Part shown: positions 1-64,000 of the stretch, in pieces
How positions within the stretch are numbered: the first letter of the stretch is position 1
How the letters are laid out: the number at the start of each line of letters is the position of its first letter
Assembly: GCA_950054155.1 (NCBI GenBank)
Contig: CATLOT010000005.1
Span: 1 to 64,000, forward strand
From: an uncultured Bacteriovoracaceae bacterium
Lineage (GTDB): Bacteria; Bdellovibrionota; Bacteriovoracia; Bacteriovoracales; Bacteriovoracaceae
Direction of reading: 5' to 3'
Length of the DNA stretch: 64,000 bases
Made by a program: the position numbers and the translations under genes
The notes under the pieces: model-generated
What the model saw: the letters and a program-made list of their open reading frames with translations, nothing else
What the model was told of the DNA's origin: nothing
The model's database searches: none

Positions 1-942
1 ATTGGTTGGACTAATTTGAGAAGCAATAGACCAATCGTTATCAGAACCAGGAGTATTGCTTAAAGGTCCAGTCGCATTAGTCGTGTCCGCAATCTTGATA
101 TTTTTACACTGACCATCAGCTTCATCGAGGTAACCCCCAAGAGCTTGGCAGAAGTCTGTGATCTGATCGTCTTCAGCAGTTAAACAGCGGGCAACACGGC
201 TGTTGCTGTCTCTCATTCTTACTCTTACTTTGAAGTAGCGAACGATCTCAAAAGAGCCAAAGTTACGCCTCTTATTGGATTCAATCCTTTCATTAGCGGA
301 CATCGCTTCAAATTGAGCAAAATTTCCTCGTGTCATGGTGACACGAATAACAACGGGAACAATAGAGGCTGCAGGAGCGGAGCCAGTAATAGGTTGGGCT
401 GCACCAGCATAGTCAGCATCGTTACTACTTCCTTGACCTTCACCGTCGTAGAAACCACGGTATTCAATATTGGTTACTGTTACCGTATTTGAGCCATCTC
501 CATAGACACCATAGGGCTTACCGTTTGAAGGATTAATTGTTCCATCGTATTCACGAATGGCGCGACCCCAGTTATTTCGACCAGCAAAGAGCTCATCAGG
601 ACTGGTCCCCGTAAAGATATGTTCAGCACCATCCACATAGTTTCTAAAATCTTGCCAAGCATTTGTAATCGTCATTGCTTGGCCGCCACCACCAACCATG
701 GGGTCAGTACCGCCAAAGGTTCTGGTACAGGCAAGTTGGTTTGACAGGGCAGAGCTGATTTCACTTTGAAGACTCACCATGTTGACCTGTTGGCCTAGGC
801 GTTTTTCTGTCTTAGCACTATTTTGCATCAGTTGGCTGACACCCAACGAGAGAACACCAAGCATACCAGCGGCAACCATGACTTCAGCAAGGGAGAAGCC
901 GGAGTTACCTTTAAGGAGTTGAAGTAAAAATGATTTCTTCAC
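1..942 (-). CDS. Type IV pilin-like protein with prepilin N-terminus (partial)
   Basis: The reading frame is open from a GTG at 942 to the window edge, so the C-terminus is missing (about 314 residues visible). The N-terminus reads KKSFLLQLLKGNSGFSLAEV, a prepilin peptidase site: a basic leader, then Gly-Phe-Ser-Leu with Glu at +5, followed by a hydrophobic helix of about 20 residues. Seen in type IV pilins, minor pilins and type II pseudopilins; the long acidic, Gly/Asn-rich C-terminal part suggests a minor pilin or PilV-like tip protein. The GTG is chosen because AAAGGT lies 7 bases upstream and the leader begins exactly there. It would be processed by PilD at the inner membrane. Which pilus or secretion system it serves cannot be told from here. 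Confidence 0.85.
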   Translation of the reverse strand, partial: MKKSFLLQLLKGNSGFSLAEVMVAAGMLGVLSLGVSQLMQNSAKTEKRLGQQVNMVSLQSEISSALSNQLACTRTFGGTDPMVGGGGQAMTITNAWQDFRNYVDGAEHIFTGTSPDELFAGRNNWGRAIREYDGTINPSNGKPYGVYGDGSNTVTVTNIEYRGFYDGEGQGSSNDADYAGAAQPITGSAPAASIVPVVIRVTMTRGNFAQFEAMSANERIESNKRRNFGSFEIVRYFKVRVRMRDSNSRVARCLTAEDDQITDFCQALGGYLDEADGQCKNIKIADTTNATGPLSNTPGSDNDWSIASQISPTN

Positions 943-970
943 AATACGTACCTTTGAGATATTTTAGTTC

Positions 971-997
971 TTATCGGTATTTTAGGGGGAAACCCAA
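971..997 (-). promoter_or_regulatory. Candidate FliA (sigma-28) promoter for the pilin-like gene
   Basis: On the minus strand TTGGGTTT (990-997), then 11 bases, then ACCGATAA (971-978). The -10 part matches the flagellar sigma consensus GCCGATAA at 7 of 8 positions, the -35 part matches TAAAGTTT at 5 of 8, and the spacing is exactly the consensus 11. The GTG start is about 28 bases further on, leaving room for a short leader with the AAAGGT ribosome site. Confidence 0.4.
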
Positions 998-1128
998 AAT
1001 TTAAGAAAAGAACTTTTTTTTGATTTGTTAAATTGTTGTAATTATTGGCTTTGTCGTAATTGATTGAGAAAGAGGCTTCTTTTGAAGCCATTAAAATTGG
1101 GCAATTTGCAGTGATTTTCTTCATTATT

Positions 1129-2862
1129 TTAGTCCAATTTCTCTAAATAGTTATTCTTTCGCTCAAGGGCATTTTCATCAAAAGGTTTGAGTTTAAGAAA
1201 TTTCTCACAATAAAAAAGTGCTTCTTTAAAATTTCCCTTGAGCTTAAAGTGGATTTCGAGTTTGCGGTAGCTCAGCAGAACATCATTGCGTCTGGTTTCT
1301 TCAAGCTGCCCTTTGAGAAGATAGGCTTCTTTAAGGTCGACTTTATTGATAATGGCGTAATCGATAAGCTCTTTCGCCTCATGATAGAAACTTCTTTTCA
1401 TATAAAGTTTGATAAGAGGAATATAAAACTCTGTGGTCATATTAAAGAAAGGGTTTTGGACATGGTTGATGATATAATTCTCCTCACGTGGATCGGGATT
1501 CTTTTCATTCACTTCCAGAAGCGCGCTTAAGGCCTCGTGCGAGTTAGGATTGGCGGCGAGTGCATTCTTCAAATTCGCCCTAGCGTTTCTTATATCCCCC
1601 TTATTTTGATACTGATTGGCAATACCTAAAAGAATCGCCTCTCTAACTGACATAAAGCGGTTTGATTGACCGAGGAGTTCCACAGGATCGTTCCATTTGA
1701 GGGTTTGATAAAACGAAAGGGGAGCGAGAAGTAAGAGAACAAAATAGAAATGAATTAAAGGTGAGAGCTTATCGAATCGCGCTTTAAAATAACTGATAAA
1801 TCCAACAAATATCTTGCCTAAGAAAAGAGCAAAGGCAAAGAGAGGGAGATTGAGGTAGCGATCACTCACAACGGAAATATTATTAAAGTCATGAAGAACA
1901 AGTCCTATATGAGGAGTGAGTAAGATGAGAAAGCCAAGTCCTAAAAGGGCTCTTTCTTTATATTCCTTCTTAAGGAGGAGGCCAGAGAGACCTAGAATAA
2001 AGCAAGGGGAGAGGAGAAGAAGGGGAGTGAGTTGGCGAATTTCTTCCAGGTAACTAATCGTAAAGGGATTAATTTGATAGTCGAAACTAAGACGAAAGGG
2101 AAATAATAAATTGATAAGGTAGAGGCTTACACTGGAGAGGGTTAGCTTGAAGCGCAGTAAGGAGTCGATAGAGTCAAAGTGCGTTGAGAGCACATCTGAC
2201 TTGTGGATATAGAAAAAGACAAGGGAGAGAGCTGACCCAATAATCAAGAGCTCTTTGCTCTTTTTAGGAAGTACCTTGTTCTTTATGAACGAGAGAAGAA
2301 TTCCATAGGGAAAGATGGCGATCATTGTGGGTTTGCACAATAGTCCCAGTAGAAAATAGACGTAAGCAATCCTTCTTCCTTTTAGAAAACTGAGGAGAAA
2401 TAAAAGGGCGAAGCTTGTCGCACTTAACCCTCGCAAAGATGAAATCCATACGACTGATTCGACTTGGACGGGGTGGAGAAGGTAGAAGAGGCTAGTGAAC
2501 AATTTTAATATCTTAACGTCGTCAAAATAATCCCTCGTAATCTTGAAAACAAGATAGGCATTTAAAGTGTGAAAGAGGAAATTAACCAAGCGATAAAAAC
2601 TCGGTTCTTGATCAATATTAAAAAAGGAAATGAATTTCCAAATGAGAAAAGGAATCGGAGTAAGAGAGTTGGTGAGATAGTAAAAGAAGCTTTTTAAGCT
2701 GCGGGCGAGTACTGTTTTATTGTCAAAGATATGAAGATAGTCATCGAAAATAAAGGGCTCAAAAGTGAGAGAGCTGCCAAAAATAACAAAGACTAAAATC
2801 CCGATGATAACAGCGGGCTTGTTCCATAAACGAGAGAATGTATTTTGCTTTAAGGTTTCTAT
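1129..2862 (-). CDS. GT-C/TMTC-like multi-pass membrane protein with C-terminal TPR repeats
   Basis: About 577 residues if begun at the ATA codon 2862-2860. The N-terminal two thirds is a polytopic membrane protein with the features of TMTC/O-mannosyltransferase-like GT-C enzymes: FDDYLHI in the first external loop (an acidic pair after the first membrane helix), then YRLVNFLFHTLNAYLVF, then HPVQVESVVWISSLRG. The last 170 residues form TPR-type helix pairs. It probably moves sugar from a lipid carrier onto protein outside the inner membrane; no substrate is shown. The first conventional start, TTG at 2589, would delete the first helix and the acidic motif. Between the stop at 2865-2863 and that TTG there is no ATG, GTG or TTG. 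ATA overlaps the TAG of the upstream gene as ATAG, so re-initiation there is inferred. A start-codon mutation or sequence error is the alternative. Confidence 0.7.
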   Translation of the reverse strand: METLKQNTFSRLWNKPAVIIGILVFVIFGSSLTFEPFIFDDYLHIFDNKTVLARSLKSFFYYLTNSLTPIPFLIWKFISFFNIDQEPSFYRLVNFLFHTLNAYLVFKITRDYFDDVKILKLFTSLFYLLHPVQVESVVWISSLRGLSATSFALLFLLSFLKGRRIAYVYFLLGLLCKPTMIAIFPYGILLSFIKNKVLPKKSKELLIIGSALSLVFFYIHKSDVLSTHFDSIDSLLRFKLTLSSVSLYLINLLFPFRLSFDYQINPFTISYLEEIRQLTPLLLLSPCFILGLSGLLLKKEYKERALLGLGFLILLTPHIGLVLHDFNNISVVSDRYLNLPLFAFALFLGKIFVGFISYFKARFDKLSPLIHFYFVLLLLAPLSFYQTLKWNDPVELLGQSNRFMSVREAILLGIANQYQNKGDIRNARANLKNALAANPNSHEALSALLEVNEKNPDPREENYIINHVQNPFFNMTTEFYIPLIKLYMKRSFYHEAKELIDYAIINKVDLKEAYLLKGQLEETRRNDVLLSYRKLEIHFKLKGNFKEALFYCEKFLKLKPFDENALERKNNYLEKLD

Positions 2863-4016
2863 TTAATAATGTCCTTCATTTTTGCATCTACGGCGTTAAA
2901 TAAACTTCTACCTTCAAGGTCCATAATGCGACCATTGAAAATCGCCATAGGAGAATAGATATTAGGAATGAAAGCAATTTTCTTTTTGGTCTTCGTCATT
3001 TCGATCAGAACAGGGTTTTCACCGTGAAATTCTTTTGAGCAATTTAATGCCAGTTGACGTTTCTTTTCATTAAGCTCCATCGAGCGAAGGATTTCATTGC
3101 TAAAGTCTTTTGCAGCTTTGACATCATTGAGTTTAATCTTGGCGACTTTAGGGGAATGGTTCATTGCAATAGTGTGAAAATTCCAAAACTCTCGTTTACC
3201 AACCTTTTGATAAAGGCACATACCGGTAAGGTTGATGTAAGTGAAAGCATTGAGATCATCCTTAGTCCAAGGAATGAAAGTGACTCTTAAATTATCAATG
3301 CCATACTTTTGAACAAGCAGACCAAGATCGTTTGTAAAGTTTTGACACTCAAGACAACCATAGAAGCCAATCCAAATAAGATGATGGGCTGCCTTTGGGT
3401 TTCCGTAGCTTGGAGTATAGTCACCATTAAAAAGCCATTCTTCTGGTATGAGAGGTCCTGCAGGGAGGGCACTGTCTGTGGTTAAGAATATTTCTCCAAG
3501 TTGATTTACGATATAGTCATAAGCGTCTTGAGCAAGAAGCTGAGCTTTTATTTCTGCTTTCATTGTTTGAGGGTCATGGCCTTTGTAGAATTTATGCAGA
3601 TTTTTTTGGTAAATGGATTCAACTTTTTCATCTCCAACTCTCTTGTCAATGATGCTAATGAGGGGAGGAATATCGGTTGCATCAACAGAAAAAGGATCTC
3701 TCGCATCCTTTGCTTTCACATGAAAGCGAACCATAAAGTCTTTGAGTGTTGTAATGAGTTGAATATGACTCGTAAGTTGTTGGTTCTTAATTCTCTTTTG
3801 AATATCGAGGGGAAGATCTTTAACTGAGAAAACGCGACTCTTGTAGCGAAGGGCCTTAACATCATCTTCTTCAGAGGCAAGACTCTCTATCTCAACATTT
3901 GTGCGGTTAAGAAAGACATTTTCCTCGACCTTTGCTTCTTGGACCCCAAGATAGATGAAGTAGGAAACGACTAAAGTGACAACAATCCCACTGACAATCA
4001 GATTTGATTTCTTCAT
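2859..4016 (-). CDS. Membrane-anchored thioredoxin/DsbA-fold protein with CLEC redox motif
   Basis: 385 residues. One N-terminal membrane helix (about residues 6-24) anchors a periplasmic protein. Residues 65-180 are helical and charged, without a family I can name with certainty (somewhat like the N-terminal part of SurA-type chaperones). Residues 200-385 look like a thioredoxin fold: GFYGCLECQNF carries the CxxC pair C221/C224, and IPNIYSPMAIFNGR near the end sits where DsbA-like proteins have the cis-proline and last strands. The ATG at 4016 is preferred to one seven codons earlier because GAGGAG lies just upstream and the membrane helix follows directly. Its stop overlaps the presumed start of the GT-C/TPR gene, so the two are probably translated together. 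A role in disulphide handling of exported proteins is inference. Confidence 0.75.
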   Translation of the reverse strand: MKKSNLIVSGIVVTLVVSYFIYLGVQEAKVEENVFLNRTNVEIESLASEEDDVKALRYKSRVFSVKDLPLDIQKRIKNQQLTSHIQLITTLKDFMVRFHVKAKDARDPFSVDATDIPPLISIIDKRVGDEKVESIYQKNLHKFYKGHDPQTMKAEIKAQLLAQDAYDYIVNQLGEIFLTTDSALPAGPLIPEEWLFNGDYTPSYGNPKAAHHLIWIGFYGCLECQNFTNDLGLLVQKYGIDNLRVTFIPWTKDDLNAFTYINLTGMCLYQKVGKREFWNFHTIAMNHSPKVAKIKLNDVKAAKDFSNEILRSMELNEKKRQLALNCSKEFHGENPVLIEMTKTKKKIAFIPNIYSPMAIFNGRIMDLEGRSLFNAVDAKMKDIIK

Positions 4017-4101
4017 AGACTCCTCAAATAAAAACACGTATTTGTCTCTATTTTAAAGGATGTTCTTGTGTAGCGTAATTTAGGGCAAAAAGCGCCACTT
4101 T

Positions 4102-4773
4102 CTAATGGGTTAGCTGCTCAAAGCGAGAAGTGATGTCCTGAGAAAGCTGGGCAGTCGTGCGGCCTAGGAGTTGGGAAAGCTGATGGTAGCGCTCGGATAT
4201 TGGGATTTCACAATCGTCTGTTTCTACAAAGAGTCTCTTCTCAAAGAGAGCCTTATCGATGAGGTCAAACTCTTTAAGGAGTTTGCCTCTTCCCTCAAGA
4301 GCGCGACCTAGTGAAAAGTAGACTTGAGGATGGTTGAGAAGTTGATTTGTTTGCTCGGCATTGGCTATATAGTCGTGAAAGATGACCTTACCGGGAAAGT
4401 TGACTTTCTTTATGACACCAAAACACTCTGGTATTGACCTCACACTATGAAGAACAACAAAGGGGATGCTCTCCTCTTTGGCCCAGTGTATTTGCCTTTC
4501 TAAGAATTCAAGTTGAAGGGAAAACTCAGGACCTCTAACCCGATCAAGACCACATTCACCAAGACCTAGAAACTGAGGATGAGAGCGCCACTTCTCTAAT
4601 CGCCTTAATCCTTCTTCCCAGGAAGAGGGAAGAAACCACGGGTGAAGTCCGGCACAAAAGGGTGACTTCTTTTCAAGAACAAAAGAAGGAAGATCCTTTA
4701 AAAGGTCGGTGTGGCAAAAGAGGCTTATGCCCTGAGGATTTCTTTCGGGGTGATGAGTGTGAAAGTCAATCAC
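4102..4773 (-). CDS. TatD-family metal-dependent hydrolase
   Basis: 223 residues with the TatD TIM-barrel ligand set: HTH (H5, H7), GECGLD (E73), VLHS (H109), FHDY (H133) and ETDD (D186). TatD proteins are metal-dependent DNases or related phosphodiesterases. It is shorter than the usual 255-265 residues, so it belongs to a divergent branch. The start is taken as the GTG at 4773, which makes the protein begin VIDFHTH, as TatD proteins do; a frame open further upstream lies inside tcdA and has no homologous sequence. The GTG falls inside the last codons of tcdA (8-base overlap), so the two genes are translationally coupled. The substrate is unknown. Confidence 0.8.
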   Translation of the reverse strand: MIDFHTHHPERNPQGISLFCHTDLLKDLPSFVLEKKSPFCAGLHPWFLPSSWEEGLRRLEKWRSHPQFLGLGECGLDRVRGPEFSLQLEFLERQIHWAKEESIPFVVLHSVRSIPECFGVIKKVNFPGKVIFHDYIANAEQTNQLLNHPQVYFSLGRALEGRGKLLKEFDLIDKALFEKRLFVETDDCEIPISERYHQLSQLLGRTTAQLSQDITSRFEQLTH

Positions 4774-5548
4774 TGAGAAGCTCAAGTGCTTTATAGGCAG
4801 CGGCAAAGCCAAAGGAGCCGGTCGCAAAAGTCGCTGTTCCCATACCCGTGGCACAATCGAGTTTCGTATTATCTTTGTCTTTGAGGTCTTTTTTAAAGCA
4901 GACTTCGCCTTTTTCGTTTGGATAGAGGGCCCGCTCAGTGGAGTAGATGCAGGCTATATTCATATTGCCTGTTCTGGGGAGGCCAAAGTCTACACGCAGT
5001 TTTTTCTTGAGGCGCTTGAGAAGGTTGTCTTGAGTGGACTCGCTTAGGTCGCCACTTCTTATGAGGCTTGGATTCTTTTTTCCACCAGCCCCGCCAACGG
5101 TCACAAGTTTGAGTTTCTTTTGGTAGCAGTAGTTGGCCATTAAGGCCTTATTTTTAAGGGAGTCAATCGCGTCTATCACCACATCAAAGTCACCGCTGAG
5201 GATTTCTTCAAGATTGGATTCTGTAAGGAAGTCTTCAACAGCATCGATCGAAGCGTCAGGATTAATGGCAAGAAGACGCTCTTTTATTACGCCTACTTTT
5301 GATTGACCTACTGTGTGAGAGAGGGCGTGAAGTTGGCGGTTGGTATTGGTGACACAGATTTCATCGAGATCAACAAGCGTAAGGTTTTGAACACCTGAGC
5401 GAATCAGGGCTTCAGCGCACCACGAGCCGACGCCACCAATTCCAATAACAATCATTTTACATTCAGAGATTTTTTTAAAAGTCTCTTTGCCATATAGTCT
5501 TTCGATTCCAGAAAAGCGCTGATAGTAATTTGTTTCCATATTCAACAC
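4766..5548 (-). CDS. tcdA: tRNA threonylcarbamoyladenosine dehydratase TcdA (CsdL, ThiF/E1-like)
   Basis: 260 residues, the usual length. It has the E1-like Rossmann fold with VIGIGGVGSWCAEAL (about 34-48), then TLVDLDEICVTNTNRQ with the Asp and Arg that bind ATP, then DAIDSLKNK and TGMGTATFATGSFG near the C-terminus. TcdA uses ATP to cyclise t6A37 of ANN-decoding tRNAs to ct6A. The ATG at 5548 or the one three codons later (METNYYQRFSG) could be the start; the conserved RFSG-R-LYG segment is kept either way. It leads a two-gene unit with the TatD-family hydrolase. Confidence 0.92.
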   Translation of the reverse strand: MLNMETNYYQRFSGIERLYGKETFKKISECKMIVIGIGGVGSWCAEALIRSGVQNLTLVDLDEICVTNTNRQLHALSHTVGQSKVGVIKERLLAINPDASIDAVEDFLTESNLEEILSGDFDVVIDAIDSLKNKALMANYCYQKKLKLVTVGGAGGKKNPSLIRSGDLSESTQDNLLKRLKKKLRVDFGLPRTGNMNIACIYSTERALYPNEKGEVCFKKDLKDKDNTKLDCATGMGTATFATGSFGFAAAYKALELLSD

Positions 5549-5685
5549 ATACCATTAAAAGCTCTTAAATGTCCTCTTCGTTGTGCGCCAAAGAGGGAGT
5601 ATCCTAGACTTTCCGTTTCTTTTCTTGATAGGATTTGTTTAAGAATATGGCGCAATGGAGTGCGTAATTAACAAAGGATTGTCCT

Positions 5686-6219
5686 ATCACGACTCAAACT
5701 GACACCCAGAGTATAAATCCCACTAAAGTTACAGAATTTTTCGCAGATAGAAAGTTTAACCCTGACGATATTGTGGTTTCTCCTAAGTTTGGAATCGGTC
5801 GTATGATGGGAGTTGAGCATATGCCAGCACTGGGTCGCTCTTTCTTTACGATTGAGAGTATGCACCAAAAAATGAAGAATATGATCCCTACGGACTCTGA
5901 TATTCTGATTCGTAAGGTTGCAACCAAGGGTTCTTTTAACCGCTCACTTGATCGTGTTCACAAAGCCGAAGTAAAAAAATCTTATGAAAGCCGCAAAGAG
6001 AGAATTGCTTGTTACCAAGAGCGTGTTCGCTCTAATCAAGTGACTCTTGGAAATATCTTAAGCGTCATTAAAGAGATTCATCAGCTTAAAGATAAGGGTG
6101 CTGTTGAGCGCCAGCTTATGAATGAGCTCCTTGAAACAGTCTCAAAAGAGTACTCATTTGTTTTTGAGTGTGATGTTGAAGAGGCTAAGAAGACCATTAA
6201 GAAGCGTCTCGTTCATTAA
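5686..6219 (+). CDS. CarD/CdnL-family transcription regulator
   Basis: About 177 residues. The CarD RNA-polymerase-interacting domain begins FNPDDIVVSPKFGIGRMMGVE, matching the F-x-x-GD-VV-P-x-GVG pattern of CarD/CdnL/TRCF proteins; the C-terminal part is helical and basic, as in CdnL. These proteins bind RNA polymerase beta and stabilise open complexes, often at rRNA promoters. The first ordinary start in frame, GTG at 5773, cuts away the beginning of the conserved domain. Upstream the frame is open back to a stop at 5665-5667 but contains no ATG, GTG or TTG. The best candidate is ATC at 5686, giving M-TTQTDTQS and preceded by AAAGGA with 7 bases between. An ATC start is inferred, not proven. 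Confidence 0.8.
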   Translation: MTTQTDTQSINPTKVTEFFADRKFNPDDIVVSPKFGIGRMMGVEHMPALGRSFFTIESMHQKMKNMIPTDSDILIRKVATKGSFNRSLDRVHKAEVKKSYESRKERIACYQERVRSNQVTLGNILSVIKEIHQLKDKGAVERQLMNELLETVSKEYSFVFECDVEEAKKTIKKRLVH

Positions 6220-6222
6220 AAT

Positions 6223-7281
6223 TTAATCTGACTTGCTCCAGGAGATCCCAAGATTGAGGATTTTCTGGAGTATCTTATGATAGTCCCATTGAGCAGTTGC
6301 ATAGGAACTCTCTGCAAATTCATCATCCATCGCAATATTAGGATTGGGATTTGCTTCGATCACATAGACATTTTCATTCTCATCCATTCGGACATCAATT
6401 CGAGCATAGCCATTGAGTCCTAAGACTTTGTAGGTTCTACGGGCAATATCTTTTATCTTCTTTTCAAGTTCGGGGGAGAGCTTGGCCTTGCCACTATCAA
6501 TGCCTTTACGGTCACGATACTTCTCATTCCACTTGGCGGCCCGCGAGTAAAATTCCTTCTCTGGTGATTCAGAGTTTTCATAAAAGACTTCCCATACGGG
6601 AAGAATGTCCATGCGATAATTTCCAAGGACACCAATGTAAAATTCTCGACCAGAGATAAATTCTTCAACGATAGCATCCACCCCAATTTTTTGATGGATG
6701 AACTTTACTCGCTCCTTAAGTTTTTCCTCATTGTGAACAACACTTGCCTTTGAAAGGCCAAGACTCGCATCTTCGTCGAGGCATTTCACAATGAGAGGGT
6801 AGTTAATATTCTTTGGCAGTTTGGTCTTCTTATTCTTGGGAAAGACTGCAAATTTAGCGGATTTGATTCGATGATAAGAGAGGATCTTCTTCGTGAGAGC
6901 TTTGTCTCGCGCGAGAATCAGGCCACGAGGATTATTGCCGGTGTAGGGAATATGGAGAAGTTCAAGATAGGAAACCACATGGGAGTCAAAGAGACTTTCT
7001 CCATCGAATTCTTCAAGAAGGTTGAAGACAATATGCGGTTTATACTCCTCCACACTTTCTCGAATCTTTTTGAGCTCTCCAATAATCCCTAGTGGTCGTA
7101 CACGATGGCCCATGGCCTTAAGGTGAATCAAAACATCACTCTCTGTCGTCCAGGGGGTTTCAAGTCTTTTGTCGTCGGCAAGAGGGTCGGGTCCTGTGAT
7201 GATTTCACCTGACTCATTAAGCTCCAGTCCTGGAGGAATGAGATCACCGTGCATGAGCACGAGAATTTTTAAACTTTTCAC
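6223..7281 (-). CDS. ATP-grasp ligase of the D-Ala-D-Ala ligase type
   Basis: 352 residues. The fold order is that of D-alanine-D-alanine ligases: an N-terminal Rossmann-like part ending IPYTGNNPRGLILARDKALTKK (about 112-133), an ATP-grasp core with YPLIVKCLDEDASLGLSKASVV, VEEFISGREF, and a metal-binding end ARIDVRMDENENVYVIEANPNPN. These enzymes join an amino acid or peptide carboxylate to an amine through an acyl phosphate. It is unlike a housekeeping Ddl: the segment KEFYSRAAKWNEKYRDRKGID is not where ordinary Ddl has its D-Ala loop, and it is coupled by an ATGA overlap to a zinc peptidase rather than to mur/fts genes. Probably a peptide ligase with another substrate. Confidence 0.8.
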   Translation of the reverse strand: MKSLKILVLMHGDLIPPGLELNESGEIITGPDPLADDKRLETPWTTESDVLIHLKAMGHRVRPLGIIGELKKIRESVEEYKPHIVFNLLEEFDGESLFDSHVVSYLELLHIPYTGNNPRGLILARDKALTKKILSYHRIKSAKFAVFPKNKKTKLPKNINYPLIVKCLDEDASLGLSKASVVHNEEKLKERVKFIHQKIGVDAIVEEFISGREFYIGVLGNYRMDILPVWEVFYENSESPEKEFYSRAAKWNEKYRDRKGIDSGKAKLSPELEKKIKDIARRTYKVLGLNGYARIDVRMDENENVYVIEANPNPNIAMDDEFAESSYATAQWDYHKILQKILNLGISWSKSD

Positions 7282-8285
7282 ATCATGATCCTGGCTTGAT
7301 TCCCTTTCACAAAACCTTCTGACTTCTTAGTCATGAGGTTTACCACTTTTTGGCGATAAGTAAGTGAGGGGCGATCAACCATTAATCCTTCTTGGCGGCA
7401 GGTGTTTTGCACCTCTCTCAACATTATCTTTATTTTATAATGCTGGAGGCGGGTATTTTTGGCAACCTGCCCGATGATTTGTCCTTTTGATTCATGAACG
7501 AAGCGCCATGCAGGAAGTTCTCCTTGCTTGGGAAAGATTTGGCGCAGATCTCTTCGAAAGGGAGAAGTCTTATTAAGACCGAGGCGTTTTCTTTTTTCTG
7601 TATAATAATCACCAAGGGTCTTTTTCATGGTGCTGATATCGTCCATGCGTTTGCGGTTTGAGACCAGAGGCTTTCTTCCCTTGATGGTCTCCATCATGGC
7701 ATCAAGATGCTCAAGCTTTTTAAGGGCAGGCCACTGGGCATAGTGCTTGCGCCAAGCGGAGCGGGGGGTGAGCCAGAGGGCAAAGGTCTCGGCCCAATCC
7801 TCATCGGGATGGGCTTGAGCGTAGTGTCCGTCTAAGTGGCGCACATAGTGGCGTGAGCGGGTATTGGGTTTGTAACTTTCAGGATAGGGAGTACTGGTCA
7901 GGCCAAAGAGTTGCTGACGTGTCTTATTCTTTCTCAAATGAAAGGCATTATCGATACAGTGACCTGTTTCATGGCGCATAAGCATCATGCACCACTGGCG
8001 ATCGCCTCCTTCTGCTTCGCCTATCATTTCTTTCTCTAGAGCGAGTAGGCGTGGATGGAGAAGGAAGAAGGGGATGGCAAAACCGGGAATTCCATCGGGA
8101 GAGAACCAATCGTCAGAAATCCACACATGAGGATTGAGGCGTAGTCCCTTAAGGCGCAGTTCTTCATAGAGTTTGGCTATATTTTGCTGGATCCAAGTGC
8201 CTTTAATAGTTAGCGCTAGATCGCAGAGACGAGTCTCAAGCAGTTCTTCACGATCAATGGTTCTGAGGTCTTTTACGCGTGCCAT
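7278..8285 (-). CDS. Putative zinc metallopeptidase (HETGH; Peptidase_Mx-like)
   Basis: 335 residues, no signal peptide or membrane helix. MRHETGHCIDNAF gives the zincin motif HExxH at H105-H109, and DEDWAETFALWL supplies the third ligand, Glu166, about 57 residues later, as in gluzincin-like proteins annotated as putative zinc-binding metallopeptidases. The C-terminal 130 residues are basic. The stop overlaps the ATG of the ATP-grasp gene by 4 bases, so this gene leads a two-gene operon. A ligase and a peptidase in one transcript suggest making and trimming of the same peptide bond; the substrate is unknown. Confidence 0.75.
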   Translation of the reverse strand: MARVKDLRTIDREELLETRLCDLALTIKGTWIQQNIAKLYEELRLKGLRLNPHVWISDDWFSPDGIPGFAIPFFLLHPRLLALEKEMIGEAEGGDRQWCMMLMRHETGHCIDNAFHLRKNKTRQQLFGLTSTPYPESYKPNTRSRHYVRHLDGHYAQAHPDEDWAETFALWLTPRSAWRKHYAQWPALKKLEHLDAMMETIKGRKPLVSNRKRMDDISTMKKTLGDYYTEKRKRLGLNKTSPFRRDLRQIFPKQGELPAWRFVHESKGQIIGQVAKNTRLQHYKIKIMLREVQNTCRQEGLMVDRPSLTYRQKVVNLMTKKSEGFVKGNQARIMM

Positions 8286-8409
8286 ATCCTCTCTAAGAGT
8301 AACAATTCTCAGTACTTCGATAAAGAAAAACCTCAGAGATTAGGTAAAAGGGAAAGAGTGTCAAAGGATTAGTCGTATTCATGTGATTTTGCCGTTAAAA
8401 TGAAGCTCT

Positions 8410-9459
8410 ATGATCTCCTTATCTATCATCGTTCCGGCCTTTAATAGGGCTGATCTTCTGGAAATATGCCTTGGCAATTTATTGGCCCAAGTGTGTCCTG
8501 GGGATGAGATTTTGGTGGTCGATGATGGCAGTTCAGATGAGGCTAGATGGCTTCTTGAGCGCTTTGAGCGCGAGCATCCTCCCATTAAACTCTATCGTCT
8601 TAATCGTAATTATGGGCAAGGACATGCCCGAAATCATGGGGCAAGCCTAGCTGAAAATAGTATTCTTGTGTTCGTCGATTCTGATGTTGATATTGGACCG
8701 GGAAATCTTGCTAGGGTGAGGGACTTCTTTGATGAAAACCCAAAGGCCTCAGCAGTAACGGGCCGTTTGTCCCTGACTCATCCTTATCCCAGCTTTTTTA
8801 GCCGCTATAAGAATACTTATATGAACTATATTTTTGGGTGCCAGGCAAAGCGGGTTAACTTTCTCTACGGCAGTATTTGTGCGATACGCTCCTCAGCTTT
8901 TATGCCGTGGCCTGAGAAGTATCTTGGTGTCGAAGATTCTGAATTGGGATTAAGGATGGCAAGGGAAGGGCATGAGCTTTACTTCTTAAGTGACCTTGAA
9001 GTGATTCACTTTAAAAATTACAGCTTCAAGAGTCTCCTTAAGAATGACTTTAAAGTTCCCTTTGGCTTTGCTCGTTGCTTTTGGCTCTTTCAAGGTTGGA
9101 AGGCCTATCTTCCGTGGGGCCATCAAGAAAAATTTAGTCATATTCAAAGAGAACAGGTTTATAGCCTGCTTATTGTCGCTCTTACTTTAGCTTTTCTCTT
9201 TATTCCCGAGCTGCGCCTTATCGGTGTCGTCAGTGGACTTATCCTCTTTGGCACCCTTAATTTTCACTTCTTTAAATTTCTTCTCAAAAATGAAGGTCTT
9301 CGCTTTAGTGTGCTGTCTTTTTTTTGGACCTTCTTTGATCAATTTGTCATGATTAACGGTGCCCTTTGCGGACTAATTTATCACGGCTTTCTTATTCACT
9401 TTACGAAAGAGGGAAGGCCAAGCACTATTTCAGGAGAAGAAAGCTTAGATGAGTCATAA
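8410..9459 (+). CDS. Glycosyltransferase family 2, membrane-associated
   Basis: 349 residues. SLSIIVPAFNRADLLEICL begins a GT-A fold; VVDDGSSDE binds the nucleotide, GQGHARNHG and VFVDSDVDI (the DxD) follow, then EDSELGLRM. After residue 240 there are two or more hydrophobic segments (LLIVALTLAFLFIPELRLIG and a following one), so the protein sits on the cytoplasmic face of the inner membrane. It probably transfers a sugar to a lipid-linked glycan. It is the first of three co-directional glycosylation genes and overlaps the next by 11 bases. A divergent peptidase gene lies upstream, so the promoter must be within 8286-8409. Confidence 0.88.
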   Translation: MISLSIIVPAFNRADLLEICLGNLLAQVCPGDEILVVDDGSSDEARWLLERFEREHPPIKLYRLNRNYGQGHARNHGASLAENSILVFVDSDVDIGPGNLARVRDFFDENPKASAVTGRLSLTHPYPSFFSRYKNTYMNYIFGCQAKRVNFLYGSICAIRSSAFMPWPEKYLGVEDSELGLRMAREGHELYFLSDLEVIHFKNYSFKSLLKNDFKVPFGFARCFWLFQGWKAYLPWGHQEKFSHIQREQVYSLLIVALTLAFLFIPELRLIGVVSGLILFGTLNFHFFKFLLKNEGLRFSVLSFFWTFFDQFVMINGALCGLIYHGFLIHFTKEGRPSTISGEESLDES

Positions 9460-10756
9460 GCAGCCTTTACTCTCGATTATTATTCCAGCTTTCAATGCAG
9501 AGAGAACAATCTTCAAGTGTTTGAGTTCTCTTTATGACAGTGACTATCCCAATGAATTACTCGAAGTTATTTTGGTGGATAATAACTCTACCGATGAGAC
9601 CACTCTCGTGGCCAAGAGATTTCCTGTCAAGGTGATTAAGGAGACTCGTCAAGGACGAAGTTTTGCGCGAAATACAGGGGTCTCTCACTCTCAGGCTGAT
9701 TTTCTCTTCTTCCTTGATGCCGATGTCTATGTGGAGAGTGATTACTTTGATCAAATGATCGAAGTCCTTCAGCGTGAGTTTGTGGGCGGCGTTCAAGGTA
9801 AAATCATTCCAAGTGATATTGATGGTCAGGCGAGTATTAATAAGTATCGGATGCGAACGATTGAAGCCTCAACACAAGAGACTTTCTGTTTGCTTAATCT
9901 TAAGGTCATGGAATCTCCTATGATCAATTCAGCCGCTTGTGCCTATAGAAAGGAAGCATTCGAATTAGTTGGAGGCTTTGATGGCGCTCTTGAGCGTCAT
10001 GAAGATATCGACCTCTCAAGAAGAGTCTCTTATAGCGGTTACTACTTAGCTTCTGCTGAGAAGGCTCAGGCCTCTGTGATCTATCATGGAGAAGGGTGGG
10101 CTTCGTACTTTAAGAGAAGTTTTGCCGATGGTTACACTAAGATAGATTATATTCGAAAATGGTCGCTTCCTCAGAAATGGCTAGGCCTTGATGAGGACTC
10201 TCATTATTTTCAAAGTGTAGAAGGAGAGCGAAAGAGCGAGCACCAGGTGAGTGGGCGAATCAAAGACCTTTTTCCCAAGAAGCCACGGAAGGAGAAAAAG
10301 TCGTTTACACCTTTTCACTATGCATGGTGGGCCATTCGAGATCTTTCTAGCGCGCTCTTTAATTTTTTAAAGAGTTTTGATCCCTATTTTATTCTCCTCT
10401 TCATCAATCACGTTTGTAAATTAACGGGGCGGGTTCTTGGACCGTTGAGGGCCAGGCGTCATCATGGACCTCTTGAATTAAAGATGGCCGCTCCAGAAAT
10501 TCGCCTGAAAAAAGTTTTTGTTAAAAATGGCCAACCTTATTTTCTGAAACCCACCTTGCGCTTTGTTCTCTTGACGACGAAAATTTATCTCGTCGATATC
10601 GATGGACACCGCATTCTTGGCGAGAGCCCTGATTACCCTCATCTCTTTAGTTATCTCAACTTTCAGCAACTCGGTCTTTTCAAGGATTTTGATGGGGATA
10701 GTGAAGAAGATATGGTGTTTGAGATTCTTAACTTTATGAAGCTTCTCAAAGCTTAA
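9449..10756 (+). CDS. Glycosyltransferase family 2 with long C-terminal extension
   Basis: 435 residues. The GT-A domain (1-220) has SIIIPAFNAERTI, VDNNSTDET, GRSFARNTG and FFLDADVYV (DxD), and GALERHEDIDLSRRV in the acceptor region. Residues 230-330 are basic, with an amphipathic or hydrophobic stretch near 310-335. The last 90 residues (from about 345) have no family I recognise. It starts inside the previous gene with an ATG 11 bases before that gene's stop and is followed after 13 bases by the GT39-like gene, so the three form one operon. Confidence 0.88.
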   Translation: MSHKQPLLSIIIPAFNAERTIFKCLSSLYDSDYPNELLEVILVDNNSTDETTLVAKRFPVKVIKETRQGRSFARNTGVSHSQADFLFFLDADVYVESDYFDQMIEVLQREFVGGVQGKIIPSDIDGQASINKYRMRTIEASTQETFCLLNLKVMESPMINSAACAYRKEAFELVGGFDGALERHEDIDLSRRVSYSGYYLASAEKAQASVIYHGEGWASYFKRSFADGYTKIDYIRKWSLPQKWLGLDEDSHYFQSVEGERKSEHQVSGRIKDLFPKKPRKEKKSFTPFHYAWWAIRDLSSALFNFLKSFDPYFILLFINHVCKLTGRVLGPLRARRHHGPLELKMAAPEIRLKKVFVKNGQPYFLKPTLRFVLLTTKIYLVDIDGHRILGESPDYPHLFSYLNFQQLGLFKDFDGDSEEDMVFEILNFMKLLKA

Positions 10757-10769
10757 AAGGAGGTTAAGG

Positions 10770-12134
10770 GTGGGTCGTCTTTCATCTCTAAGAAGAGCTT
10801 CTCTCATCTTGAGCCTTTTAAGTGTTGGTCTTTTCCTGCGGGCCTATGGAGCTGTAAGCTTCCCCTTAAGTTTTGATGAACTCATTCAATTTGATATACT
10901 CTCTCAAAATAATAGCGAGCAACTACTTTCGTACTTGCGCTCGCATGACCGCCAAATGCCGCTTTCTTACTTATTGGTTCACCCCTTTATTTCCGCTGGC
11001 TTTTCTGAGCTTTTAGGTTTGCGCCTTCCTTCTCTTTTTTTTGGAGCTTTTGCTCTTCTGATTTTCTTTATTCATACTCGAAAGACTCTGGGCCTTAAAT
11101 TTGGCCTCTGGGGTAGTGCTCTTTTAAGCGTGAATTATTTGGCCATGGAGTATTCAACAACGATGAGACCCTATTCTCTCTTACTGATGCTCTCAGCCTT
11201 GAGTCAGCTACTCTATGGGTCCTTTAAAGGAGAGCTTCTTAAAAAGGGGAGGGTGCGTCCCAAAGTTCTCTTGGCGTTTGGCCTGACACTGATATGCCTC
11301 TTCTTTACCCATTACTATGGTTCCATCATTGCGTTGATTTTATTCATTCTTAGTTTGGCCCTACTCACTTTCAAGTACCAGCTCTTTAAGCGTTTTGAGT
11401 GGTTATTTTACCTACTCGGTGGGCTTTTACTCTTAGGGGGACTATTAATTGCTGCTAAAGTGGTAAGCTCTCCTATTTATCCACACCCTAATCATCTTTT
11501 TCCCGCTCTGAAAAAGATTCTCTATCTTCCCTTTATTCTCCTGAGTACTTTTGGCCTTAATATTGTTCTGAGCTTCTTATTTATAAGGAAAATGATCAAG
11601 GAGAAGAGATGGTATGAAAATTTAGAGTGCAGCTTGATTGGTCTAGGCTTGCCCCTGATCTCTCTTGTGATCTCCTATACCTATCATCCTGCTTTTGAGT
11701 ATCGCTTTTTCATTGGTTGTGTTCCCTGGCTTCTTTGGAGTCTTTTAAAATTCATCTCGCTTCAGAGAAGTTTTCTGATACTTCCTCTTCTGATTTTCAT
11801 GAGTATCGATTCTTTAAGTTTTGCTCTCCTTAAAGAGAAGTTCTTGTCTGCACCTGAGCGAATTGATTTTCCATCACTCATTCAATCAAAGGCACTCACT
11901 TCGAAGAAGAGAGGGCTCTTTTGTGGGAATTGTCCCTCTTATTACTTTAGCAATTTCTCATGTAAGAGCGGTTGGGACTTCTCTAATGGTGAAGAGGATC
12001 TTGAGAATTTTAACTTCGTCTTTATCTTTAAGGAGAATGAAGTCTTTTGTCGCGATTCACGTCTTAAAAATTGGAAGAAAACAGAGCTATCAAAAGGAAC
12101 TCTCTATGAGCGAGATTCTTCTTCAAGGTATTGA
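10770..12134 (+). CDS. GT39/ArnT-like polytopic glycosyltransferase
   Basis: 454 residues with about ten membrane helices. Features of the GT-C family that uses polyprenyl-phosphate sugars: an acidic residue in the first loop (SFDELIQFD), MPLSYLLVHPF in the second, and STTMRPYSLLLMLSALS after the third helix, as in ArnT/PMT_2 proteins. It would add a sugar to a lipid or glycan on the periplasmic side. The start is GTG at 10770, supported by AAAGGAGG 6 bases upstream. Its 3' end overlaps the convergent flavoprotein gene by 31 bases. Confidence 0.8.
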   Translation: MGRLSSLRRASLILSLLSVGLFLRAYGAVSFPLSFDELIQFDILSQNNSEQLLSYLRSHDRQMPLSYLLVHPFISAGFSELLGLRLPSLFFGAFALLIFFIHTRKTLGLKFGLWGSALLSVNYLAMEYSTTMRPYSLLLMLSALSQLLYGSFKGELLKKGRVRPKVLLAFGLTLICLFFTHYYGSIIALILFILSLALLTFKYQLFKRFEWLFYLLGGLLLLGGLLIAAKVVSSPIYPHPNHLFPALKKILYLPFILLSTFGLNIVLSFLFIRKMIKEKRWYENLECSLIGLGLPLISLVISYTYHPAFEYRFFIGCVPWLLWSLLKFISLQRSFLILPLLIFMSIDSLSFALLKEKFLSAPERIDFPSLIQSKALTSKKRGLFCGNCPSYYFSNFSCKSGWDFSNGEEDLENFNFVFIFKENEVFCRDSRLKNWKKTELSKGTLYERDSSSRY

Positions 12135-13522
12135 GCATCCTGATTCACTTTCCACGGACTACGCTTTGATTTATTGAGAATGTTTTCGGTTACAATCATC
12201 GCGGTTTTTATCGAGTGGTCTTGGTTATTATAGCGGTGAAGACCATTTCTTCCGGCCAAATGAAGCCCTGGGTAACTCTCTAGCTCCCTTTGGAGAAGTT
12301 CACTTCGCTGAGAGTGGTTGTGATCATAGACGGGGTAAGCGTAGGGCATTCGGATGACCTTTGATGAGAACTCAACTCTTGTGAAGGGAAGATCAATAAT
12401 ACCAATTTCACGAATGGCGAGTTCAACTAATTCTTCATCAGTCATTGACCAAAAATCATCGTCCTTTTGGCAAAAATATTCGAGTCCATAACTTGTATAT
12501 TCAGGGCTAGGGACCATTTCAGGGGACCAGTTCTTATAGTTTTGAATGCGCGCGACTTTGACCCGTGAATCGTGAATATAGAGCCAATTATCTGGAAACG
12601 AGTCCCTTTGCTTAAACATCAAAATAACCGTGAGAAAGTCTCGATACTTGTAATTTTCAATCTCACTCTTAAGAGTCTGGGAGGGAGCGGGCTTTAGTCC
12701 TTTAAGAAGAGTTTTCACTGGGGCTGTGCTGATAATATGATCGGCCATGGGACTTGAGTCACCATTACTAAAGTGGAGTTGCCACTTACCCTCATGGGAG
12801 ACCATACTGGAGACGTGATGATTGAGATGCACCTCTGCACCCATTTTTTGAATTTCAGCGCTTACTCTCTCCCACAGCATCCCTGGCCCCTTTCGAGGGT
12901 AGTCGAATTCTTCAATTAAGCTTTTGATATTTTGCTTAGAACGAATATTAAAAAAATTCTTAATAAACTCTAAAAGGATTTTGGAAATACTAAGGTTATT
13001 AATTCTTTGAGCTGCCCAGTCTTTTGAAATTTCATGACATGGACGCCCCCAGACCTTTTCGGTATAACTCTTAAAAAAGGCTTCGTAGAGGGAGACGCCA
13101 AATTGAGAGATAACCCAGTCTTCAAAACTATGGATTTCTTTCTTCTTTAAAATCTTGACCTTGATATAACTTGCAAGAAATTCACATCCCTTAAAAAAAG
13201 AAATGTTTTTAAGAACATCACCTAGCTCTAGGGGGTACTTAAAAAATGTTCCATTGTAGAAGATTCTTGAAAGGCGAGTGCGGCGAAGAAAGTCTTCTCC
13301 CAAAATATCGTGCCAGAATTCTTCGACTTCCTTTGCTTTGGTATAGAAGCGGTGTCCGCCGATATCAAAGAGAAAGCCGCCCTGACGGGCTGTTTGAGAG
13401 AGGCCACCAACGGCAGTTGAGTGGGATTCATAGACGATAACTTTTTGACCTTCTTTACATAAGAGGTGAGCTGCACTTAAGCCTGCGGGGCCCGCCCCTA
13501 TAATGAGAATGGTCTTTGACAT
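12104..13522 (-). CDS. FAD-dependent oxidoreductase, UDP-galactopyranose mutase/amine oxidase-like
   Basis: 472 residues. ILIIGAGPAGLSAAHLL is the FAD Rossmann motif; GGLSQTARQGGFLFDIGGHRFY follows, then FFKYPLELGDVL and SYTEKVWGRPCHEISKDWAAQRI, the signature of the COG1232 flavoproteins found in polysaccharide loci. A C-terminal FAD segment LHLAGRNGLHRYNNQDHSIKTA closes the fold. Related enzymes isomerise or oxidise sugars, but members of this group are often unassigned. It lies among glycosyltransferase genes on the opposite strand, which supports a role in the same glycan. Confidence 0.82.
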   Translation of the reverse strand: MSKTILIIGAGPAGLSAAHLLCKEGQKVIVYESHSTAVGGLSQTARQGGFLFDIGGHRFYTKAKEVEEFWHDILGEDFLRRTRLSRIFYNGTFFKYPLELGDVLKNISFFKGCEFLASYIKVKILKKKEIHSFEDWVISQFGVSLYEAFFKSYTEKVWGRPCHEISKDWAAQRINNLSISKILLEFIKNFFNIRSKQNIKSLIEEFDYPRKGPGMLWERVSAEIQKMGAEVHLNHHVSSMVSHEGKWQLHFSNGDSSPMADHIISTAPVKTLLKGLKPAPSQTLKSEIENYKYRDFLTVILMFKQRDSFPDNWLYIHDSRVKVARIQNYKNWSPEMVPSPEYTSYGLEYFCQKDDDFWSMTDEELVELAIREIGIIDLPFTRVEFSSKVIRMPYAYPVYDHNHSQRSELLQRELESYPGLHLAGRNGLHRYNNQDHSIKTAMIVTENILNKSKRSPWKVNQDAQYLEEESRS

Positions 13523-13583
13523 GGTGAAAAAAGATTAGCATGGGACCTTAGTTATTTCAATCAAATCCAACTTCTGCGATACT

Positions 13584-14495
13584 GTGAGTATGACTGATAT
13601 TAGCATCATTATTCCCTTCTTTGGTAAGGAGGGGAGGATAGATTCCCTTCTTGAAAACCTTCAAAGTCAAAGCCAAGCTTTAGAGGAAGAGGTGGAAATT
13701 ATCATTGTCGATAATAATGAGGTCCCCATTCTCAAAGAGCGAAAAGGTGTCGCCCTTTTTCACGAGCCGATTCCTGGAAGTTATGCGGCTCGAAATCGAG
13801 GAGTCGATCAAGCGAAAGGGAAGTTTCTCTTCTTTACCGATAGCGATTGTTGCCCTCATGAGAGTTGGTTAAGGGAAGGTCTCAAGGAGATTAAAGAGCG
13901 AGGGGGAATTGTTGCAGGTCATATTGAATTGAAATATGAAAAAGCGACGCCAAAGCCACTTGAGCTTTATGAGCGCGTGTTCTACTTCCAACAAAGCAAC
14001 TATATAAAAGAAGAGAGCTACGGAGCAACAGCAAATCTGATTGTTGAAAGGGAAGTCTTTAAAAGACATGGGAAATTTGATTCCGCCCTTCGTTCAGGTG
14101 GGGATCAAGAATTTTGTAAGCGCATGGTATCCTGCGGTGTTGGGCTCTCTTATGCCAAAAAAGTCATTGTCTTTCATCCCACGAGGTCCGAGTGGATTCC
14201 TTTTCTGGTGAGAAGGGTGCGCGCTTTAAGCGGTAATATTTTTCTTCTCTATCGGACTGAGGGTTTTACATGGCAGCAGTTAAGAGAAAAATTACCTTAT
14301 TATTATGATCAAGATAAGATGAAAACCTGGAATGGAGACTGGGATTTTTATAACAGTCTAAGCGAAAAAGAACAGCTCTCTATCCGAAGATGTCATAGAG
14401 TCTTGACGATTGTTGATATGCTTGTTCTTTTCTCATCAAAATTTAGTTATAAACTGATGAAAAAGCTCACTATGATTGACCGAATGATTCATTAA
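13584..14495 (+). CDS. Glycosyltransferase family 2
   Basis: 303 residues. ISIIIPFFGKEGRIDSLL, IVDNNEVP, GSYAARNRGVDQAKG and LFFTDSDCCP (DxD) define a GT-A enzyme, with SGGDQEFCKRM in the acceptor region. No membrane helix is clear. GTG at 13584 or ATG at 13590 could be the start (the latter gives MTDISIIIPF). It is transcribed away from the flavoprotein gene, whose start is only 61 bases off, so the two share one short divergent promoter region. Confidence 0.87.
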   Translation: MSMTDISIIIPFFGKEGRIDSLLENLQSQSQALEEEVEIIIVDNNEVPILKERKGVALFHEPIPGSYAARNRGVDQAKGKFLFFTDSDCCPHESWLREGLKEIKERGGIVAGHIELKYEKATPKPLELYERVFYFQQSNYIKEESYGATANLIVEREVFKRHGKFDSALRSGGDQEFCKRMVSCGVGLSYAKKVIVFHPTRSEWIPFLVRRVRALSGNIFLLYRTEGFTWQQLREKLPYYYDQDKMKTWNGDWDFYNSLSEKEQLSIRRCHRVLTIVDMLVLFSSKFSYKLMKKLTMIDRMIH

Positions 14496-14521
14496 GAAGG
14501 CCTAATTCTTTCCAAAAACCC

Positions 14522-14548
14522 TAAACTTCTCAGCTCATATTCCGCAAA
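14522..14548 (+). promoter_or_regulatory. Candidate FliA (sigma-28) promoter for the chemoreceptor gene
   Basis: TAAACTTC (14522-14529), 11 bases, TCCGCAAA (14541-14548). Against the flagellar consensus TAAAGTTT-N11-GCCGATAA this is 6/8 and 5/8 matches with exact spacing. The ATG of the chemoreceptor is 45 bases downstream. Chemoreceptor genes are classic FliA targets, which makes a modest match more credible. Confidence 0.4.
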
Positions 14549-14593
14549 GGGAAAGGTAGATATTTTACACTCGAGAGAAAGGGAGTCATAAGG

Positions 14594-16534
14594 ATGACAG
14601 CTGAAAAGAAAAAGGATGATGTCCAATTAGATGAAAAGTCGATTTTAACGGCAATCAATGGCAATTATGCGGTTATTGAATTCTATCCAGATGGGACGAT
14701 TATTCATGCGAATGATGCCTTCCTTCAGGGAATGGGATATAAAATCTCGGAGATTCAAAACAAACATCACCGTATGTTCTGCGAGCCAGAGTATGCTGAG
14801 TCTTTTGAATACAAAAAGTTTTGGAAAGATCTTGCTGAAGGTGAGACTAAGTCAGGCTCTTTTCAGCGCTTTAAGTCTGATGGAAGTGAAATTTGGCTAA
14901 CCGCTTCTTATACACCGATTGAAAATCCTGAAACAGGAAAAGTAGAGAAGGTGATTAAATTTGCTCAGGATCACACCGAGCAAATTCTCAAGGCCCAAGA
15001 TTCAGCGGGAAAACTAGCCGCCATCAGTAAATCACAGGCCGTCATTGAATTTGAGCTTGATGGAACAATCCTTTGGGCCAATGATAATTTCTGTGCAGCG
15101 ACAGGTTACAGCCTTGAAGAGATTAAAGGTAAGCATCACAGAATCTTCTGTGAGCCCGAATATGCAAATTCTCCAGAGTATCGTCAGTTTTGGCAGAAAC
15201 TAGGTCGAGGTGAATTTGATTCAGGTGAATATAAGCGTATCACAAGCAGTGGTGAGGATCTTTGGATCAATGCTTCTTACAACCCCATCATGGACCCCCA
15301 TGGGAGACCTTTTAAGGTTGTGAAGTTTGCTTCAGATATTACGGAACAAAAAATGCGTAATGCTAATTTTGAAGGGATCATCAATGCTGTTGATAAGTCT
15401 CAAGCTGTAATTGAGTTTAACCTTGATGGAACAGTCATTACGGCCAATGAAAACTTCTGTGCAACGGTAGGCTATAGTCTTGATGAAATTAAGGGCAAGC
15501 ACCACAGAATTTTTTGTGATCCTGCTTACACCAGCACTTCGGAGTACGAAGCTTTTTGGAAGCAACTTAACCAAGGAACTTTCGACACTGGTGAATACAA
15601 GCGCTTTGCTAAAAATGGCGATCCCGTGTGGATCAACGCCTCTTACAATCCCATTCGTGATGTAGATGGGAATGTTTATAAAGTTGTAAAATTCGCGACT
15701 GACCTTACAAAAGAAAAGCTAGCCTATGAAAATCTAGTCAACTCATTTGATGAAGCCACTCAAAGCCTTCTTGAGTCCTCTTCCTCTCTTTCAACGACTG
15801 CAGAGCAACTCAAGATGAATGCCGAGGGGACCCTTGAAAAATCAAGAGATGCAACTCTCGCCATTGAAACAGTTAATCAAGGTGTGATGACAGTTGGTTC
15901 AAGCACTGAGGAGATGAACTCTTCTATTAAGGAAATTTCTTCTTCTGCACTTGAAGCCTCAACTCAGTCAAACGAAGCAAAGACGAAGTCAGAGCGAACT
16001 AATGAGATTATGGCCGAACTTGATCAGTCATCTGATCAAATTGGTGCTGTGATTAAAATGATTAGCTCAATTGCTCAGCAAACCAATCTTCTTGCTCTGA
16101 ACGCGACGATTGAAGCCGCAAGGGCAGGGGAAGCAGGTAAGGGCTTCGCAGTTGTGGCCAACGAAGTAAAGGAGCTGGCCAAGCAAACAGCGAAAGCAAC
16201 TGACGATATCGCCTCTCAGGTTTCTAGTGTTCAAGACTCAACCAAGAATTCTGTGACAGCGATTTCTGAGATTAGCCAGATCATTGATAAGCTAAACTCA
16301 ATTGCTAGCTCCACGGCAGCTGCAGTTGAGGAGCAATCGGCCACAACAAGTGAAGTGTCACGAGTTGTCTCTGAAGCGACGAAAGGAGTTGATGACATTA
16401 TGTCTTTGATTTCAAACGTTAATGCTGCTGCTCAAGAGAGTTCGACAGGAGCAAATGAAACTCTTAAGTCGGCTAATGAGCTAAGAGAGCTATCAATGAG
16501 TCTTAAAGAGCTCGTTGAAAAAGCAAGAAAGTAA
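14594..16534 (+). CDS. Soluble methyl-accepting chemotaxis protein with three PAS domains (BdlA-like)
   Basis: 646 residues, no membrane helix or signal peptide. Three tandem PAS domains (about 20-140, 142-262, 264-385), each with AVIEF, a (N/G)KHHR-FC segment and a W(I/L)-ASY-PI strand, then a coiled-coil MCP signalling domain. Its hairpin tip, around residues 490-530, carries the [10 protein letters not shown] and AGKGFAVVA blocks that contact CheA and CheW. Cytoplasmic receptors of this type sense redox, oxygen or small ligands through PAS-bound cofactors; the repeated HHR-FC hints at a common ligand, unproven. There is no CheA-docking pentapeptide at the C-terminus. Transcription probably starts at the FliA-like site 45 bases upstream and ends at the hairpin at 16548. 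Confidence 0.93.
14669..15720 (+). repeat. Three tandem PAS-encoding repeats inside the chemoreceptor gene
   Basis: The AVIEF codons that begin each PAS core fall at 14669, 15038 and 15404, giving repeat periods of 369 and 366 bases. Copies two and three are much closer to each other ([16 protein letters not shown] against [16 protein letters not shown]) than either is to copy one ([16 protein letters not shown]), which suggests a more recent duplication of the second unit. Confidence 0.8.
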
Positions 16535-16547
16535 TTTAGAGAAGGAA

Positions 16548-16573
16548 GCCCATCGTTGATGGGCTTTTTTTTT
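16548..16573 (+). terminator. Rho-independent terminator after the chemoreceptor gene
   Basis: GCCCATC-GTT-GATGGGC forms a perfect 7-bp stem with a 3-base loop (16548-16564), followed by nine T (16565-16573). It lies 13 bases after the chemoreceptor stop. The T run touches the 3' end of the opposing lipoprotein gene. Confidence 0.92.
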
Positions 16574-18038
16574 ATTTACAGCCACCCGTTTCATACCAAC
16601 CTTGTTTCTTGTCGAGGTAATCTTTCTTCGTTTGAGTTTGGCGCTTTATACAATTTGCTTTCTTCTTTGATTCTGCCGCTGCGTTTTGAAGCTTCTGACC
16701 AACTCTTTCCCATGCCGCTTTTCCCTCTGCTTTGACACGTGCTCGATCATACTCCCTTGCTTCTCTTTTTTTTCGAAACATTTCTTCCTTGTTCTTACGG
16801 TCTTCAGCTGCGAGCTCTTGTCTTATGCGCGTACGTTCCATAGCGTCCTGTGCTTTTTTATTTCTCGCAAAGTTAACATGTTGACCAATATTCTTTGTCT
16901 TATCCTCAAAGTAAGCGATCAGTTCAGCTTCAGTTTCAAAGTCTTTTATATCCTGACCTGATTTGTTGTTGTATGTGCTGAGATAGCTATACTTGTTATC
17001 TTTAGTTTTAAAGTAAGGAGTTTTGACATTAATAATAGTACCTTCTCTATTCACACTCTTTCTTTGAAACCATTTGAGTTCTGTATAAACCGGGCTTTTT
17101 CGATATCCCTTTGGAGGATTGTTTGATGTATCAGCAAATACTCGTTTAAAATCAGACCAATTCTTAAAAGTGTTCTTAGAAACGTAGTTTTTTAAAACCT
17201 TTTGACTTTCCTTATCTTGGTAAACAAGAAGGACGTAGTGGAAACTAGGATACTTGTGATTCTGATTAAAGAGATCATGATAGGATTTATGTTCAAGCCA
17301 TTCGAAATTCTTGAGAAGTCCTATTCCTTGAATATGCTTTGGTCTTTTTAAGAAACCTCCTCCTCCTGAGAAATAGAGGATCGGCCAGTATAAATCTTGA
17401 TCTAACTTTTCAAAAAAGACGTAGTTACCATGGCTAAGAAATATCTCTACACTTTCTAGAGGGTAGCGCTTACCAAGAAGTTCTCCCTTAGTATTAAAAT
17501 GTTGAAAGTATTCCTTTCCTTGGTCAATGAATCTTCCAATAAGGACATCTTGAAACCACGCGCGATAAACCTTTCGGTAGAATTGCCCATACTCATTCTT
17601 TGTACTTAAGGGAGACAACCCTTTTACATTACTAATGATATTGCCCAAATCGTCATAGATATCAAGTGAATGGTCATGCTTGAGAGCAACTTCAATATTA
17701 TTTGAAGTATCAAGATAAAGAGGAGGGTTAAAAAAAGCTTTAATATTTAAGTTTTTAAATTCTTTTTTACTCAGGTCCGTTAAAAAGAAATTGTCATCAT
17801 CGTCTTGTACGACAATCTTGTCAGTGTTCTTAGAGAAAGTAGCAATATTCTTATATTTATTTGCAAGAACTTCCTCATTTTCTGGAAAGCTATAAAAGCC
17901 CCATTCCTTTTCACCTCTAATTCGACAAAAACGATACTTCTTTCCTTTAATTTCGGTTGGGCTTTTACAGCCGTACTTCTCATGAAAAGTGGCACAACTT
18001 GCCAGTAGAAAAGAGCAAAGCAGTAGTAGAACTTTCAC
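16572..18038 (-). CDS. Predicted lipoprotein with C-terminal coiled coil, function unknown
   Basis: About 488 residues. The N-terminus KVLLLLCSFLLASC has a lipobox (LLASC), so a lipid-anchored envelope protein. The GTG at 18038 is chosen over a TTG four codons earlier because a GGGGGA purine run stands 5 bases before it and the hydrophobic core then starts at once. Residues 25-330 are rich in short aromatic strands such as KEWGFYSF, somewhat like WG-repeat proteins, but no family is certain. Residues 385-460 are a charged, Arg/Lys/Glu-rich helix, probably a coiled coil. Paired Cys near the end (ANCIKR, TGGCK) might form a disulphide. Confidence 0.65.
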   Translation of the reverse strand: MKVLLLLCSFLLASCATFHEKYGCKSPTEIKGKKYRFCRIRGEKEWGFYSFPENEEVLANKYKNIATFSKNTDKIVVQDDDDNFFLTDLSKKEFKNLNIKAFFNPPLYLDTSNNIEVALKHDHSLDIYDDLGNIISNVKGLSPLSTKNEYGQFYRKVYRAWFQDVLIGRFIDQGKEYFQHFNTKGELLGKRYPLESVEIFLSHGNYVFFEKLDQDLYWPILYFSGGGGFLKRPKHIQGIGLLKNFEWLEHKSYHDLFNQNHKYPSFHYVLLVYQDKESQKVLKNYVSKNTFKNWSDFKRVFADTSNNPPKGYRKSPVYTELKWFQRKSVNREGTIINVKTPYFKTKDNKYSYLSTYNNKSGQDIKDFETEAELIAYFEDKTKNIGQHVNFARNKKAQDAMERTRIRQELAAEDRKNKEEMFRKKREAREYDRARVKAEGKAAWERVGQKLQNAAAESKKKANCIKRQTQTKKDYLDKKQGWYETGGCK

Positions 18039-18112
18039 GATTTCCCCCAATAATGATTATTTTTATTGAGTATATTTTGCCTTAGTTTTTGAGTAAATAT
18101 GGTAAATTTGAT

Positions 18113-19477
18113 CTAGTAGAGTGACTTGAGATCGGGGAAGAGCTTTTTAAAGTTGGTTCCTCGTCTCTTGTCATGTTCGCGAAAGAAAAGAGAGAAGTTC
18201 TTTCTTTCGGTCTTAAGTTGTTTCAACTGATTCTTATCCCAAGTGTTGACCTCTTCCATCCACTTTAAAATTCGCTCCAGTTTTAACACTTCCGCAGGTT
18301 TAATACCGTAGAGAGGGTCTTGGCGCTCCTTGGCCCAGGTGATGAGCTCGCGCATCTTCTTTTGGTAGCACTCGGGAAGAATTTGTACCGCCATAAAATT
18401 GGGATATTTAAGGTGAGGAGTGTCCAAGTAGATGTCACGACCCTTTTGGTGGAAACGCCTGCGAAGACTAATGATCCATTCGAGAAGGGGTTTGAAATTG
18501 TCGATGCTTAAGGCATTAAAGGTGCACATAAAGGCGAGTGACCCATTGGGAACTTCAAGAAGATAGGTTTCGACATAGCGTTGATACTGCTCAAAATTGA
18601 GACCGTTTCTAATATATTCCGCTTGCTCTCCCCATGTATCAACGGAAGTGTGAAGAATGAAGTGGCGCACTTTCTTATGATCAAGAAGACTTTTTGTCTT
18701 TTTTATAAAGCGATCAAAGTGAACTTGGGGGATACCAAGGTTGGAGTTGATGGAAAATTCAAGCTCCTCCATAGGATCAGCGTCGATCATATCGAAGGCC
18801 TTAAAAGTATCTTGTGAAAGAAGGGGTTCTCCACCTGTGATTCTAAAGAACATGAGATCTTTCTTAAGATCTGGCCACCACTTCCAAAAGGCCTCCACAT
18901 AGGGATTGTCTTCATCTTTTAGGGGCATGAGACCTGCTGTCTTTAACCAAAGAGGTGAATGGTGTTTAACGGCACCACTTTGGGGATAGCCGCCAAATTT
19001 TTCAACCTCTTTTTGCCAAGCTGAGGAAAAAGTCGGTGAACAGTAGGCGCATTTAAAGTTACAGCCGGCGCTAAAGCTTACTTCGAGGTAACTCGGATTA
19101 ATAGGGGTGTCCCAAGAGGAGGTTGAAACTTCATCAAAGAAAGGTTTTGTCCAGCAGTCCTGACCACGGTAGTGGCGGTCACTATAATGAGTTCCAGGTA
19201 GGTCCTCTATATCCCAACAAGCACTACAACCTTTTGGCCTCTTTCCCTCAAGCATCATCTTTCTCTGCTTCATTTTCTCTTGAGTATTATGAAGAGCATT
19301 TACATTCTTCTTCACTTCCTTAAGAGGAATTTTATGGGTGGGAGGGAGGTGACAGGAATGCGTGCGTCCAAGATGGAGGTGGATTGTGGTGTTCATCCAC
19401 TTTGCCATACAGAAGCTTGGGGAGACGCTATTGAGCATCTCCTTGGCCTCTTCAATTGAACTGGGGTCATTAAACAC
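18113..19477 (-). CDS. Twitch-domain radical SAM protein
   Basis: About 454 residues. SFSAGCNFKCAYCSP holds the radical SAM CxxxCxxC (C139, C143, C146 from the chosen start), and FRITGGEPLLS is the SAM-binding GGEP motif. Before it are further Cys (PSFC, HSC, GCSAC) arranged as in proteins whose extra or twitch-type domain holds a second iron-sulphur cluster. Such proteins modify peptides or other substrates by radical chemistry. The frame is open into paaZ, but the GTG at 19477 is preferred: it follows an AAAGG ribosome site by 6 bases and is 13 bases after the paaZ stop. Sharing a transcript with paaZ does not by itself show a shared pathway. The substrate is unknown. Confidence 0.82.
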   Translation of the reverse strand: MFNDPSSIEEAKEMLNSVSPSFCMAKWMNTTIHLHLGRTHSCHLPPTHKIPLKEVKKNVNALHNTQEKMKQRKMMLEGKRPKGCSACWDIEDLPGTHYSDRHYRGQDCWTKPFFDEVSTSSWDTPINPSYLEVSFSAGCNFKCAYCSPTFSSAWQKEVEKFGGYPQSGAVKHHSPLWLKTAGLMPLKDEDNPYVEAFWKWWPDLKKDLMFFRITGGEPLLSQDTFKAFDMIDADPMEELEFSINSNLGIPQVHFDRFIKKTKSLLDHKKVRHFILHTSVDTWGEQAEYIRNGLNFEQYQRYVETYLLEVPNGSLAFMCTFNALSIDNFKPLLEWIISLRRRFHQKGRDIYLDTPHLKYPNFMAVQILPECYQKKMRELITWAKERQDPLYGIKPAEVLKLERILKWMEEVNTWDKNQLKQLKTERKNFSLFFREHDKRRGTNFKKLFPDLKSLY

Positions 19478-19490
19478 TGGGGACCTTTTT

Positions 19491-21530
19491 TTATTCTTGA
19501 GGAAGTTTCGCAACCATGGTGAGAATTGTCCCAAGGGCTACGATTTCATTTTCTTCGTCGGTGACTTCTACTTGCCACTTCACGACACCACGAGGTGTTT
19601 CACCCTCACGATCTTCCTGATTAATCTTTTCTTTACATGTTAAGCGAACTTGGATGGTTGCGCCAACATAGACAGGCTTCGTAAAGCGCAGTTCATCAAC
19701 TCCGTAATTGGCGAGAACTGGACCTTTACCGGGGTCAACAAAGAGACCGGCCGCTGCACTGATAATAAAGTAACCGTGGGCCACCCGTCTTTCAAAGAAA
19801 GTTCCCTCAAAGCTTGTGTCATCAGTGTGAGCGTAGAAGTGATCCCATGAAACATTAGCGAAGTTAACGATATCAGCTTCCGTTACAGTTCTTTTGTGAG
19901 TTGTTAAGGTCTGACCAATTTCAAGTTCTTCAAAATGATAGCGAAAGGGATGCTTGTCACTTTCAGGGCGAGCACCACCGGGTTGGTAAACGCCTGTTAC
20001 CTTACCAAGAGTGGTGGGGTGTCCCTGAATTGCGGTTCGTTGCATGTAGTGAAAAACTCCACGCAGGCCACCCATTTCTTCTCCACCACCAGCGCGACCA
20101 GGACCGCCGTGAACGAGTTGAGGAAGAGGGGAGCCATGACCTGTGGCCTCTTTGGCACAGTCACGATCAAGAAAGTAGAGGCGACCATGATGAGAACCGG
20201 CACCAATAGCAACCGTGCGCGCGAAGGCGGGGTCATGAGTGACTACTGATCCTACGAGAGAGCCTTCGCCTTTATTGGCTAAGTTGATCGCCTCTTGTGC
20301 ATCTTTATAAGGGATGAGAGTAGAGACTGGACCGAAAGCTTCAAGCGAGTGAACATCAGCATTGAAGGCATCTTTGCTGAGAAGAAGTGTGGGCGCAATG
20401 AAAGCACCCTTTTCTTTATCACCACCTTCGAGAGCGAAATCTTTATTTTCATAGAGAAGCTCACAAGACTCTTTAAGCTGAGCAATCTTTTGAAGCACCT
20501 CTTCTCTTTGATCAAGAGAGGCAAGGGAGCCCATGCGGACATTTTCATTCTTTGGGTCACCAATCACAATCTTAGCAAGCCTTTCCTTGAGGGCTTCCGT
20601 GACGGCCTCGACTCTATTTTCAGGCACGATCGCACGGCGAATGGCCGTACACTTTTGGCCTGTCTTGACTGTCATCTCTTTGGCCACTTCTTTAACGAAG
20701 AGATCAAACTCAGGAGTTCCTGGCTCGGCCTTTGGTCCTAGAATAGAACAGTTAAGAGAGTCCGCTTCCATATTAAAGGGCACGGCCTTTTCAATAATTC
20801 TCTTATTACTTTTGAGCATCATTCCCGTGGAAGCACTTCCTGTGAAGGTGACAACGTCTTGGGACTCCACATGATTGAGAAGCTCGCGTGCACTACCGCA
20901 AATGAGCTGAAGAGAGCCCTCAGGCAGAATTCCTGAAGCGATAATTTCTTTGACAACGGCCTCTGTAAGATAAGATGTTGCCGTAGCCGGTTTTACGACT
21001 GCTGGCACTCCTGCAATGAGGTTTACCGCAATCTTTTCAAGCATACCCCAAACGGGAAAGTTAAAGGCGTTGATGTGAACGGCAACCCCTTTTTTAGAGG
21101 TGTAAATATGGTGACCAATGAAGGAGCCGTTCTTTGAGAGAATCTCGGCCTTACCGTCGGTATAGATGATATCGTCTGGCATTTCTCGACGTCCTTTGGA
21201 GGCCATCGCAAAGAGGTTGCCAATTCCCCCTTCAATATCAATCCAAGAGTCTATTTTTGTAGCGCCTGTACGGTAGCTGATTTCATAGAAGGACTTCTTC
21301 TTTTCCATAAGGTGAAGAGCGAGGGCCTTAAGCGCGCGGCCTCTCTCATGAAAGGTCATCTTCTGAAGTTTTTGAGCCCCTGTTTGGCGGGCATAAGCAA
21401 GGACCTCTCCAAAGTCGAGTCCATCACTTGAAGCATGACCGATAATATCACCATAAACGGCGTCATAAAGAGGAGCGCCTTCTCCCTTTCCTTCAATCCA
21501 TTGTCCTTGGCAGTAGTTCATTAACTTCAT
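19491..21530 (-). CDS. paaZ: Bifunctional oxepin-CoA hydrolase / semialdehyde dehydrogenase PaaZ
   Basis: 679 residues, the expected length of the fusion protein. The N-terminal aldehyde dehydrogenase domain (1-510) has NMEADSLN (general base E255) and TGQKCTA (nucleophile C294). The C-terminal MaoC-like hydratase (530-679) has ANVSWDHFYAHTDD (D563, H568) and RRVAHGYFI. These positions match E. coli PaaZ almost residue for residue. PaaZ opens the oxepin-CoA ring in aerobic phenylacetate breakdown and oxidises the resulting aldehyde. AGAGG precedes the ATG by a few bases. No other paa gene is nearby, so the rest of the pathway must be elsewhere or absent; ring cleavage of other CoA thioesters is an alternative. 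Confidence 0.93.
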   Translation of the reverse strand: MKLMNYCQGQWIEGKGEGAPLYDAVYGDIIGHASSDGLDFGEVLAYARQTGAQKLQKMTFHERGRALKALALHLMEKKKSFYEISYRTGATKIDSWIDIEGGIGNLFAMASKGRREMPDDIIYTDGKAEILSKNGSFIGHHIYTSKKGVAVHINAFNFPVWGMLEKIAVNLIAGVPAVVKPATATSYLTEAVVKEIIASGILPEGSLQLICGSARELLNHVESQDVVTFTGSASTGMMLKSNKRIIEKAVPFNMEADSLNCSILGPKAEPGTPEFDLFVKEVAKEMTVKTGQKCTAIRRAIVPENRVEAVTEALKERLAKIVIGDPKNENVRMGSLASLDQREEVLQKIAQLKESCELLYENKDFALEGGDKEKGAFIAPTLLLSKDAFNADVHSLEAFGPVSTLIPYKDAQEAINLANKGEGSLVGSVVTHDPAFARTVAIGAGSHHGRLYFLDRDCAKEATGHGSPLPQLVHGGPGRAGGGEEMGGLRGVFHYMQRTAIQGHPTTLGKVTGVYQPGGARPESDKHPFRYHFEELEIGQTLTTHKRTVTEADIVNFANVSWDHFYAHTDDTSFEGTFFERRVAHGYFIISAAAGLFVDPGKGPVLANYGVDELRFTKPVYVGATIQVRLTCKEKINQEDREGETPRGVVKWQVEVTDEENEIVALGTILTMVAKLPQE

Positions 21531-21617
21531 AGGTCCTCTCTTGTGTATAAATTTGCGTGCCTCATTCTAGGACGTCTGCCCTCGACAGTCTAATAAAGAG
21601 GGGGATATGCTAGCTGC

Positions 21618-23288
21618 ATGGCAAAACCAAAGGAATCTGTTGAACTCAAGGAAGGTTACTACCTTGATAACTTTGAGCGCCTTCTTGCGCATGTGTTTGA
21701 GGTCTATTCAGACCTTCTTCCTAAGCGTTATCACAAGTTTAATGACGATTTTGCGGCGCTCAGTGAGAATGCAAAGCGTCTCTTTGTGCGTTTATCCATG
21801 CGCACAAAGTCGTTCTATCGCGCCCAAAAACTCAATTATCAAGAGATTAAATGGCAAGAAGCGGTGAGAGAACTCGAAGAGGCCTCTCTTCTAGAAGTGA
21901 ACCCCCTCATTGAATGGCCCGGGATTTTAGACCCATTCACAGTGAGTGAATTAAAAGAGTTTTATAAAGAGCTAACGGGGAAGCGGGCCCCAAAAGGCAA
22001 GAGAGAAGATCTATTGCAGGCCTTCACTATGCTCTTTGAAGAAAGGGAGCAGGAGTGCTACGAGCTTCTCTTTAAGCACGATACTTTACTTTGGCCTCTC
22101 TTTAGTGAGGAATGGGAAATCTTAAAACTCCTCTTCTTTGGTTCGCGCTTTCAAGACATGGAACAATTTATTCTAGAAGATCTTGGAGTCATGCGCTTTG
22201 AACCTATCGTCATCGATAAGGAAAATCGTCTCTACCACAACTGGAATGAAGTGAAGGTGAGTTATCTTTGGAGTAACTTGCACGCTGAGTTGTGGGAGGC
22301 CTGTGCTCTTAAAGAAAGGGAAGAGGCGACGCTCCTTTTTAATGAGATCAAGAAGTTGAAATTTAAGAGCTCACCTTTAAAAAGACGCTACAGCCGCTCG
22401 GCCAATCTCTATGGCAAGTTATTAGAAAGTCTAGGAGAAGCAGAGGAAGCTAAGAAAATATATGCGACTTCCCTCCTTGAGCCGGCACGGGAGCGTTTAG
22501 CGCGCCTTCTTCTTAAAGAGGATAAAGCAAAAGAAGCGCTTCGGTTGTGTGAGGATATTTTAGAGACACCTCAAAGTGAGAGTGAGCGCTACTTTGCGCG
22601 CTTTTTTAGAGAGAAAGTAAAGAAGGCCTTAGGCCTTGATTATGAAAAGTTAAAAAGACTCAAACTTCCCCCTGAAAGTCCTGTTGCTGTCACATGGGAG
22701 CGTGGAAAGAGGGTGGAAGAGCAGGTGCTTAGTCACCTTATGAAGGAGCAAGGTTTTCGTGGTTTCTACTGTGAGAACTTTTACTTTTCAACTCTTTCAG
22801 CTCTTCTCTTTTGGCGCGAGTACTGGAAGAGTGCCCCCGGAGTTTTCTATCATCCCTTTGAACAAGCTCCTCGCGATCTTAAAAGTGGGGGCTTTTTCAT
22901 AAGGATGGAAGAAGAACTTAATGAGCGCGCTGATTATTGGCGCTCTCTCTCAAAGAAAGAGCTGATCAAAGAGGTCCTTAGTCTCTATGACGTAAAGAAA
23001 GGGGTGGCCTGTCGTTTGTGCCACTGGAAGAGGGTGGAGAAGAGTGCCTTAAAGCTCCTTCTCAATCACATGCCTCTTGAAGACCTCTTAAAGATTACTT
23101 TGCAGATCCTCAAAGATCCTCGCCAGTATCAAAGTGGTTTCCCTGACCTCTTTCTCGTCGACTCCAATGGCGGCTTCTTTCTTGGTGAAGTGAAGTCACC
23201 TAATGACTCCATTCAAGTCTCGCAAAAACGCTGGATCGACCTCTTCCTCAAGTGGTCCCTCCCTTTTGCCATTCTTCGCACCAAATAG
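21618..23288 (+). CDS. FAN1-like structure-specific nuclease (SAP-like, TPR and VRR-NUC domains)
   Basis: 556 residues. Order of parts: an N-terminal helical region, a SAP-like segment ending GKRAPKGKREDLLQAF (about 100-140), TPR-like helices (about 250-340), then a C-terminal VRR-NUC domain with GFPDLFLVD and FFLGEVKSPNDS followed by Q-RW. The Asp, Glu and Lys of PD-(D/E)xK nucleases are all present. This is the layout of FAN1, which cuts 5' flaps and unhooks interstrand cross-links; bacterial members lack the ubiquitin-binding finger, as here. No ribosome site is strong. A role in DNA repair is likely by family. Confidence 0.85.
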   Translation: MAKPKESVELKEGYYLDNFERLLAHVFEVYSDLLPKRYHKFNDDFAALSENAKRLFVRLSMRTKSFYRAQKLNYQEIKWQEAVRELEEASLLEVNPLIEWPGILDPFTVSELKEFYKELTGKRAPKGKREDLLQAFTMLFEEREQECYELLFKHDTLLWPLFSEEWEILKLLFFGSRFQDMEQFILEDLGVMRFEPIVIDKENRLYHNWNEVKVSYLWSNLHAELWEACALKEREEATLLFNEIKKLKFKSSPLKRRYSRSANLYGKLLESLGEAEEAKKIYATSLLEPARERLARLLLKEDKAKEALRLCEDILETPQSESERYFARFFREKVKKALGLDYEKLKRLKLPPESPVAVTWERGKRVEEQVLSHLMKEQGFRGFYCENFYFSTLSALLFWREYWKSAPGVFYHPFEQAPRDLKSGGFFIRMEEELNERADYWRSLSKKELIKEVLSLYDVKKGVACRLCHWKRVEKSALKLLLNHMPLEDLLKITLQILKDPRQYQSGFPDLFLVDSNGGFFLGEVKSPNDSIQVSQKRWIDLFLKWSLPFAILRTK

Positions 23289-23486
23289 TGCCAGGTTGAG
23301 TTTGGTAGTTCCTTTCTTAGTGAGAAAGAATTCTGATCGCAGCTCTGTAGTCATCAACTGAATTTTGCATAAGATCCTCCTCAGGTTCTTGTGATTTTCC
23401 TTGTTCTTTTTATCGCACTTATTGATACAATTATTAAGAACTGTTATTAAGGTATTAAAATATGATACTTTTATAGGGGAAGGGTA

Positions 23487-24257
23487 TTGGCTAAGCGCAC
23501 AACATATCAAGAAATGGCCGAGGGTCTTAAGACTATTCTCAAAAGAAGAAAGATCTCCTACAAAGAAGTTGCCGATCACTTAGGCCTCGCTGAGAGTTCG
23601 ATAAAGAGGCTCTTAAATGCCAACGATGGTCAATTTTCTAAGATTGAAAAACTTTGTGAGTGGTTGGGGCTTTCTTTTTCGGACCTTCTTGAAATTCATG
23701 AAAATAAGAATGAGCAGAGTTATATCCTCACCACTGAGCAAGAGGCCCTCTTTAAGCGTTACCCAGGAGCGTTGCAGTTCTACCTAGAGCTCACAGAGTA
23801 CGAACTGAGTGTGGAGGAAATAAAGGAGAGTTACCTTCTCAGCGAAGCAAGTGTGACGTTCTACCTTAGTCAATTAGAGCGAGTTGGTCTGATTGAAGTT
23901 CATGCTCATAATAATGTGAAGAATAAAATTCACTCAGAAGTTTCTCTCTCCCCAAGTGGAGAACTTGCCAAAACTCTTCTTAAGTCTTCGATGGAGAGCA
24001 TCTATCAAGTGACGATAAAAATGATGGAGGAAGAAAAGAAGCAAAAGCGAGGCACGGTGAGCACAGGAGAACTTCTCTTTTCTCAAACAAGTGCCGCTGA
24101 ACTTTATCGCGAGTACGAGCTCTTCAATGAAAAACTCTCTAAGGTGAGTGCTCGCGACAGTCGCCTCTATCCTAAAAAAGAGCTTATCCCATACACTTAT
24201 TTTAATGCTTTTATTCCCCACCGAGTCTTTAAAGTCAGAATTCCTAATATTAGTTAA
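23487..24257 (+). CDS. Two-part HTH regulator (XRE-type plus winged-helix-like segment)
   Basis: 256 residues. Residues 8-70 form an XRE/Cro HTH (KISYKEVADHLGLAESSIKRLL). Residues 95-165 contain a second HTH-like segment (LLSEASVTFYLSQLERVGLIEVH) resembling a winged helix. The start is TTG at 23487, downstream of a GGGGAAGGG purine run. The 3' end shares the four bases TTAA with the convergent methyltransferase gene. Targets are unknown; no metabolic operon is next to it. Confidence 0.72.
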   Translation: MAKRTTYQEMAEGLKTILKRRKISYKEVADHLGLAESSIKRLLNANDGQFSKIEKLCEWLGLSFSDLLEIHENKNEQSYILTTEQEALFKRYPGALQFYLELTEYELSVEEIKESYLLSEASVTFYLSQLERVGLIEVHAHNNVKNKIHSEVSLSPSGELAKTLLKSSMESIYQVTIKMMEEEKKQKRGTVSTGELLFSQTSAAELYREYELFNEKLSKVSARDSRLYPKKELIPYTYFNAFIPHRVFKVRIPNIS

Positions 24258-25162
24258 GACTTTTTGTGGAGGATAGAAAGGTAAAATGGTCCCATTCCCC
24301 CCTTGTCGGGAAGAAAGAGAGTGCCGTACTCACTGGCCTCTCCACAGTTGAGATCACTTGGAAAGTGGGGAGTCAGGACTTCCACGCTTTCACCAAACTT
24401 CTTAATTAACTTTTTGACGACGCCATCATTTTCCATTGGGCTTAAACTACAAGTGGAATAAACAAGGCGACCGCCAGTTTCAAGGACTAGCCACGCTGAG
24501 GCCAACATACTCCACTGAAGGGTAGCAAGCCTCTTCGTGCGTCCTATGCGCCATTCCTTAAGATGCTCCGGGCTTTCCAGAACGTGGCGCTCACTTGAGC
24601 AAGGAGCATCAAGGAGGATTTTATTATAGGCCTCCTTTTCATGGAGGCACCAAGCGCTGGCATCAAAACCCGTTACCCTGACACTCTCTTGGAAAAAGGA
24701 CTCGGGGAGGGAGCGTTTTAAGACGGAGTGGAGGCGAAAGCGGCGGTTTTCCGATTTGTCATTGGCGGTGAGTGATCCGGATTCTTTGAGGGCGTAAGCG
24801 AGAATAAGACTCTTTCCTCCGGGAGCGGCACAAAGATCAAGAACGCGATCTCCAGTTTGAACGTCAAGGCAAAGGGGAGCTAATGCTGAGGCACCATCAA
24901 GAAAATAGACGGGAAGTTTCTCCTCGTCATTGGCCTCTTCGCGCAGGATTTCTTCTTTCAATTTATAGAGATGATCATAGCCATAAAAAGACTCAAGTCC
25001 CTCTTCTTTAAAATCTCCATAGGGATTAATAAGGAGAGTATGTTCCTTGGGGGCGAGAAGCGCTTCTTTAAGAGTTGGCCAGCGCTCCTGATAGAGTTCA
25101 CTATAGTACTCTTCAAAGAGGGCCGCTCCATTTCCTTTTTTCTTTTTACGATCTTTACCCAT
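24254..25162 (-). CDS. RsmB/NOP2-type RNA cytosine-5 methyltransferase
   Basis: 302 residues. VLDLCAAPGGKS is SAM motif I; ILLDAPCSSERHVLESP (motif IV, with the release Cys) and YSTCSLSPMEND (motif VI, with the catalytic Cys) are typical of RsmB/NSUN m5C RNA methyltransferases. The NusB-like and PUA parts of RsmB and RsmF are lacking, so it resembles the NSUN4-like single-domain group. The exact rRNA or tRNA target cannot be told. It is 5 bases from the MscS gene upstream, so probably one transcript. Confidence 0.88.
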   Translation of the reverse strand: MGKDRKKKKGNGAALFEEYYSELYQERWPTLKEALLAPKEHTLLINPYGDFKEEGLESFYGYDHLYKLKEEILREEANDEEKLPVYFLDGASALAPLCLDVQTGDRVLDLCAAPGGKSLILAYALKESGSLTANDKSENRRFRLHSVLKRSLPESFFQESVRVTGFDASAWCLHEKEAYNKILLDAPCSSERHVLESPEHLKEWRIGRTKRLATLQWSMLASAWLVLETGGRLVYSTCSLSPMENDGVVKKLIKKFGESVEVLTPHFPSDLNCGEASEYGTLFLPDKGGMGPFYLSILHKKS

Positions 25163-25167
25163 GACGA

Positions 25168-26016
25168 TTAAAGCTCAGTTTTAAGGTCAGGGTCAGGAAG
25201 ATATTTATCCATAAAGCGCTTGAGGATGGCCTGCTCAATATTTCCCTTACGTGTCGCGGGTGAGGGAACGCGAACAATCATCTCTAATTCATTGGGACTC
25301 GTGAACTTATAAGTGATACGAGGATCAACTTTTGGAACTTCTATCCCTTCTCGACGAGAGAGGTAGTCCATATTCGCTTGCGCCTTTTCGATAAAGTTCG
25401 CGCATTCCTCTTCAGCTGCTTCCAGCATACACTTCTCCGCTTGGCGCCAGTTATCTTGGCGACTAAAGGAGAGCTTAAAAACGTGAAGAACATACTTATG
25501 CATAAAAGATTCATTCGTAAGTTCTTTGGTAAGAAAAAGGCTGTTGGGAATGGTGATACTTCTTCCTGTAAATTGGTGAGTAAAGTTTTGAGGGCCAATC
25601 TCTAAGATCTTGGTCACGAAGAGATTGGTGTCGATAACATCGCCACGGACATTATCAATTTCAATTCTATCGCCTACCTTGAACATGAGGTTAAAGGAGC
25701 GCAGAACTCCGCCATGAAAACACAGCAACAGCTCCTTTCCTGAGATAATGAGAGCACCCGTAATTGCAACAACCGAGAGAGCAAAGGTTTGAAGTTCGGT
25801 CGCCCAAATGACCATGAGACCTATGAATATAGTGAAGGTTGACCAATTCCTCACAGTGACGAGCCACTTTCGTTGGTCTTCCTTGCGCCAATTGGACTTT
25901 CTAATTCTTCTTATAAAGAGTGAGCGCAAGAGAAGCACTGTAAAGACGAGAAAGAGAGAACTAATTAAATGAGCAAATCCGGTTTGCTCAATCATGGTGC
26001 GTATTTGTTGAAACAT
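25168..26016 (-). CDS. MscS-family mechanosensitive channel
   Basis: 282 residues. Three hydrophobic segments (about 12-33, 52-73 and 76-98) are followed by the MscS beta domain: FKVGDRIEIDNVRGDVIDTNLFVTKI and GRSITIPNSLFLTKEL, then an alpha/beta C-terminal part. The pore helix region ALSVVAITGALIISGKELL is Ala/Gly rich, as in MscS. It relieves osmotic pressure or conducts small ions in the inner membrane. ATG at 26016 or one seven codons later could be the start. Confidence 0.9.
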   Translation of the reverse strand: MFQQIRTMIEQTGFAHLISSLFLVFTVLLLRSLFIRRIRKSNWRKEDQRKWLVTVRNWSTFTIFIGLMVIWATELQTFALSVVAITGALIISGKELLLCFHGGVLRSFNLMFKVGDRIEIDNVRGDVIDTNLFVTKILEIGPQNFTHQFTGRSITIPNSLFLTKELTNESFMHKYVLHVFKLSFSRQDNWRQAEKCMLEAAEEECANFIEKAQANMDYLSRREGIEVPKVDPRITYKFTSPNELEMIVRVPSPATRKGNIEQAILKRFMDKYLPDPDLKTEL

Positions 26017-26040
26017 GGAAGGCCTCGTTATCGGATAACT

Positions 26041-26589
26041 CTAATCTATACTAAGGGGAATTGTCTCCACAATAGCGTAGGGGTGTTTCTGTTTTTCAGA
26101 GTCGTAGAGGTTAAACTCATCTACGGTGAAAACCACCTCTTGCTTCATCTTACCATTTTCTGCGAGTCGAGAAAGATTCTTTGGCGAGCGCATCCGCGCC
26201 AGTGTCACATGTGGGACAAAGGGCTTGGAGTCATAGGTTATGGCAAGGTCATCGAGACCCTTGCGAATCAAAGCCGCGAGTTCACTAATTTCTTTGGTGC
26301 CTTTTTCACAGGCCATATAAAGAACTCGGCCCTCTTCCATTGTGGGAAACGCACCAAAGTGGCGAATACCAATTTTAAAGGGCCCGCCCCACTTGAAAAC
26401 ACCGAGAAGGCCTTTGAGCTCTTCCACTTTTGACTCATCAAGATTGCCAATAAAAGCGAGGGTGAGGTGCCAATTTTGCTGGGGGACCAATTTTTCTTCT
26501 TTATAGCGTGAAAGCCCTGGCCAGCTTTGAACTTTGAGTTTCTTTTTAACTTCCTGCGGCAGCGGTATGCCAATGAAATATCTTCCCAT
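26041..26589 (-). CDS. thpR: RNA 2',3'-cyclic phosphodiesterase ThpR (2H family)
   Basis: 182 residues, the family's usual size. Two HxTx motifs, HLTLAFIGNL (H41) and HVTLARM (H127), form the 2H phosphoesterase site; RYFIGIPLP at the start is also typical. It opens 2',3'-cyclic phosphates at RNA ends and was first described as a 2'-5' RNA ligase. It stands 24 bases upstream of mscS in the same direction. Confidence 0.9.
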   Translation of the reverse strand: MGRYFIGIPLPQEVKKKLKVQSWPGLSRYKEEKLVPQQNWHLTLAFIGNLDESKVEELKGLLGVFKWGGPFKIGIRHFGAFPTMEEGRVLYMACEKGTKEISELAALIRKGLDDLAITYDSKPFVPHVTLARMRSPKNLSRLAENGKMKQEVVFTVDEFNLYDSEKQKHPYAIVETIPLSID

Positions 26590-26632
26590 AAAGAAAATCT
26601 TAACACGCCATGGCCTTAAATAATACTTTCAT

Positions 26633-26661
26633 TTGTCAATTCAAGGTCTTATCGCTATGTT
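26633..26661 (+). promoter_or_regulatory. Candidate sigma-70 promoter for the small-protein gene at 26714
   Basis: TTGTCA (26633-26638), 17 bases, TATGTT (26656-26661): five of six and four of six consensus matches with ideal spacing. The ATG at 26714 is about 45 bases past the expected start of transcription. Confidence 0.45.
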
Positions 26662-26713
26662 AACGCCTCATTTTGACATTTTAACGAGTAGTGACACTAA
26701 AGAAGGAGAAGTC

Positions 26714-26926
26714 ATGGAAGTTGTTAAGGAAACAAAAGATTTTACTATCGTAAAAAAGAGAAACGGACGTTTTGGTGTTAAGAACCAAAAAGGTCAGTGG
26801 ATCAACAAAGAAGAAAAAGTAAAAATTCTTCTTGGTGAAGGACTTATCAAAGTTGCTGAGCCTAAGAAAGAAGAGCCTGTAGCAGAAGAAACAGCTGAAG
26901 AAACAACTGAAGAAACTGCTGAGTAA
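26714..26926 (+). CDS. Small acidic-tailed protein of unknown function (70 aa)
   Basis: 70 residues from the ATG at 26714, which AAGGAG precedes by 5 bases; an upstream ATG at 26633 has no ribosome site. Residues 1-45 look like a small strand-rich domain (DFTIVKKRNGRFGVKNQKGQWI), while 46-70 are a disordered tail of Glu/Thr/Ala repeats (EETAEET). A strong ribosome site and likely promoter suggest it is well expressed. I do not recognise the family. It is 26 bases ahead of the DUF4430-like gene. Confidence 0.7.
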   Translation: MEVVKETKDFTIVKKRNGRFGVKNQKGQWINKEEKVKILLGEGLIKVAEPKKEEPVAEETAEETTEETAE

Positions 26927-26952
26927 TTCAATCTAAAAAATTTGAGCGTGCT

Positions 26953-27408
26953 ATGAATCGTTGGTTAATTTTTGCTTTTCTTATCCTTTGCCTCTTTCCT
27001 GTTCGTGCAGCCCTTCTCACTATTGAAGACCCCTGCACCGGTAAAGCTGTTCAAAGAGATGATTGGCGTGAAGAATTACCACGTACTGTGGGAAGCCTAA
27101 CGGTGGCGACTCTTCAGCGCGCTCAAATTCCTTACTTAGGAAATGAAGTCGGTATTCATTCCATGTTGGGGACACCTCTTGGTGATGAGGCCCTTGAAAT
27201 CATCAACCGCATGGAAATGCGCTCTTATGGTTGGTGTTATGAAGTCGATGGAGAAGTGCCTGAGTCGCTTCCTAATACCTTTGTCATCACCTCTAAGCAC
27301 AAGAAGATCACCTGGTTCTTCGGTTACGCTCACTACGTTGCAGGTGAGTGGGTTAGCCAGTGTGAGAAGGTGAGTGACACTCGCCCGCCCTTTATCTGTT
27401 CTGAATAA
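26953..27408 (+). CDS. Exported DUF4430-like protein
   Basis: 151 residues. A Sec signal peptide (WLIFAFLILCLFPVRAA) is followed by a small domain with GSLTVATLQRAQIPY, SYGWCYEVDGEVP and FFGYAHYVAGEW. That pattern resembles DUF4430, a beta-grasp domain related to the C-terminal part of transcobalamin, with a conserved G-W-x-Y/F-x-V-(D/N)-G turn. Three to four Cys may form disulphides. The ligand is unknown. No terminator follows directly; possible ones lie at 27768 and 27823. Confidence 0.65.
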   Translation: MNRWLIFAFLILCLFPVRAALLTIEDPCTGKAVQRDDWREELPRTVGSLTVATLQRAQIPYLGNEVGIHSMLGTPLGDEALEIINRMEMRSYGWCYEVDGEVPESLPNTFVITSKHKKITWFFGYAHYVAGEWVSQCEKVSDTRPPFICSE

Positions 27409-27588
27409 TTTTGTGGAGATAGCTACACAATTGTCTGTTTTGATGCGGCGCTCGTGCGCTTAAGTCAGTCCCTTTACTCGCTATTGTAAAGTCTCTGTCA
27501 ATTCGATTTTGGCAACCTTGTTCTTTGAAATTTCAGTATTAACTTAGTTCTAGAAGCTATCAACTGTTGGAGTTGATGCACACACGAG

Positions 27589-27715
27589 GTGGTACTGTGA
27601 TTAACGCTCTCCCTTTTTCAATGACTGTAATAAGTCTTCTTTTTATGGCCAATTGGCTTGTTCGTTTTTCCAACCCTCGCCGAAACACCCTTCCTATTCG
27701 GGCGCACAGTACCAC
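27589..27715. ncRNA. Candidate structured RNA closed by an 11-bp perfect stem
   Basis: GTGGTACTGTG (27589-27599) and CACAGTACCAC (27705-27715) are exact reverse complements enclosing 105 bases. Inside, CGCCGAA pairs with TTCGGGCG (one bulge) directly beside the closing stem, GACT/AGTC makes a small hairpin, and GCCAATTGGC is a palindrome. If transcribed on the plus strand, terminators lie at 27768-27810 and 27823-27850. On the minus strand a weak TAAAAT sits just upstream of the element. It lacks the core sequences of tmRNA, RNase P RNA and SRP RNA. It could also be a small mobile element with 11-bp inverted ends. Confidence 0.4.
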
Positions 27716-27767
27716 AAATTTTAGAAAATCATGTTAGAGAGGAAACTGCTCTTAAGAATTTAAGACC

Positions 27768-27810
27768 TTAGTTTACCCTCCTTCCCAAAACTGATTTTCT
27801 TTTTTTTTTT
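27768..27810 (+). terminator. Weak hairpin with long T run, possible terminator
   Basis: TTAGTTT pairs with AAACTGA (7 pairs, one G-T) across a 13-base loop and is followed by a T-rich run, 15 T in 16 bases, at 27795-27810. The stem is AT-rich but the T run is strong. It would end transcripts from the DUF4430 gene or the candidate RNA. Confidence 0.35.
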
Positions 27811-27822
27811 CCTGCACTTTAC

Positions 27823-27850
27823 GAGGTCCATTAAGGACCTCTCTTTTTTT
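27823..27850 (+). terminator. Rho-independent terminator overlapping the end of the opposing gene
   Basis: GAGGTCC-ATTAA-GGACCTC gives a perfect 7-bp stem (27823-27841) followed by TCTTTTTTT. It works only on the plus strand; the minus strand lacks a T run after the stem. The last four codons of the minus-strand methyltransferase-like gene lie inside it. Confidence 0.8.
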
Positions 27851-28886
27851 CTACAATCTTTCCATTGGCATATTCGAGAAGAATCTTATCTTTAAGGATG
27901 ATTTTCCTTAGGCGCATAAGCGAAGGAATGGACTCATCTTTTCTTTCAAGAATAAAGGGACGCAAAGAGGGGGCGGCCTTGAGAAGACGAGCGAGTTGCT
28001 GGTGCTTAATAATTCGCGGAGGATAAAGAGTTTCGATGCTCTCTGGTAATGGTCCTTCACGCCAGGATTCAAGAGAGGCCAGCCAGTTAAAGGAATCGTC
28101 CTCAACTTCAATTTGCATGAAAGGATCATGAGCATAGGCCCTAAAGAGAGCGTAGAGTTCAAAGTCCTTGAGCCCTTTTAGGGAGAAACCTTTTTCCATG
28201 GACAGGGAAGCTTCTCTCACAAGTTCGTCTTCGCGTTTTAATTGGTCCGTTGCGCTCTTAAGACGAAAGACATAGAGCTTAGGGTCGTGACGCGTGGATT
28301 TTAAAGGTAGAGTTTCCCTTTCTTCAAGTGAAGAGAGGGACTTCTTAAGATAGGGGATAAGATCCCCGTGAGACTCGATAACATAGAGGTAGCGCTCTTT
28401 TGAAAGACTCAGTCTTTTGAGGCCCTCAAGAATATGATCAAGCGTTGGGCCAACGGGAAGATAGAGAAAATAGGCATCATGATCAGGAAGGGCTTGCCCT
28501 TTAAGGTCGGTCTCACAAATTCCCTCAGGATGGGGAAGTCCTTGATACGCCTCTCTTGTGACGGCGACTCTTTCAGGAACAAACTCGTAAGAGAAGGTGT
28601 GAAAAGGGGCCCTAAGATGATCAAAGAGGAGTTTAGAGCGTGCTATCCCAGCGCCAAGGTCAGCGAAAGAGCTCACTTCTGTACGCTTTAAGAGGTCTTT
28701 ATAAATGGTGAAGAAGTCTTGGTAGGAAGTGTAGAGGGCCTTCGCTCCCGTGAGGCCATCACCATAGGCTTCAGGGTCTGAAAGAGACGCACTCTTTAAG
28801 GCCATGCTAAGACCGAAGGCCTTATCGATTTCCTCATCAGAGTGGGTCTCAATAAGAGAGAGAACTTCGCTCTTTAGTAGTGCCAC
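27831..28886 (-). CDS. Class I methyltransferase-fold protein, function unknown
   Basis: 351 residues. SSFADLGAGIARSKLLFDHL followed by YEFVPERV resembles SAM motif I and the acidic end of strand 2 in class I methyltransferases (residues 70-105), and DHDAYFLYLPVGPT could be motif IV. The C-terminal 140 residues are helical, with no known domain. It begins 13 bases inside the end of menB, so the two are coupled. A link to menaquinone is possible by position only: it is not MenG/UbiE by sequence. Confidence 0.6.
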   Translation of the reverse strand: MALLKSEVLSLIETHSDEEIDKAFGLSMALKSASLSDPEAYGDGLTGAKALYTSYQDFFTIYKDLLKRTEVSSFADLGAGIARSKLLFDHLRAPFHTFSYEFVPERVAVTREAYQGLPHPEGICETDLKGQALPDHDAYFLYLPVGPTLDHILEGLKRLSLSKERYLYVIESHGDLIPYLKKSLSSLEERETLPLKSTRHDPKLYVFRLKSATDQLKREDELVREASLSMEKGFSLKGLKDFELYALFRAYAHDPFMQIEVEDDSFNWLASLESWREGPLPESIETLYPPRIIKHQQLARLLKAAPSLRPFILERKDESIPSLMRLRKIILKDKILLEYANGKIVEKKRGP

Positions 28887-29788
28887 GGAAAGTTACTATA
28901 GTCTTGATCTCTCTTTTCAAGAAAGGCATCACGACCTTCTTGGGCCTCCGCTGTGCCATAGGCTAAGCGAGTCGCTTCACCGGCAAAGAGTTGCTGGCCG
29001 ACAAGCCCATCATCAGTCAGGTTAAAACCATACTTAAGCATTCTCATGGCCGTAGGACTTTTTGAGTTAATAAGTTCACCCCATTCAAGGGCAACCTTTT
29101 CAAGGTCATCATGGGGAACGACTTTGTTCACCATCCCCATCTCGTAGGCTTCTTGGGCACTGTAATTAAGGCCAAGGAAGAAGATTTCTCGCGCTCGCTT
29201 TTGACCGACCATTTTAGCGAGGTAGGCACTACCATAACCTGAATCAAAACTTGCGACATCAGGATCCGTTTGCTTAAAGACAGCGTGCTCTTTAGAGGCA
29301 ATCGTCATATCACACACAACATGCAAAGAGTGACCTCCGCCTACGGCCCAACCGGGAACCACGGCGATAACAACTTTAGGCATAAAGCGAATAAGACGCT
29401 GAACTTCAAGGATGTGAAGACGGCCCATGCGAGCAAGGTCGACCTTACTCTTAGCTTGGGTATTATTCTCATCATCGCCTTCATACTTATAGCCGTCTTT
29501 TCCTCGAATGCGTTGGTCGCCACCGCTGCAAAAGGCCCAGCCACCGTCTTTTGGGCTTGGTCCATTGCCAGTAAGAAGAACACAACCGACGTCACTTGTG
29601 GTGCGTGCGTGTTCTAAGGCTTGGAAGAGCTCATCGACGGTGTGAGGGCGAAAAGCGTTTCTCACTTCGGGTCTGTTGATGGCCACGCGAACTGTGCCCT
29701 GATCTTTGGCACGATGGTAGGTGATATCGGTAAAATTAAAACCTTCTACTTCATTCCATTTACTGTCATCAAAGATTGGCGAAATCAT
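28874..29788 (-). CDS. menB: 1,4-dihydroxy-2-naphthoyl-CoA synthase MenB
   Basis: 304 residues, a crotonase-fold enzyme of menaquinone biosynthesis that cyclises o-succinylbenzoyl-CoA. MenB hallmarks: NRPEVRNAFRPHTVDEL, AFCSGGDQRIRG with a following GYKYEGDD loop, PGWAVGGGHSLHVVCDMTIAS, and FKQTDPDVASFDSGYGSAYLA. The Asp in the last motif is the type seen in bicarbonate-independent MenB. Menaquinone as respiratory quinone is thereby indicated. It is followed by the overlapping methyltransferase-like gene. Confidence 0.95.
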   Translation of the reverse strand: MISPIFDDSKWNEVEGFNFTDITYHRAKDQGTVRVAINRPEVRNAFRPHTVDELFQALEHARTTSDVGCVLLTGNGPSPKDGGWAFCSGGDQRIRGKDGYKYEGDDENNTQAKSKVDLARMGRLHILEVQRLIRFMPKVVIAVVPGWAVGGGHSLHVVCDMTIASKEHAVFKQTDPDVASFDSGYGSAYLAKMVGQKRAREIFFLGLNYSAQEAYEMGMVNKVVPHDDLEKVALEWGELINSKSPTAMRMLKYGFNLTDDGLVGQQLFAGEATRLAYGTAEAQEGRDAFLEKRDQDYSNFPWHY

Positions 29789-29812
29789 GGTGTAACTTCC
29801 TTTAGTTTAAAA

Positions 29813-30667
29813 TTACTGTTTGGCCCTACTCGTTGATTCATAGAACCACCATACTAAACCAAGGGCCGCGCTAAAATTATCTCTCCTCTTAAAGAGGGGA
29901 CTACGGCGATTGGCATTTCCTTGAAGGTTCATATAACTCAGGCCTAAAAATCCTACGATATTTTGAGAGAGGTTGGTACTAAAACCCTGTGACAAAGTGG
30001 TGCTCATGTAACCAGAGCGGCTGCCATAGAGTGCGCGCTCAGGAGTAACAAAGGCCTGGTCAACTTGATAGAAGAGACGATGAAAGCGCTGGGTTGCATA
30101 GACGGTTGAAAGGCCTGTAAAGGTAATAATCTTCTTCCCAATAAGACCCTCTGTGATGAGGTAGAGGAGGGGGTTAAAGACAAGACCATGCTGGCGGACA
30201 CGCCAAAAATCCACACCAAGCGCGGCCCTAAGAGGAAGGTTCAAGCCCAGTTTATAGCTTTTACCATTTTCCTTGTGGCTCCAAAGGGTGGCCAAAAGGC
30301 CTGGGCCGAGTTCAACAACCGTATTGAGATCTGGCATTCCTTCACGGGCCTTCACATCTTCACTATCTGCGGGCAGGCTCCCCCCAATGCTGAGGTTCAC
30401 TTCAAAAGTATCACTTTTAAAGAAGCGGCTTCTCATTCCCCCTTCCTCATCGGCGCGCAGTACTTCACCGCGATAAAAGAAAGTAGGAAAGGGAATCGGA
30501 ATAAAGAAAGTGTTTTGAACATCACTGCCAGGATAGGCCGGAACAACAGCTCCCACCATGGCGGCACCAAACTCATAGAGGGGTTTGGCCTTGTCATCAA
30601 CACTTTGAGTAATTTGAGCGTAGGAAGAAGAACAAAGAGCAATAAGAATTAAGAACAGTCGGAGCAT
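29813..30667 (-). CDS. MipA/OmpV-family outer-membrane protein
   Basis: 284 residues. A signal peptide (LRLFLILIALCSSSYA) precedes a beta-barrel-like sequence with alternating strands. FGAAMVGAVVPAYPGSDVQNTFFIPIPFPTFFYRGE is the opening of MipA/OmpV proteins, and the chain ends ALGLVWWFYES with a late aromatic strand. MipA scaffolds peptidoglycan enzymes in E. coli, and OmpV-like proteins occur as porins elsewhere. The ATG lies inside the end of the 53-residue membrane-protein gene. Confidence 0.85.
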   Translation of the reverse strand: MLRLFLILIALCSSSYAQITQSVDDKAKPLYEFGAAMVGAVVPAYPGSDVQNTFFIPIPFPTFFYRGEVLRADEEGGMRSRFFKSDTFEVNLSIGGSLPADSEDVKAREGMPDLNTVVELGPGLLATLWSHKENGKSYKLGLNLPLRAALGVDFWRVRQHGLVFNPLLYLITEGLIGKKIITFTGLSTVYATQRFHRLFYQVDQAFVTPERALYGSRSGYMSTTLSQGFSTNLSQNIVGFLGLSYMNLQGNANRRSPLFKRRDNFSAALGLVWWFYESTSRAKQ

Positions 30668-30810
30668 TTCTCTTCGCTGGCTATGGTTTCAGAATCGTTA
30701 TCAACGAGTTCTAGCATATCTTGGTTAGAAAAGACGAGCCCACTCACAAGAATGAGAACCAACAGCCCGAGGGCCGACCAGGGAAAGGCGCTAAAGAGTA
30801 TTGCTATCAT
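30649..30810 (-). CDS. Small single-pass membrane protein (53 aa), overlapping the mipA-like gene
   Basis: 53 residues from an ATG at 30810: a hydrophobic helix (about residues 3-27, ending LVFSNQD) and an acidic tail finishing EEKCSDCS, which contains a CxxC. It overlaps the MipA-like gene by 19 bases in another frame. No good ribosome site precedes the ATG. The coherent helix-plus-tail layout and the overlap support a real gene, but 53 codons could remain open by chance. No family is recognised. Confidence 0.45.
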   Translation of the reverse strand: MIAILFSAFPWSALGLLVLILVSGLVFSNQDMLELVDNDSETIASEEKCSDCS

Positions 30811-30887
30811 AGTGTTAATATGGGGGCGCTTTTTCTAGGCGCAAGGGTGAGCGGAAAAAAATAATTAATGTGTCGCATTATTGGGTC

Positions 30888-31667
30888 CTAGCTACTAGCA
30901 GAGTCATAACGCCGAAGCCCCACTCCCCAAACAAAAGAAAGAACAAACCCCAAGACCACAATCATCCCCCCCATCAGAGCAAGATTATTCCACTTCCCCC
31001 CCAAAAGAAAATGAACAGGTCCAGAACCAATAAGAAGAACAGGCAAAACAGTCATCAAAACCTTACGAATAACCCCTCTATAAACAAACTCAGGCCAACG
31101 GGCCAACTGCTGCATCTGCATCCGTAAAAAGTTTATCCCTGTCCCATCAGTCATCCAAAACATAGAAGTCGAAAGAATAAACTCAATAATAACCAACAAC
31201 ACCAAGCCTAAAATCAAAAAGACAGGCATCAAGCACCAATCAAGAAAAGAGAGGTTAATCTTCATCCCATTATAAATGAGAGAACCCAAGAAAAGAGGAG
31301 TATTGACGACACTTGAAGCCCGAAAGTGGCGAAAGAAAACACTAAAGATTGTATGAAGAGGTTTCAAAAGGGTGTAATCAAGCTGCCCTGTCCTTATACT
31401 AAAACTAAACTCCCAAAAGCTCTGGGAAAAAATCATCATATGAAGATTATCAATCATAAGCATAAAGGTGATAAAGAAGAGAAGCTGATTCTTTCCCCAA
31501 GGCCCAATCGTCGCAACGTGATCATAGATAAAACTGACCGAACCAACGGTAGAGGCAAAGAAGAAAATATCCATCAGAACAAGAAGGATAAAACTTGTGC
31601 GAAAACTGGTTTCGACACTAACAGAGGTCGATACAAACTTCTTGTAAACATTCCAATAATGCTTCAT
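30888..31667 (-). CDS. ABC-2 exporter permease (COG3694-like)
   Basis: 259 residues with six predicted membrane helices. It belongs to the ABC2_membrane_6 group: MKHYWNVYKKFVSTSVSVETSFRTSFI at the N-terminus, FWEFSFSIRTGQLDYTLLKPLH in the first long loop. It is the second permease of a three-gene exporter, starting 1 base after the other permease ends. The sense strand is strongly T- and G-rich near its 3' half, leaving long open frames on the opposite strand. Substrate unknown. Confidence 0.82.
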   Translation of the reverse strand: MKHYWNVYKKFVSTSVSVETSFRTSFILLVLMDIFFFASTVGSVSFIYDHVATIGPWGKNQLLFFITFMLMIDNLHMMIFSQSFWEFSFSIRTGQLDYTLLKPLHTIFSVFFRHFRASSVVNTPLFLGSLIYNGMKINLSFLDWCLMPVFLILGLVLLVIIEFILSTSMFWMTDGTGINFLRMQMQQLARWPEFVYRGVIRKVLMTVLPVLLIGSGPVHFLLGGKWNNLALMGGMIVVLGFVLSFVWGVGLRRYDSASS

Positions 31668-32465
31668 TTACATCCCCGCCGCTGTATAGAGTTTGATCCC
31701 TCTTTTCCAGACAAGATGATTGATGAGCGCAAAGAAAAGAGTCCAAAAAAGAATGATACTTACGCCTTGAGTGAGATCAATCGCTTCACCTAAGAAGAGC
31801 TTAACGGGATAGTAGGTGAGGTAAGGAAAGGGAGTATAGTTAAGGAAGGTGACCATCCACTTTGGATAGAGATCAAGAGGAATGATCGCACCGCTAAGGA
31901 AGTAACTCACAATGGAGAGCATGACTCTAAGAATCCAGGTCTCTTCAAGCCAGAAAGCAAGAACCCCTGTGAGGTATTGCATGGTAAACCAAAAGAGAGA
32001 GATAAAGAGGGTGTAGCCAATCCCGAAGAGAAAGAGGTGAGTGCTGGGAAGAGTGACAAGGCCAAAGAATCCAAGAATACATAAAGTAAGCCCGGCTATC
32101 CCCATCTGAATGACCTGGAAAGAGAGCCAACTGGCCGTATGAAATTCCCAGAAATTAAAAGGATAGATGAGGTAACTCGAAATACGACCTAGGCGAATAT
32201 CTTCAGCGAGGTTCCACGAACCATGACCTTGGGCCACTAAGGAAACGACAAAGGCCCAGAGGTGGTATTGAATCATCGCTTGAAAATCAAAACCTTTAAT
32301 AATGAGATCTTCTTCGCCCGCATAAATTGAAGACCAAAGGTTATACTTCACAAAGAAAAAAACGAGACTTGGACCAATAATCTGCAAGAAGAAATTGAGG
32401 CGATAGGCGGTATGCTTAACCCAGCTAATTTTAATGGTTATCCACCACTTTGAAATATTAGTCAT
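31668..32465 (-). CDS. ABC-2 exporter permease (COG4587-like)
   Basis: 265 residues, about six helices. LAEDIRLGRISSYLIYPFNFWEFHTASWL is the loop that mirrors the TGQLDYTLLKPL segment of its partner, so the two permeases probably form a heterodimer. SYFLSGAIIPLDLYPKWM precedes the last helices. The ATG lies inside the last codons of the ATPase gene (8-base overlap). Confidence 0.82.
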   Translation of the reverse strand: MTNISKWWITIKISWVKHTAYRLNFFLQIIGPSLVFFFVKYNLWSSIYAGEEDLIIKGFDFQAMIQYHLWAFVVSLVAQGHGSWNLAEDIRLGRISSYLIYPFNFWEFHTASWLSFQVIQMGIAGLTLCILGFFGLVTLPSTHLFLFGIGYTLFISLFWFTMQYLTGVLAFWLEETWILRVMLSIVSYFLSGAIIPLDLYPKWMVTFLNYTPFPYLTYYPVKLFLGEAIDLTQGVSIILFWTLFFALINHLVWKRGIKLYTAAGM

Positions 32466-33468
32466 GCTGCCTCAAAATTTCAGGATTATTCATAAGCTCT
32501 TTCATGACTCTTTCAATCGGTAGCTTTTCCGTCGCAAAGTCATCGACTTCACATTGAGAAATTATCTGGGCACTGAGAGAGCGCAACTGATCTTCAGGAA
32601 CCCTGAAGTCAACATGAGTTGTGTCTTCATTCCAAGTGGCAGCGTAATCTTTCCAAAGAGGGTTCTCTCGATCTTGAGGAGCGGAGAAAGTAAAGCTTAC
32701 AGATTTCTCATTGCCAAGAATACTTTCAAAATCTTCAAGACTTCCATCATAACCTTTCTTCCCATCAAAAATGAGAACAAGGCGGTCACAAAGGGCCTGG
32801 ACGTCTTGCATATAATGACTTGTGATAATGATCGAACAGCGGTTTTCTTGGTGGTAGTCCTTAATAAAGCGGCGGATATTTTCTTGGGCCACAAGATCAA
32901 GTCCGATCGTTGGCTCATCAAGAAAAATGACCTCAGGATTGTGAAGAAGAGAGGCCATCAATTCCATTTTCATGCGCTCACCCAAGGAGAGCTTGCGCAC
33001 ATGAATGTGTAGCAGGTCTTTGACGCCGAGAAGATCACTCATTTTATCAATGCGCGCCTTAAACGCCTCATCACTGACTTCATAATACTTTTGTAAGAGA
33101 AGAAAACTGTCCATGGCCGGAATATCCCACCAAAGTTGAGACTTCTGGCCCATGACAAGGGCGATTCTCTTTCTAAAGTTCTTATCTCGCTCCCATGGGT
33201 TGGAGCCTAGTATTTTAAGTTCTCCAAAGCTTGGAACGATAATCCCCGTGAACATTTTCATCAGGGTGGTTTTTCCCGCGCCATTGGGGCCAAGTAAGCC
33301 TATTATTTCCCCTTTTTTGATCTCGAAGCTAAAGTCTTTAACGGCGTCCTTTACCTTTTTTTCTCGCTTAAAGAAGGCGCTAAAGCTTCCTTTGAGACCA
33401 GGAGGCTTTTTGTAACTAATAAATTGTTTAGTGAGGCCTTGGGCCTTGATTAGAATTTCATCGCTCAT
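32458..33468 (-). CDS. ABC-2 exporter ATP-binding subunit (COG4586-like)
   Basis: 336 residues from the ATG at 33468 (a TTG at 33492 would add eight residues with no ribosome site). Walker A GLLGPNGAGKTT, signature KLSLGERMKMEL, Walker B VIFLDEPTIGLD and switch His in IIITSHYM are all intact. The LSLGERMKMEL signature and a 90-residue C-terminal extension are typical of COG4586 proteins that serve paired ABC2_membrane_6 permeases. It is the first gene of the exporter operon. Confidence 0.92.
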   Translation of the reverse strand: MSDEILIKAQGLTKQFISYKKPPGLKGSFSAFFKREKKVKDAVKDFSFEIKKGEIIGLLGPNGAGKTTLMKMFTGIIVPSFGELKILGSNPWERDKNFRKRIALVMGQKSQLWWDIPAMDSFLLLQKYYEVSDEAFKARIDKMSDLLGVKDLLHIHVRKLSLGERMKMELMASLLHNPEVIFLDEPTIGLDLVAQENIRRFIKDYHQENRCSIIITSHYMQDVQALCDRLVLIFDGKKGYDGSLEDFESILGNEKSVSFTFSAPQDRENPLWKDYAATWNEDTTHVDFRVPEDQLRSLSAQIISQCEVDDFATEKLPIERVMKELMNNPEILRQHD

Positions 33469-33533
33469 AGAAAAGGACTTTATACTGGGCAAAAGAAATT
33501 TCCAACTTCTAAAGCCCCGTGCTATAGAGTGTC

Positions 33534-34388
33534 ATGTCTAAAAATACCACTCTCAAGAAAACCATCCTTAAGAAGACTTATCCCGGTCCTAAAGAGGGAA
33601 CCGTTATCGACTTTCTCAAAAGCGAATTACCTCTCTCCGCCAGTGTCATTAAAGAGGCCATGATTCAAGGCTCCTGTTGGCTCAAAAAGGGGAACTCCAA
33701 AAAGCTTGATCGAGTGAGAAGGGCTAAGGCCGTTATTCGCCAGGGTGATCATCTGGAGTTTTACTTTGACCCCAAGCTCTTTGAGCGCCAGAGGGCCGAG
33801 TTTGAAGAGAAGCCCCTTCTTCTTAAGAAAGAGCGCGATTGGAGTGCTTGGTATAAGCCAGCCGGGCTTTTGACCCAAGGAACGAAGTACGGAGATTCCT
33901 GGTCATTGATGAGGTTTATTGAAAAAGAGAGTAAGGGTGATGTCCTTCTTATTCATCGACTCGATCGAGAAACAGATGGCGTCGTCGTTGTGGCCCACAA
34001 TAAGAAAGCGGCTAAGCTTCTCTCGACTAAGTGGCAGGGAACACTTGTTCAAAAGGTCTATCTTGCTTGGGTGAGTGGAATTGTTGAAGAGGAAAAGGGA
34101 CGCCTCGATTATGAGCTTGAAGGCAAGAAGGCGATCACCTTCTTTAGAAAACTAAGAACTCATGAAGACATGACTCTGCTTGAATTGCGTCTTGGTACCG
34201 GTCGCACCCATCAGATTAGAAAACATCTCGATATGTATGGTCATCCCGTCATGGGCGATAGTGCCTATGGAAGTGGCAATAAGAATAAAAGCGGTCTCAA
34301 GCTACGAGCTGAACGCTTAGAATTTGATTGGCACGGGGACCTTAAAATCATTTCGGTCCCCGAGGAAAAGGGAGAGCTTCTCCCTTAG
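33534..34388 (+). CDS. RluA-family pseudouridine synthase
   Basis: 284 residues. HRLDRETDGVVVVAHN carries the catalytic Asp (D144); YKPAGLLTQG and GRTHQIRKHLDMYGHPVMGDSAYG are the other RluA motifs. The N-terminus (14-80) looks like a short S4-type RNA-binding part (DFLKSELPLSASVIKEAM). It isomerises uridines in rRNA or tRNA; the site cannot be told. It is divergent from the exporter operon. Confidence 0.9.
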   Translation: MSKNTTLKKTILKKTYPGPKEGTVIDFLKSELPLSASVIKEAMIQGSCWLKKGNSKKLDRVRRAKAVIRQGDHLEFYFDPKLFERQRAEFEEKPLLLKKERDWSAWYKPAGLLTQGTKYGDSWSLMRFIEKESKGDVLLIHRLDRETDGVVVVAHNKKAAKLLSTKWQGTLVQKVYLAWVSGIVEEEKGRLDYELEGKKAITFFRKLRTHEDMTLLELRLGTGRTHQIRKHLDMYGHPVMGDSAYGSGNKNKSGLKLRAERLEFDWHGDLKIISVPEEKGELLP

Positions 34389-34400
34389 TAGGAGATGCTC

Positions 34401-35294
34401 TTAAAGACCACAGGTCACAGACTTAAGAACGTAGTCCGCACTTGTTTCAGTGACACTATCATCTGCATTGACATAGAAAGAAGGTTTTCCTCCATTCTTT
34501 CTGACATTCCAATCAATCACATAAGCTGCAGGTGAGTTCATCACGAGTTCACAAATCTTCTCTCTCGCCGCAGGCACGGGATAGATGGGAAGGACTTTAT
34601 TCCCTCTTGAGATCAGAAAATTAGAGGCGGTAACTGAACCATCTGCGTTGGGCTGATACTTCTTAAGGTCCATGGTAAAGGCATTGGTACGGTATTGAGT
34701 ATCGGTTCCTGTGCGGTCGATGATGACGGGGTCTGTGTCGTGCTGATCATCGGAGTCGTGGTCGGGGTTGTCTTGATCACCTTGATCACCTTGGTCATTA
34801 CCATCAATGACAACCGTCGGAGGAAAAGAGATGGCAGACAGACCATAGAGTGCTGTCATGAAAATATCCTCACTCTTGCTTTCAAAAACAACTTCAAGGT
34901 TATTGTCATTGGCCGCAAAACCCTCTGCACTAATAACTAAGCAAGGACCCTTGCAATTTTCAGGAACGGCAACGGACTCAAAGCTATCAAGGTTTCCTGC
35001 CGTATAAATAGTCTTATAGGCACGAGAGGTATAAAAGGGCTCAGTAGTGATGGCAATCGCTTCAACTCCATCTGAATAAATCATTTTTCGCACTTTCACT
35101 GAACCATCAGGTAGTGAAGATGTTGATCGGATAGAAATTTTGTCGGCCTGAATGCTTGAGAGAAGCATTGTGTAGTCTCTACCACCAGTAGCACGATCAA
35201 TGGCTCCAAAAGTGACTTTGGTCTCACCAGCGAGGGCACTTTGACCTAAAGTTGTAAGTAGGCATATAGCCGATAGGGCTTGTGAAATTTTCAT
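34401..35294 (-). CDS. Exported protein with Asp-rich linker, function unknown
   Basis: 297 residues. Signal peptide ISQALSAICLLTTLGQSALA. Two strand-rich halves (22-160 and 200-297) are joined by a linker of about 30 residues made almost wholly of Asp, Gln, Gly, Asn and His (GDQGDQDNPDHDSDDQHDTD), which may bind calcium or act as a spacer. No family is recognised. Preceded by a short leader and followed by no clear terminator. Confidence 0.6.
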   Translation of the reverse strand: MKISQALSAICLLTTLGQSALAGETKVTFGAIDRATGGRDYTMLLSSIQADKISIRSTSSLPDGSVKVRKMIYSDGVEAIAITTEPFYTSRAYKTIYTAGNLDSFESVAVPENCKGPCLVISAEGFAANDNNLEVVFESKSEDIFMTALYGLSAISFPPTVVIDGNDQGDQGDQDNPDHDSDDQHDTDPVIIDRTGTDTQYRTNAFTMDLKKYQPNADGSVTASNFLISRGNKVLPIYPVPAAREKICELVMNSPAAYVIDWNVRKNGGKPSFYVNADDSVTETSADYVLKSVTCGL

Positions 35295-35354
35295 AGAAAC
35301 CTCTCATTAAGAATTTGAGGGGACTATACCCTAATGAGAATGCGGTGCAAGAGA

Positions 35355-36566
35355 CTATGAAAACAGTTCCGACTTTTCCTTTTCAACCGGGCGCACTCTT
35401 TTGACCAGGATGTAAGAGAGGAGCCCTAGGCTAAAGAATCCAAGCACTAAGGGGGTGACGGTATTCGTGTAATTTTGGCCAATAAAGGTCGCTAAGATAA
35501 AGGAGAGAAAAGTGGAGAGTGAGCTGATCACGCTATTGGCAACCCCTGCAATATGCCCAAGGGGCTCCATGGCGAGGGCATTAAAGTTGCCAAAGAGGAT
35601 TCCTACACAAAAGAGGGTCGGCGCAAGATAGCAGACATAGAGGGCAAAGTGAGGGTGTCCCTGAGTGAAGTAAACGATAGGTAAGAAGACAAAGGCCCAA
35701 AGGATGATGAACTTAAGGGCATAGAGGCAAATGCTTTGCATTCCAAAGCGATCCACAAGACGCGAGTTAAAGTAGCTGGCCGAACCAATACAAAGAGCAA
35801 AGAGGCCAAAGGCGATAGAGAAGTAATCCCCAAGGTCGTACTGAACTTGAAGGATTTGCTGAACAGTTGTGATGTAACCAAGAAAGGCGCCAAAGGCCAT
35901 GCCAGCAGCAAGAGTATAGTTGCGACTGGCTTGATGGGAGAGGGTTTCTCTGATGCCGGCGAGAACTGTTGAAAAGTTTAAGGGCAGGCGCTTGTCTTCT
36001 TTAAGGGTTTCTTCTTGGCCTAAGCTTAGCCACAGAAAGCCTGTGAGGGTGAGTCCTGCGAGCACGAGAAAAATAAAGCGCCACTTAAAATAAAAGAGAA
36101 TGGCCTGACCAATTAAAGGGGCAAAGGCCGGAACCAGAATAAAGAAGAGCATGATGATGGACATGATCTTTGCCATCTCAACCCCGGAGAAGAGGTCTCG
36201 AATCATGGCAATAGTCACCACACGACAGCTCGCGCCGCCAAGTCCTTGTAAGAATCTGCCAAAGAGCATGACATTCATCGACTCCGAAAAGTAAGAGATT
36301 AGGGCACCGGCTAAGAAAATAACCAGACCAAAATGAATGGCCCTCTTTCTTCCAAAGGTATCTGAGATGGGGCCAAAGATGATCATCCCTGGGGCCATTC
36401 CGAGAAAGACCATACTGAGAATGAGTTGAGCATCATTGGCCTGTTCGACGCCGAGATCGATTCCCATTTGGGAGAGGGCGGGTAACATGATGTCGATACT
36501 AAGGGCGACGAAACTCATGAGTACGGCCATGAGGGTGACAAAAGAAAGGGGGGTTTTTTCACTCAT
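35355..36566 (-). CDS. MFS drug-resistance transporter (Bcr/CflA type)
   Basis: 403 residues, twelve membrane helices. SIDIMLPALSQMGIDLGV opens the protein, GMIIFGPISDTFGRKRAI is the loop 2-3 motif A, and RFLQGLGGASCRVVTIAMIRDLF is the motif B and C region characteristic of Bcr/CflA efflux proteins. It exports drugs or metabolites against proton flow. It seems to be a single-gene unit. Confidence 0.88.
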   Translation of the reverse strand: MSEKTPLSFVTLMAVLMSFVALSIDIMLPALSQMGIDLGVEQANDAQLILSMVFLGMAPGMIIFGPISDTFGRKRAIHFGLVIFLAGALISYFSESMNVMLFGRFLQGLGGASCRVVTIAMIRDLFSGVEMAKIMSIIMLFFILVPAFAPLIGQAILFYFKWRFIFLVLAGLTLTGFLWLSLGQEETLKEDKRLPLNFSTVLAGIRETLSHQASRNYTLAAGMAFGAFLGYITTVQQILQVQYDLGDYFSIAFGLFALCIGSASYFNSRLVDRFGMQSICLYALKFIILWAFVFLPIVYFTQGHPHFALYVCYLAPTLFCVGILFGNFNALAMEPLGHIAGVANSVISSLSTFLSFILATFIGQNYTNTVTPLVLGFFSLGLLSYILVKRVRPVEKEKSELFS

Positions 36567-36619
36567 ACCCCACCTTAGTCCCAGAACAGATTTGAGTCAT
36601 TAAGAAAATTCAAGACATC

Positions 36620-37807
36620 TTAGCGGCAGCCAAAAGTATTGGTCTTATGACCAAATTTATTGACACTGAATTTTTCAAATCCCACGCTTTGGCCTTCACC
36701 TTCAAAGTACTTATTGACGTCGGTTACAGTGATGCGATGACCATCTTCACGCTTAACTCTCAGATAGTAGACTCCATTTCGAGATTGGAAGAACTCACGC
36801 TCTTCTTTGGGTTTTAAAGGGTAGTAACCAACAGTGACCCACTCGCCATTTAAATCTTTATAATTGAGACCGACCAAGAGGTTATTTCCAAAACATTTAT
36901 TCTTGATTGAGATACGAACCATGTCGGACTTAGGAGAGTCTAACTGGGTCCACTCCTCAGCAAAATACTGATCATTATATTCACTTGATTGGAACTTTCC
37001 GGCCATAATGAGGCGAATGATTTTTGAGCGCTCATGAGAGAGGCGTGAACCCATATTCACATCCTGACTCTCACTGGTGATCACTCCATGAATATGATGG
37101 GTGTCGTGCTCTTTAGAATAAACGAGCAGAGGACTTCCACTTTGGCCTTGAATAACATCACACTGAAGGCGAATCTCCTCACCGTAGTAAGCCTCTCCAT
37201 GACAATAGTCTTGAAAGTATTGGCCGCTAAATTCTTTATCCCCTGGATAACCAATCGTCAGGTGATGGCCATCGGGATAGGAGCTCTTTCCCCAGTAACC
37301 AAATGTTCCCACAACCTCGCCAGGAAGTTGGCCCTCTTGATTTGCTTCAAGCTCCATAATGGCAAAATCAGAATTGGGATCAGTGACTCCGGCGCTATAG
37401 CGTGAGGGATGAAAAACTCTTTTCACCCGGTACTTACCATAAGGCGAAGTGTTGGCCTTGGTTATGCCGGGATAGAAGTATTGTTCTTTATGAAGATCTC
37501 CCTGTGAGCTGTAAGCACAGTGAGCGGCGGTAATGACAAACTTATTATGGATCAAGGAAGCGGTACAAAGGGAGTAACGGATTCGTCCCGTACCATCTGG
37601 ATAGGCGGTAATTAACTGACCGACCTTTCGTGTGTAATTCTCATTTACGTAGGGAATATTCTCTGTCTTTTGACGGTCATCCTCACCAATGATGGCGTGA
37701 CTCTTGATGACGCTCTCACTGTTTTGGACCGATTCAAGCTCAGCTTGCTGGCAGGATACGAGCACGCTTGAAAGAGCGAGGAGGGTGAGAGTTGACTTAG
37801 AAAGCAT
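36620..37807 (-). CDS. Trypsin-like (S1) serine protease lipoprotein
   Basis: 395 residues. The lipobox LVSC (C19) follows a hydrophobic leader, so probably lipid-anchored. The S1 triad is complete: TAAHC (H96), DFAIM (D147), GQSGSP (S223). The GQSGSP form and surroundings are nearest V8/glutamyl-endopeptidase-like S1B proteases. Residues 24-60 may be a propeptide. A C-terminal part (290-395) is strand-rich and might be a binding module. A secreted or surface protease; target unknown. Confidence 0.85.
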   Translation of the reverse strand: MLSKSTLTLLALSSVLVSCQQAELESVQNSESVIKSHAIIGEDDRQKTENIPYVNENYTRKVGQLITAYPDGTGRIRYSLCTASLIHNKFVITAAHCAYSSQGDLHKEQYFYPGITKANTSPYGKYRVKRVFHPSRYSAGVTDPNSDFAIMELEANQEGQLPGEVVGTFGYWGKSSYPDGHHLTIGYPGDKEFSGQYFQDYCHGEAYYGEEIRLQCDVIQGQSGSPLLVYSKEHDTHHIHGVITSESQDVNMGSRLSHERSKIIRLIMAGKFQSSEYNDQYFAEEWTQLDSPKSDMVRISIKNKCFGNNLLVGLNYKDLNGEWVTVGYYPLKPKEEREFFQSRNGVYYLRVKREDGHRITVTDVNKYFEGEGQSVGFEKFSVNKFGHKTNTFGCR

Positions 37808-37972
37808 AGAATATCCCTTAGGTTTAGTATTTCCTACAGTTTAGCGTTATTGGCGGGGCAGCTCAGCCTTTGAGAAATTTATTTAAGGGGGGTGTCAGGG
37901 ATTTAGACAAAGGAGGGGATTTCGCTTATTTTTAAGGCACATAAATACCTAGAATGACGGAGTGCAAAGCAA

Positions 37973-40768
37973 ATGGCATATAATTTCCAAGAAATTGATA
38001 AGAAATGGCAAAACTATTGGGCCCAAAATGAAACTTTTAAGGCCCATAATGATTCAGATAAGCCTAAGTACTATGTCCTCGATATGTTTCCCTATCCCTC
38101 GGGCGCGGGTCTTCATGTGGGTCACCCTCTTGGTTATATCGCCTCTGACATTTACACGCGCTACAAGAGAAATAAGGGCTTCAATGTTTTACACCCCATG
38201 GGTTATGACGCCTTTGGTTTGCCGGCTGAGCAGTATGCTATTCAAACGGGTCAACATCCCGCTGTGACAACTGAAGCTAATGTCATTCGTTACAAGGAAC
38301 AGCTTGATCGTATTGGTTTCTCCTTTGATTGGAGTCGTCAGGTTAAGACCTGTGACCCTAGCTACTATAAGTGGACACAATGGGCATTCACTCAAATGTT
38401 TGAGCACTACTACGATACGGCCAAAGATAAAGCTCTTCCCATTGAAGAGATGAAGAGCGCTTTTGCAGGCGGTGGTTCAGCTGCGGTTCAGGCGTGGGGC
38501 TCAAAGGAGCTTAACTTTTCTGCACAGGAGTGGCAGGCCTTTGATAAGAAGAAGAAAGAAGAGATCCTTCAAAACTACCGTATCGCTTATCTTGATGAAG
38601 TTCCCGTGAACTGGTGTCCTGCTCTTGGTACCGTTTTGGCGAATGATGAAGTCAAAGATGGTCTCAGTGAAAGAGGTGGTCATCCGGTTGAGCAAAAAGT
38701 GATGAAGCAGTGGTGCTTGAGAGTCAGTGCTTATTCTCAGCGTCTTCTCGATCGCTTGGAATCACTTGATTGGTCTGAATCGATGAAGGAAGTTCAGCGT
38801 AATTGGATTGGCCGCTCAGAAGGCGCTCAGGTTGAATTTGCTGTTAAAGACAAAGACTTTGGTTTTGAAATTTTCACCACTCGTCCTGACACCATGTACG
38901 GGGTGACCTTTATGGTGTTGGCCCCAGAGAGTGAGTATGTTGAAAAGGTTGTGACGGCCTCTCAAAAAGCGGCAGTGGATCAGTACCTTGAAGAGTGTAA
39001 GAAGAAATCTCAGCGTGACCGCATGATGGAAACAAAGAGCATGACAGGTGTCTTTACTGGTGCCTATTGTGTGCATCCTTTTTCAGGTAAGGAAATTCCA
39101 ATTTGGATTGGCGACTATGTCCTTGGTGGCTATGGGACAGGCGCGATTATGGCGGTACCGGCCCATGATAGTCGCGACCACGCTTTTGCTAAGACCTTTG
39201 ATCTTCCCATTATTCCCGTCATTGAAGGGGAGGGGGCACAGAATGTTGCTGAAGCATCCTATGATGCCAAAGAAGGCAAGCTCATAAATTCCGATATTCT
39301 CAATGGCCTTGAAGTCAAAGAGGCAATCACGAGAATGCTTGAAGAGGTCGAGGCCAAAAACCTTGGAACTCGTAAGGTTAATTATCGTCTGCGCGATGCT
39401 ATTTTTTCTCGTCAACGCTACTGGGGTGAGCCCTTTCCTGTTTACTATGTTGATGATGAGCCTCATATGCTCTCTGTTGATAAGCTTCCCTTAGAGCTTC
39501 CTGAAGTGGATAAATATCTTCCTACAGAAGATGGTGATCCGCCTCTTGGACGCGCCAAAAAGTGGCAGACTGAAGAGGGTCATCCTTTTGAGCTTTCAAC
39601 CATGCCCGGTTTTGCGGGTTCTAGTGCTTACTTTCTGCGCTACATGGACCCCAATAATAATGACGAGTTGGTGTCAAAAGAAGCCAACGCTTATTGGAAG
39701 AATGTGGATCTCTATGTTGGAGGTCCAGAGCATGGAACAGGTCACCTTATCTACTCTCGCTTTTGGAATAAATTTCTCTATGACCTCGGGGTGATCTGTG
39801 AAGATGAACCCTTTAAGAAAATGGTTAATCAAGGAATGATTCAAGGGCGCTCAAATTTTGTCTACCGCTTAAAGAGTGATCAAAAGACTTTTGTCTCTGC
39901 CACTCTTGCTGCAGATAAAAAGAAGTATGACACTCAAGAGATTCATGTGGATGTCAATATCGTTCAAAATGATATCCTTGATATTGAGGCCTTTAAAAAG
40001 TGGCGTCCTGAATTTGCTGACGCTTCTTTTATTCTTGAAAAAGAGGGCGATAGCGAAGTTTATAAGTGCGGTTGGGCCATCGAAAAGATGAGTAAGTCCA
40101 AGTACAACGTGGTCAATCCCGACACCATTGCCAATAAGTATGGGGCAGATACCTTAAGACTTTATGAAATGTTCCTAGGGCCTCTTGAGCAGTCAAAACC
40201 ATGGAATACAAATGGTATTGAAGGGGTCTATCGTTTTCTTATTAAGTTTTGGAATCTCTTTCATGAGGGAGAAGAGCTTTCCCTCAGTGATGAAAAAGCA
40301 ACTCCAGAGGAACTAAAGGTTCTTCACACGTGTTTAAAGAAAGTCCAAGAGGATATGGATAACTTCTCTTTTAACACCACTGTCGCTGCCTTCATGATTG
40401 CGGCCAATGATCTAGCGAAGCTCAAGTGCAATAAGAGGGAAGTGCTCTCTGATCTTGTGGTGGCCCTTTCGCCCTTTGCTCCGCACACGGCTGAAGAGCT
40501 GTGGCAGAAACTAGGGGCGACGGAATCGGTAAGTCAGGCTGCATGGCCTGTGGCCGAGGAGAAGTATCTCGTTGAAAGCAACTTCAATTACCCTGTGAGC
40601 TTTAATGGTAAAATGCGCTTTCTCCTTGAGCTGCCGGTGGATTACTCAAAAGAGCAAATCCAAGAAGCAGTTCTTGGTCATGAGAATTCTCAAAAGTGGC
40701 TAGAAGGAAAAGAGATCAAAAAGGGGATCATCGTTCCTAAGAAGATTGTTAATATCGTGGTGGGGTAG
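37973..40768 (+). CDS. leuS: Leucyl-tRNA synthetase
   Basis: 931 residues. Class I motifs are HVGH (the HIGH box, after FPYPSGAGL) and KMSKS. The CP1 editing domain has [13 protein letters not shown] and [40 protein letters not shown] departs from the usual VGG(I/T)EHA(I/T)LHLLYSRF in a way seen in Bacteroidetes-type LeuRS. An insertion of about 45 residues ([12 protein letters not shown] onward, near 640-690) precedes KMSKS. It charges tRNA-Leu. Confidence 0.97.
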
Positions 40769-40788
40769 TCCCTTAAGTCAGGGACTAC
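40765..40788. terminator. Hairpin spanning both stop codons of leuS and the opposing gene
   Basis: GTAGTCCCT-TAAGTC-AGGGACTAC is a perfect 9-bp stem with a 6-base loop. The leuS stop lies in the left arm and the minus-strand gene's stop in the right arm. Neither side has a T run, so it may slow decay or form part of a non-canonical terminator rather than act as an intrinsic one. Confidence 0.45.
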
Positions 40789-41438
40789 TTGGCTGAAGAA
40801 GAATTAAAGCGGCGAGTGTAGCTATTAAGTTTTTCTCTCAGACTTGTGAACTCATAAATCGTTTTATCTGCACGAGTACTACTTGAGACTTCGCGCTTGG
40901 CGAGAAGAGTTGGAATTTCATTGTCGATAACAACAGCTGTTTTTAAACTTTCGCAAGTCTCTGGTGCCGGCTTATCAATATTGCAGTAGCGCTTAAGATT
41001 GTTACGGGCTTCCTCACAACTGGCGAGTGTCTTTTCATATCTCTTAGTATGACCCTCACAAGTAAAGGTGTCGTCATTGAACTGACCGGCAAAGACTTTA
41101 AAGCCCGGGCATTCCTGGGCCACTGTGTGAATATCGCGGTAGTTCATATTTTCACATTTATTCTGATCAGAAGGCTGACCTGACCACTCATAGAGACAAG
41201 AGCGGTCTTCCGTTTGTTTTTTAAAATGGTTGCTTACACAGGCCATGAAGTTATTGCAGCCCTCATGGGTAGAAACATTGGTATTGCAGCTATTTCGCAC
41301 TTCTTTACAAGTCTCTAGCTCATTACAGGCGATTACCCGCTCTTGGCAGCTAACTTTATAATCACTTTCCATCTCAAGGCACGGATTGGCCAAAAGGGGA
41401 GTCGTGATGAATGTGAATAGGAGAGCGATTCGTTTCAT
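40785..41438 (-). CDS. Exported Cys-rich protein, function unknown
   Basis: 217 residues. Signal peptide RIALLFTFITTPLLA. The mature part has about sixteen Cys, several in CxxxC or CxxxxxC spacing (VSCQERVIACNELETCKEVRNSC), so a disulphide-bonded helical protein in the periplasm or outside. The last 45 residues are Ser/Arg-rich and lack Cys. No family is recognised. Confidence 0.65.
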   Translation of the reverse strand: MKRIALLFTFITTPLLANPCLEMESDYKVSCQERVIACNELETCKEVRNSCNTNVSTHEGCNNFMACVSNHFKKQTEDRSCLYEWSGQPSDQNKCENMNYRDIHTVAQECPGFKVFAGQFNDDTFTCEGHTKRYEKTLASCEEARNNLKRYCNIDKPAPETCESLKTAVVIDNEIPTLLAKREVSSSTRADKTIYEFTSLREKLNSYTRRFNSSSAK

Positions 41439-41544
41439 AATGTTATTCCCAATAACTAGTTTACCATTACAGTCTACTTTATCGGGAAAATAACGCGAAG
41501 CTTAACGAATTCTTCACAATCTTAGGTAAAGAAATTGTTACTGC

Positions 41545-42033
41545 TTAAGAAATGATTAAAAACGGGAGCTTAAAGCCTTTTCCATCGTGCTGAAGTTCTT
41601 TTATTTGGTCGATTAAATGATTTAATTTGAGACCACAAAATGAGTCACTTTTCTGGCTAAGGGGAAGCAAAAGTTCAACAGAGCGCTCGAGATGTCCTTT
41701 TGCGGCAGAGTCGTGATCAAGGTTTTGTTTCACTCCTGCTGCGGCCAGTTTAATAAGGGCTTTAAGAAGGTCGGCGAGATCACCTTTTCTTCCCTCTATA
41801 TTCCAAAGCTCCTCCCACCACACATGGCTCTCCCAATAGAATCCATAATTATAGAGGTCTATGGCATAGAGGAAGTCCTGGTTTTCTAGGGGGTATTGGG
41901 GATTGAGGGCGCTCAGTTTGAGTTCTACGCCCTCCATATGTCCTCCAACCTTCTCTGGGTGAGGGTTTCTCCCTGGAACAAAGGCATAGGGAGGGAAATC
42001 AATGTGGGGAGTGTATCGTTTCGGCTTTTCCAT
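41545..42033 (-). CDS. DUF309-family protein
   Basis: 162 residues. YAIDLYNYGFYWESHVWWEELWN followed by LLKALIKLAAAGVKQ matches DUF309 (the F-N-x-G-x-F-(Y/W)-E-x-H-x-x-W-E pattern), a small helical family of unknown function. The family's His and Glu are present. It stands alone, divergent from the exported protein gene at 42109. Confidence 0.75.
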   Translation of the reverse strand: MEKPKRYTPHIDFPPYAFVPGRNPHPEKVGGHMEGVELKLSALNPQYPLENQDFLYAIDLYNYGFYWESHVWWEELWNIEGRKGDLADLLKALIKLAAAGVKQNLDHDSAAKGHLERSVELLLPLSQKSDSFCGLKLNHLIDQIKELQHDGKGFKLPFLIIS

Positions 42034-42108
42034 AGTGCCATTGTAGCGGACTCAATTAAGAGAGAAAGTATTAAATTTGAGACTTCGCTTTTCCGAGGAG
42101 GGAGTCCT

Positions 42109-43017
42109 ATGGTGAAAAATCTAATTTTCTTTTTTGTTCTTTTGAGTAGCTCCCTTAACGCTCGTGAATTTGGTCCATGGCCCCAGGGCTATTTCTTGGA
42201 TAAAGGGCTATTGAATTGCGTAAGTCTTGAGGAGTGCCGCAGTCCTCAAATCTCTGATATTCAAACACTCAGAGATGATTGGCAACGCTTTGAAGAAAAA
42301 CGCATTGAGCACCTTGATTCCTTAAAAGGACAAGCCCGCCTCCTTCTCGATGGAGCAATGGAAAGAGCACAAAGTGAAGTCATGGAGTATGAGGCCAGTG
42401 AGTATGGCCGCATTTTAATGGAGAAGGTCAATGAGGCAAATGCTAAGCTTTCTCCTCTGCTTCAGGGTGAGTATGACCTCTGGGTCAGTAATAGCTCACC
42501 GGTTTATGGACTCTTTAATTCTCTTGAAGATCTCATTCATCAAGGGGGAGTGAGCCGCTTAGATAAGAAGATTTATCACGAGTGGTTTAATAAAGAGGAA
42601 ACACAGCTTATTCTTTCAAAAATTGATTTTGTTGAAAAAAGTTTCTTTAAGAATTCAAAAGAGGAAACCCTTCTTTCCTTTTTAAGAGAGGAGTTCTTCT
42701 TAGGGGATGGCGTCGTCTTAAAGAATTGCCCCAAGCCTGTGGAAGAGGCCCTTATCAAAATGATGGGAAGAGGGACTTTTTTTAAAGATCCAAAAGGTGA
42801 GCTGCCTTCTTTAATCGAGGATGGCGATAAGTTTCGCGCTTTCTATCTTTCTAGTCGTCAGGAAAATGAATTGATTATTGAGTGTGATCAAAAGAAAGTC
42901 TTTGGCCAACCTAAGCTTAAGGACTTGGGTCAACGTCGCTATGAACTCTCTTACAAAGTGAGCCAAGGAAAGTATAAGCTTCCCGATTCCTCTGAACTTC
43001 GTGTTTTAAAACCTTAA
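42109..43017 (+). CDS. Exported helical protein, function unknown
   Basis: 302 residues from the ATG at 42109, which GAGGAGGGAG precedes; an open frame upstream overlaps the DUF309 gene and is not used. Signal peptide KNLIFFFVLLSSSLNA. Residues 50-140 are helical and charged. One Cys pair may form near the start (LNCVSLEEC). No family is recognised. Its stop shares TTAA with the convergent receiver gene. Confidence 0.65.
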   Translation: MVKNLIFFFVLLSSSLNAREFGPWPQGYFLDKGLLNCVSLEECRSPQISDIQTLRDDWQRFEEKRIEHLDSLKGQARLLLDGAMERAQSEVMEYEASEYGRILMEKVNEANAKLSPLLQGEYDLWVSNSSPVYGLFNSLEDLIHQGGVSRLDKKIYHEWFNKEETQLILSKIDFVEKSFFKNSKEETLLSFLREEFFLGDGVVLKNCPKPVEEALIKMMGRGTFFKDPKGELPSLIEDGDKFRAFYLSSRQENELIIECDQKKVFGQPKLKDLGQRRYELSYKVSQGKYKLPDSSELRVLKP

Positions 43018-43421
43018 AGGCCGAGAAGCTCATTCACTTCATTGGCGATGTCGCGAATGGAGAGGGGTTTGAGAAGAATTTTACTCGCACCATTTTGGAT
43101 TAAGACATTATCGTCATCGTTTGAGACAAATCCCGATAAGACAATGATAGGCACCGTGGGGTGCAGGGATCTCATGCGCTTTACCAGCTCTTCACCGTTC
43201 ATTTTAGGCATGCTCTTGTCGCTGATAACAAGATCGATATTTTTAAAGTTATCATTGAAGTAGTCTAGGGCCTCAAGGGGTTTTGAAAAGATGGCCACGT
43301 TATAGCCAAAGCGCTCGAGACCTTGCTTTGTCATTTTAAGGGTGACGGCCTCATCATCCACAATGAGGATATTCTTCTTACCCTCAACGGGTAATGCTTT
43401 TGAATTAAGAGCATCAGACAT
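43014..43421 (-). CDS. Single-domain response regulator (CheY-like receiver)
   Basis: 135 residues, one receiver domain. ILIVDDEAV supplies the acidic pair, LVISDKSMPKMNG the phospho-acceptor D68, IIVLSG the Ser/Thr switch and ILLKP the Lys. No output domain. A 15-residue leader precedes the domain. Its partner kinase is not obvious; the pseudo-kinase at 44854 cannot serve. Confidence 0.92.
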   Translation of the reverse strand: MSDALNSKALPVEGKKNILIVDDEAVTLKMTKQGLERFGYNVAIFSKPLEALDYFNDNFKNIDLVISDKSMPKMNGEELVKRMRSLHPTVPIIVLSGFVSNDDDNVLIQNGASKILLKPLSIRDIANEVNELLGL

Positions 43422-43545
43422 GGAACTCCTCCTCAGTTTTTGCTGCGCATAAGGTCTCTTTGTATTTTAACCTATCTCTATTCTAACTTTGGCAAAGTCT
43501 AGAAAATAGCATAAATTTGATTAAAGTCATTAGGGGTATTTAAGT

Positions 43546-44814
43546 ATGTTAGACATTAAATTTATTCGTGAAAACAAAGACCTAGTAAAAAAAGCGGTAG
43601 AGCTCAAGAATAGCTCCGTTGATATTGATGCGCTCTTAGAAGTCGACACCACTCTGCTTGAGAAGAAGAGAGAGATGCAGGCGCTTCAAGAGAGCCGTAA
43701 TGCCCATTCTAAGAAGATCCCTAAGGCCACTGCTGAGGAGAGACCTACTCTTATTGAAGAGGGGCGAGAAATTGGTAAGAAGCTTGATGCAATGAAGCCA
43801 GAAGTGGGAGAGCTTGAAGAGAAATTAAGAGATTTTCTTTTACGAGTCCCCAATCCTCCGGCCGCTGACGCTCCTGTTGGTAAAGATGAAAATGATAATG
43901 TCGAAATTGAGAAAGGTGGCGAGCTGCCAAACTTTAGTTTCGAGGCCCGTGACCACGTCGAAATCCTTGAGATGAATAAGTGGGCGGAGTTTGAAAATAT
44001 CGCCAAGGTCTGTGGTTCACGCTCTTATAGTTTAAGAAATGACATGGTTCTTCTTGAGATGGCGACTCATAGAATGGCCCTTGAAAAGCTCAAGGCCAAG
44101 GGATTCAACCTTGTCAGTACTCCTGCTCTTGCCCGTGAGCATGCGCTTGTGGGAACAGGGCACTTTCCAGAAGGACGTGACCAGGTTTACTACCTCCCAG
44201 AAGATGACCTCTATCTTTCGGGAACGGCTGAAGTTCAGCTTAATAGCCTCCATGGTGGTGATATTTTAAAAGAAGATCAGCTTCCCATTCTCTACGCTGG
44301 TTATAGCCCATGCTTTAGAAGAGAGGCGGGCTCTTATGGCCGTGATGTTCGCGGTCTTATTCGTGTGCATCAGTTCATGAAAGTAGAGCAGTATGTAATT
44401 TGTAAGAATGATCCAGAGGAGAGTAAGAAGTGGCATGATGCTCTTCTGGCAACCTCACTTGAGATTGTAAAAGACCTCGAACTTCCTTACCGTGTGGTTG
44501 AATGCTGTACGGGAGATATGGGAACCGGCAAAGTCAAAATGTATGATGTTGAGTGTTGGGTTCCAAGTGAAGAAAAATACCGTGAAACTCACTCATGCTC
44601 TTCTCTCTACGATTGGCAATCTCGTCGTACTAACACTCGCTATCGTGATGGAGACGGTCAGGTTCAATTCGTTCACACCCTTAATAACACGGCCATTGCT
44701 ACTCCGAGGATTTTGGTCAGTCTTTTGGAAAACCATCAAAATGAGGATGGCAGTGTTAATATTCCTAAGGCCTTAAGACCTTTTATGGGCGGAGCTGATA
44801 AAATTAAGGGCTAG
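43546..44814 (+). CDS. serS: Seryl-tRNA synthetase
   Basis: 422 residues. MLDIKFIRENKDLVKKAVELK opens the long antiparallel tRNA-binding coiled coil (to about 110). The class II core has LSGTAEVQL, GYSPCFRREAGSYGRDVRGLIRVHQF (motif 2) and NNTAIATPRILVSLLE (motif 3). It charges tRNA-Ser, and tRNA-Sec if present. A complete housekeeping copy. Confidence 0.97.
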   Translation: MLDIKFIRENKDLVKKAVELKNSSVDIDALLEVDTTLLEKKREMQALQESRNAHSKKIPKATAEERPTLIEEGREIGKKLDAMKPEVGELEEKLRDFLLRVPNPPAADAPVGKDENDNVEIEKGGELPNFSFEARDHVEILEMNKWAEFENIAKVCGSRSYSLRNDMVLLEMATHRMALEKLKAKGFNLVSTPALAREHALVGTGHFPEGRDQVYYLPEDDLYLSGTAEVQLNSLHGGDILKEDQLPILYAGYSPCFRREAGSYGRDVRGLIRVHQFMKVEQYVICKNDPEESKKWHDALLATSLEIVKDLELPYRVVECCTGDMGTGKVKMYDVECWVPSEEKYRETHSCSSLYDWQSRRTNTRYRDGDGQVQFVHTLNNTAIATPRILVSLLENHQNEDGSVNIPKALRPFMGGADKIKG

Positions 44815-44853
44815 AGCTTCAGCTAGCTCTTAAAAATTCCGAAAAAGAGGGTA

Positions 44854-47385
44854 ATGAAAGCCCTCTCTGTGAATCAGAAAGTACGTACACCCTTTATGAT
44901 TATTTCGACAGCCTTTGTCGTGAGTGGTGTTATTGGTCTTTTTTTACTCCTTAAAGTCCAAGAGAGTTATGATCACTATTCAGATTCCATTATTAGACTT
45001 GAGAGAATTTATCGCAGTATCCTGACAACAGAGCGATTGGTACAAGGAATTCAAAATGAGGAAGACTCACGAGAAAGTAGTGACTTCTTGCCTGGCCTAA
45101 AAGAGGAGTCCCATCGCTTTGAAGAACTTTTTTCAAGTCTTGAAGTAGGGGATAATGATGTCCAATGGGCCGGAACATCTCTTCGCAGTTTACTCTATTC
45201 CTCTGATTGGAAATTTGTAGAAAACTTTCGTCATTTTCAAAAACTTCAAAACGCTATCATTAAAGATTTAAAGAGAAACGGCTTTGTTCAAAGAAGAGTT
45301 CTACTTCGTGAAATAGAGACGCAAACAACTAAGATTTTAGATATTTCAAAACCTTTAACGAAGGCTTTAAAGGCTGAGAAGAAAAAGATCAAGTCTTTAA
45401 GAAATGTGGTCCTCATAGGAACAACAGTTCTCTTTGGGATTATCCTTGTGATGGTCTTTCTCTTTGTTTATCGGCCATGGAAGAGAGAATATCAAAACCT
45501 TGAACAGGAAAGAGAACGCCTGCAAGGGGTACTTAAAGAGAGTGAAATCAGAGGAAACACCTTCAGTTGGGAAGTTAATTTCGGCACCAAATTAACTCGC
45601 CGATCAAATCATCTCTCTGGAATATTTGAATTTGAAAGTGAGTCCTCTGTGGTTGAACTAAAGAAAGAGCTCTCTCTCTTTAGTACGGAGTGCCAGATTA
45701 TGTTTGAAGCTGCTCTTGAAAATTGTGCTCTTAAAGGCGAGGTCTTTGATATTCAAGTCGATCTCGTCACGAAGAATAAGAAGCGCTACTGGCTGCACTA
45801 CTATGCCAAGAGAAAGCAGGTGGGAGGAGAGACCCTTATTGTAGGGACGGTTCGTGATATCACTCACCAAAAACTTGCCGAAGAGCGCTTTAAGATTCTC
45901 TTTGAGCAACTCAAGATTCCCGCCTTAATTTTTGGAGACGGTCAAATTCGTGACGTTAATGAATCTGGACAACGTTATTTTGGAATCAATGAATCTCGAG
46001 AATACAGTAATCTCCATCCCGCTATCCTCTTTCCTCTCTATCAATTAGATGGGCATAGCTCTCTTGAAAAACTCAAATCAGCACTGGGAGAAACTAAAGA
46101 GGGTAAAGTCATTCATCAGGATTGGCTTTTTCAGCTTAATAATGGCAAGGAAGTCGCGGGCCTAATAAGCCTCTTTAATATTCCCTATCCGACAGTTGAT
46201 CTGCATATAATGCTCATCCATGATGATAGTAAGAGATTCGAATTTGAGCGGCGCTTGGTGGACACCAATAGAAAGGCCCTTCATGCTCGTAGAGTTAAGC
46301 TTGAATACATCACCCAGATGGGGGTTGTTCTTGATGAACTCGTTGACCTCGTAGACACCGAGATTCGTGAAAATGAAAAAGTGGAGCTTGCCCACGCTCA
46401 TAAGCTAAGAGAGATAAAGACTCAATTAGAATACCTCTGGGGTGAAAATATTAATCACGGTCTAGCGGAGTCATCAAATACTGTACTCACGGATTTTAAG
46501 TCAATGATGGATGGCCTTCATAAGAGATGGACAAGATCGGCCAAGGAAAATTTATGTGAAGTCGACTGCAAGTACTTTGAGGATGTTGATCAGTACCTCT
46601 GGCTTGATAGTATAAAGCTTAAGCTTGCTCTTAATAATTTAGTGATGGGAGCGATTGATTATAAAGAGCGCTCTCATATTGAAATTGAAGTTAAAACAAA
46701 GTTTCAAAATTCGCGCTATGGGAAAATTTCCTTTCTTGTAAAAACCACCGCGAAGAATTGGATTCAAAGCGATTGGACTGTACTTAGCCAAATTAGCAAT
46801 AAACCCTCTGAAGATAAGGGGATTGCGGCCATGAGAACATCTCGAATTGAAGATCTTAGAGTGAGAGAAAATACTGACTTTATTAATCTTGTTGAGCTTC
46901 TTCAGGGTGAGGTCTTCTTTGATCGTGATGAAGAAACCGTTGGCATAGGTTTTAGCTGTGCAATTGAAAGAGTGATTGGGGTGAGCTCTGATATTCTCAA
47001 TGATGTGACGGAAAACCCTGATGATCAGGAGAACACGATTTCCGCTTCAGAGATTTGGTCTCACTTTGGTGGGGACTGGGATATTATTGAAAATACCATT
47101 AAGGACTTCTTTGATTATTATCCCACGGCCATATCAGACCTCTATTATTATTTAGAGGATAAGAATAGTGAAAAGATTCTTGAGATTTCGACCGATCTCT
47201 ACGGTGTTATCACTCATTTTCCTTTCTTTAGTGCTATTGAGAGGGTTGTGCGCATCCAAAAGTATAGTAAGTACTTACACTTTGATAAAATTGAAAATGA
47301 ATTGACCCTCCTCAATCATGAACTCAATTCTTTCCATCGTGCTCTTTCGGACTTCCTGCCTCAGAAGAGACTCAAGACTGCTTAG
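44854..47385 (+). CDS. Degenerate membrane-bound hybrid sensor (pseudo-kinase with pseudo-HPt)
   Basis: 843 residues. Two membrane helices (about 13-34 and 187-207) bracket a helical sensor region of 150 residues; PAS-like domains follow (about 230-340 and 345-465). Residues 478-540 take the place of a DHp domain and 570-680 that of a kinase core: KLALNNLVMGAIDYKERSHIEIEV resembles an N box, but the Asn is Gly, and no phosphorylatable His is present where the H box should be. Residues 732-843 resemble an HPt bundle, but the usual AHxLKG is replaced by STDLYG. It looks as if both phosphotransfer sites are lost. It probably acts by binding. Its stop shares TTAG with the convergent tetR gene. 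Confidence 0.7.
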   Translation: MKALSVNQKVRTPFMIISTAFVVSGVIGLFLLLKVQESYDHYSDSIIRLERIYRSILTTERLVQGIQNEEDSRESSDFLPGLKEESHRFEELFSSLEVGDNDVQWAGTSLRSLLYSSDWKFVENFRHFQKLQNAIIKDLKRNGFVQRRVLLREIETQTTKILDISKPLTKALKAEKKKIKSLRNVVLIGTTVLFGIILVMVFLFVYRPWKREYQNLEQERERLQGVLKESEIRGNTFSWEVNFGTKLTRRSNHLSGIFEFESESSVVELKKELSLFSTECQIMFEAALENCALKGEVFDIQVDLVTKNKKRYWLHYYAKRKQVGGETLIVGTVRDITHQKLAEERFKILFEQLKIPALIFGDGQIRDVNESGQRYFGINESREYSNLHPAILFPLYQLDGHSSLEKLKSALGETKEGKVIHQDWLFQLNNGKEVAGLISLFNIPYPTVDLHIMLIHDDSKRFEFERRLVDTNRKALHARRVKLEYITQMGVVLDELVDLVDTEIRENEKVELAHAHKLREIKTQLEYLWGENINHGLAESSNTVLTDFKSMMDGLHKRWTRSAKENLCEVDCKYFEDVDQYLWLDSIKLKLALNNLVMGAIDYKERSHIEIEVKTKFQNSRYGKISFLVKTTAKNWIQSDWTVLSQISNKPSEDKGIAAMRTSRIEDLRVRENTDFINLVELLQGEVFFDRDEETVGIGFSCAIERVIGVSSDILNDVTENPDDQENTISASEIWSHFGGDWDIIENTIKDFFDYYPTAISDLYYYLEDKNSEKILEISTDLYGVITHFPFFSAIERVVRIQKYSKYLHFDKIENELTLLNHELNSFHRALSDFLPQKRLKTA

Positions 47386-48032
47386 AAATCAAACGAGGGT
47401 AGCTCTACCTTTAAAAGTGTTTCCAAATTAAATTGCAGGCGAAGTGCGTGGTCACGATACTGATCCCTTTGATTGAGATGAATGAGATTGATCAAACTCC
47501 CCGTCACTAAGCTTCGCACGCCAAAGACGGCAATTCGCAACTCTTCCATAGAGCGATAGCGCAGAGATTCTAAAAATATTCGCTCCCACAGGCGCATTTG
47601 AAAGAGCTCAAAGTTTTCTTGGTCTTTTTTGAGACGCAAAGAGAGCTTATTTAAGTGAGGGAGGAGGGCGAGAAAATCAGAAACTTCATTATTAAAGAGA
47701 TACCAGCGAAAAGTGCCTTGAACGCAGTCGTGAATCTTTTGTTCAAAGGAGCTCTCCTCTACAAGGTAGAGACCCAAAAAGTATTCACCCATTTTTTGAA
47801 TGAAGAGAGAGAGGTCTTCCAGGATTCTCTCCTTACTTTCATAGTGATAGAGGACCAAGGGCTTAGAGAGACCGGTATTTTTGGCCACTTCAGTGACACT
47901 GAGGTTATGGAGCCCCTGCTGGCTGATGATTTTTAGGGATGCCTCTAAAAGCGCATATTTCTTGGCCGAGAGGCTCTTTGAGCCATCCATTCCCCCTAGG
48001 GCCTGCCAATCGATCTTATAATTAATGCGCAT
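47382..48032 (-). CDS. TetR-family transcription regulator
   Basis: 216 residues. The N-terminal HTH is KYALLEASLKIISQQGLHNLSVTEVAKNTGLSKPLVLYHYESKERIL. The ligand-binding half has no group I can name. ATG at 48032 or one fourteen codons on (MDGSKSL) may be the start; the latter follows an AGGGGG run. No divergently transcribed target is obvious, apart from the small membrane protein at 48142. Confidence 0.88.
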   Translation of the reverse strand: MRINYKIDWQALGGMDGSKSLSAKKYALLEASLKIISQQGLHNLSVTEVAKNTGLSKPLVLYHYESKERILEDLSLFIQKMGEYFLGLYLVEESSFEQKIHDCVQGTFRWYLFNNEVSDFLALLPHLNKLSLRLKKDQENFELFQMRLWERIFLESLRYRSMEELRIAVFGVRSLVTGSLINLIHLNQRDQYRDHALRLQFNLETLLKVELPSFDF

Positions 48033-48141
48033 AGTAAGAAGAGTTATGAGTTCATACTGTTATCTTTGTTTAAACATTGTTAAAATTTGCTTATAGAGTC
48101 AAGTGAATAAGTTTGTTCTTAAAGCATGGAGCTAGGGCAAG

Positions 48142-48324
48142 ATGGATAGAAAACAGCGTAAAGAAAAAAAACGTGCAGAAAAAATTAAGCAAAAGAAACT
48201 TCATGATCAGCGCAAAGCTGACGAAGGGTACTCTGAAACAGAGAAGAAGAGTGGTATGGTTCAATTGGCCGTCTTCTTTGGAGTCGCTTTAGCGGGCGCC
48301 CTTATTTATATTTTGAACGTCTAG
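48142..48324 (+). CDS. Small basic membrane protein (60 aa)
   Basis: 60 residues: a very basic N-terminal half (RKQRKEKKRAEKIKQKK) and one membrane helix (LAVFFGVALAGALIYIL) ending two residues from the C-terminus. Topology with the basic end in the cytoplasm. It is 7 bases ahead of rapA and probably co-transcribed. No family is recognised. Confidence 0.65.
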   Translation: MDRKQRKEKKRAEKIKQKKLHDQRKADEGYSETEKKSGMVQLAVFFGVALAGALIYILNV

Positions 48325-48331
48325 GAATTCA

Positions 48332-51058
48332 ATGAAAATTACAATTGGTCAAAGGTTCATGAGCGAAACTGAACCTGAGCTAGGTCTTGGTCTCATCACA
48401 GAGGTTTTAGACAAACAAATTCGCGTCCTCTTTGCAGCCAGTGAGACGGAAAGGGTTTATGGGCGAAAGTCGGCTCCCCTTAAACGTGTGAGCTTTGAGG
48501 TCGGTGACAGTATCAAAGGGCGAGAAGGTGAAAGCTTTGTCGTTGAAAGCATTGATGAGCGCGATGGTCTTCTTATGTATCAGGGAGAGGGTCAAGTTCT
48601 TGTTGAGGATGCTCTTGATGATAATCTTGCTTTTAATAACCCTGAAGAGAAGCTCTTTAATGCTCAGGTGGATACCAACCAATTCTTTCAATTAAGGCTT
48701 GATACTTTAGAGCATCTTCGTGAATGGGAAACATCACAAACGAAGGGACTCTTTGGAGGGCGTATTAGTCTGATCCCTCATCAATTCTATATTGCGAATG
48801 AAGTATTAAAGCGCCAAACTCCTCGAGTTCTTCTCGCCGATGAGGTGGGGCTTGGAAAGACGATTGAGGCCTGTCTCATTATTCATCAGCAGATCGTGAC
48901 CAATAGAGCTTCGCGAGTTCTTGTCGTCGTTCCCGACTCCCTTGTCTATCAGTGGTTCTTTGAACTTCATAGAAAGTTTCAACTTGGCTTTGCGGCCATC
49001 AATCAGGAAACGCCTCCAGAGCCAGGTGTTAATCATTTTATTCACAATGAGCGTGTTGTTGTCTCCCTTGGCCTTCTTAAAGGCTCAAAGCTCGCTCAAG
49101 AGATGCTTGAAGAGGCTGACTTTGATATCCTCGTCGTTGATGAAGCCCATCAATATAAGAAAGAAGAAGGCGGCTTCGAGTACGCCTTTCTTGAAAATAT
49201 CTGTGCCAAAGTCCCTTCAGTGCTCCTTCTCACGGCAACGCCAGAGCAGTTGGGGATGAGTGGACACTTTGATCGACTCAGACTTCTTGATCCTGATCGC
49301 TACAACAGTTTTGAAGAGTTTAAGAGCGAGGTCGCAGAGTATGAAACGGTGGCTAAGGCCGCAAAAGAAATCGTTGCTGAAGATCTCTCAGAGGAATCTT
49401 CTAAGCATCTTAAGGGCTGGTTGAGTCCTAAAACCTTTGAGCAAACGTTGCAGGCCGATTCTCTTGGCCAAAATAAGAAGAAAATACTGACGGAGCTTAT
49501 TGATCGCCATGGCACCGGTCGTGTCTTCTTTAGAAATACTCGCCAGGCCATGAGAAAAGAGTACGACTTCTTTCCTAAGCGGCTTCTTAAGGCAGTGCCC
49601 TTAAGTGGTAAGGACGATGGCGAAGATGTTATTGGTTTCTTTGAGAAGGCGAATTGGCTGCTAGAATTTCTCAGAAACTCAAATGATAAGATCCTTCTTA
49701 TTTGCCATAGTAAGAATCAAATTGTTGCTCTTGAAAAGTTTATTAAAGAGCACGATGCTCAAATTAAGACAGCACTCTTTCACTCGGGTCTCTCTCTTAT
49801 GGCCCGTGACCGCCAAGCCGCTTTCTTTGCTGATGAGGCCGGTGCTCAAATTCTTCTTTGTACTGAGATTGGATCTGAGGGGCGAAACTTTGAGTTCGCT
49901 CATCATTTGGTGCTCTTTGATCTTCCGAAGAAACCTGATCTCTTAGAGCAAAGAATCGGACGTTTGGATCGAATTGGCCAAAAGGCTGACATCCAAATTC
50001 ATGTGCCTTATATCAAGGGAAGCTCAGAAGAGACTCTCTTTGATATTTATAATGAAGGGCTTGATAGCTTTAAGCGCTTTAATTCAGTAGGGACCCCCGT
50101 CTTTGTTCACTTTGCTGATGAAATCCATGAAGTCCTAGAGGAGAGTAAGAAGGGGAATGACGATCTTATTGAACGCATTAAAAATTATCGTCTAGAGCTT
50201 GAAACTCAAATGGAAGAGAGTAGAGATCTGCTCATTGAAATGAATTCCTTTGATCCTGATATTGGTCATGGTCTTATTAGGGGAATTCGCGAGTCTGAGG
50301 CAAGTGGTCATCTCAAGGCCTATATGGAGAGTTGTTTTGAGTGCTTTGGCGTTGACGTTGAAGACCTCCATGAAATGGCGACCTTTATTAAGCCCAACGA
50401 TAATATGTTCATCCCACACTTTCCTCATCTTGAGGCAGAGGGACAGACGATCACCTTTGATAGACGTGAAGCCTTAGAACGCGAGGATTACCAATTTATC
50501 AATTGGGATCATCCTATGGTGAGGGAAATCAGTAATCTTGTCCTGAGTGAATCCTACGGAAATATGACAGTGGCCACTAGGCGTGATGGAGGCGGCAAGA
50601 AGTCCTTTGTTGAAGCGTTCTTTGTGACTGATTGTCCAGCCCCGGACTTTCTTGATCTTAAGAGATTCTTTCCTCCGACACTTATTAGAGTCCTCATCGA
50701 TAAAGATGGGGTGGACTTTGATGAAAAATTCTCTAAAGACCTTCTTGATACAAAACTCATTCAAGGTGATCGCACTCTCATTGAAAGAGCGTCAAAACTT
50801 CCCAAAGATTTGATCAAGGGACTGCTTAAGAAAGCTGAAGTGATCGCTAAGGAAAAGTCAGAGCTCATCGTTGAAAAGCAGCGTCTGAATCTTGTCTCCT
50901 CCATGGACAATGAGGTTAGCCGTCTAGAAGCACTCTCTCAGGTGAATCCCAATATTTCTCAAGATGAAGTTGAGTTGATGAGAGCGATGAAGAAAGTAAT
51001 GCTTGATCACACGCAAGGGGTAAGGCTACGCCTTGAAGCTGTTAGGGTTATTTTGTAA
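48332..51058 (+). CDS. rapA: RNA polymerase-associated SNF2 ATPase RapA
   Basis: 908 residues. The N-terminus IGQRFMSETEPELGLGLI and the two Tudor-like strands after it are RapA-specific. The SNF2 motor has DEVGLGKTIEA (Walker A), VVDEAHQYK, LLLTATPEQLG, then SKNQIVALEKF, ICTEIGSEGRNFEFAHHLVLFDLP-type motif V and QRIGRLDRIGQ (motif VI). RapA recycles stalled RNA polymerase. It is slightly shorter than the E. coli protein (968). Confidence 0.95.
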   Translation: MKITIGQRFMSETEPELGLGLITEVLDKQIRVLFAASETERVYGRKSAPLKRVSFEVGDSIKGREGESFVVESIDERDGLLMYQGEGQVLVEDALDDNLAFNNPEEKLFNAQVDTNQFFQLRLDTLEHLREWETSQTKGLFGGRISLIPHQFYIANEVLKRQTPRVLLADEVGLGKTIEACLIIHQQIVTNRASRVLVVVPDSLVYQWFFELHRKFQLGFAAINQETPPEPGVNHFIHNERVVVSLGLLKGSKLAQEMLEEADFDILVVDEAHQYKKEEGGFEYAFLENICAKVPSVLLLTATPEQLGMSGHFDRLRLLDPDRYNSFEEFKSEVAEYETVAKAAKEIVAEDLSEESSKHLKGWLSPKTFEQTLQADSLGQNKKKILTELIDRHGTGRVFFRNTRQAMRKEYDFFPKRLLKAVPLSGKDDGEDVIGFFEKANWLLEFLRNSNDKILLICHSKNQIVALEKFIKEHDAQIKTALFHSGLSLMARDRQAAFFADEAGAQILLCTEIGSEGRNFEFAHHLVLFDLPKKPDLLEQRIGRLDRIGQKADIQIHVPYIKGSSEETLFDIYNEGLDSFKRFNSVGTPVFVHFADEIHEVLEESKKGNDDLIERIKNYRLELETQMEESRDLLIEMNSFDPDIGHGLIRGIRESEASGHLKAYMESCFECFGVDVEDLHEMATFIKPNDNMFIPHFPHLEAEGQTITFDRREALEREDYQFINWDHPMVREISNLVLSESYGNMTVATRRDGGGKKSFVEAFFVTDCPAPDFLDLKRFFPPTLIRVLIDKDGVDFDEKFSKDLLDTKLIQGDRTLIERASKLPKDLIKGLLKKAEVIAKEKSELIVEKQRLNLVSSMDNEVSRLEALSQVNPNISQDEVELMRAMKKVMLDHTQGVRLRLEAVRVIL

Positions 51059-51359
51059 GGAATTTATCAAGATCACCCTTATTAAAGCATTCCATGATTC
51101 GCTTTCCAAAGAGTTTTTGAAGCTCTTTTTCTGAGCCTCTCATCATCAGCTGACCCATGGCCTTTTGACAGCGCTCAGGAGTGTAGGTGAGAGTGCTCTC
51201 CTTAGCTTGGCAGTGCTCGACATAGAGTTTTGACGGCTTAGGGAGACCACGATAATACTTCATCGCGAGACCATCACAGTCCTTAATCATCTCTTTTACA
51301 TTTTCTGACTGACATCCTGAAATGAATATCAGGAGCAAGAGGGCGGAAAATATTTTCAT
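51048..51359 (-). CDS. Small predicted lipoprotein
   Basis: 103 residues. Lipobox FISGC after KIFSALLLLI. The mature part has four Cys (after the lipid Cys: DCDG, EHCQ, ERCQ, MECF) that could pair. Its ATG overlaps the stop of the HD-GYP-like gene by one base (TAATG), so the two form an operon. The 3' end overlaps rapA by 11 bases. No family is recognised. Confidence 0.7.
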   Translation of the reverse strand: MKIFSALLLLIFISGCQSENVKEMIKDCDGLAMKYYRGLPKPSKLYVEHCQAKESTLTYTPERCQKAMGQLMMRGSEKELQKLFGKRIMECFNKGDLDKFLTK

Positions 51360-52294
51360 TAAAGGAGACCTTCCTCGACAAGAACCGCTTCGAAGCGTTG
51401 AATGAGTTCAAGATTGTAGCGACCAATATAATCGAGCTGAAAAACTTTATAAGCTTCTTTTGGGGATTCTTTTTTTACGATAAGGCGCTTATCAAAGGCA
51501 TTGCAAAGGCTAAGGCACTCTTGAAGAGGAGTGAGCTTTCTCACTTTCAAGGGACCAAGTCCCGTGAGGTCTTCTTCATGGTGATTGACTAAATCCTCAA
51601 CTCTCTTTGAAATAAAGTCTTTTCCATTGAGAAAGTTTTGAGACAGCTTAATATGCTGCGAGTAGCGCAGTCTTTCATCAGGCGTATGGGCGGTTGCTTC
51701 TTTTTCAAAGAGGGGAAGGTCTTCTACTTTGAGCTTCGTAAGACCAATGTCATGAAGAAGAGCAGCTGTCGCAAGATCATCAATTTCATCTTCTTTAAAG
51801 CGAAGATGCTCTCCAAGGCGCGTTGCAAGCGCACACACATTAATGGAGTGATTAATAATGAGATCGCTTTCCTTTGTCTTTTGACCAAAGAGCTTTTTGA
51901 GAGCATTGGGATTATTTTTAATGACAGTTCTCAAACCTGAAGCAGCTTTTTGAGTCATATCATAATTCTTATGACTGGCCTCTTCATTCATGCGCTCAAT
52001 AGATTGGGCGGCAACTTCACTGACGACATCGACTCTTTCTTCTAGAGACTTGCCTTCACCATAGACGGCCTCGTTGAGGGCTTCATCGAGAAAGAGCGTG
52101 ACATTATCGACTTGCTCTTCGGGGACATAGAAGTCCGCCATATCCTGGTTGATAAGCTTTTCAAGTTTAGCGGTGGTCAGAGCATTTCCTCTCTCTGCAT
52201 AACAGAGATAGTGATCTTTATAGTAGATATAAAGATCGAAGGAGAGCTCAGTGTCGGGCTGAACCGTTTTAATTCTAAGGGGAACAAAATCCAT
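51359..52294 (-). CDS. HD-GYP-related phosphohydrolase lacking the GYP motif
   Basis: 311 residues. An N-terminal 130-residue domain without a clear family is followed by an HD domain: HSINVCALATRLGEHL, ALLHDIGLTKL (H181, D182), HIKLSQNFL, and VNHHEEDLTGLG (H238, H239). The spacing and the HHE are those of HD-GYP c-di-GMP phosphodiesterases, but the usual DGSGYP reads DLTGLG. It may still bind two metals, though loss of Tyr and Pro often marks proteins that bind or signal rather than hydrolyse c-di-GMP. Cytoplasmic. Confidence 0.78.
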   Translation of the reverse strand: MDFVPLRIKTVQPDTELSFDLYIYYKDHYLCYAERGNALTTAKLEKLINQDMADFYVPEEQVDNVTLFLDEALNEAVYGEGKSLEERVDVVSEVAAQSIERMNEEASHKNYDMTQKAASGLRTVIKNNPNALKKLFGQKTKESDLIINHSINVCALATRLGEHLRFKEDEIDDLATAALLHDIGLTKLKVEDLPLFEKEATAHTPDERLRYSQHIKLSQNFLNGKDFISKRVEDLVNHHEEDLTGLGPLKVRKLTPLQECLSLCNAFDKRLIVKKESPKEAYKVFQLDYIGRYNLELIQRFEAVLVEEGLL

Positions 52295-52351
52295 CGGTTT
52301 TTTAATCCTTTATAGGGTTTCATTTTAAACGATTCTAGGTAGGATTCTAGT

Positions 52352-53011
52352 ATGAAACTGACATTTTACTTTGATTTCTTATCACCTTATTCCTATCTTG
52401 CATGGTGTTGGCTGAGGGACTATATGGCCAATGCGCCGAGCTCCCTTGAGTTTTCACTCAAGCCCGTTACGATGGCACCCCTGATTCACGCTCAGGAGAC
52501 CAAGGGACCCGCAGAGATACCTGCAAAGCGAGAGTATTTGATGCGTGACATCCTAAGGCGCACTCAAAAGGAGCAAATCCCCTTTAAAGCGCCTGTACAA
52601 CTACCGTTCAATAGCCTTTATGCGCTTCGTCTTTCTTTACAAGAGTGCGCGAGTTTGAGACAAACTTCTGTAGTTGACGCTTTTTATCGGAAGGCTTGGG
52701 AGCAGGGTGCTGATATCGGTGATACCGAAGTTGTTCATCAAGTTCTCGATAGTCTTGATCTTCCTCGGCGAGAATGGATGGATAAGGTGGGTTCTAAAGA
52801 AGCCCGCCGACAGCTTAAACTAAATACTAAGGAAGCTATCGCTGGGGGTGTCTTTGGTGTACCGACTTTCTTAGTAGAAAATGGTTCTGAGACAGAGATG
52901 TTTTGGGGGAGTGATTCGATTCACTTTCTTAAAGATTATCTGGCCGGTGAAGATCCATTAGATAAAGAAGAACTTAAAAAATTTCAGGAAAGTTACAAAA
53001 CACTTGAATGA
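52352..53011 (+). CDS. 2-hydroxychromene-2-carboxylate isomerase-like DsbA-fold protein
   Basis: 219 residues. LTFYFDFLSPYSYLAW has the Ser of the FD-(F/Y)-x-SPYSYL site in HCCA isomerases, which bind glutathione. The C-terminal FGVPTFLVEN contains the cis-proline, and EMFWGSDSIHFL follows. By family it may isomerise aromatic catabolites or act as a glutathione transferase. It is followed 25 bases on by slyD. Confidence 0.85.
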   Translation: MKLTFYFDFLSPYSYLAWCWLRDYMANAPSSLEFSLKPVTMAPLIHAQETKGPAEIPAKREYLMRDILRRTQKEQIPFKAPVQLPFNSLYALRLSLQECASLRQTSVVDAFYRKAWEQGADIGDTEVVHQVLDSLDLPRREWMDKVGSKEARRQLKLNTKEAIAGGVFGVPTFLVENGSETEMFWGSDSIHFLKDYLAGEDPLDKEELKKFQESYKTLE

Positions 53012-53036
53012 AAAATACTTTAACGAAGGGAAATTA

Positions 53037-53522
53037 ATGGAAGTTGCAGAAAAAAAAGTCGTAGGCATTCACTATAAGCTTACCGATGATGATGGTAAGG
53101 TGCTCGACACTTCTGAAGGTGGACAACCACTCGTATTCATTCACGGAATTGGCATGCTTATTCCTGGACTCGAAAAGGCTCTTGTTGGAAAGTCAAAAGG
53201 TGACAGTCTGAAAGTTGCTGTTAAGCCAGAAGAGGGCTACGGACAAAGAGATGACAACCTTACTCAAATGGTAGACAAGTCTCAATTTGATAATGCTGAA
53301 GAAATTCAAATTGGCACTCAATTTCAGGTTGATACTCCTCAAGGAGCTCTTATTGTTATGGTGACAGAGATCACTGACAATCAAGTTAAAATCGACGGTA
53401 ACCATCCTCTTGCAGGGGTTAACCTTAACTTTGACGTAACGATTGAAGAGGTAAGAGACGCAACTGCTGAAGAGCTTGAGCATGGTCATGTTCATGGACC
53501 AGGTGGCCACAATCACGGATAA
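53037..53522 (+). CDS. slyD: FKBP-type peptidyl-prolyl isomerase SlyD
   Basis: 161 residues from the ATG at 53037, preceded by AAGGGAA. FKBP strands VVGIHYKLTDDDGKVLDTSEGG and IPGLEKALVGKSKGD are split by an IF flap (about 70-130), as in SlyD. The tail ELEHGHVHGPGGHNHG is His-rich and would bind nickel or other metals. It folds proline-containing peptides in the cytoplasm and may deliver metal. A strong terminator follows. Confidence 0.93.
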   Translation: MEVAEKKVVGIHYKLTDDDGKVLDTSEGGQPLVFIHGIGMLIPGLEKALVGKSKGDSLKVAVKPEEGYGQRDDNLTQMVDKSQFDNAEEIQIGTQFQVDTPQGALIVMVTEITDNQVKIDGNHPLAGVNLNFDVTIEEVRDATAEELEHGHVHGPGGHNHG

Positions 53523-53536
53523 CCTTGTAAATAATG

Positions 53537-53564
53537 GCCTGGTCTTTGACCAGGCTTTTTTTTT
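53537..53564 (+). terminator. Rho-independent terminator after slyD
   Basis: GCCTGGTC-TTT-GACCAGGC is a perfect 8-bp GC-rich stem (53537-53555) followed by nine T. It lies 14 bases after the slyD stop and 26 bases ahead of the L,D-transpeptidase start. Confidence 0.95.
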
Positions 53565-53590
53565 GGTGTTTGCCATGCCATAAGCGAGGA

Positions 53591-54769
53591 ATGAAGAAAT
53601 TATTACTGACCATCACATGCCTGAGCTGTGTAAATATTACTGCCCAACCAAAGTTTCTAAAAAAGCAAATTGAGCTTCTCAATCAGGAGTTGTCTTTGAG
53701 CTCTCAAGCCCAAAATCCTACGACAAAACTTCTCGTTCTCTGGGACCAGGTCTTTAAAAAAGAGGGGATCACCAAAGACGAAGCGATTATCAAAGAGGTG
53801 GCAAACCTTTCTGGCAGAGCTCTTGAAAGTGATCAGATGCGCTTAAGACTTCTTGTTTTAAAGAACGCACTTAAGGTCAAACTCCTTGGGGACGACTTTC
53901 CTGCTTTTGCCGATTCATGGTCTCGTGAGACTTTTTTGAGTTACTACTCTTTAAAAGAAAATTATTCTGAATTTCTTCCCGATTTAATTGGGAAGTCTCA
54001 AAACTTTTCTGTGCAAAATGAATTTCAAAAATCCCTTGCTCGTGATGAATGGTCTGGTCGAGATATTAAAAACCTCATTAATTTTGAGCCACGTTACTCA
54101 TGGGGATTCTTTAAATACCGTAATGAGCCCACTCTTTATATGTTCTGTCGTCACAATAGGGAACACCCTTGTCTGATGGTGATGAAAGATAAGAATGGTC
54201 GTCTTGTGAGAGAGGCCAATGGACAAGTATGGTCTCAGCCTAAGCTTGCCCTTTCTGGTCGAGGTCTTCCTTCTCATCAGGTGAATGGTCATACTCCTCA
54301 AGGGGTTTATTTGATTAACTCTGTAATGCCTTCTGCTGATCAACAAAAGGTTTTTGGCAAGTATCGCCGCTTAAAACTTGATTTCGTTGAGTCTTCTCGT
54401 CGTGAGAAAAAGCTCCTGCGCTTTATTCCAGATTCTCTTCAAAAGTATTCTTGGTGGCGGGAAAATGTCGTGGCCCGTGATGTCGGGCGTATTCTTCTTC
54501 GCATTCATGGAACGGGACTCATTAATGATGATCCTGCAAGCTCTTGGTATCCCTTCTATCCGACTTCTGGTTGTGTGGCCTCGCGTGAAAATACTTATGA
54601 TGGTGTCACTTATAAAGATCAAAGACTTCTTCTTGATACTATGATGAATGCCTCGGGCCTTCGAGCACAATATGCTAATGAAACTTCTCTCACAGGACTT
54701 CTTTACGTGGTCAATATTGATAGCAAAGAAGAAGCCGTTACTTTAGAAGAAATCGCAGAGCACCTTTAG
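53591..54769 (+). CDS. YkuD-type L,D-transpeptidase family protein with SGC motif
   Basis: 392 residues from the ATG at 53591; an earlier GTG/ATG frame overlaps the terminator and is not used. Signal peptide KKLLLTITCLSCVNITA. The catalytic part has LLRIHGTG (H306) and, 22 residues on, TSGCVASREN (C328). YkuD domains normally read (S/T)HGC(I/V)R, so the second His is replaced by Ser (TSGCVASR). The N-terminal 180 residues are helical with no known domain. It would act on peptidoglycan cross-links in the periplasm, or on prey walls if secreted. Its stop shares TTAG with convergent srkA. Confidence 0.78.
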   Translation: MKKLLLTITCLSCVNITAQPKFLKKQIELLNQELSLSSQAQNPTTKLLVLWDQVFKKEGITKDEAIIKEVANLSGRALESDQMRLRLLVLKNALKVKLLGDDFPAFADSWSRETFLSYYSLKENYSEFLPDLIGKSQNFSVQNEFQKSLARDEWSGRDIKNLINFEPRYSWGFFKYRNEPTLYMFCRHNREHPCLMVMKDKNGRLVREANGQVWSQPKLALSGRGLPSHQVNGHTPQGVYLINSVMPSADQQKVFGKYRRLKLDFVESSRREKKLLRFIPDSLQKYSWWRENVVARDVGRILLRIHGTGLINDDPASSWYPFYPTSGCVASRENTYDGVTYKDQRLLLDTMMNASGLRAQYANETSLTGLLYVVNIDSKEEAVTLEEIAEHL

Positions 54770-55794
54770 TAATAAGGGTAGGGGTCATTCAGGTACTGAC
54801 AGAGCTCGATCTGTTCTCTGAGGTCATTTATTTTTTCTCCCCAATAGCGAGGAGAATTGAAATGAGGAAAGGCCTGGGGAAAGGCCGGATCTTGCCAGCG
54901 CTTGGCAATCCAGTGATCAAAGTGCAAGTAACGTAATCCTCTTAGGGGCTCAATCAGTTTGAGCTGTCCCATCGGAAAATCTCCCCATAGAGCGTAGGAG
55001 TCCACAAAGAGTTGCCTCTGTCTTTGGGCGTATTCATCGCGACCAGGAATCATGAGCCATAGGTCTTGGACCACTGGACCTGTGACATTGTCGTCAAAGT
55101 CGATAAAGAAAAACCCCTGATCTTCACTGTAGAGGAGATTACCCCAGTGGCAATCTCCATGCACCCGTTGGGTTTCAATATTTTTAAAGAGAGGCGTGAT
55201 AAGGCCAATGAATTGAGTAGCAAGGGCCTGATAAGAATCTTTAAAGTCTTTGGGGATTAAATCAGTTTTTAAGAGCCCTTCAAGATTGGCACTACCATAA
55301 ACCTCTGGGTTTAGTTTGAGTCGATGCTCAAAAGGACGCCTACGTCCAACTGAGTGCATGCGGCCAATAAGGCGACCGAGATCACGCGCCATTTGATCAT
55401 TAAGTTCATCAGGATTTCGGCCCCCTCTCTTAGGAAAGAGGGTGTAGTAGAGGGTTGCACCCTCTGTTTCAAAGATTGACTCACCATCAAAGCGCATTGG
55501 GGCAATGACAGGAACTTCGGCCTCTTCAAGATCAAAGAGAAATTGATGCTCCTCTTTGATTTGATCCTTACTCCAACGGCCCGGGCGGTAGAACTTGGCA
55601 ATGACAAAACGCTCACTCGGGCTCTTGGCCTCTTCATTTTCGATCTCAATTTCGTAAACACGATTTTCAAGAGAGTTAAGGGGCAGGCAACGACCAGTGG
55701 TGCGAAGTCCGAGCTTATCAATGTAATTTAGGATAGTTGTCGGATCTAGTTGATAGAAAAACTCGGTCTCTCCGCTACCCCAAAGGGAATTCAT
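54766..55794 (-). CDS. srkA: Stress response kinase SrkA (YihE) of the aminoglycoside phosphotransferase fold
   Basis: 342 residues, close to the 328 of E. coli. RVHGDCHWGNLLY is the catalytic loop (Brenner motif) and FFIDFDDN the metal-binding DFD; FVIAKFYRPGRW holds the ATP-binding Lys. SrkA is a Ser/Thr kinase that guards against envelope stress and the MazF toxin in E. coli. In many genomes it precedes dsbA; here it is convergent with the L,D-transpeptidase gene instead. Confidence 0.92.
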   Translation of the reverse strand: MNSLWGSGETEFFYQLDPTTILNYIDKLGLRTTGRCLPLNSLENRVYEIEIENEEAKSPSERFVIAKFYRPGRWSKDQIKEEHQFLFDLEEAEVPVIAPMRFDGESIFETEGATLYYTLFPKRGGRNPDELNDQMARDLGRLIGRMHSVGRRRPFEHRLKLNPEVYGSANLEGLLKTDLIPKDFKDSYQALATQFIGLITPLFKNIETQRVHGDCHWGNLLYSEDQGFFFIDFDDNVTGPVVQDLWLMIPGRDEYAQRQRQLFVDSYALWGDFPMGQLKLIEPLRGLRYLHFDHWIAKRWQDPAFPQAFPHFNSPRYWGEKINDLREQIELCQYLNDPYPYY

Positions 55795-55843
55795 AGGACT
55801 TCCTTGGTCAAAAAATTCTCATCCTAGAAGGATAACTTGAGGA

Positions 55844-55852
55844 TGTTATAAT
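55844..55852 (+). promoter_or_regulatory. Extended -10 promoter candidate for the SelO-like gene
   Basis: TGTTATAAT has a perfect TATAAT (55847-55852) with the TG of an extended -10 one base upstream. No good -35 is seen at 17 bases. Transcription would start only about 6 bases before the ATG at 55865, giving a nearly leaderless message. Confidence 0.4.
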
Positions 55853-55864
55853 GATTTTAAGGTT

Positions 55865-57721
55865 ATGACGAGACTAAAGAGAAACTCCATTCATTCATCC
55901 CTTCCCAGTGACAAGTTTCAGGTCACGCCTAAGACTTATTCTAAGTTTAATAGGATCAACGGAAAGCATCCCTTTCAAAAAGAGACGAAGGATTCTTATG
56001 TTGCCTATCGCGCACGTACGCGCCATGGAGGGAAGGTTACCGCTTTTAATTATGATCTCGCGCGCGAGATCGGTCTTATTCCCAAAGGTCATCCCAATAA
56101 AATGACCAAGGAGCTTGAGAAGGCCTTTATCGACACCTTCGCGATCGTCATCATCAATGAGTACGACCAAATCAATGGCATTAAATTTCCTAAAGAAGAT
56201 ATTAAACCCAACTTCTATATGGCCACGCGCTATCTTCAGCTTCAGCACCCCAATAAACAGGGGAAGACCTCTGGTGACGGGCGAAGTATTTGGAATGGCC
56301 AGCTTAAGACGAAGAATGGCATGTGGGATATTTCAAGTTGCGGAACTGGAGCAACTTGCTTAAGTCCTGCCACCCATATCCAAAAGAAGTATTTTCAAAC
56401 AGGGGACCCCTCCATTAGTTATGGATGTGGTTATGCTGAATTAGATGAGGGGCTTGCCACACTCTTCTTTTCTGAGATTCTTCACCAAAACCAATTTAAA
56501 ACAGAGAGAGTTCTCGGGATCTTAACTTTCCCTGATGGCTTTGCCATTACGGTTAGGGTTCACGATAATCTTCTCAGGCCGAGTCATATGTTTAACCATC
56601 TTAAACAGGGCAATCATGAAGCCTTAGAGATGGTGGTTCGCTACTATATTGAAAGACAGATTGCTAATGGCAAGTGGACTGATGTGCCTCAATCCTGGTC
56701 AAAGAAACTCGACTACTTTTTAAAGAAACAAACAGAGGTCTTTGCTCATACCGCCGCAAAATTTGAGGATGAGTATATTTTCTGTTGGCTTGATTGGGAT
56801 GGAGATAATGTCCTTATGGATGGGGGGATTATTGACTATGGAAGTGTACGCCAATTTGGCCTCTTTCATAGTGAGTATCGTTTTGATGATACTGATCGCT
56901 TTTCAACATCCATTACAGAACAAAAGAATAAAGCTAAATACACTGTTCAAAACTTCGCGCAAATCGTCGACTTCTTAAAAACGAAAGAGAAGAAACCTCT
57001 AAAAGATTTTGCTAAAGGGCAGTGGAGTAAAGACTTTGAAGAAGTCTTTAAAAATGAGAAAAGACGAAATCTCCTTCATAAATGTGGTTTTGAAGGGGAG
57101 GTCATTGATGAAATTATTGCTCAAGGGCAAGAAGAGATTGATCATTTCATGGCAGCGTTTAGTTATTTTGAACGAGCGAAGTCATGTCTTGGACCTCGTC
57201 CCGTCAATGATGGCATCAATTGGGACGCGATATTTTGCATGAGGGATATCCTTCGTGAGCTCCCCCAGCTCTATCTTAGTCGTGGAGAGTGGATCGATCC
57301 TCATGAGTTCATCGAAATTCTAAAGTCGACTTATGCGAAGGATGAAGATCTTCTCATTAATTCTTATCGTAAGAAGAAGATAGATGATTTTCAAAAAGGT
57401 TATTGGAGTCTCGTTAAAAAGGCCGCAACAATTGAGAAGCAAACGCTTAATAAGGTTCTTCTTAACCTTACGATGCGCTCTTCTGTCATCAATAAGTATG
57501 ACAGGGTTACTGGAGACTCTATTACCACAATCATTACCATGCTTATGGAAAAGATGAAGGGGATGACTCCAGATAAACTCCATAAGTTACTTACTCATTT
57601 TAGAGATTACCAAAACCTTGATCCTGATACTGATAAAGAAGAGCACAGGGGAAGTTGGCAAAAATCTGCCCTTATGAGGGGATTTCTTCAAGTCGTCAGA
57701 GAGTATAGAGAGGGGCTGTGA
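55865..57721 (+). CDS. Divergent SelO/YdiU-like protein (protein AMPylase pseudokinase family)
   Basis: 618 residues, no signal or membrane helix. SelO-like landmarks: SGDGRSIWNGQLKTKNGMWDISSCGTGATCLSP (near 135-165, compare LGDGRA and W-D-x-x-x-K-G-(S/T)-G-x-T), a following region with LATLFFSEILHQNQFKTERVLGIL, then DWDGDNVLMDGGIIDYGSVRQFG (near 310-330, compare NTDN-MSI-TIDYGP). SelO transfers AMP to proteins. The family is not certain: the match is of pattern only, and the C-terminal Sec/Cys of SelO is absent. It is coupled to the S51 peptidase gene by a GTGA overlap. Confidence 0.68.
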   Translation: MTRLKRNSIHSSLPSDKFQVTPKTYSKFNRINGKHPFQKETKDSYVAYRARTRHGGKVTAFNYDLAREIGLIPKGHPNKMTKELEKAFIDTFAIVIINEYDQINGIKFPKEDIKPNFYMATRYLQLQHPNKQGKTSGDGRSIWNGQLKTKNGMWDISSCGTGATCLSPATHIQKKYFQTGDPSISYGCGYAELDEGLATLFFSEILHQNQFKTERVLGILTFPDGFAITVRVHDNLLRPSHMFNHLKQGNHEALEMVVRYYIERQIANGKWTDVPQSWSKKLDYFLKKQTEVFAHTAAKFEDEYIFCWLDWDGDNVLMDGGIIDYGSVRQFGLFHSEYRFDDTDRFSTSITEQKNKAKYTVQNFAQIVDFLKTKEKKPLKDFAKGQWSKDFEEVFKNEKRRNLLHKCGFEGEVIDEIIAQGQEEIDHFMAAFSYFERAKSCLGPRPVNDGINWDAIFCMRDILRELPQLYLSRGEWIDPHEFIEILKSTYAKDEDLLINSYRKKKIDDFQKGYWSLVKKAATIEKQTLNKVLLNLTMRSSVINKYDRVTGDSITTIITMLMEKMKGMTPDKLHKLLTHFRDYQNLDPDTDKEEHRGSWQKSALMRGFLQVVREYREGL

Positions 57722-58383
57722 AGTTAGTTTTCTATAGTGGTGGCGATGAAATCTCTAATATGGCGATAGATGAAGAAGCACTAGACCTCGTTGAATCCAA
57801 TAATCCGACTTTTGTTTTTATCCCAAGCTCCTCCTACGATGGTGAATATGAGTTTCAGGAGTTTGTTGAGCACTATCAGAAATTTGGAGTGACCCGTTTT
57901 CTCTATTTCCCCGTTGATATTCCCCACGATAATGTTCTCTTAAAAGAGGTCTTTAATAGTGACCTCATTCATCTTGGAGGAGGGAATACCTATTATTTTC
58001 TCCACTCTCTGAGAAAGCGGGGGCTCTTAGGCTTTCTAAAGGAATATGCTCTTGAAGGAGGAGTTCTTTCAGGTTTAAGCGCGGGGGGAATCATGATGAC
58101 CCCCAATATTCGAACGGCGGGCTACCCCGATTTTGATCGAGACGACAATGAAGAGGGACTCGTCAACCTACGCTCCTTAGGGCTTGTGAAGTTTGAATTC
58201 TTTCCCCATTTTAAAAACTCTGTGCGCTATGACACAGTCTTAAGAAAACAATCAAAGCTGACTAAGAATCCTATCTTCGCGCTTCCTGATGGTTGTGGTC
58301 TTATTAAGGAAGGAAATAATTTAAAAATTATCGGCCGCGCATGGAGCTTTCATCAGGGTGTGAAGACTCTTCTCAATGCCTGA
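57718..58383 (+). CDS. Peptidase S51 / dipeptidase E-like protein
   Basis: 221 residues. LSGLSAGGIMM contains the nucleophile-elbow Ser (S121), and LIHLGGGNTYYFL is the other hallmark of PepE-like class-I glutamine amidotransferase folds (the GGGNT before the elbow). PepE cleaves Asp-X dipeptides. The start is a GTG overlapping the previous stop (GTGA). The 3' end overlaps the opposing FemAB-like gene by 31 bases. Confidence 0.88.
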   Translation: MKLVFYSGGDEISNMAIDEEALDLVESNNPTFVFIPSSSYDGEYEFQEFVEHYQKFGVTRFLYFPVDIPHDNVLLKEVFNSDLIHLGGGNTYYFLHSLRKRGLLGFLKEYALEGGVLSGLSAGGIMMTPNIRTAGYPDFDRDDNEEGLVNLRSLGLVKFEFFPHFKNSVRYDTVLRKQSKLTKNPIFALPDGCGLIKEGNNLKIIGRAWSFHQGVKTLLNA

Positions 58384-59444
58384 CGTTCTTCTTCGATAAA
58401 GTTCCCAATTGCCTTTGAAAACTCACTATGCTTGAGATGGTGAAAGCTCTTAGTGAGTGTTGGCGGGAAGCCACGCATTCTCTTATGCTCGCCTTGAGCG
58501 CCAGCCTCAAATCTTTTAAGGTCCTTACTAAGACAAAGTTCAATTCCTCTATAAATACACAGTTCAAAATGAAGAAAGGGAATATCTCTTTGGCACCCCC
58601 AGTAACGGCCATAGAGGGTATCGTCAGAGTGAAAATAAAGGGCCGAAGCTAGCGGACCCCGCTCATCTTTTGCGATGAAAAGAGAGCAGGATTCAGGCTT
58701 ACTTTGGATGAAGGACTTAAAAAACTCTAGTGAAAGGTAAGCCTGTGACCATTTTTTCTCAATGGTGGAGAGATAGCATTGATAAAAGAAATCAATATCT
58801 GAAGTTTCGATTTCATTACCTTGGAGAAGGACTATTTCCGTATCCTTGAGGGCGCGACGCTCTTTCTTTATGGATTTGCGTCTATTCTTCTTAAGACCCG
58901 CGAGGTAATCCTCAAAGCTATGGCATTGCTCTCGATTCCAATGGTACTGAATGGAGTCCCTTTCCATAAGCTCTATATCGCTAAGAAGGGGGGCTTCCTC
59001 TTCATTGGTAAAGAGGAAATGGAGACCCGACAGATTTTGATTTTTATAAAATTCTAAAAGCTTAGGTAAGAGAAAGTTTTTTTGATCACTTAAGCTTCCC
59101 AGCAGCTTTGGTGCACTAATGGGACTATAGGGGATCGCCACGGTCAGTTTGGGATAGTAGGGCACGCCGTAACGTCCATAGGCTTCGGCCCAGGACCAAT
59201 CAAATATAAATTCACCGTAGCTATCGGTCTTTATGAAAAGGGGGAGAGCTGCTGAAAGAGTGCCGTCCTTTTCAACGGTCATATAGGCGGGGTTCCAGCC
59301 CGTGTTTTGGCCAAGACAGTGACCCTTTTCAAGGGCATTAAAGAACTCCCAAGAGATAAAGGGATTGTTGTTCTCATTGAGAGAATTCCACTGAGCTTGA
59401 TGGACTTTGCTAATGCTGTCTTGAATCTTAACTTCAACACTCAA
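58353..59444 (-). CDS. FemAB-like acyltransferase (PF04339 / DUF482 type)
   Basis: 363 residues. Two GNAT-like halves: NNPFISWEFFNALEKGHCLG near the start and GLKKNRRKSIKKERRAL, then YGRYWGCQRDIPFLHFELCIYRGIELCL and AGAQGEHKRMRGF, the signature of proteins annotated as peptidoglycan biosynthesis/recognition or CsFemAB. FemAB enzymes add amino acids from aminoacyl-tRNA to wall peptides. Last gene of the cmoA operon. Confidence 0.82.
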   Translation of the reverse strand: MSVEVKIQDSISKVHQAQWNSLNENNNPFISWEFFNALEKGHCLGQNTGWNPAYMTVEKDGTLSAALPLFIKTDSYGEFIFDWSWAEAYGRYGVPYYPKLTVAIPYSPISAPKLLGSLSDQKNFLLPKLLEFYKNQNLSGLHFLFTNEEEAPLLSDIELMERDSIQYHWNREQCHSFEDYLAGLKKNRRKSIKKERRALKDTEIVLLQGNEIETSDIDFFYQCYLSTIEKKWSQAYLSLEFFKSFIQSKPESCSLFIAKDERGPLASALYFHSDDTLYGRYWGCQRDIPFLHFELCIYRGIELCLSKDLKRFEAGAQGEHKRMRGFPPTLTKSFHHLKHSEFSKAIGNFIEEERQALRRVFTP

Positions 59445-59449
59445 AAGAC

Positions 59450-59854
59450 TTACTCCTGACTGTGAAGGGGGGGATTGGGACGAGGCTCACTTGGTCGCGT
59501 CCAAATAAAGCTGAGCACACTAATGCCCGTGAGACTGACCACAATTTTAATACCATAGTGAACGGGGACAAAAATGAGAGTGTAGCTAAAGAGAAGCACC
59601 ATCATAATCGTTGCCGTGATTTTGGCGGGTTTTCTAATCACACCGTGCTTTTCCCAGTTGCTGATAACGGGGCCTAAGTGTTTTTGATTTAAGAGCCATG
59701 CATGAAGTTTTTCACTACTTCTTGAGAAGAAGAAAGCGGCTAAAAGGGCAAAGGGAGTGGTCGGAAGGATGGGAAGAAAAATACCGATAACGCCAAGAAA
59801 GAGGCAGAGGAATCCAAAGAAAAGATAGAGTAATCTCTTTGTCCCCTGAACCAT
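59450..59854 (-). CDS. DUF454 (YbaN-like) inner-membrane protein
   Basis: 134 residues with four hydrophobic segments. LFFGFLCLFLGVIGIFLPILPTTPFALLAAFFFSRSSEKLHAWLL is the DUF454 signature (G-x-x-LP-x-LPTTPF-LLA). Function unknown. It starts directly after cmoB ends and is followed 5 bases later by the FemAB-like gene. Confidence 0.88.
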   Translation of the reverse strand: MVQGTKRLLYLFFGFLCLFLGVIGIFLPILPTTPFALLAAFFFSRSSEKLHAWLLNQKHLGPVISNWEKHGVIRKPAKITATIMMVLLFSYTLIFVPVHYGIKIVVSLTGISVLSFIWTRPSEPRPNPPLHSQE

Positions 59855-60823
59855 TTATTGTCCTTTCTTCTTACTTGCCTTGATGAGAAAACGTCTCGGG
59901 GCAGGGTGGCCTTCAACTGTGACAGAGGGATCATTGGGATCAAGACTGTCTTTAAGGCTTTGAAAGGGAGGTGGGCACCAAGGAGTGATCCGCTGCTCAT
60001 CTTCTGTGAGGTCCGTATCGGCCACAACTTCAACATTAATGAGCCGTGCCTTTTTGGCCCAATTCATAAAACAACTTAATGTGGGAACAAACCAAACATT
60101 TCTCATGCGCGCATACCGATCCTCTGGGAATAAAGCATAAGACTCTTCGCCAGGGATACCAATGGTCTCTAGATAGACAGTGCCTCCTGGTTTGAGGGAC
60201 TCTCTGATGTCGAGCATTTGTTGAATCGGATGACGGTGATGATAAACAATCCCCATGTGAAAAATGACATCGAAGACCTCTTTAAAAAGAGGCATATGTT
60301 CCACGCCAAAGAGTTCAAAGTGCAGGTTAGGGCATTTGGCATAATTTTGGATGAGATCAAATTGAGCTTGCATGGGAAGGACGGGGTCAATGCCAAGAAC
60401 CAATTCGGGCTGGTGCTGGGCCATGCGAAACATGAAGTAACCATTATTGCAGCCCACATCAAGGATGACCTTATCTTTGAGGTCGACGAGCTTTTTTTCA
60501 ATTCGTTGCCATTTATAATCGGAGCGCCACTCAGCATCGATATCAAGATCAAAGAGCTTGAAGGGACCCTTCTTCCACGGGCTTAATTGTTTGGCCACAT
60601 CATGAAGCCCATCTTGATGAGAGTCAACGGGGCTCTTTTCACTGAGGGTAACCCATGAATCACTGAAGTCTCTTTGGTCAACTTCTCTTTGGGGATAACT
60701 CTCAATTTTCCAGCGCTTTGAGCTTTCTCGCTCCCACCAAGACTCACGCTCTTCTTTAAGGGCGCAAAGATTTTCCCAATCAATATTGTCTTTGTAGGGC
60801 AGAAGATAATCTAATGACTTCAC
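59855..60823 (-). CDS. cmoB: tRNA U34 carboxymethyltransferase CmoB
   Basis: 322 residues (E. coli 323). KVILDVGCNNGYFMFRM is SAM motif I; the N-terminal half has SWVTLSEKSPVDS and WKKGPFKLFDLDIDAEWRSDYKW, as in CmoB. It transfers a carboxymethyl group from carboxy-SAM to 5-hydroxyuridine 34 of tRNA, making cmo5U and widening wobble reading. It overlaps cmoA by 4 bases (ATGA). Confidence 0.95.
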   Translation of the reverse strand: MKSLDYLLPYKDNIDWENLCALKEERESWWERESSKRWKIESYPQREVDQRDFSDSWVTLSEKSPVDSHQDGLHDVAKQLSPWKKGPFKLFDLDIDAEWRSDYKWQRIEKKLVDLKDKVILDVGCNNGYFMFRMAQHQPELVLGIDPVLPMQAQFDLIQNYAKCPNLHFELFGVEHMPLFKEVFDVIFHMGIVYHHRHPIQQMLDIRESLKPGGTVYLETIGIPGEESYALFPEDRYARMRNVWFVPTLSCFMNWAKKARLINVEVVADTDLTEDEQRITPWCPPPFQSLKDSLDPNDPSVTVEGHPAPRRFLIKASKKKGQ

Positions 60824-61587
60824 TCTTTGATTCCTAGATAGCTTGCAAAGTTGTACCAGCGAAAAAGCATCTCACTTTGTTTAAATCCAGCGCCTCTCAA
60901 CATGGAGAGTTGGTCTTCTGGAGATAAGGGGATGAGGACATTTTCAAGGGCCTCTCTCTTTTGAGAAATTTCTAGCTCGCTATAACCTTGGCGTCTTTTA
61001 AAATCATAGTAGAGATCAGTGATACAACTTTCAACAATGGCCTGGGGAGATCTGATCTTCTCAGAGAGAATAAGAATTCCGCCACTTGGTAAATGGGCAT
61101 AAATCTTTTCAAGTAGGGCTTTTCTCTTTTCTACCTTTAGAAATTGTAAGGTGTAGTTAAGGATAACGACGCTTGCATCGCAAAGGTCGACTTGGGTCAT
61201 GTCTTCACCTAAAAAGACGACGTCGCGAACGTGGGCGCATTTGGCCTGGGCCTTTTCAATCATGGCCGCTGAAGTATCCACGCCAGTGAAGCTAATGGGA
61301 CGGCCAAGTTGCTTCATGTGATGTTCAAGCAGGAGGATGGTGGTGCCTGTTGAGCAGCCAAAGTCAAAAACACGACCGGAATCGGGGTAGTAGCGTGCCA
61401 CCAGGTCAACGATCAGGCTGTGAATTTCTTTGTAAAAGGGGATGGAGCGTCCGATCATATCATCAAAGACGTCGGCAACTTCCTGATTAAAGGAAAAGGG
61501 AGCGATATTTTGCTGTGCGTGAGAGAAGATCTTATCTTCTGATGTTTTAGGTGATGTTTTAGTCGTCGTATTCATAGGTGAATGCAT
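60820..61587 (-). CDS. cmoA: Carboxy-SAM synthase CmoA
   Basis: 255 residues. DKIFSHAQQNIAPFSFNQEVADVFDDMIGRSIPFY is the CmoA opening; RVFDFGCSTGTTIL is SAM motif I, and VVILNYTLQFL follows. It makes carboxy-S-adenosyl-methionine from SAM and prephenate for CmoB. First gene of the four-gene operon. ATG at 61587 or one four codons later. Confidence 0.95.
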   Translation of the reverse strand: MHSPMNTTTKTSPKTSEDKIFSHAQQNIAPFSFNQEVADVFDDMIGRSIPFYKEIHSLIVDLVARYYPDSGRVFDFGCSTGTTILLLEHHMKQLGRPISFTGVDTSAAMIEKAQAKCAHVRDVVFLGEDMTQVDLCDASVVILNYTLQFLKVEKRKALLEKIYAHLPSGGILILSEKIRSPQAIVESCITDLYYDFKRRQGYSELEISQKREALENVLIPLSPEDQLSMLRGAGFKQSEMLFRWYNFASYLGIKE

Positions 61588-61707
61588 AGCAAAAACTTCA
61601 GGGAAATACTATAAATTACTGGGGAGTGGTCTAATATTCGCATATTGCATTGTTAAGTTTTTTAAAGCAAAATCAATAGCTCTTATTTAAGATTGGGAAA
61701 AGGAATA

Positions 61708-62415
61708 ATGGAAAAAGACCAGTTATCGCGGTTTCGCACTCTTGCTGACACCTCTTCAGTGGTGGCCCATGACCTCTGTGCTCAACTTCATGTGATCCAG
61801 TTTTGTTTAGATGAATTGAGTGAGCATGTGGATGAAGAAGGTAAGGAGTACCTGAAAAGAATGGGGACTTCGACCAGTTACATAACAAACCTCATTGATA
61901 GTTTTAGAAGAGGTCTTAAGGTAAGTCTCACTGATGATCAGGGACACTATCTCAGTGACATCTACGATGGATTTTTAGAACTGATTAAGAACCACTATTA
62001 TGTTGTTCTTGAGAAAATCCAGTTTGATGTTCAGGGAAATCTTGGTGATCTAAAGATTAAAAATCAAAGCCGAACTTTGATGCATATCTTCTTTGCTCTC
62101 TACTCACTTTATATCGACGAGCTTAAGGCCAACCAGGATGAAGAGGGGAGTCGTCTTAGTTTTCTCCTCAAGGCCTGTAAGAAGAATAATCGCTTTGCTT
62201 CCATTCAAATTGAAGTTGAGGGAGCAGAGTATGAGAGGTCTTGGCTAGCCCATAAGCTTCAAACAAGTGTTGCCGAAAAAGGGAAAGTCAGACAGTTTTT
62301 AGGAATTTCCTTACTGAATGAAAAGAAAGCTGATGATGAAGAATTCTTAACTTTTCAAAAGGGTAGTAACCGTAACATTATAGAAATTTCAGTTCCCCTA
62401 GAGATTAATAATTAA
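61708..62415 (+). CDS. DHp-type histidine phosphotransfer protein (ChpT-like)
   Basis: 235 residues from the ATG at 61708, preceded by an AAAAGGA site. VVAHDLCAQLHVIQFCLDEL (His21) is an H-box-like AHD segment at the start of a two-helix DHp domain (about 5-75). The rest looks like a Bergerat-type fold (ATPase relative) but has no N, G1 or G2 box. This is the layout of ChpT or Spo0B-like phosphotransferases, which pass phosphoryl groups but do not autophosphorylate. It overlaps the response-regulator gene by one base. Confidence 0.75.
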   Translation: MEKDQLSRFRTLADTSSVVAHDLCAQLHVIQFCLDELSEHVDEEGKEYLKRMGTSTSYITNLIDSFRRGLKVSLTDDQGHYLSDIYDGFLELIKNHYYVVLEKIQFDVQGNLGDLKIKNQSRTLMHIFFALYSLYIDELKANQDEEGSRLSFLLKACKKNNRFASIQIEVEGAEYERSWLAHKLQTSVAEKGKVRQFLGISLLNEKKADDEEFLTFQKGSNRNIIEISVPLEINN

Positions 62416-63107
62416 TGAGTGACACAATAAATAATTCAGAGACACCACTTATTTGGATCCTTGAAGATGACAAGGGCTGCCAGTTTGTCTACGAGCAAAT
62501 CTTAAAGAATAACTTTGAGACTCTTTATTTTGAGAATATCAAAAAGTTTAAAGAGTCCTATGAGAAGACAATTAATAAGAACAATATGAAGCAACCGGCG
62601 ATGATTATCGCCGACCTTATGCTTAATGATGGAAACTTCCTCAGTTTCTTAACCACGGAGTTTCATGGTGAGCTCGGAGTGGATGTTCCCTTCATTGTTG
62701 TCTCAAGTGATGATGATATTGATTCCCTTCGGGTTTGTTTTAAAGAGGGGGCGACTGACTATATTACCAAGCCTTTTCGTAAGAATGAACTTCTCGTAAA
62801 AATTGAGACCATTCTTAAAAATAATAGAAGCCTTGGAAAAGGATTCAAGCCAAGTGTCAGTGTTGATGGAGTCACTATTGAAGGCTTAACAGGAAAGCAG
62901 AAAAAGCTTCTTGCCCTCTTTAATAGCCAGGAAGACCGCGTCATTGACCGCGACTTAATCTTAGACAAGGTGTGGGGAGACACTTCGGTACATCCGAAGA
63001 CACTTGATGTTCATCTCTACAATTTACGCCGAAAGCTCCATCCTTACGGTCTTATCATCAAATCTCTTGGTGGTGGTCGTTGGACTTTGCTTAATGCCGA
63101 GAAATGA
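62415..63107 (+). CDS. OmpR-family response regulator
   Basis: 230 residues. Receiver: LEDDKG (acidic pair), MIIADLMLNDG (D67), VVSSDD, YITKPFR (K119). Output: an OmpR-type winged helix with VIDRDLILDKVWGDTSVHPKTLDVHLYNLRRKL. The one-base overlap (TAATG) with the DHp-protein gene makes it the likely partner. Target genes are not apparent; acnA lies next downstream, with a gap of 86 bases. Confidence 0.93.
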   Translation: MSDTINNSETPLIWILEDDKGCQFVYEQILKNNFETLYFENIKKFKESYEKTINKNNMKQPAMIIADLMLNDGNFLSFLTTEFHGELGVDVPFIVVSSDDDIDSLRVCFKEGATDYITKPFRKNELLVKIETILKNNRSLGKGFKPSVSVDGVTIEGLTGKQKKLLALFNSQEDRVIDRDLILDKVWGDTSVHPKTLDVHLYNLRRKLHPYGLIIKSLGGGRWTLLNAEK

Positions 63108-63193
63108 CGAATTTCTGGAAATTAGGTACAATACGCTCAGCTTAAAAAACTAAACCCGACACAAATACTATTCTAACATGAGGAGCGTCTCTT

Positions 63194-64000
63194 ATGAGCG
63201 AGGTGAAAAAGTCACTTGAAGTAAATGGTAAGACCTACAGTTATTGGAGTTTAAAAGAAGCCAAAGCGAAGGGACTTAAAGATATTGATCGCTTGCCACG
63301 ATCACTTAAAGTTTTACTTGAAAACCTCCTGCGCCATGAAAATGGAAGCACTGTTGTATGGGATGATATTGCAGCCGTTAATGATTGGGTAAAAGAGAAG
63401 AAGTCTGAGCGTGAGATTGCTTATCATCCTGCAAGGGTGGTTATGCAAGACTTCACAGGTGTTCCTGCTGTTGTTGACCTCGCGGCCATGCGAGAAGCGA
63501 TGAAGGATCTAGGGGGAGACCCAAAGAAAATTAATCCTCTCTCGCCAGTGGATCTTGTTATTGATCACTCCGTAATGGTGGAGCACTTTGGGAGTCCAGA
63601 CTCTTATATTAAAAACGTTGAAATTGAGTATGAAAGAAATATGGAGCGCTACAAGTTTCTAAAATGGGGACAGCAGGCGTTTAAAAACTTTCGCGTGGTT
63701 CCTCCAGGGACAGGAATTATTCACCAAGTGAATCTTGAGTATCTTGCCGACGTTGTTTGGACGAAAGATGAAGCAGGGGAAACTCGGGCTTATCCTGATA
63801 CTTGTGTTGGTACCGATTCTCACACCACAATGATCAATGGCCTCTCGGTTCTTGGTTGGGGTGTTGGTGGTATTGAAGCCGAAGCGGCCATGCTGGGGCA
63901 ACCGGTTACGATGATGATCCCTGAGGTTGTGGGCTTTCGCCTAACAGGTAAGCTTCAAGAGGGTGTTACGGCCACAGATTTAGTTTTAAATGTTGTTGAA
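63194..64000 (+). CDS. acnA: Aconitate hydratase AcnA/IRP1-type (partial)
   Basis: 269 residues visible; the rest is past the edge. [36 protein letters not shown] is the IRP1/AcnA N-terminus, followed by [25 protein letters not shown]-like sequence, [28 protein letters not shown], and [35 protein letters not shown]. Converts citrate to isocitrate through cis-aconitate in the citric acid cycle with a [4Fe-4S] cluster. AGGAG precedes the ATG by 8 bases. Confidence 0.95.

Follow-up and report, generated by a model that had tools for sequence, protein, structure and literature searches.

A Conserved Membrane Pseudo-Histidine Kinase of Bacteriovoracaceae Lacks the Phosphorylatable Histidines of Both Its Kinase-Like and Its HPt-Like Domain

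The protein encoded at 44854-47385 (+) in the window, a 64,000 nucleotide stretch of contig CATLOT010000005.1 from an uncultured Bacteriovoracaceae bacterium (GCA_950054155.1), is homologous to a sensor kinase in all its domains and has lost both the H-box and the HPt histidine. The catalytic losses are found in eight genomes, where the gene is under purifying selection and shares its locus with serS and, wherever the contig extends far enough, with a receiver gene. The protein is best explained as an inner-membrane pseudo-histidine kinase that would act by binding and probably holds or reads the adjacent receiver in the manner of DivL and DivK, a reading to which we give a chance of roughly one in two.

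Domain Architecture and Homology

The open reading frame is intact, with an ATG at 44854, a stop codon at 47383-47385 and a product of 843 aa, for which a Bacteriovoracales MAG holds the closest named record (54% identity). The domain order was determined by Pfam, profile-profile alignment and AlphaFold2. A first predicted transmembrane segment, TM1 (aa 15-33; 44896-44952), seen as a hydropathy peak in 8/8 orthologues, is followed by a helical ectodomain (44953-45405) and by TM2 (aa 185-203; 45406-45462), a hydrophobic segment common to all orthologues. Behind the membrane lie PAS1 (aa 234-343; 45553-45882; PAS_9, E=1e-6) and PAS2 (aa 344-458; 45883-46227), both present in 8/8 orthologues. PAS2 matches PAS_8 below the cut-off in the protein studied here and has the secondary structure of a PAS fold in the AlphaFold2 model; PAS1 is the only domain above the Pfam cut-off. 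The C-terminal half consists of a DHp-like two-helix domain (aa 459-540; 46228-46473), a CA/HATPase-like domain (aa 541-710; 46474-46983) and an HPt-like four-helix domain (aa 731-838; 47044-47367). The preliminary description had assigned the domain order of a hybrid sensor, and the membrane sensor, PAS, DHp-like, kinase-like and HPt-like parts were indeed found; however, there are two PAS domains, and no receiver (Response_reg in Pfam) was detected in the place between CA and HPt that it occupies in a hybrid histidine kinase. A variable linker of 20 residues is found there instead, and with this domain order the protein does not count as a hybrid kinase in the strict sense.

The single sequence gives no HisKA or Hpt match in Pfam or NCBIfam and no significant match to a kinase body in the PDB; only the orthologue profile resolves the kinase body and the HPt-like domain. 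When the profile of the eight orthologues was aligned by hhalign to the intact kinases of the same genomes, DHp-CA matched with a probability of 98.7 (E=2.4e-16) and the HPt-like domain with 97.3 (E=2e-11), whereas swapped domain pairs, used as controls, stayed below 1%. At the level of profiles, these alignments show that the DHp-CA and HPt-like parts are true homologues of the intact domains. In hmmsearch against the PDB the DHp-CA profile found GacS (7z8n, E=6.6e-10) and RetS (E=9e-5), and HATPase_c of Pfam is matched by two of the eight orthologues. The AlphaFold2 model of the C-terminal half has a mean pLDDT of 70, with mostly 70-93 in the helical HPt-like blocks, and its best PDB matches in Foldseek are the kinase regions of GacS and RetS. 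For the HPt-like profile the best PDB match, the BarA HPt, was not significant (E=0.14); by sequence this assignment is weaker against the PDB, and it is carried by the hhalign match, the predicted helical fold and the position in the chain. Together, hhalign, AlphaFold2, Foldseek and the profile search confirm the DHp, HATPase and HPt folds on which the preliminary description depended.

Loss of Phosphorylation and ATP-Binding Residues

The residue register was set against five intact paralogues. In the profile alignment the H-box histidine position is taken by V491 (46324-46326; KSSFLASMSHEIRTPM in the pseudo-kinase versus KLEYITQMGVVLDELV in the intact paralogues), the H-box Glu position by V492, and the Thr/Asn at His+4, which is used in phosphatase reactions, by E495. 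In the CA-like domain G599 (46648-46650) stands at the N-box Asn position, the DxGxG adenine-binding motif of the G1 box has become TTAKN (T631-N635; 46744-46758), and the F and G2 boxes are deleted. In the HPt-like domain T780 is found at the histidine position (STDLYG, 47188-47205, versus GHTLKG in intact paralogues) and Y783 at that of the Lys at H+3. This Tyr is invariant across the orthologues, so that the docking face of the domain is changed; L782 and G784, beside the lost histidine, are invariant as well.

Across the eight orthologues the H-box histidine position reads V/I/I/I/I/V/V/A, aliphatic throughout, and the HPt histidine position T/T/T/T/T/C/S/C. Both replacements proposed earlier are therefore in register and shared, whereas the replacement of the N-box Asn holds for the pseudo-kinase of the window and not for orthologue L008, the one of eight that keeps the Asn. 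The losses go further than first claimed, as V492, E495, TTAKN, the missing F and G2 boxes and Y783 had not been noticed. A displaced H-box histidine was also searched for along the chain: the DHp contains no invariant histidine, and the only invariant ones are H127 in the ectodomain and H737, where the first HPt helix begins. The protein thus has DHp and CA folds and lacks both the phosphorylatable H-box histidine with the N, G1, F and G2 motifs of a histidine kinase and the phosphorylatable histidine of an HPt. By its residue losses and the purifying selection on it, it belongs to the pseudo-histidine kinases, defined as histidine kinase homologues that lack at least one histidine kinase function and are kept by selection. 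These losses are not lineage-wide, because an intact PAS-DHp-CA-REC-HPt hybrid kinase of the same genome (contig C5:118440-120803) carries every motif, namely SHEIRTP, NLISNAI, DTGLGIP, GGTGLGL and GHTLKG.

Conservation and Selection

Orthologues were searched in 129 genomes of the family and, by an alignment-based search, in 369 genomes of the phylum. Full-length orthologues are present in 8/369 phylum genomes: the family search found one in each of the seven genomes of the window's genus (34-100% identity) and one in G053 of another genus (25%), and the search of the phylum added no further full-length relative. Full length is retained down to an identity of 20%, and none of the eight genes contains a frameshift or stop. 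Within the genus the mean pairwise identity is lowest in the ectodomain with the TMs (24%), the fastest-evolving part, and reaches 54% in PAS1, 49% in PAS2, 45% in the DHp-like, 35% in the CA-like and 61% in the HPt-like domain, which is the most conserved.

L004 and L005 form the closest pair (75% identity); their synonymous differences are saturated (pS 0.81), and dN/dS ratios are mostly unusable because of such saturation. As pN in this pair is only 0.033 for the HPt-like domain and 0.119 for the CA-like domain, the amino acids are kept in spite of saturated synonymous sites; the protein is thus maintained rather than decaying, and most strictly so in the dead HPt. The eight full-length orthologues, the absence of both histidines and this strong purifying selection give good support, at the sequence level, to the earlier proposal that the protein has been selected for a non-catalytic role. 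A tree of serS does not separate one origin of the pseudo-kinase in genera g1 and g17 from separate origins.

The serS Locus and the Adjacent Receiver

The seryl-tRNA synthetase gene serS (43546-44814, +) is the conserved upstream neighbor, 39 bp away in the window. The pseudo-kinase gene directly follows it on the same strand in 8/8 genomes, with gaps of 37-74 bp where measured. A terminator scan of the gap between the two genes found nothing convincing, and the hairpin-like matches lie on the opposite strand.

Four further genomes (genera g2 and g13) match the pseudo-kinase over TM2-PAS-PAS only. Their same-locus proteins were considered as full orthologues and left uncounted, since they share only TM-PAS-PAS (E~1e-32 to 1e-33) and their C-terminal halves have no DHp-CA or HPt match. 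In g13 (L010, L011, L012) a REC-like domain (E=5.5e-6) replaces the kinase half and the C-terminal part has no recognizable HPt; the gene is preceded there by an HSP70/MreB-like gene of 414 aa. In g2 (L013 / L056 2794-5088) a protein of 764 aa directly follows serS, and its C-terminal half matches nothing tested. An H-box histidine is not recognizable in any examined relative that retains the TM-PAS-PAS front.

Other phosphorelay parts are found behind serS as well. In g3 and g16 a small HPt that keeps its histidine (AHTLKG or a close variant) comes after serS, together with a REC-DHp gene, and in g15 REC-DHp comes alone, whereas in the genus of the window the REC-DHp gene adjoins an intact hybrid kinase elsewhere in the genome (L083:6819-7466 in the genome studied here). 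The conserved REC-DHp protein of about 212 aa has the H-box HEINNPLT and no CA domain, and appears to be a phosphotransfer component lacking an ATPase; it is encoded at L067 3200-3838 and L069 3200-3835, in coordinates that run in the direction of serS. As such parts occur there in several genera, the region behind serS is a recurrent home for them.

Downstream, a TetR-type regulator gene (47382-48032, -) is convergent with the pseudo-kinase gene, and a gene for 216 aa in the orientation of the TetR gene occupies the same site in several g1 genomes and G053. Further along the window encodes a RapA-type RNA polymerase recycling ATPase (48332-51058, +), in which Pfam finds RapA_C (E=2e-104) and the two Tudor-like domains, and an HD-domain protein (51359-52294, -; HD_5 2.8e-11), possibly an HD-type phosphodiesterase judging from its domain match.

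Divergent from serS and upstream of it lies the gene of a single-domain CheY-like receiver (43014-43421, -; Response_reg 4.5e-24) with an intact active site. Orthologues of this receiver (E<=1e-20) were detected in 7/129 genomes, i.e., six of the seven genus members and G053; in the eighth genome with the pseudo-kinase the contig is cut inside serS, short of the receiver position. They occur only in genomes with the pseudo-kinase, and in every one of these whose contig reaches the site, and all seven keep the phosphorylation-site residues DD/D/T-S/K. Given this adjacency and co-conservation, the receiver is probably the first candidate partner of the pseudo-kinase; as the co-occurrence spans only the two genera g1 and g17, it may also reflect inherited linkage rather than function. 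A DUF309 protein is encoded near the receiver gene (41545-42033, -), and a similar gene of 163 aa adjoins the receiver in L047. The retention of G784, the Gly at H+4, was considered as a sign of receiver docking and set aside: in Ypd1 the corresponding Gly matters for the transfer chemistry and not for affinity (PMC6341664), and its retention is therefore no proof of receiver binding.

Proposed Function and Alternatives

As the residues that make and pass on phosphate are replaced, binding of partner signaling proteins is the most likely role. The ectodomain and the PAS domains would sense a signal, and sensing would reshape a presumed dimer built on the DHp-like helices. Normal ATP binding, autophosphorylation and phosphate relay should all be impossible for the protein, so that its output would be binding. 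Most likely, the conserved surface of the pseudo-DHp and pseudo-HPt holds or reads a phosphorylatable receiver, with the product of 43014-43421 as the first candidate; partner and direction of signaling, like membrane topology and dimerization, are inferred. This receiver-binding version is favored by the co-conservation of the receiver and by how strictly the pseudo-HPt is conserved. More tentatively, the protein could be a membrane phosphorelay protein that is dead at both sites: its HPt-like domain without histidine would serve as a dedicated reader or holder of the phosphorylated receiver, and the scaffold would work as a pure binding switch at the membrane. Sequestering of a partner kinase or regulator, as suggested in the preliminary description, has precedents and is plausible by analogy.

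One such form of sequestering would resemble RetS or ChrS: the DHp-like domain heterodimerizes with an intact kinase, e.g., the hybrid at C5:118440-120803, and blocks or redirects it. Among solved structures, GacS and its inhibitor RetS come closest in both fold and profile, the RetS-GacS DHp heterodimer is established (PMC12148439), heterodimers of the pseudokinase ChrS with HrrS are known (PMC9491836), and conservation of the DHp-like helices is moderate (45%). However, these helices are strongly diverged from those of the candidate kinase, and neither the top conservation of the HPt-like domain nor the travelling receiver gene would be explained, so that we regard this as rather improbable. 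The protein might also have a decoy function, in which the pseudo-HPt competes with real HPts for hybrid-kinase receivers and so damps a phosphorelay: AHP6, a plant HPt with a mutated histidine, inhibits a phosphorelay (PMC3572949), nine HPt domain matches are present in the genome at E<=0.01, and HPts with an intact histidine follow serS in g3 and g16. But the membrane anchor, the two PAS domains and the retained DHp-CA body would then be needless and no hybrid kinase gene adjoins the pseudo-kinase gene, which makes a decoy clearly unlikely.

Cryptic activity is very unlikely, whether phosphate were accepted by H737, by T780 itself or by H788, which lies two turns further on, or ATP were bound in a non-standard way. 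H737 is invariant, H788 is kept in seven of the eight orthologues and one orthologue has the N-box Asn; yet L007 has a Tyr in place of H788, H737 sits where the first helix begins, other orthologues have Cys or Ser instead of T780, and the protein encoded at 44854-47385 no longer has the G1, F and G2 boxes. Loss of the gene by decay, to which the lower conservation of the CA-like domain (35%) than of the other cytoplasmic domains and the g2 and g13 relatives without recognizable DHp-CA or HPt might point, can practically be dismissed, as in 8/8 genomes the reading frame is open over its full length and purifying selection acts on it.

The loss at both sites, together with a dead HPt as the best conserved domain, is an argument that selection can act on an HPt fold purely for binding. 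The pseudo-kinase and the adjacent co-conserved receiver provide a ready-made pair for testing a binding-only HPt, in a group of predatory-type bacteria (Bacteriovoracales) whose signaling is little studied.

Comparison With Known Systems

RetS of Pseudomonas, among the best structural matches, has a kinase-like region that binds another kinase via its DHp. It contains receiver domains and is not known to have an HPt, whereas the pseudo-kinase carries an HPt-like domain and no receiver, and any cognate kinase is only a candidate here. In DivL a Tyr replaces the histidine, the ATP-binding domain is kept and no HPt is known; in contrast, the pseudo-kinase has a pseudo-HPt and a degenerate CA-like domain. 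Both are pseudo-histidine kinases associated with a phosphorylatable single-domain receiver, a pairing suggested here by synteny and co-occurrence, while in Caulobacter phosphorylated DivK binds DivL and switches CckA (PMC9430884).

Pseudo-kinases and pseudo-HPts are each already known. Missing phosphorylation sites are rare: one survey puts them at 0.9% for HisKA and likewise 0.9% for Hpt domains (PMC12632262). In the open-access papers searched we found no description of a bacterial protein that is dead at both the kinase and the HPt site. AHP6 is likewise an HPt fold with the histidine replaced, and acts as an inhibitor (PMC3572949), but it is an HPt protein of Arabidopsis, whereas the pseudo-HPt described here forms the tail of a membrane pseudo-kinase. 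In shape, the protein resembles RcsD, a membrane protein with an ectodomain, a PAS-like domain, an inactive kinase/HATPase-like body and a C-terminal HPt (PMC7418988), and the HATPase domain of RcsD is less conserved than that of its active partner (PMC7418988), as the CA-like domain here is also poorly conserved. However, the HPt of RcsD is active in spite of the inactive kinase body, since RcsD keeps the HPt histidine (H842) and relays phosphate, while the pseudo-kinase and its orthologues have Thr, Cys or Ser at this position.
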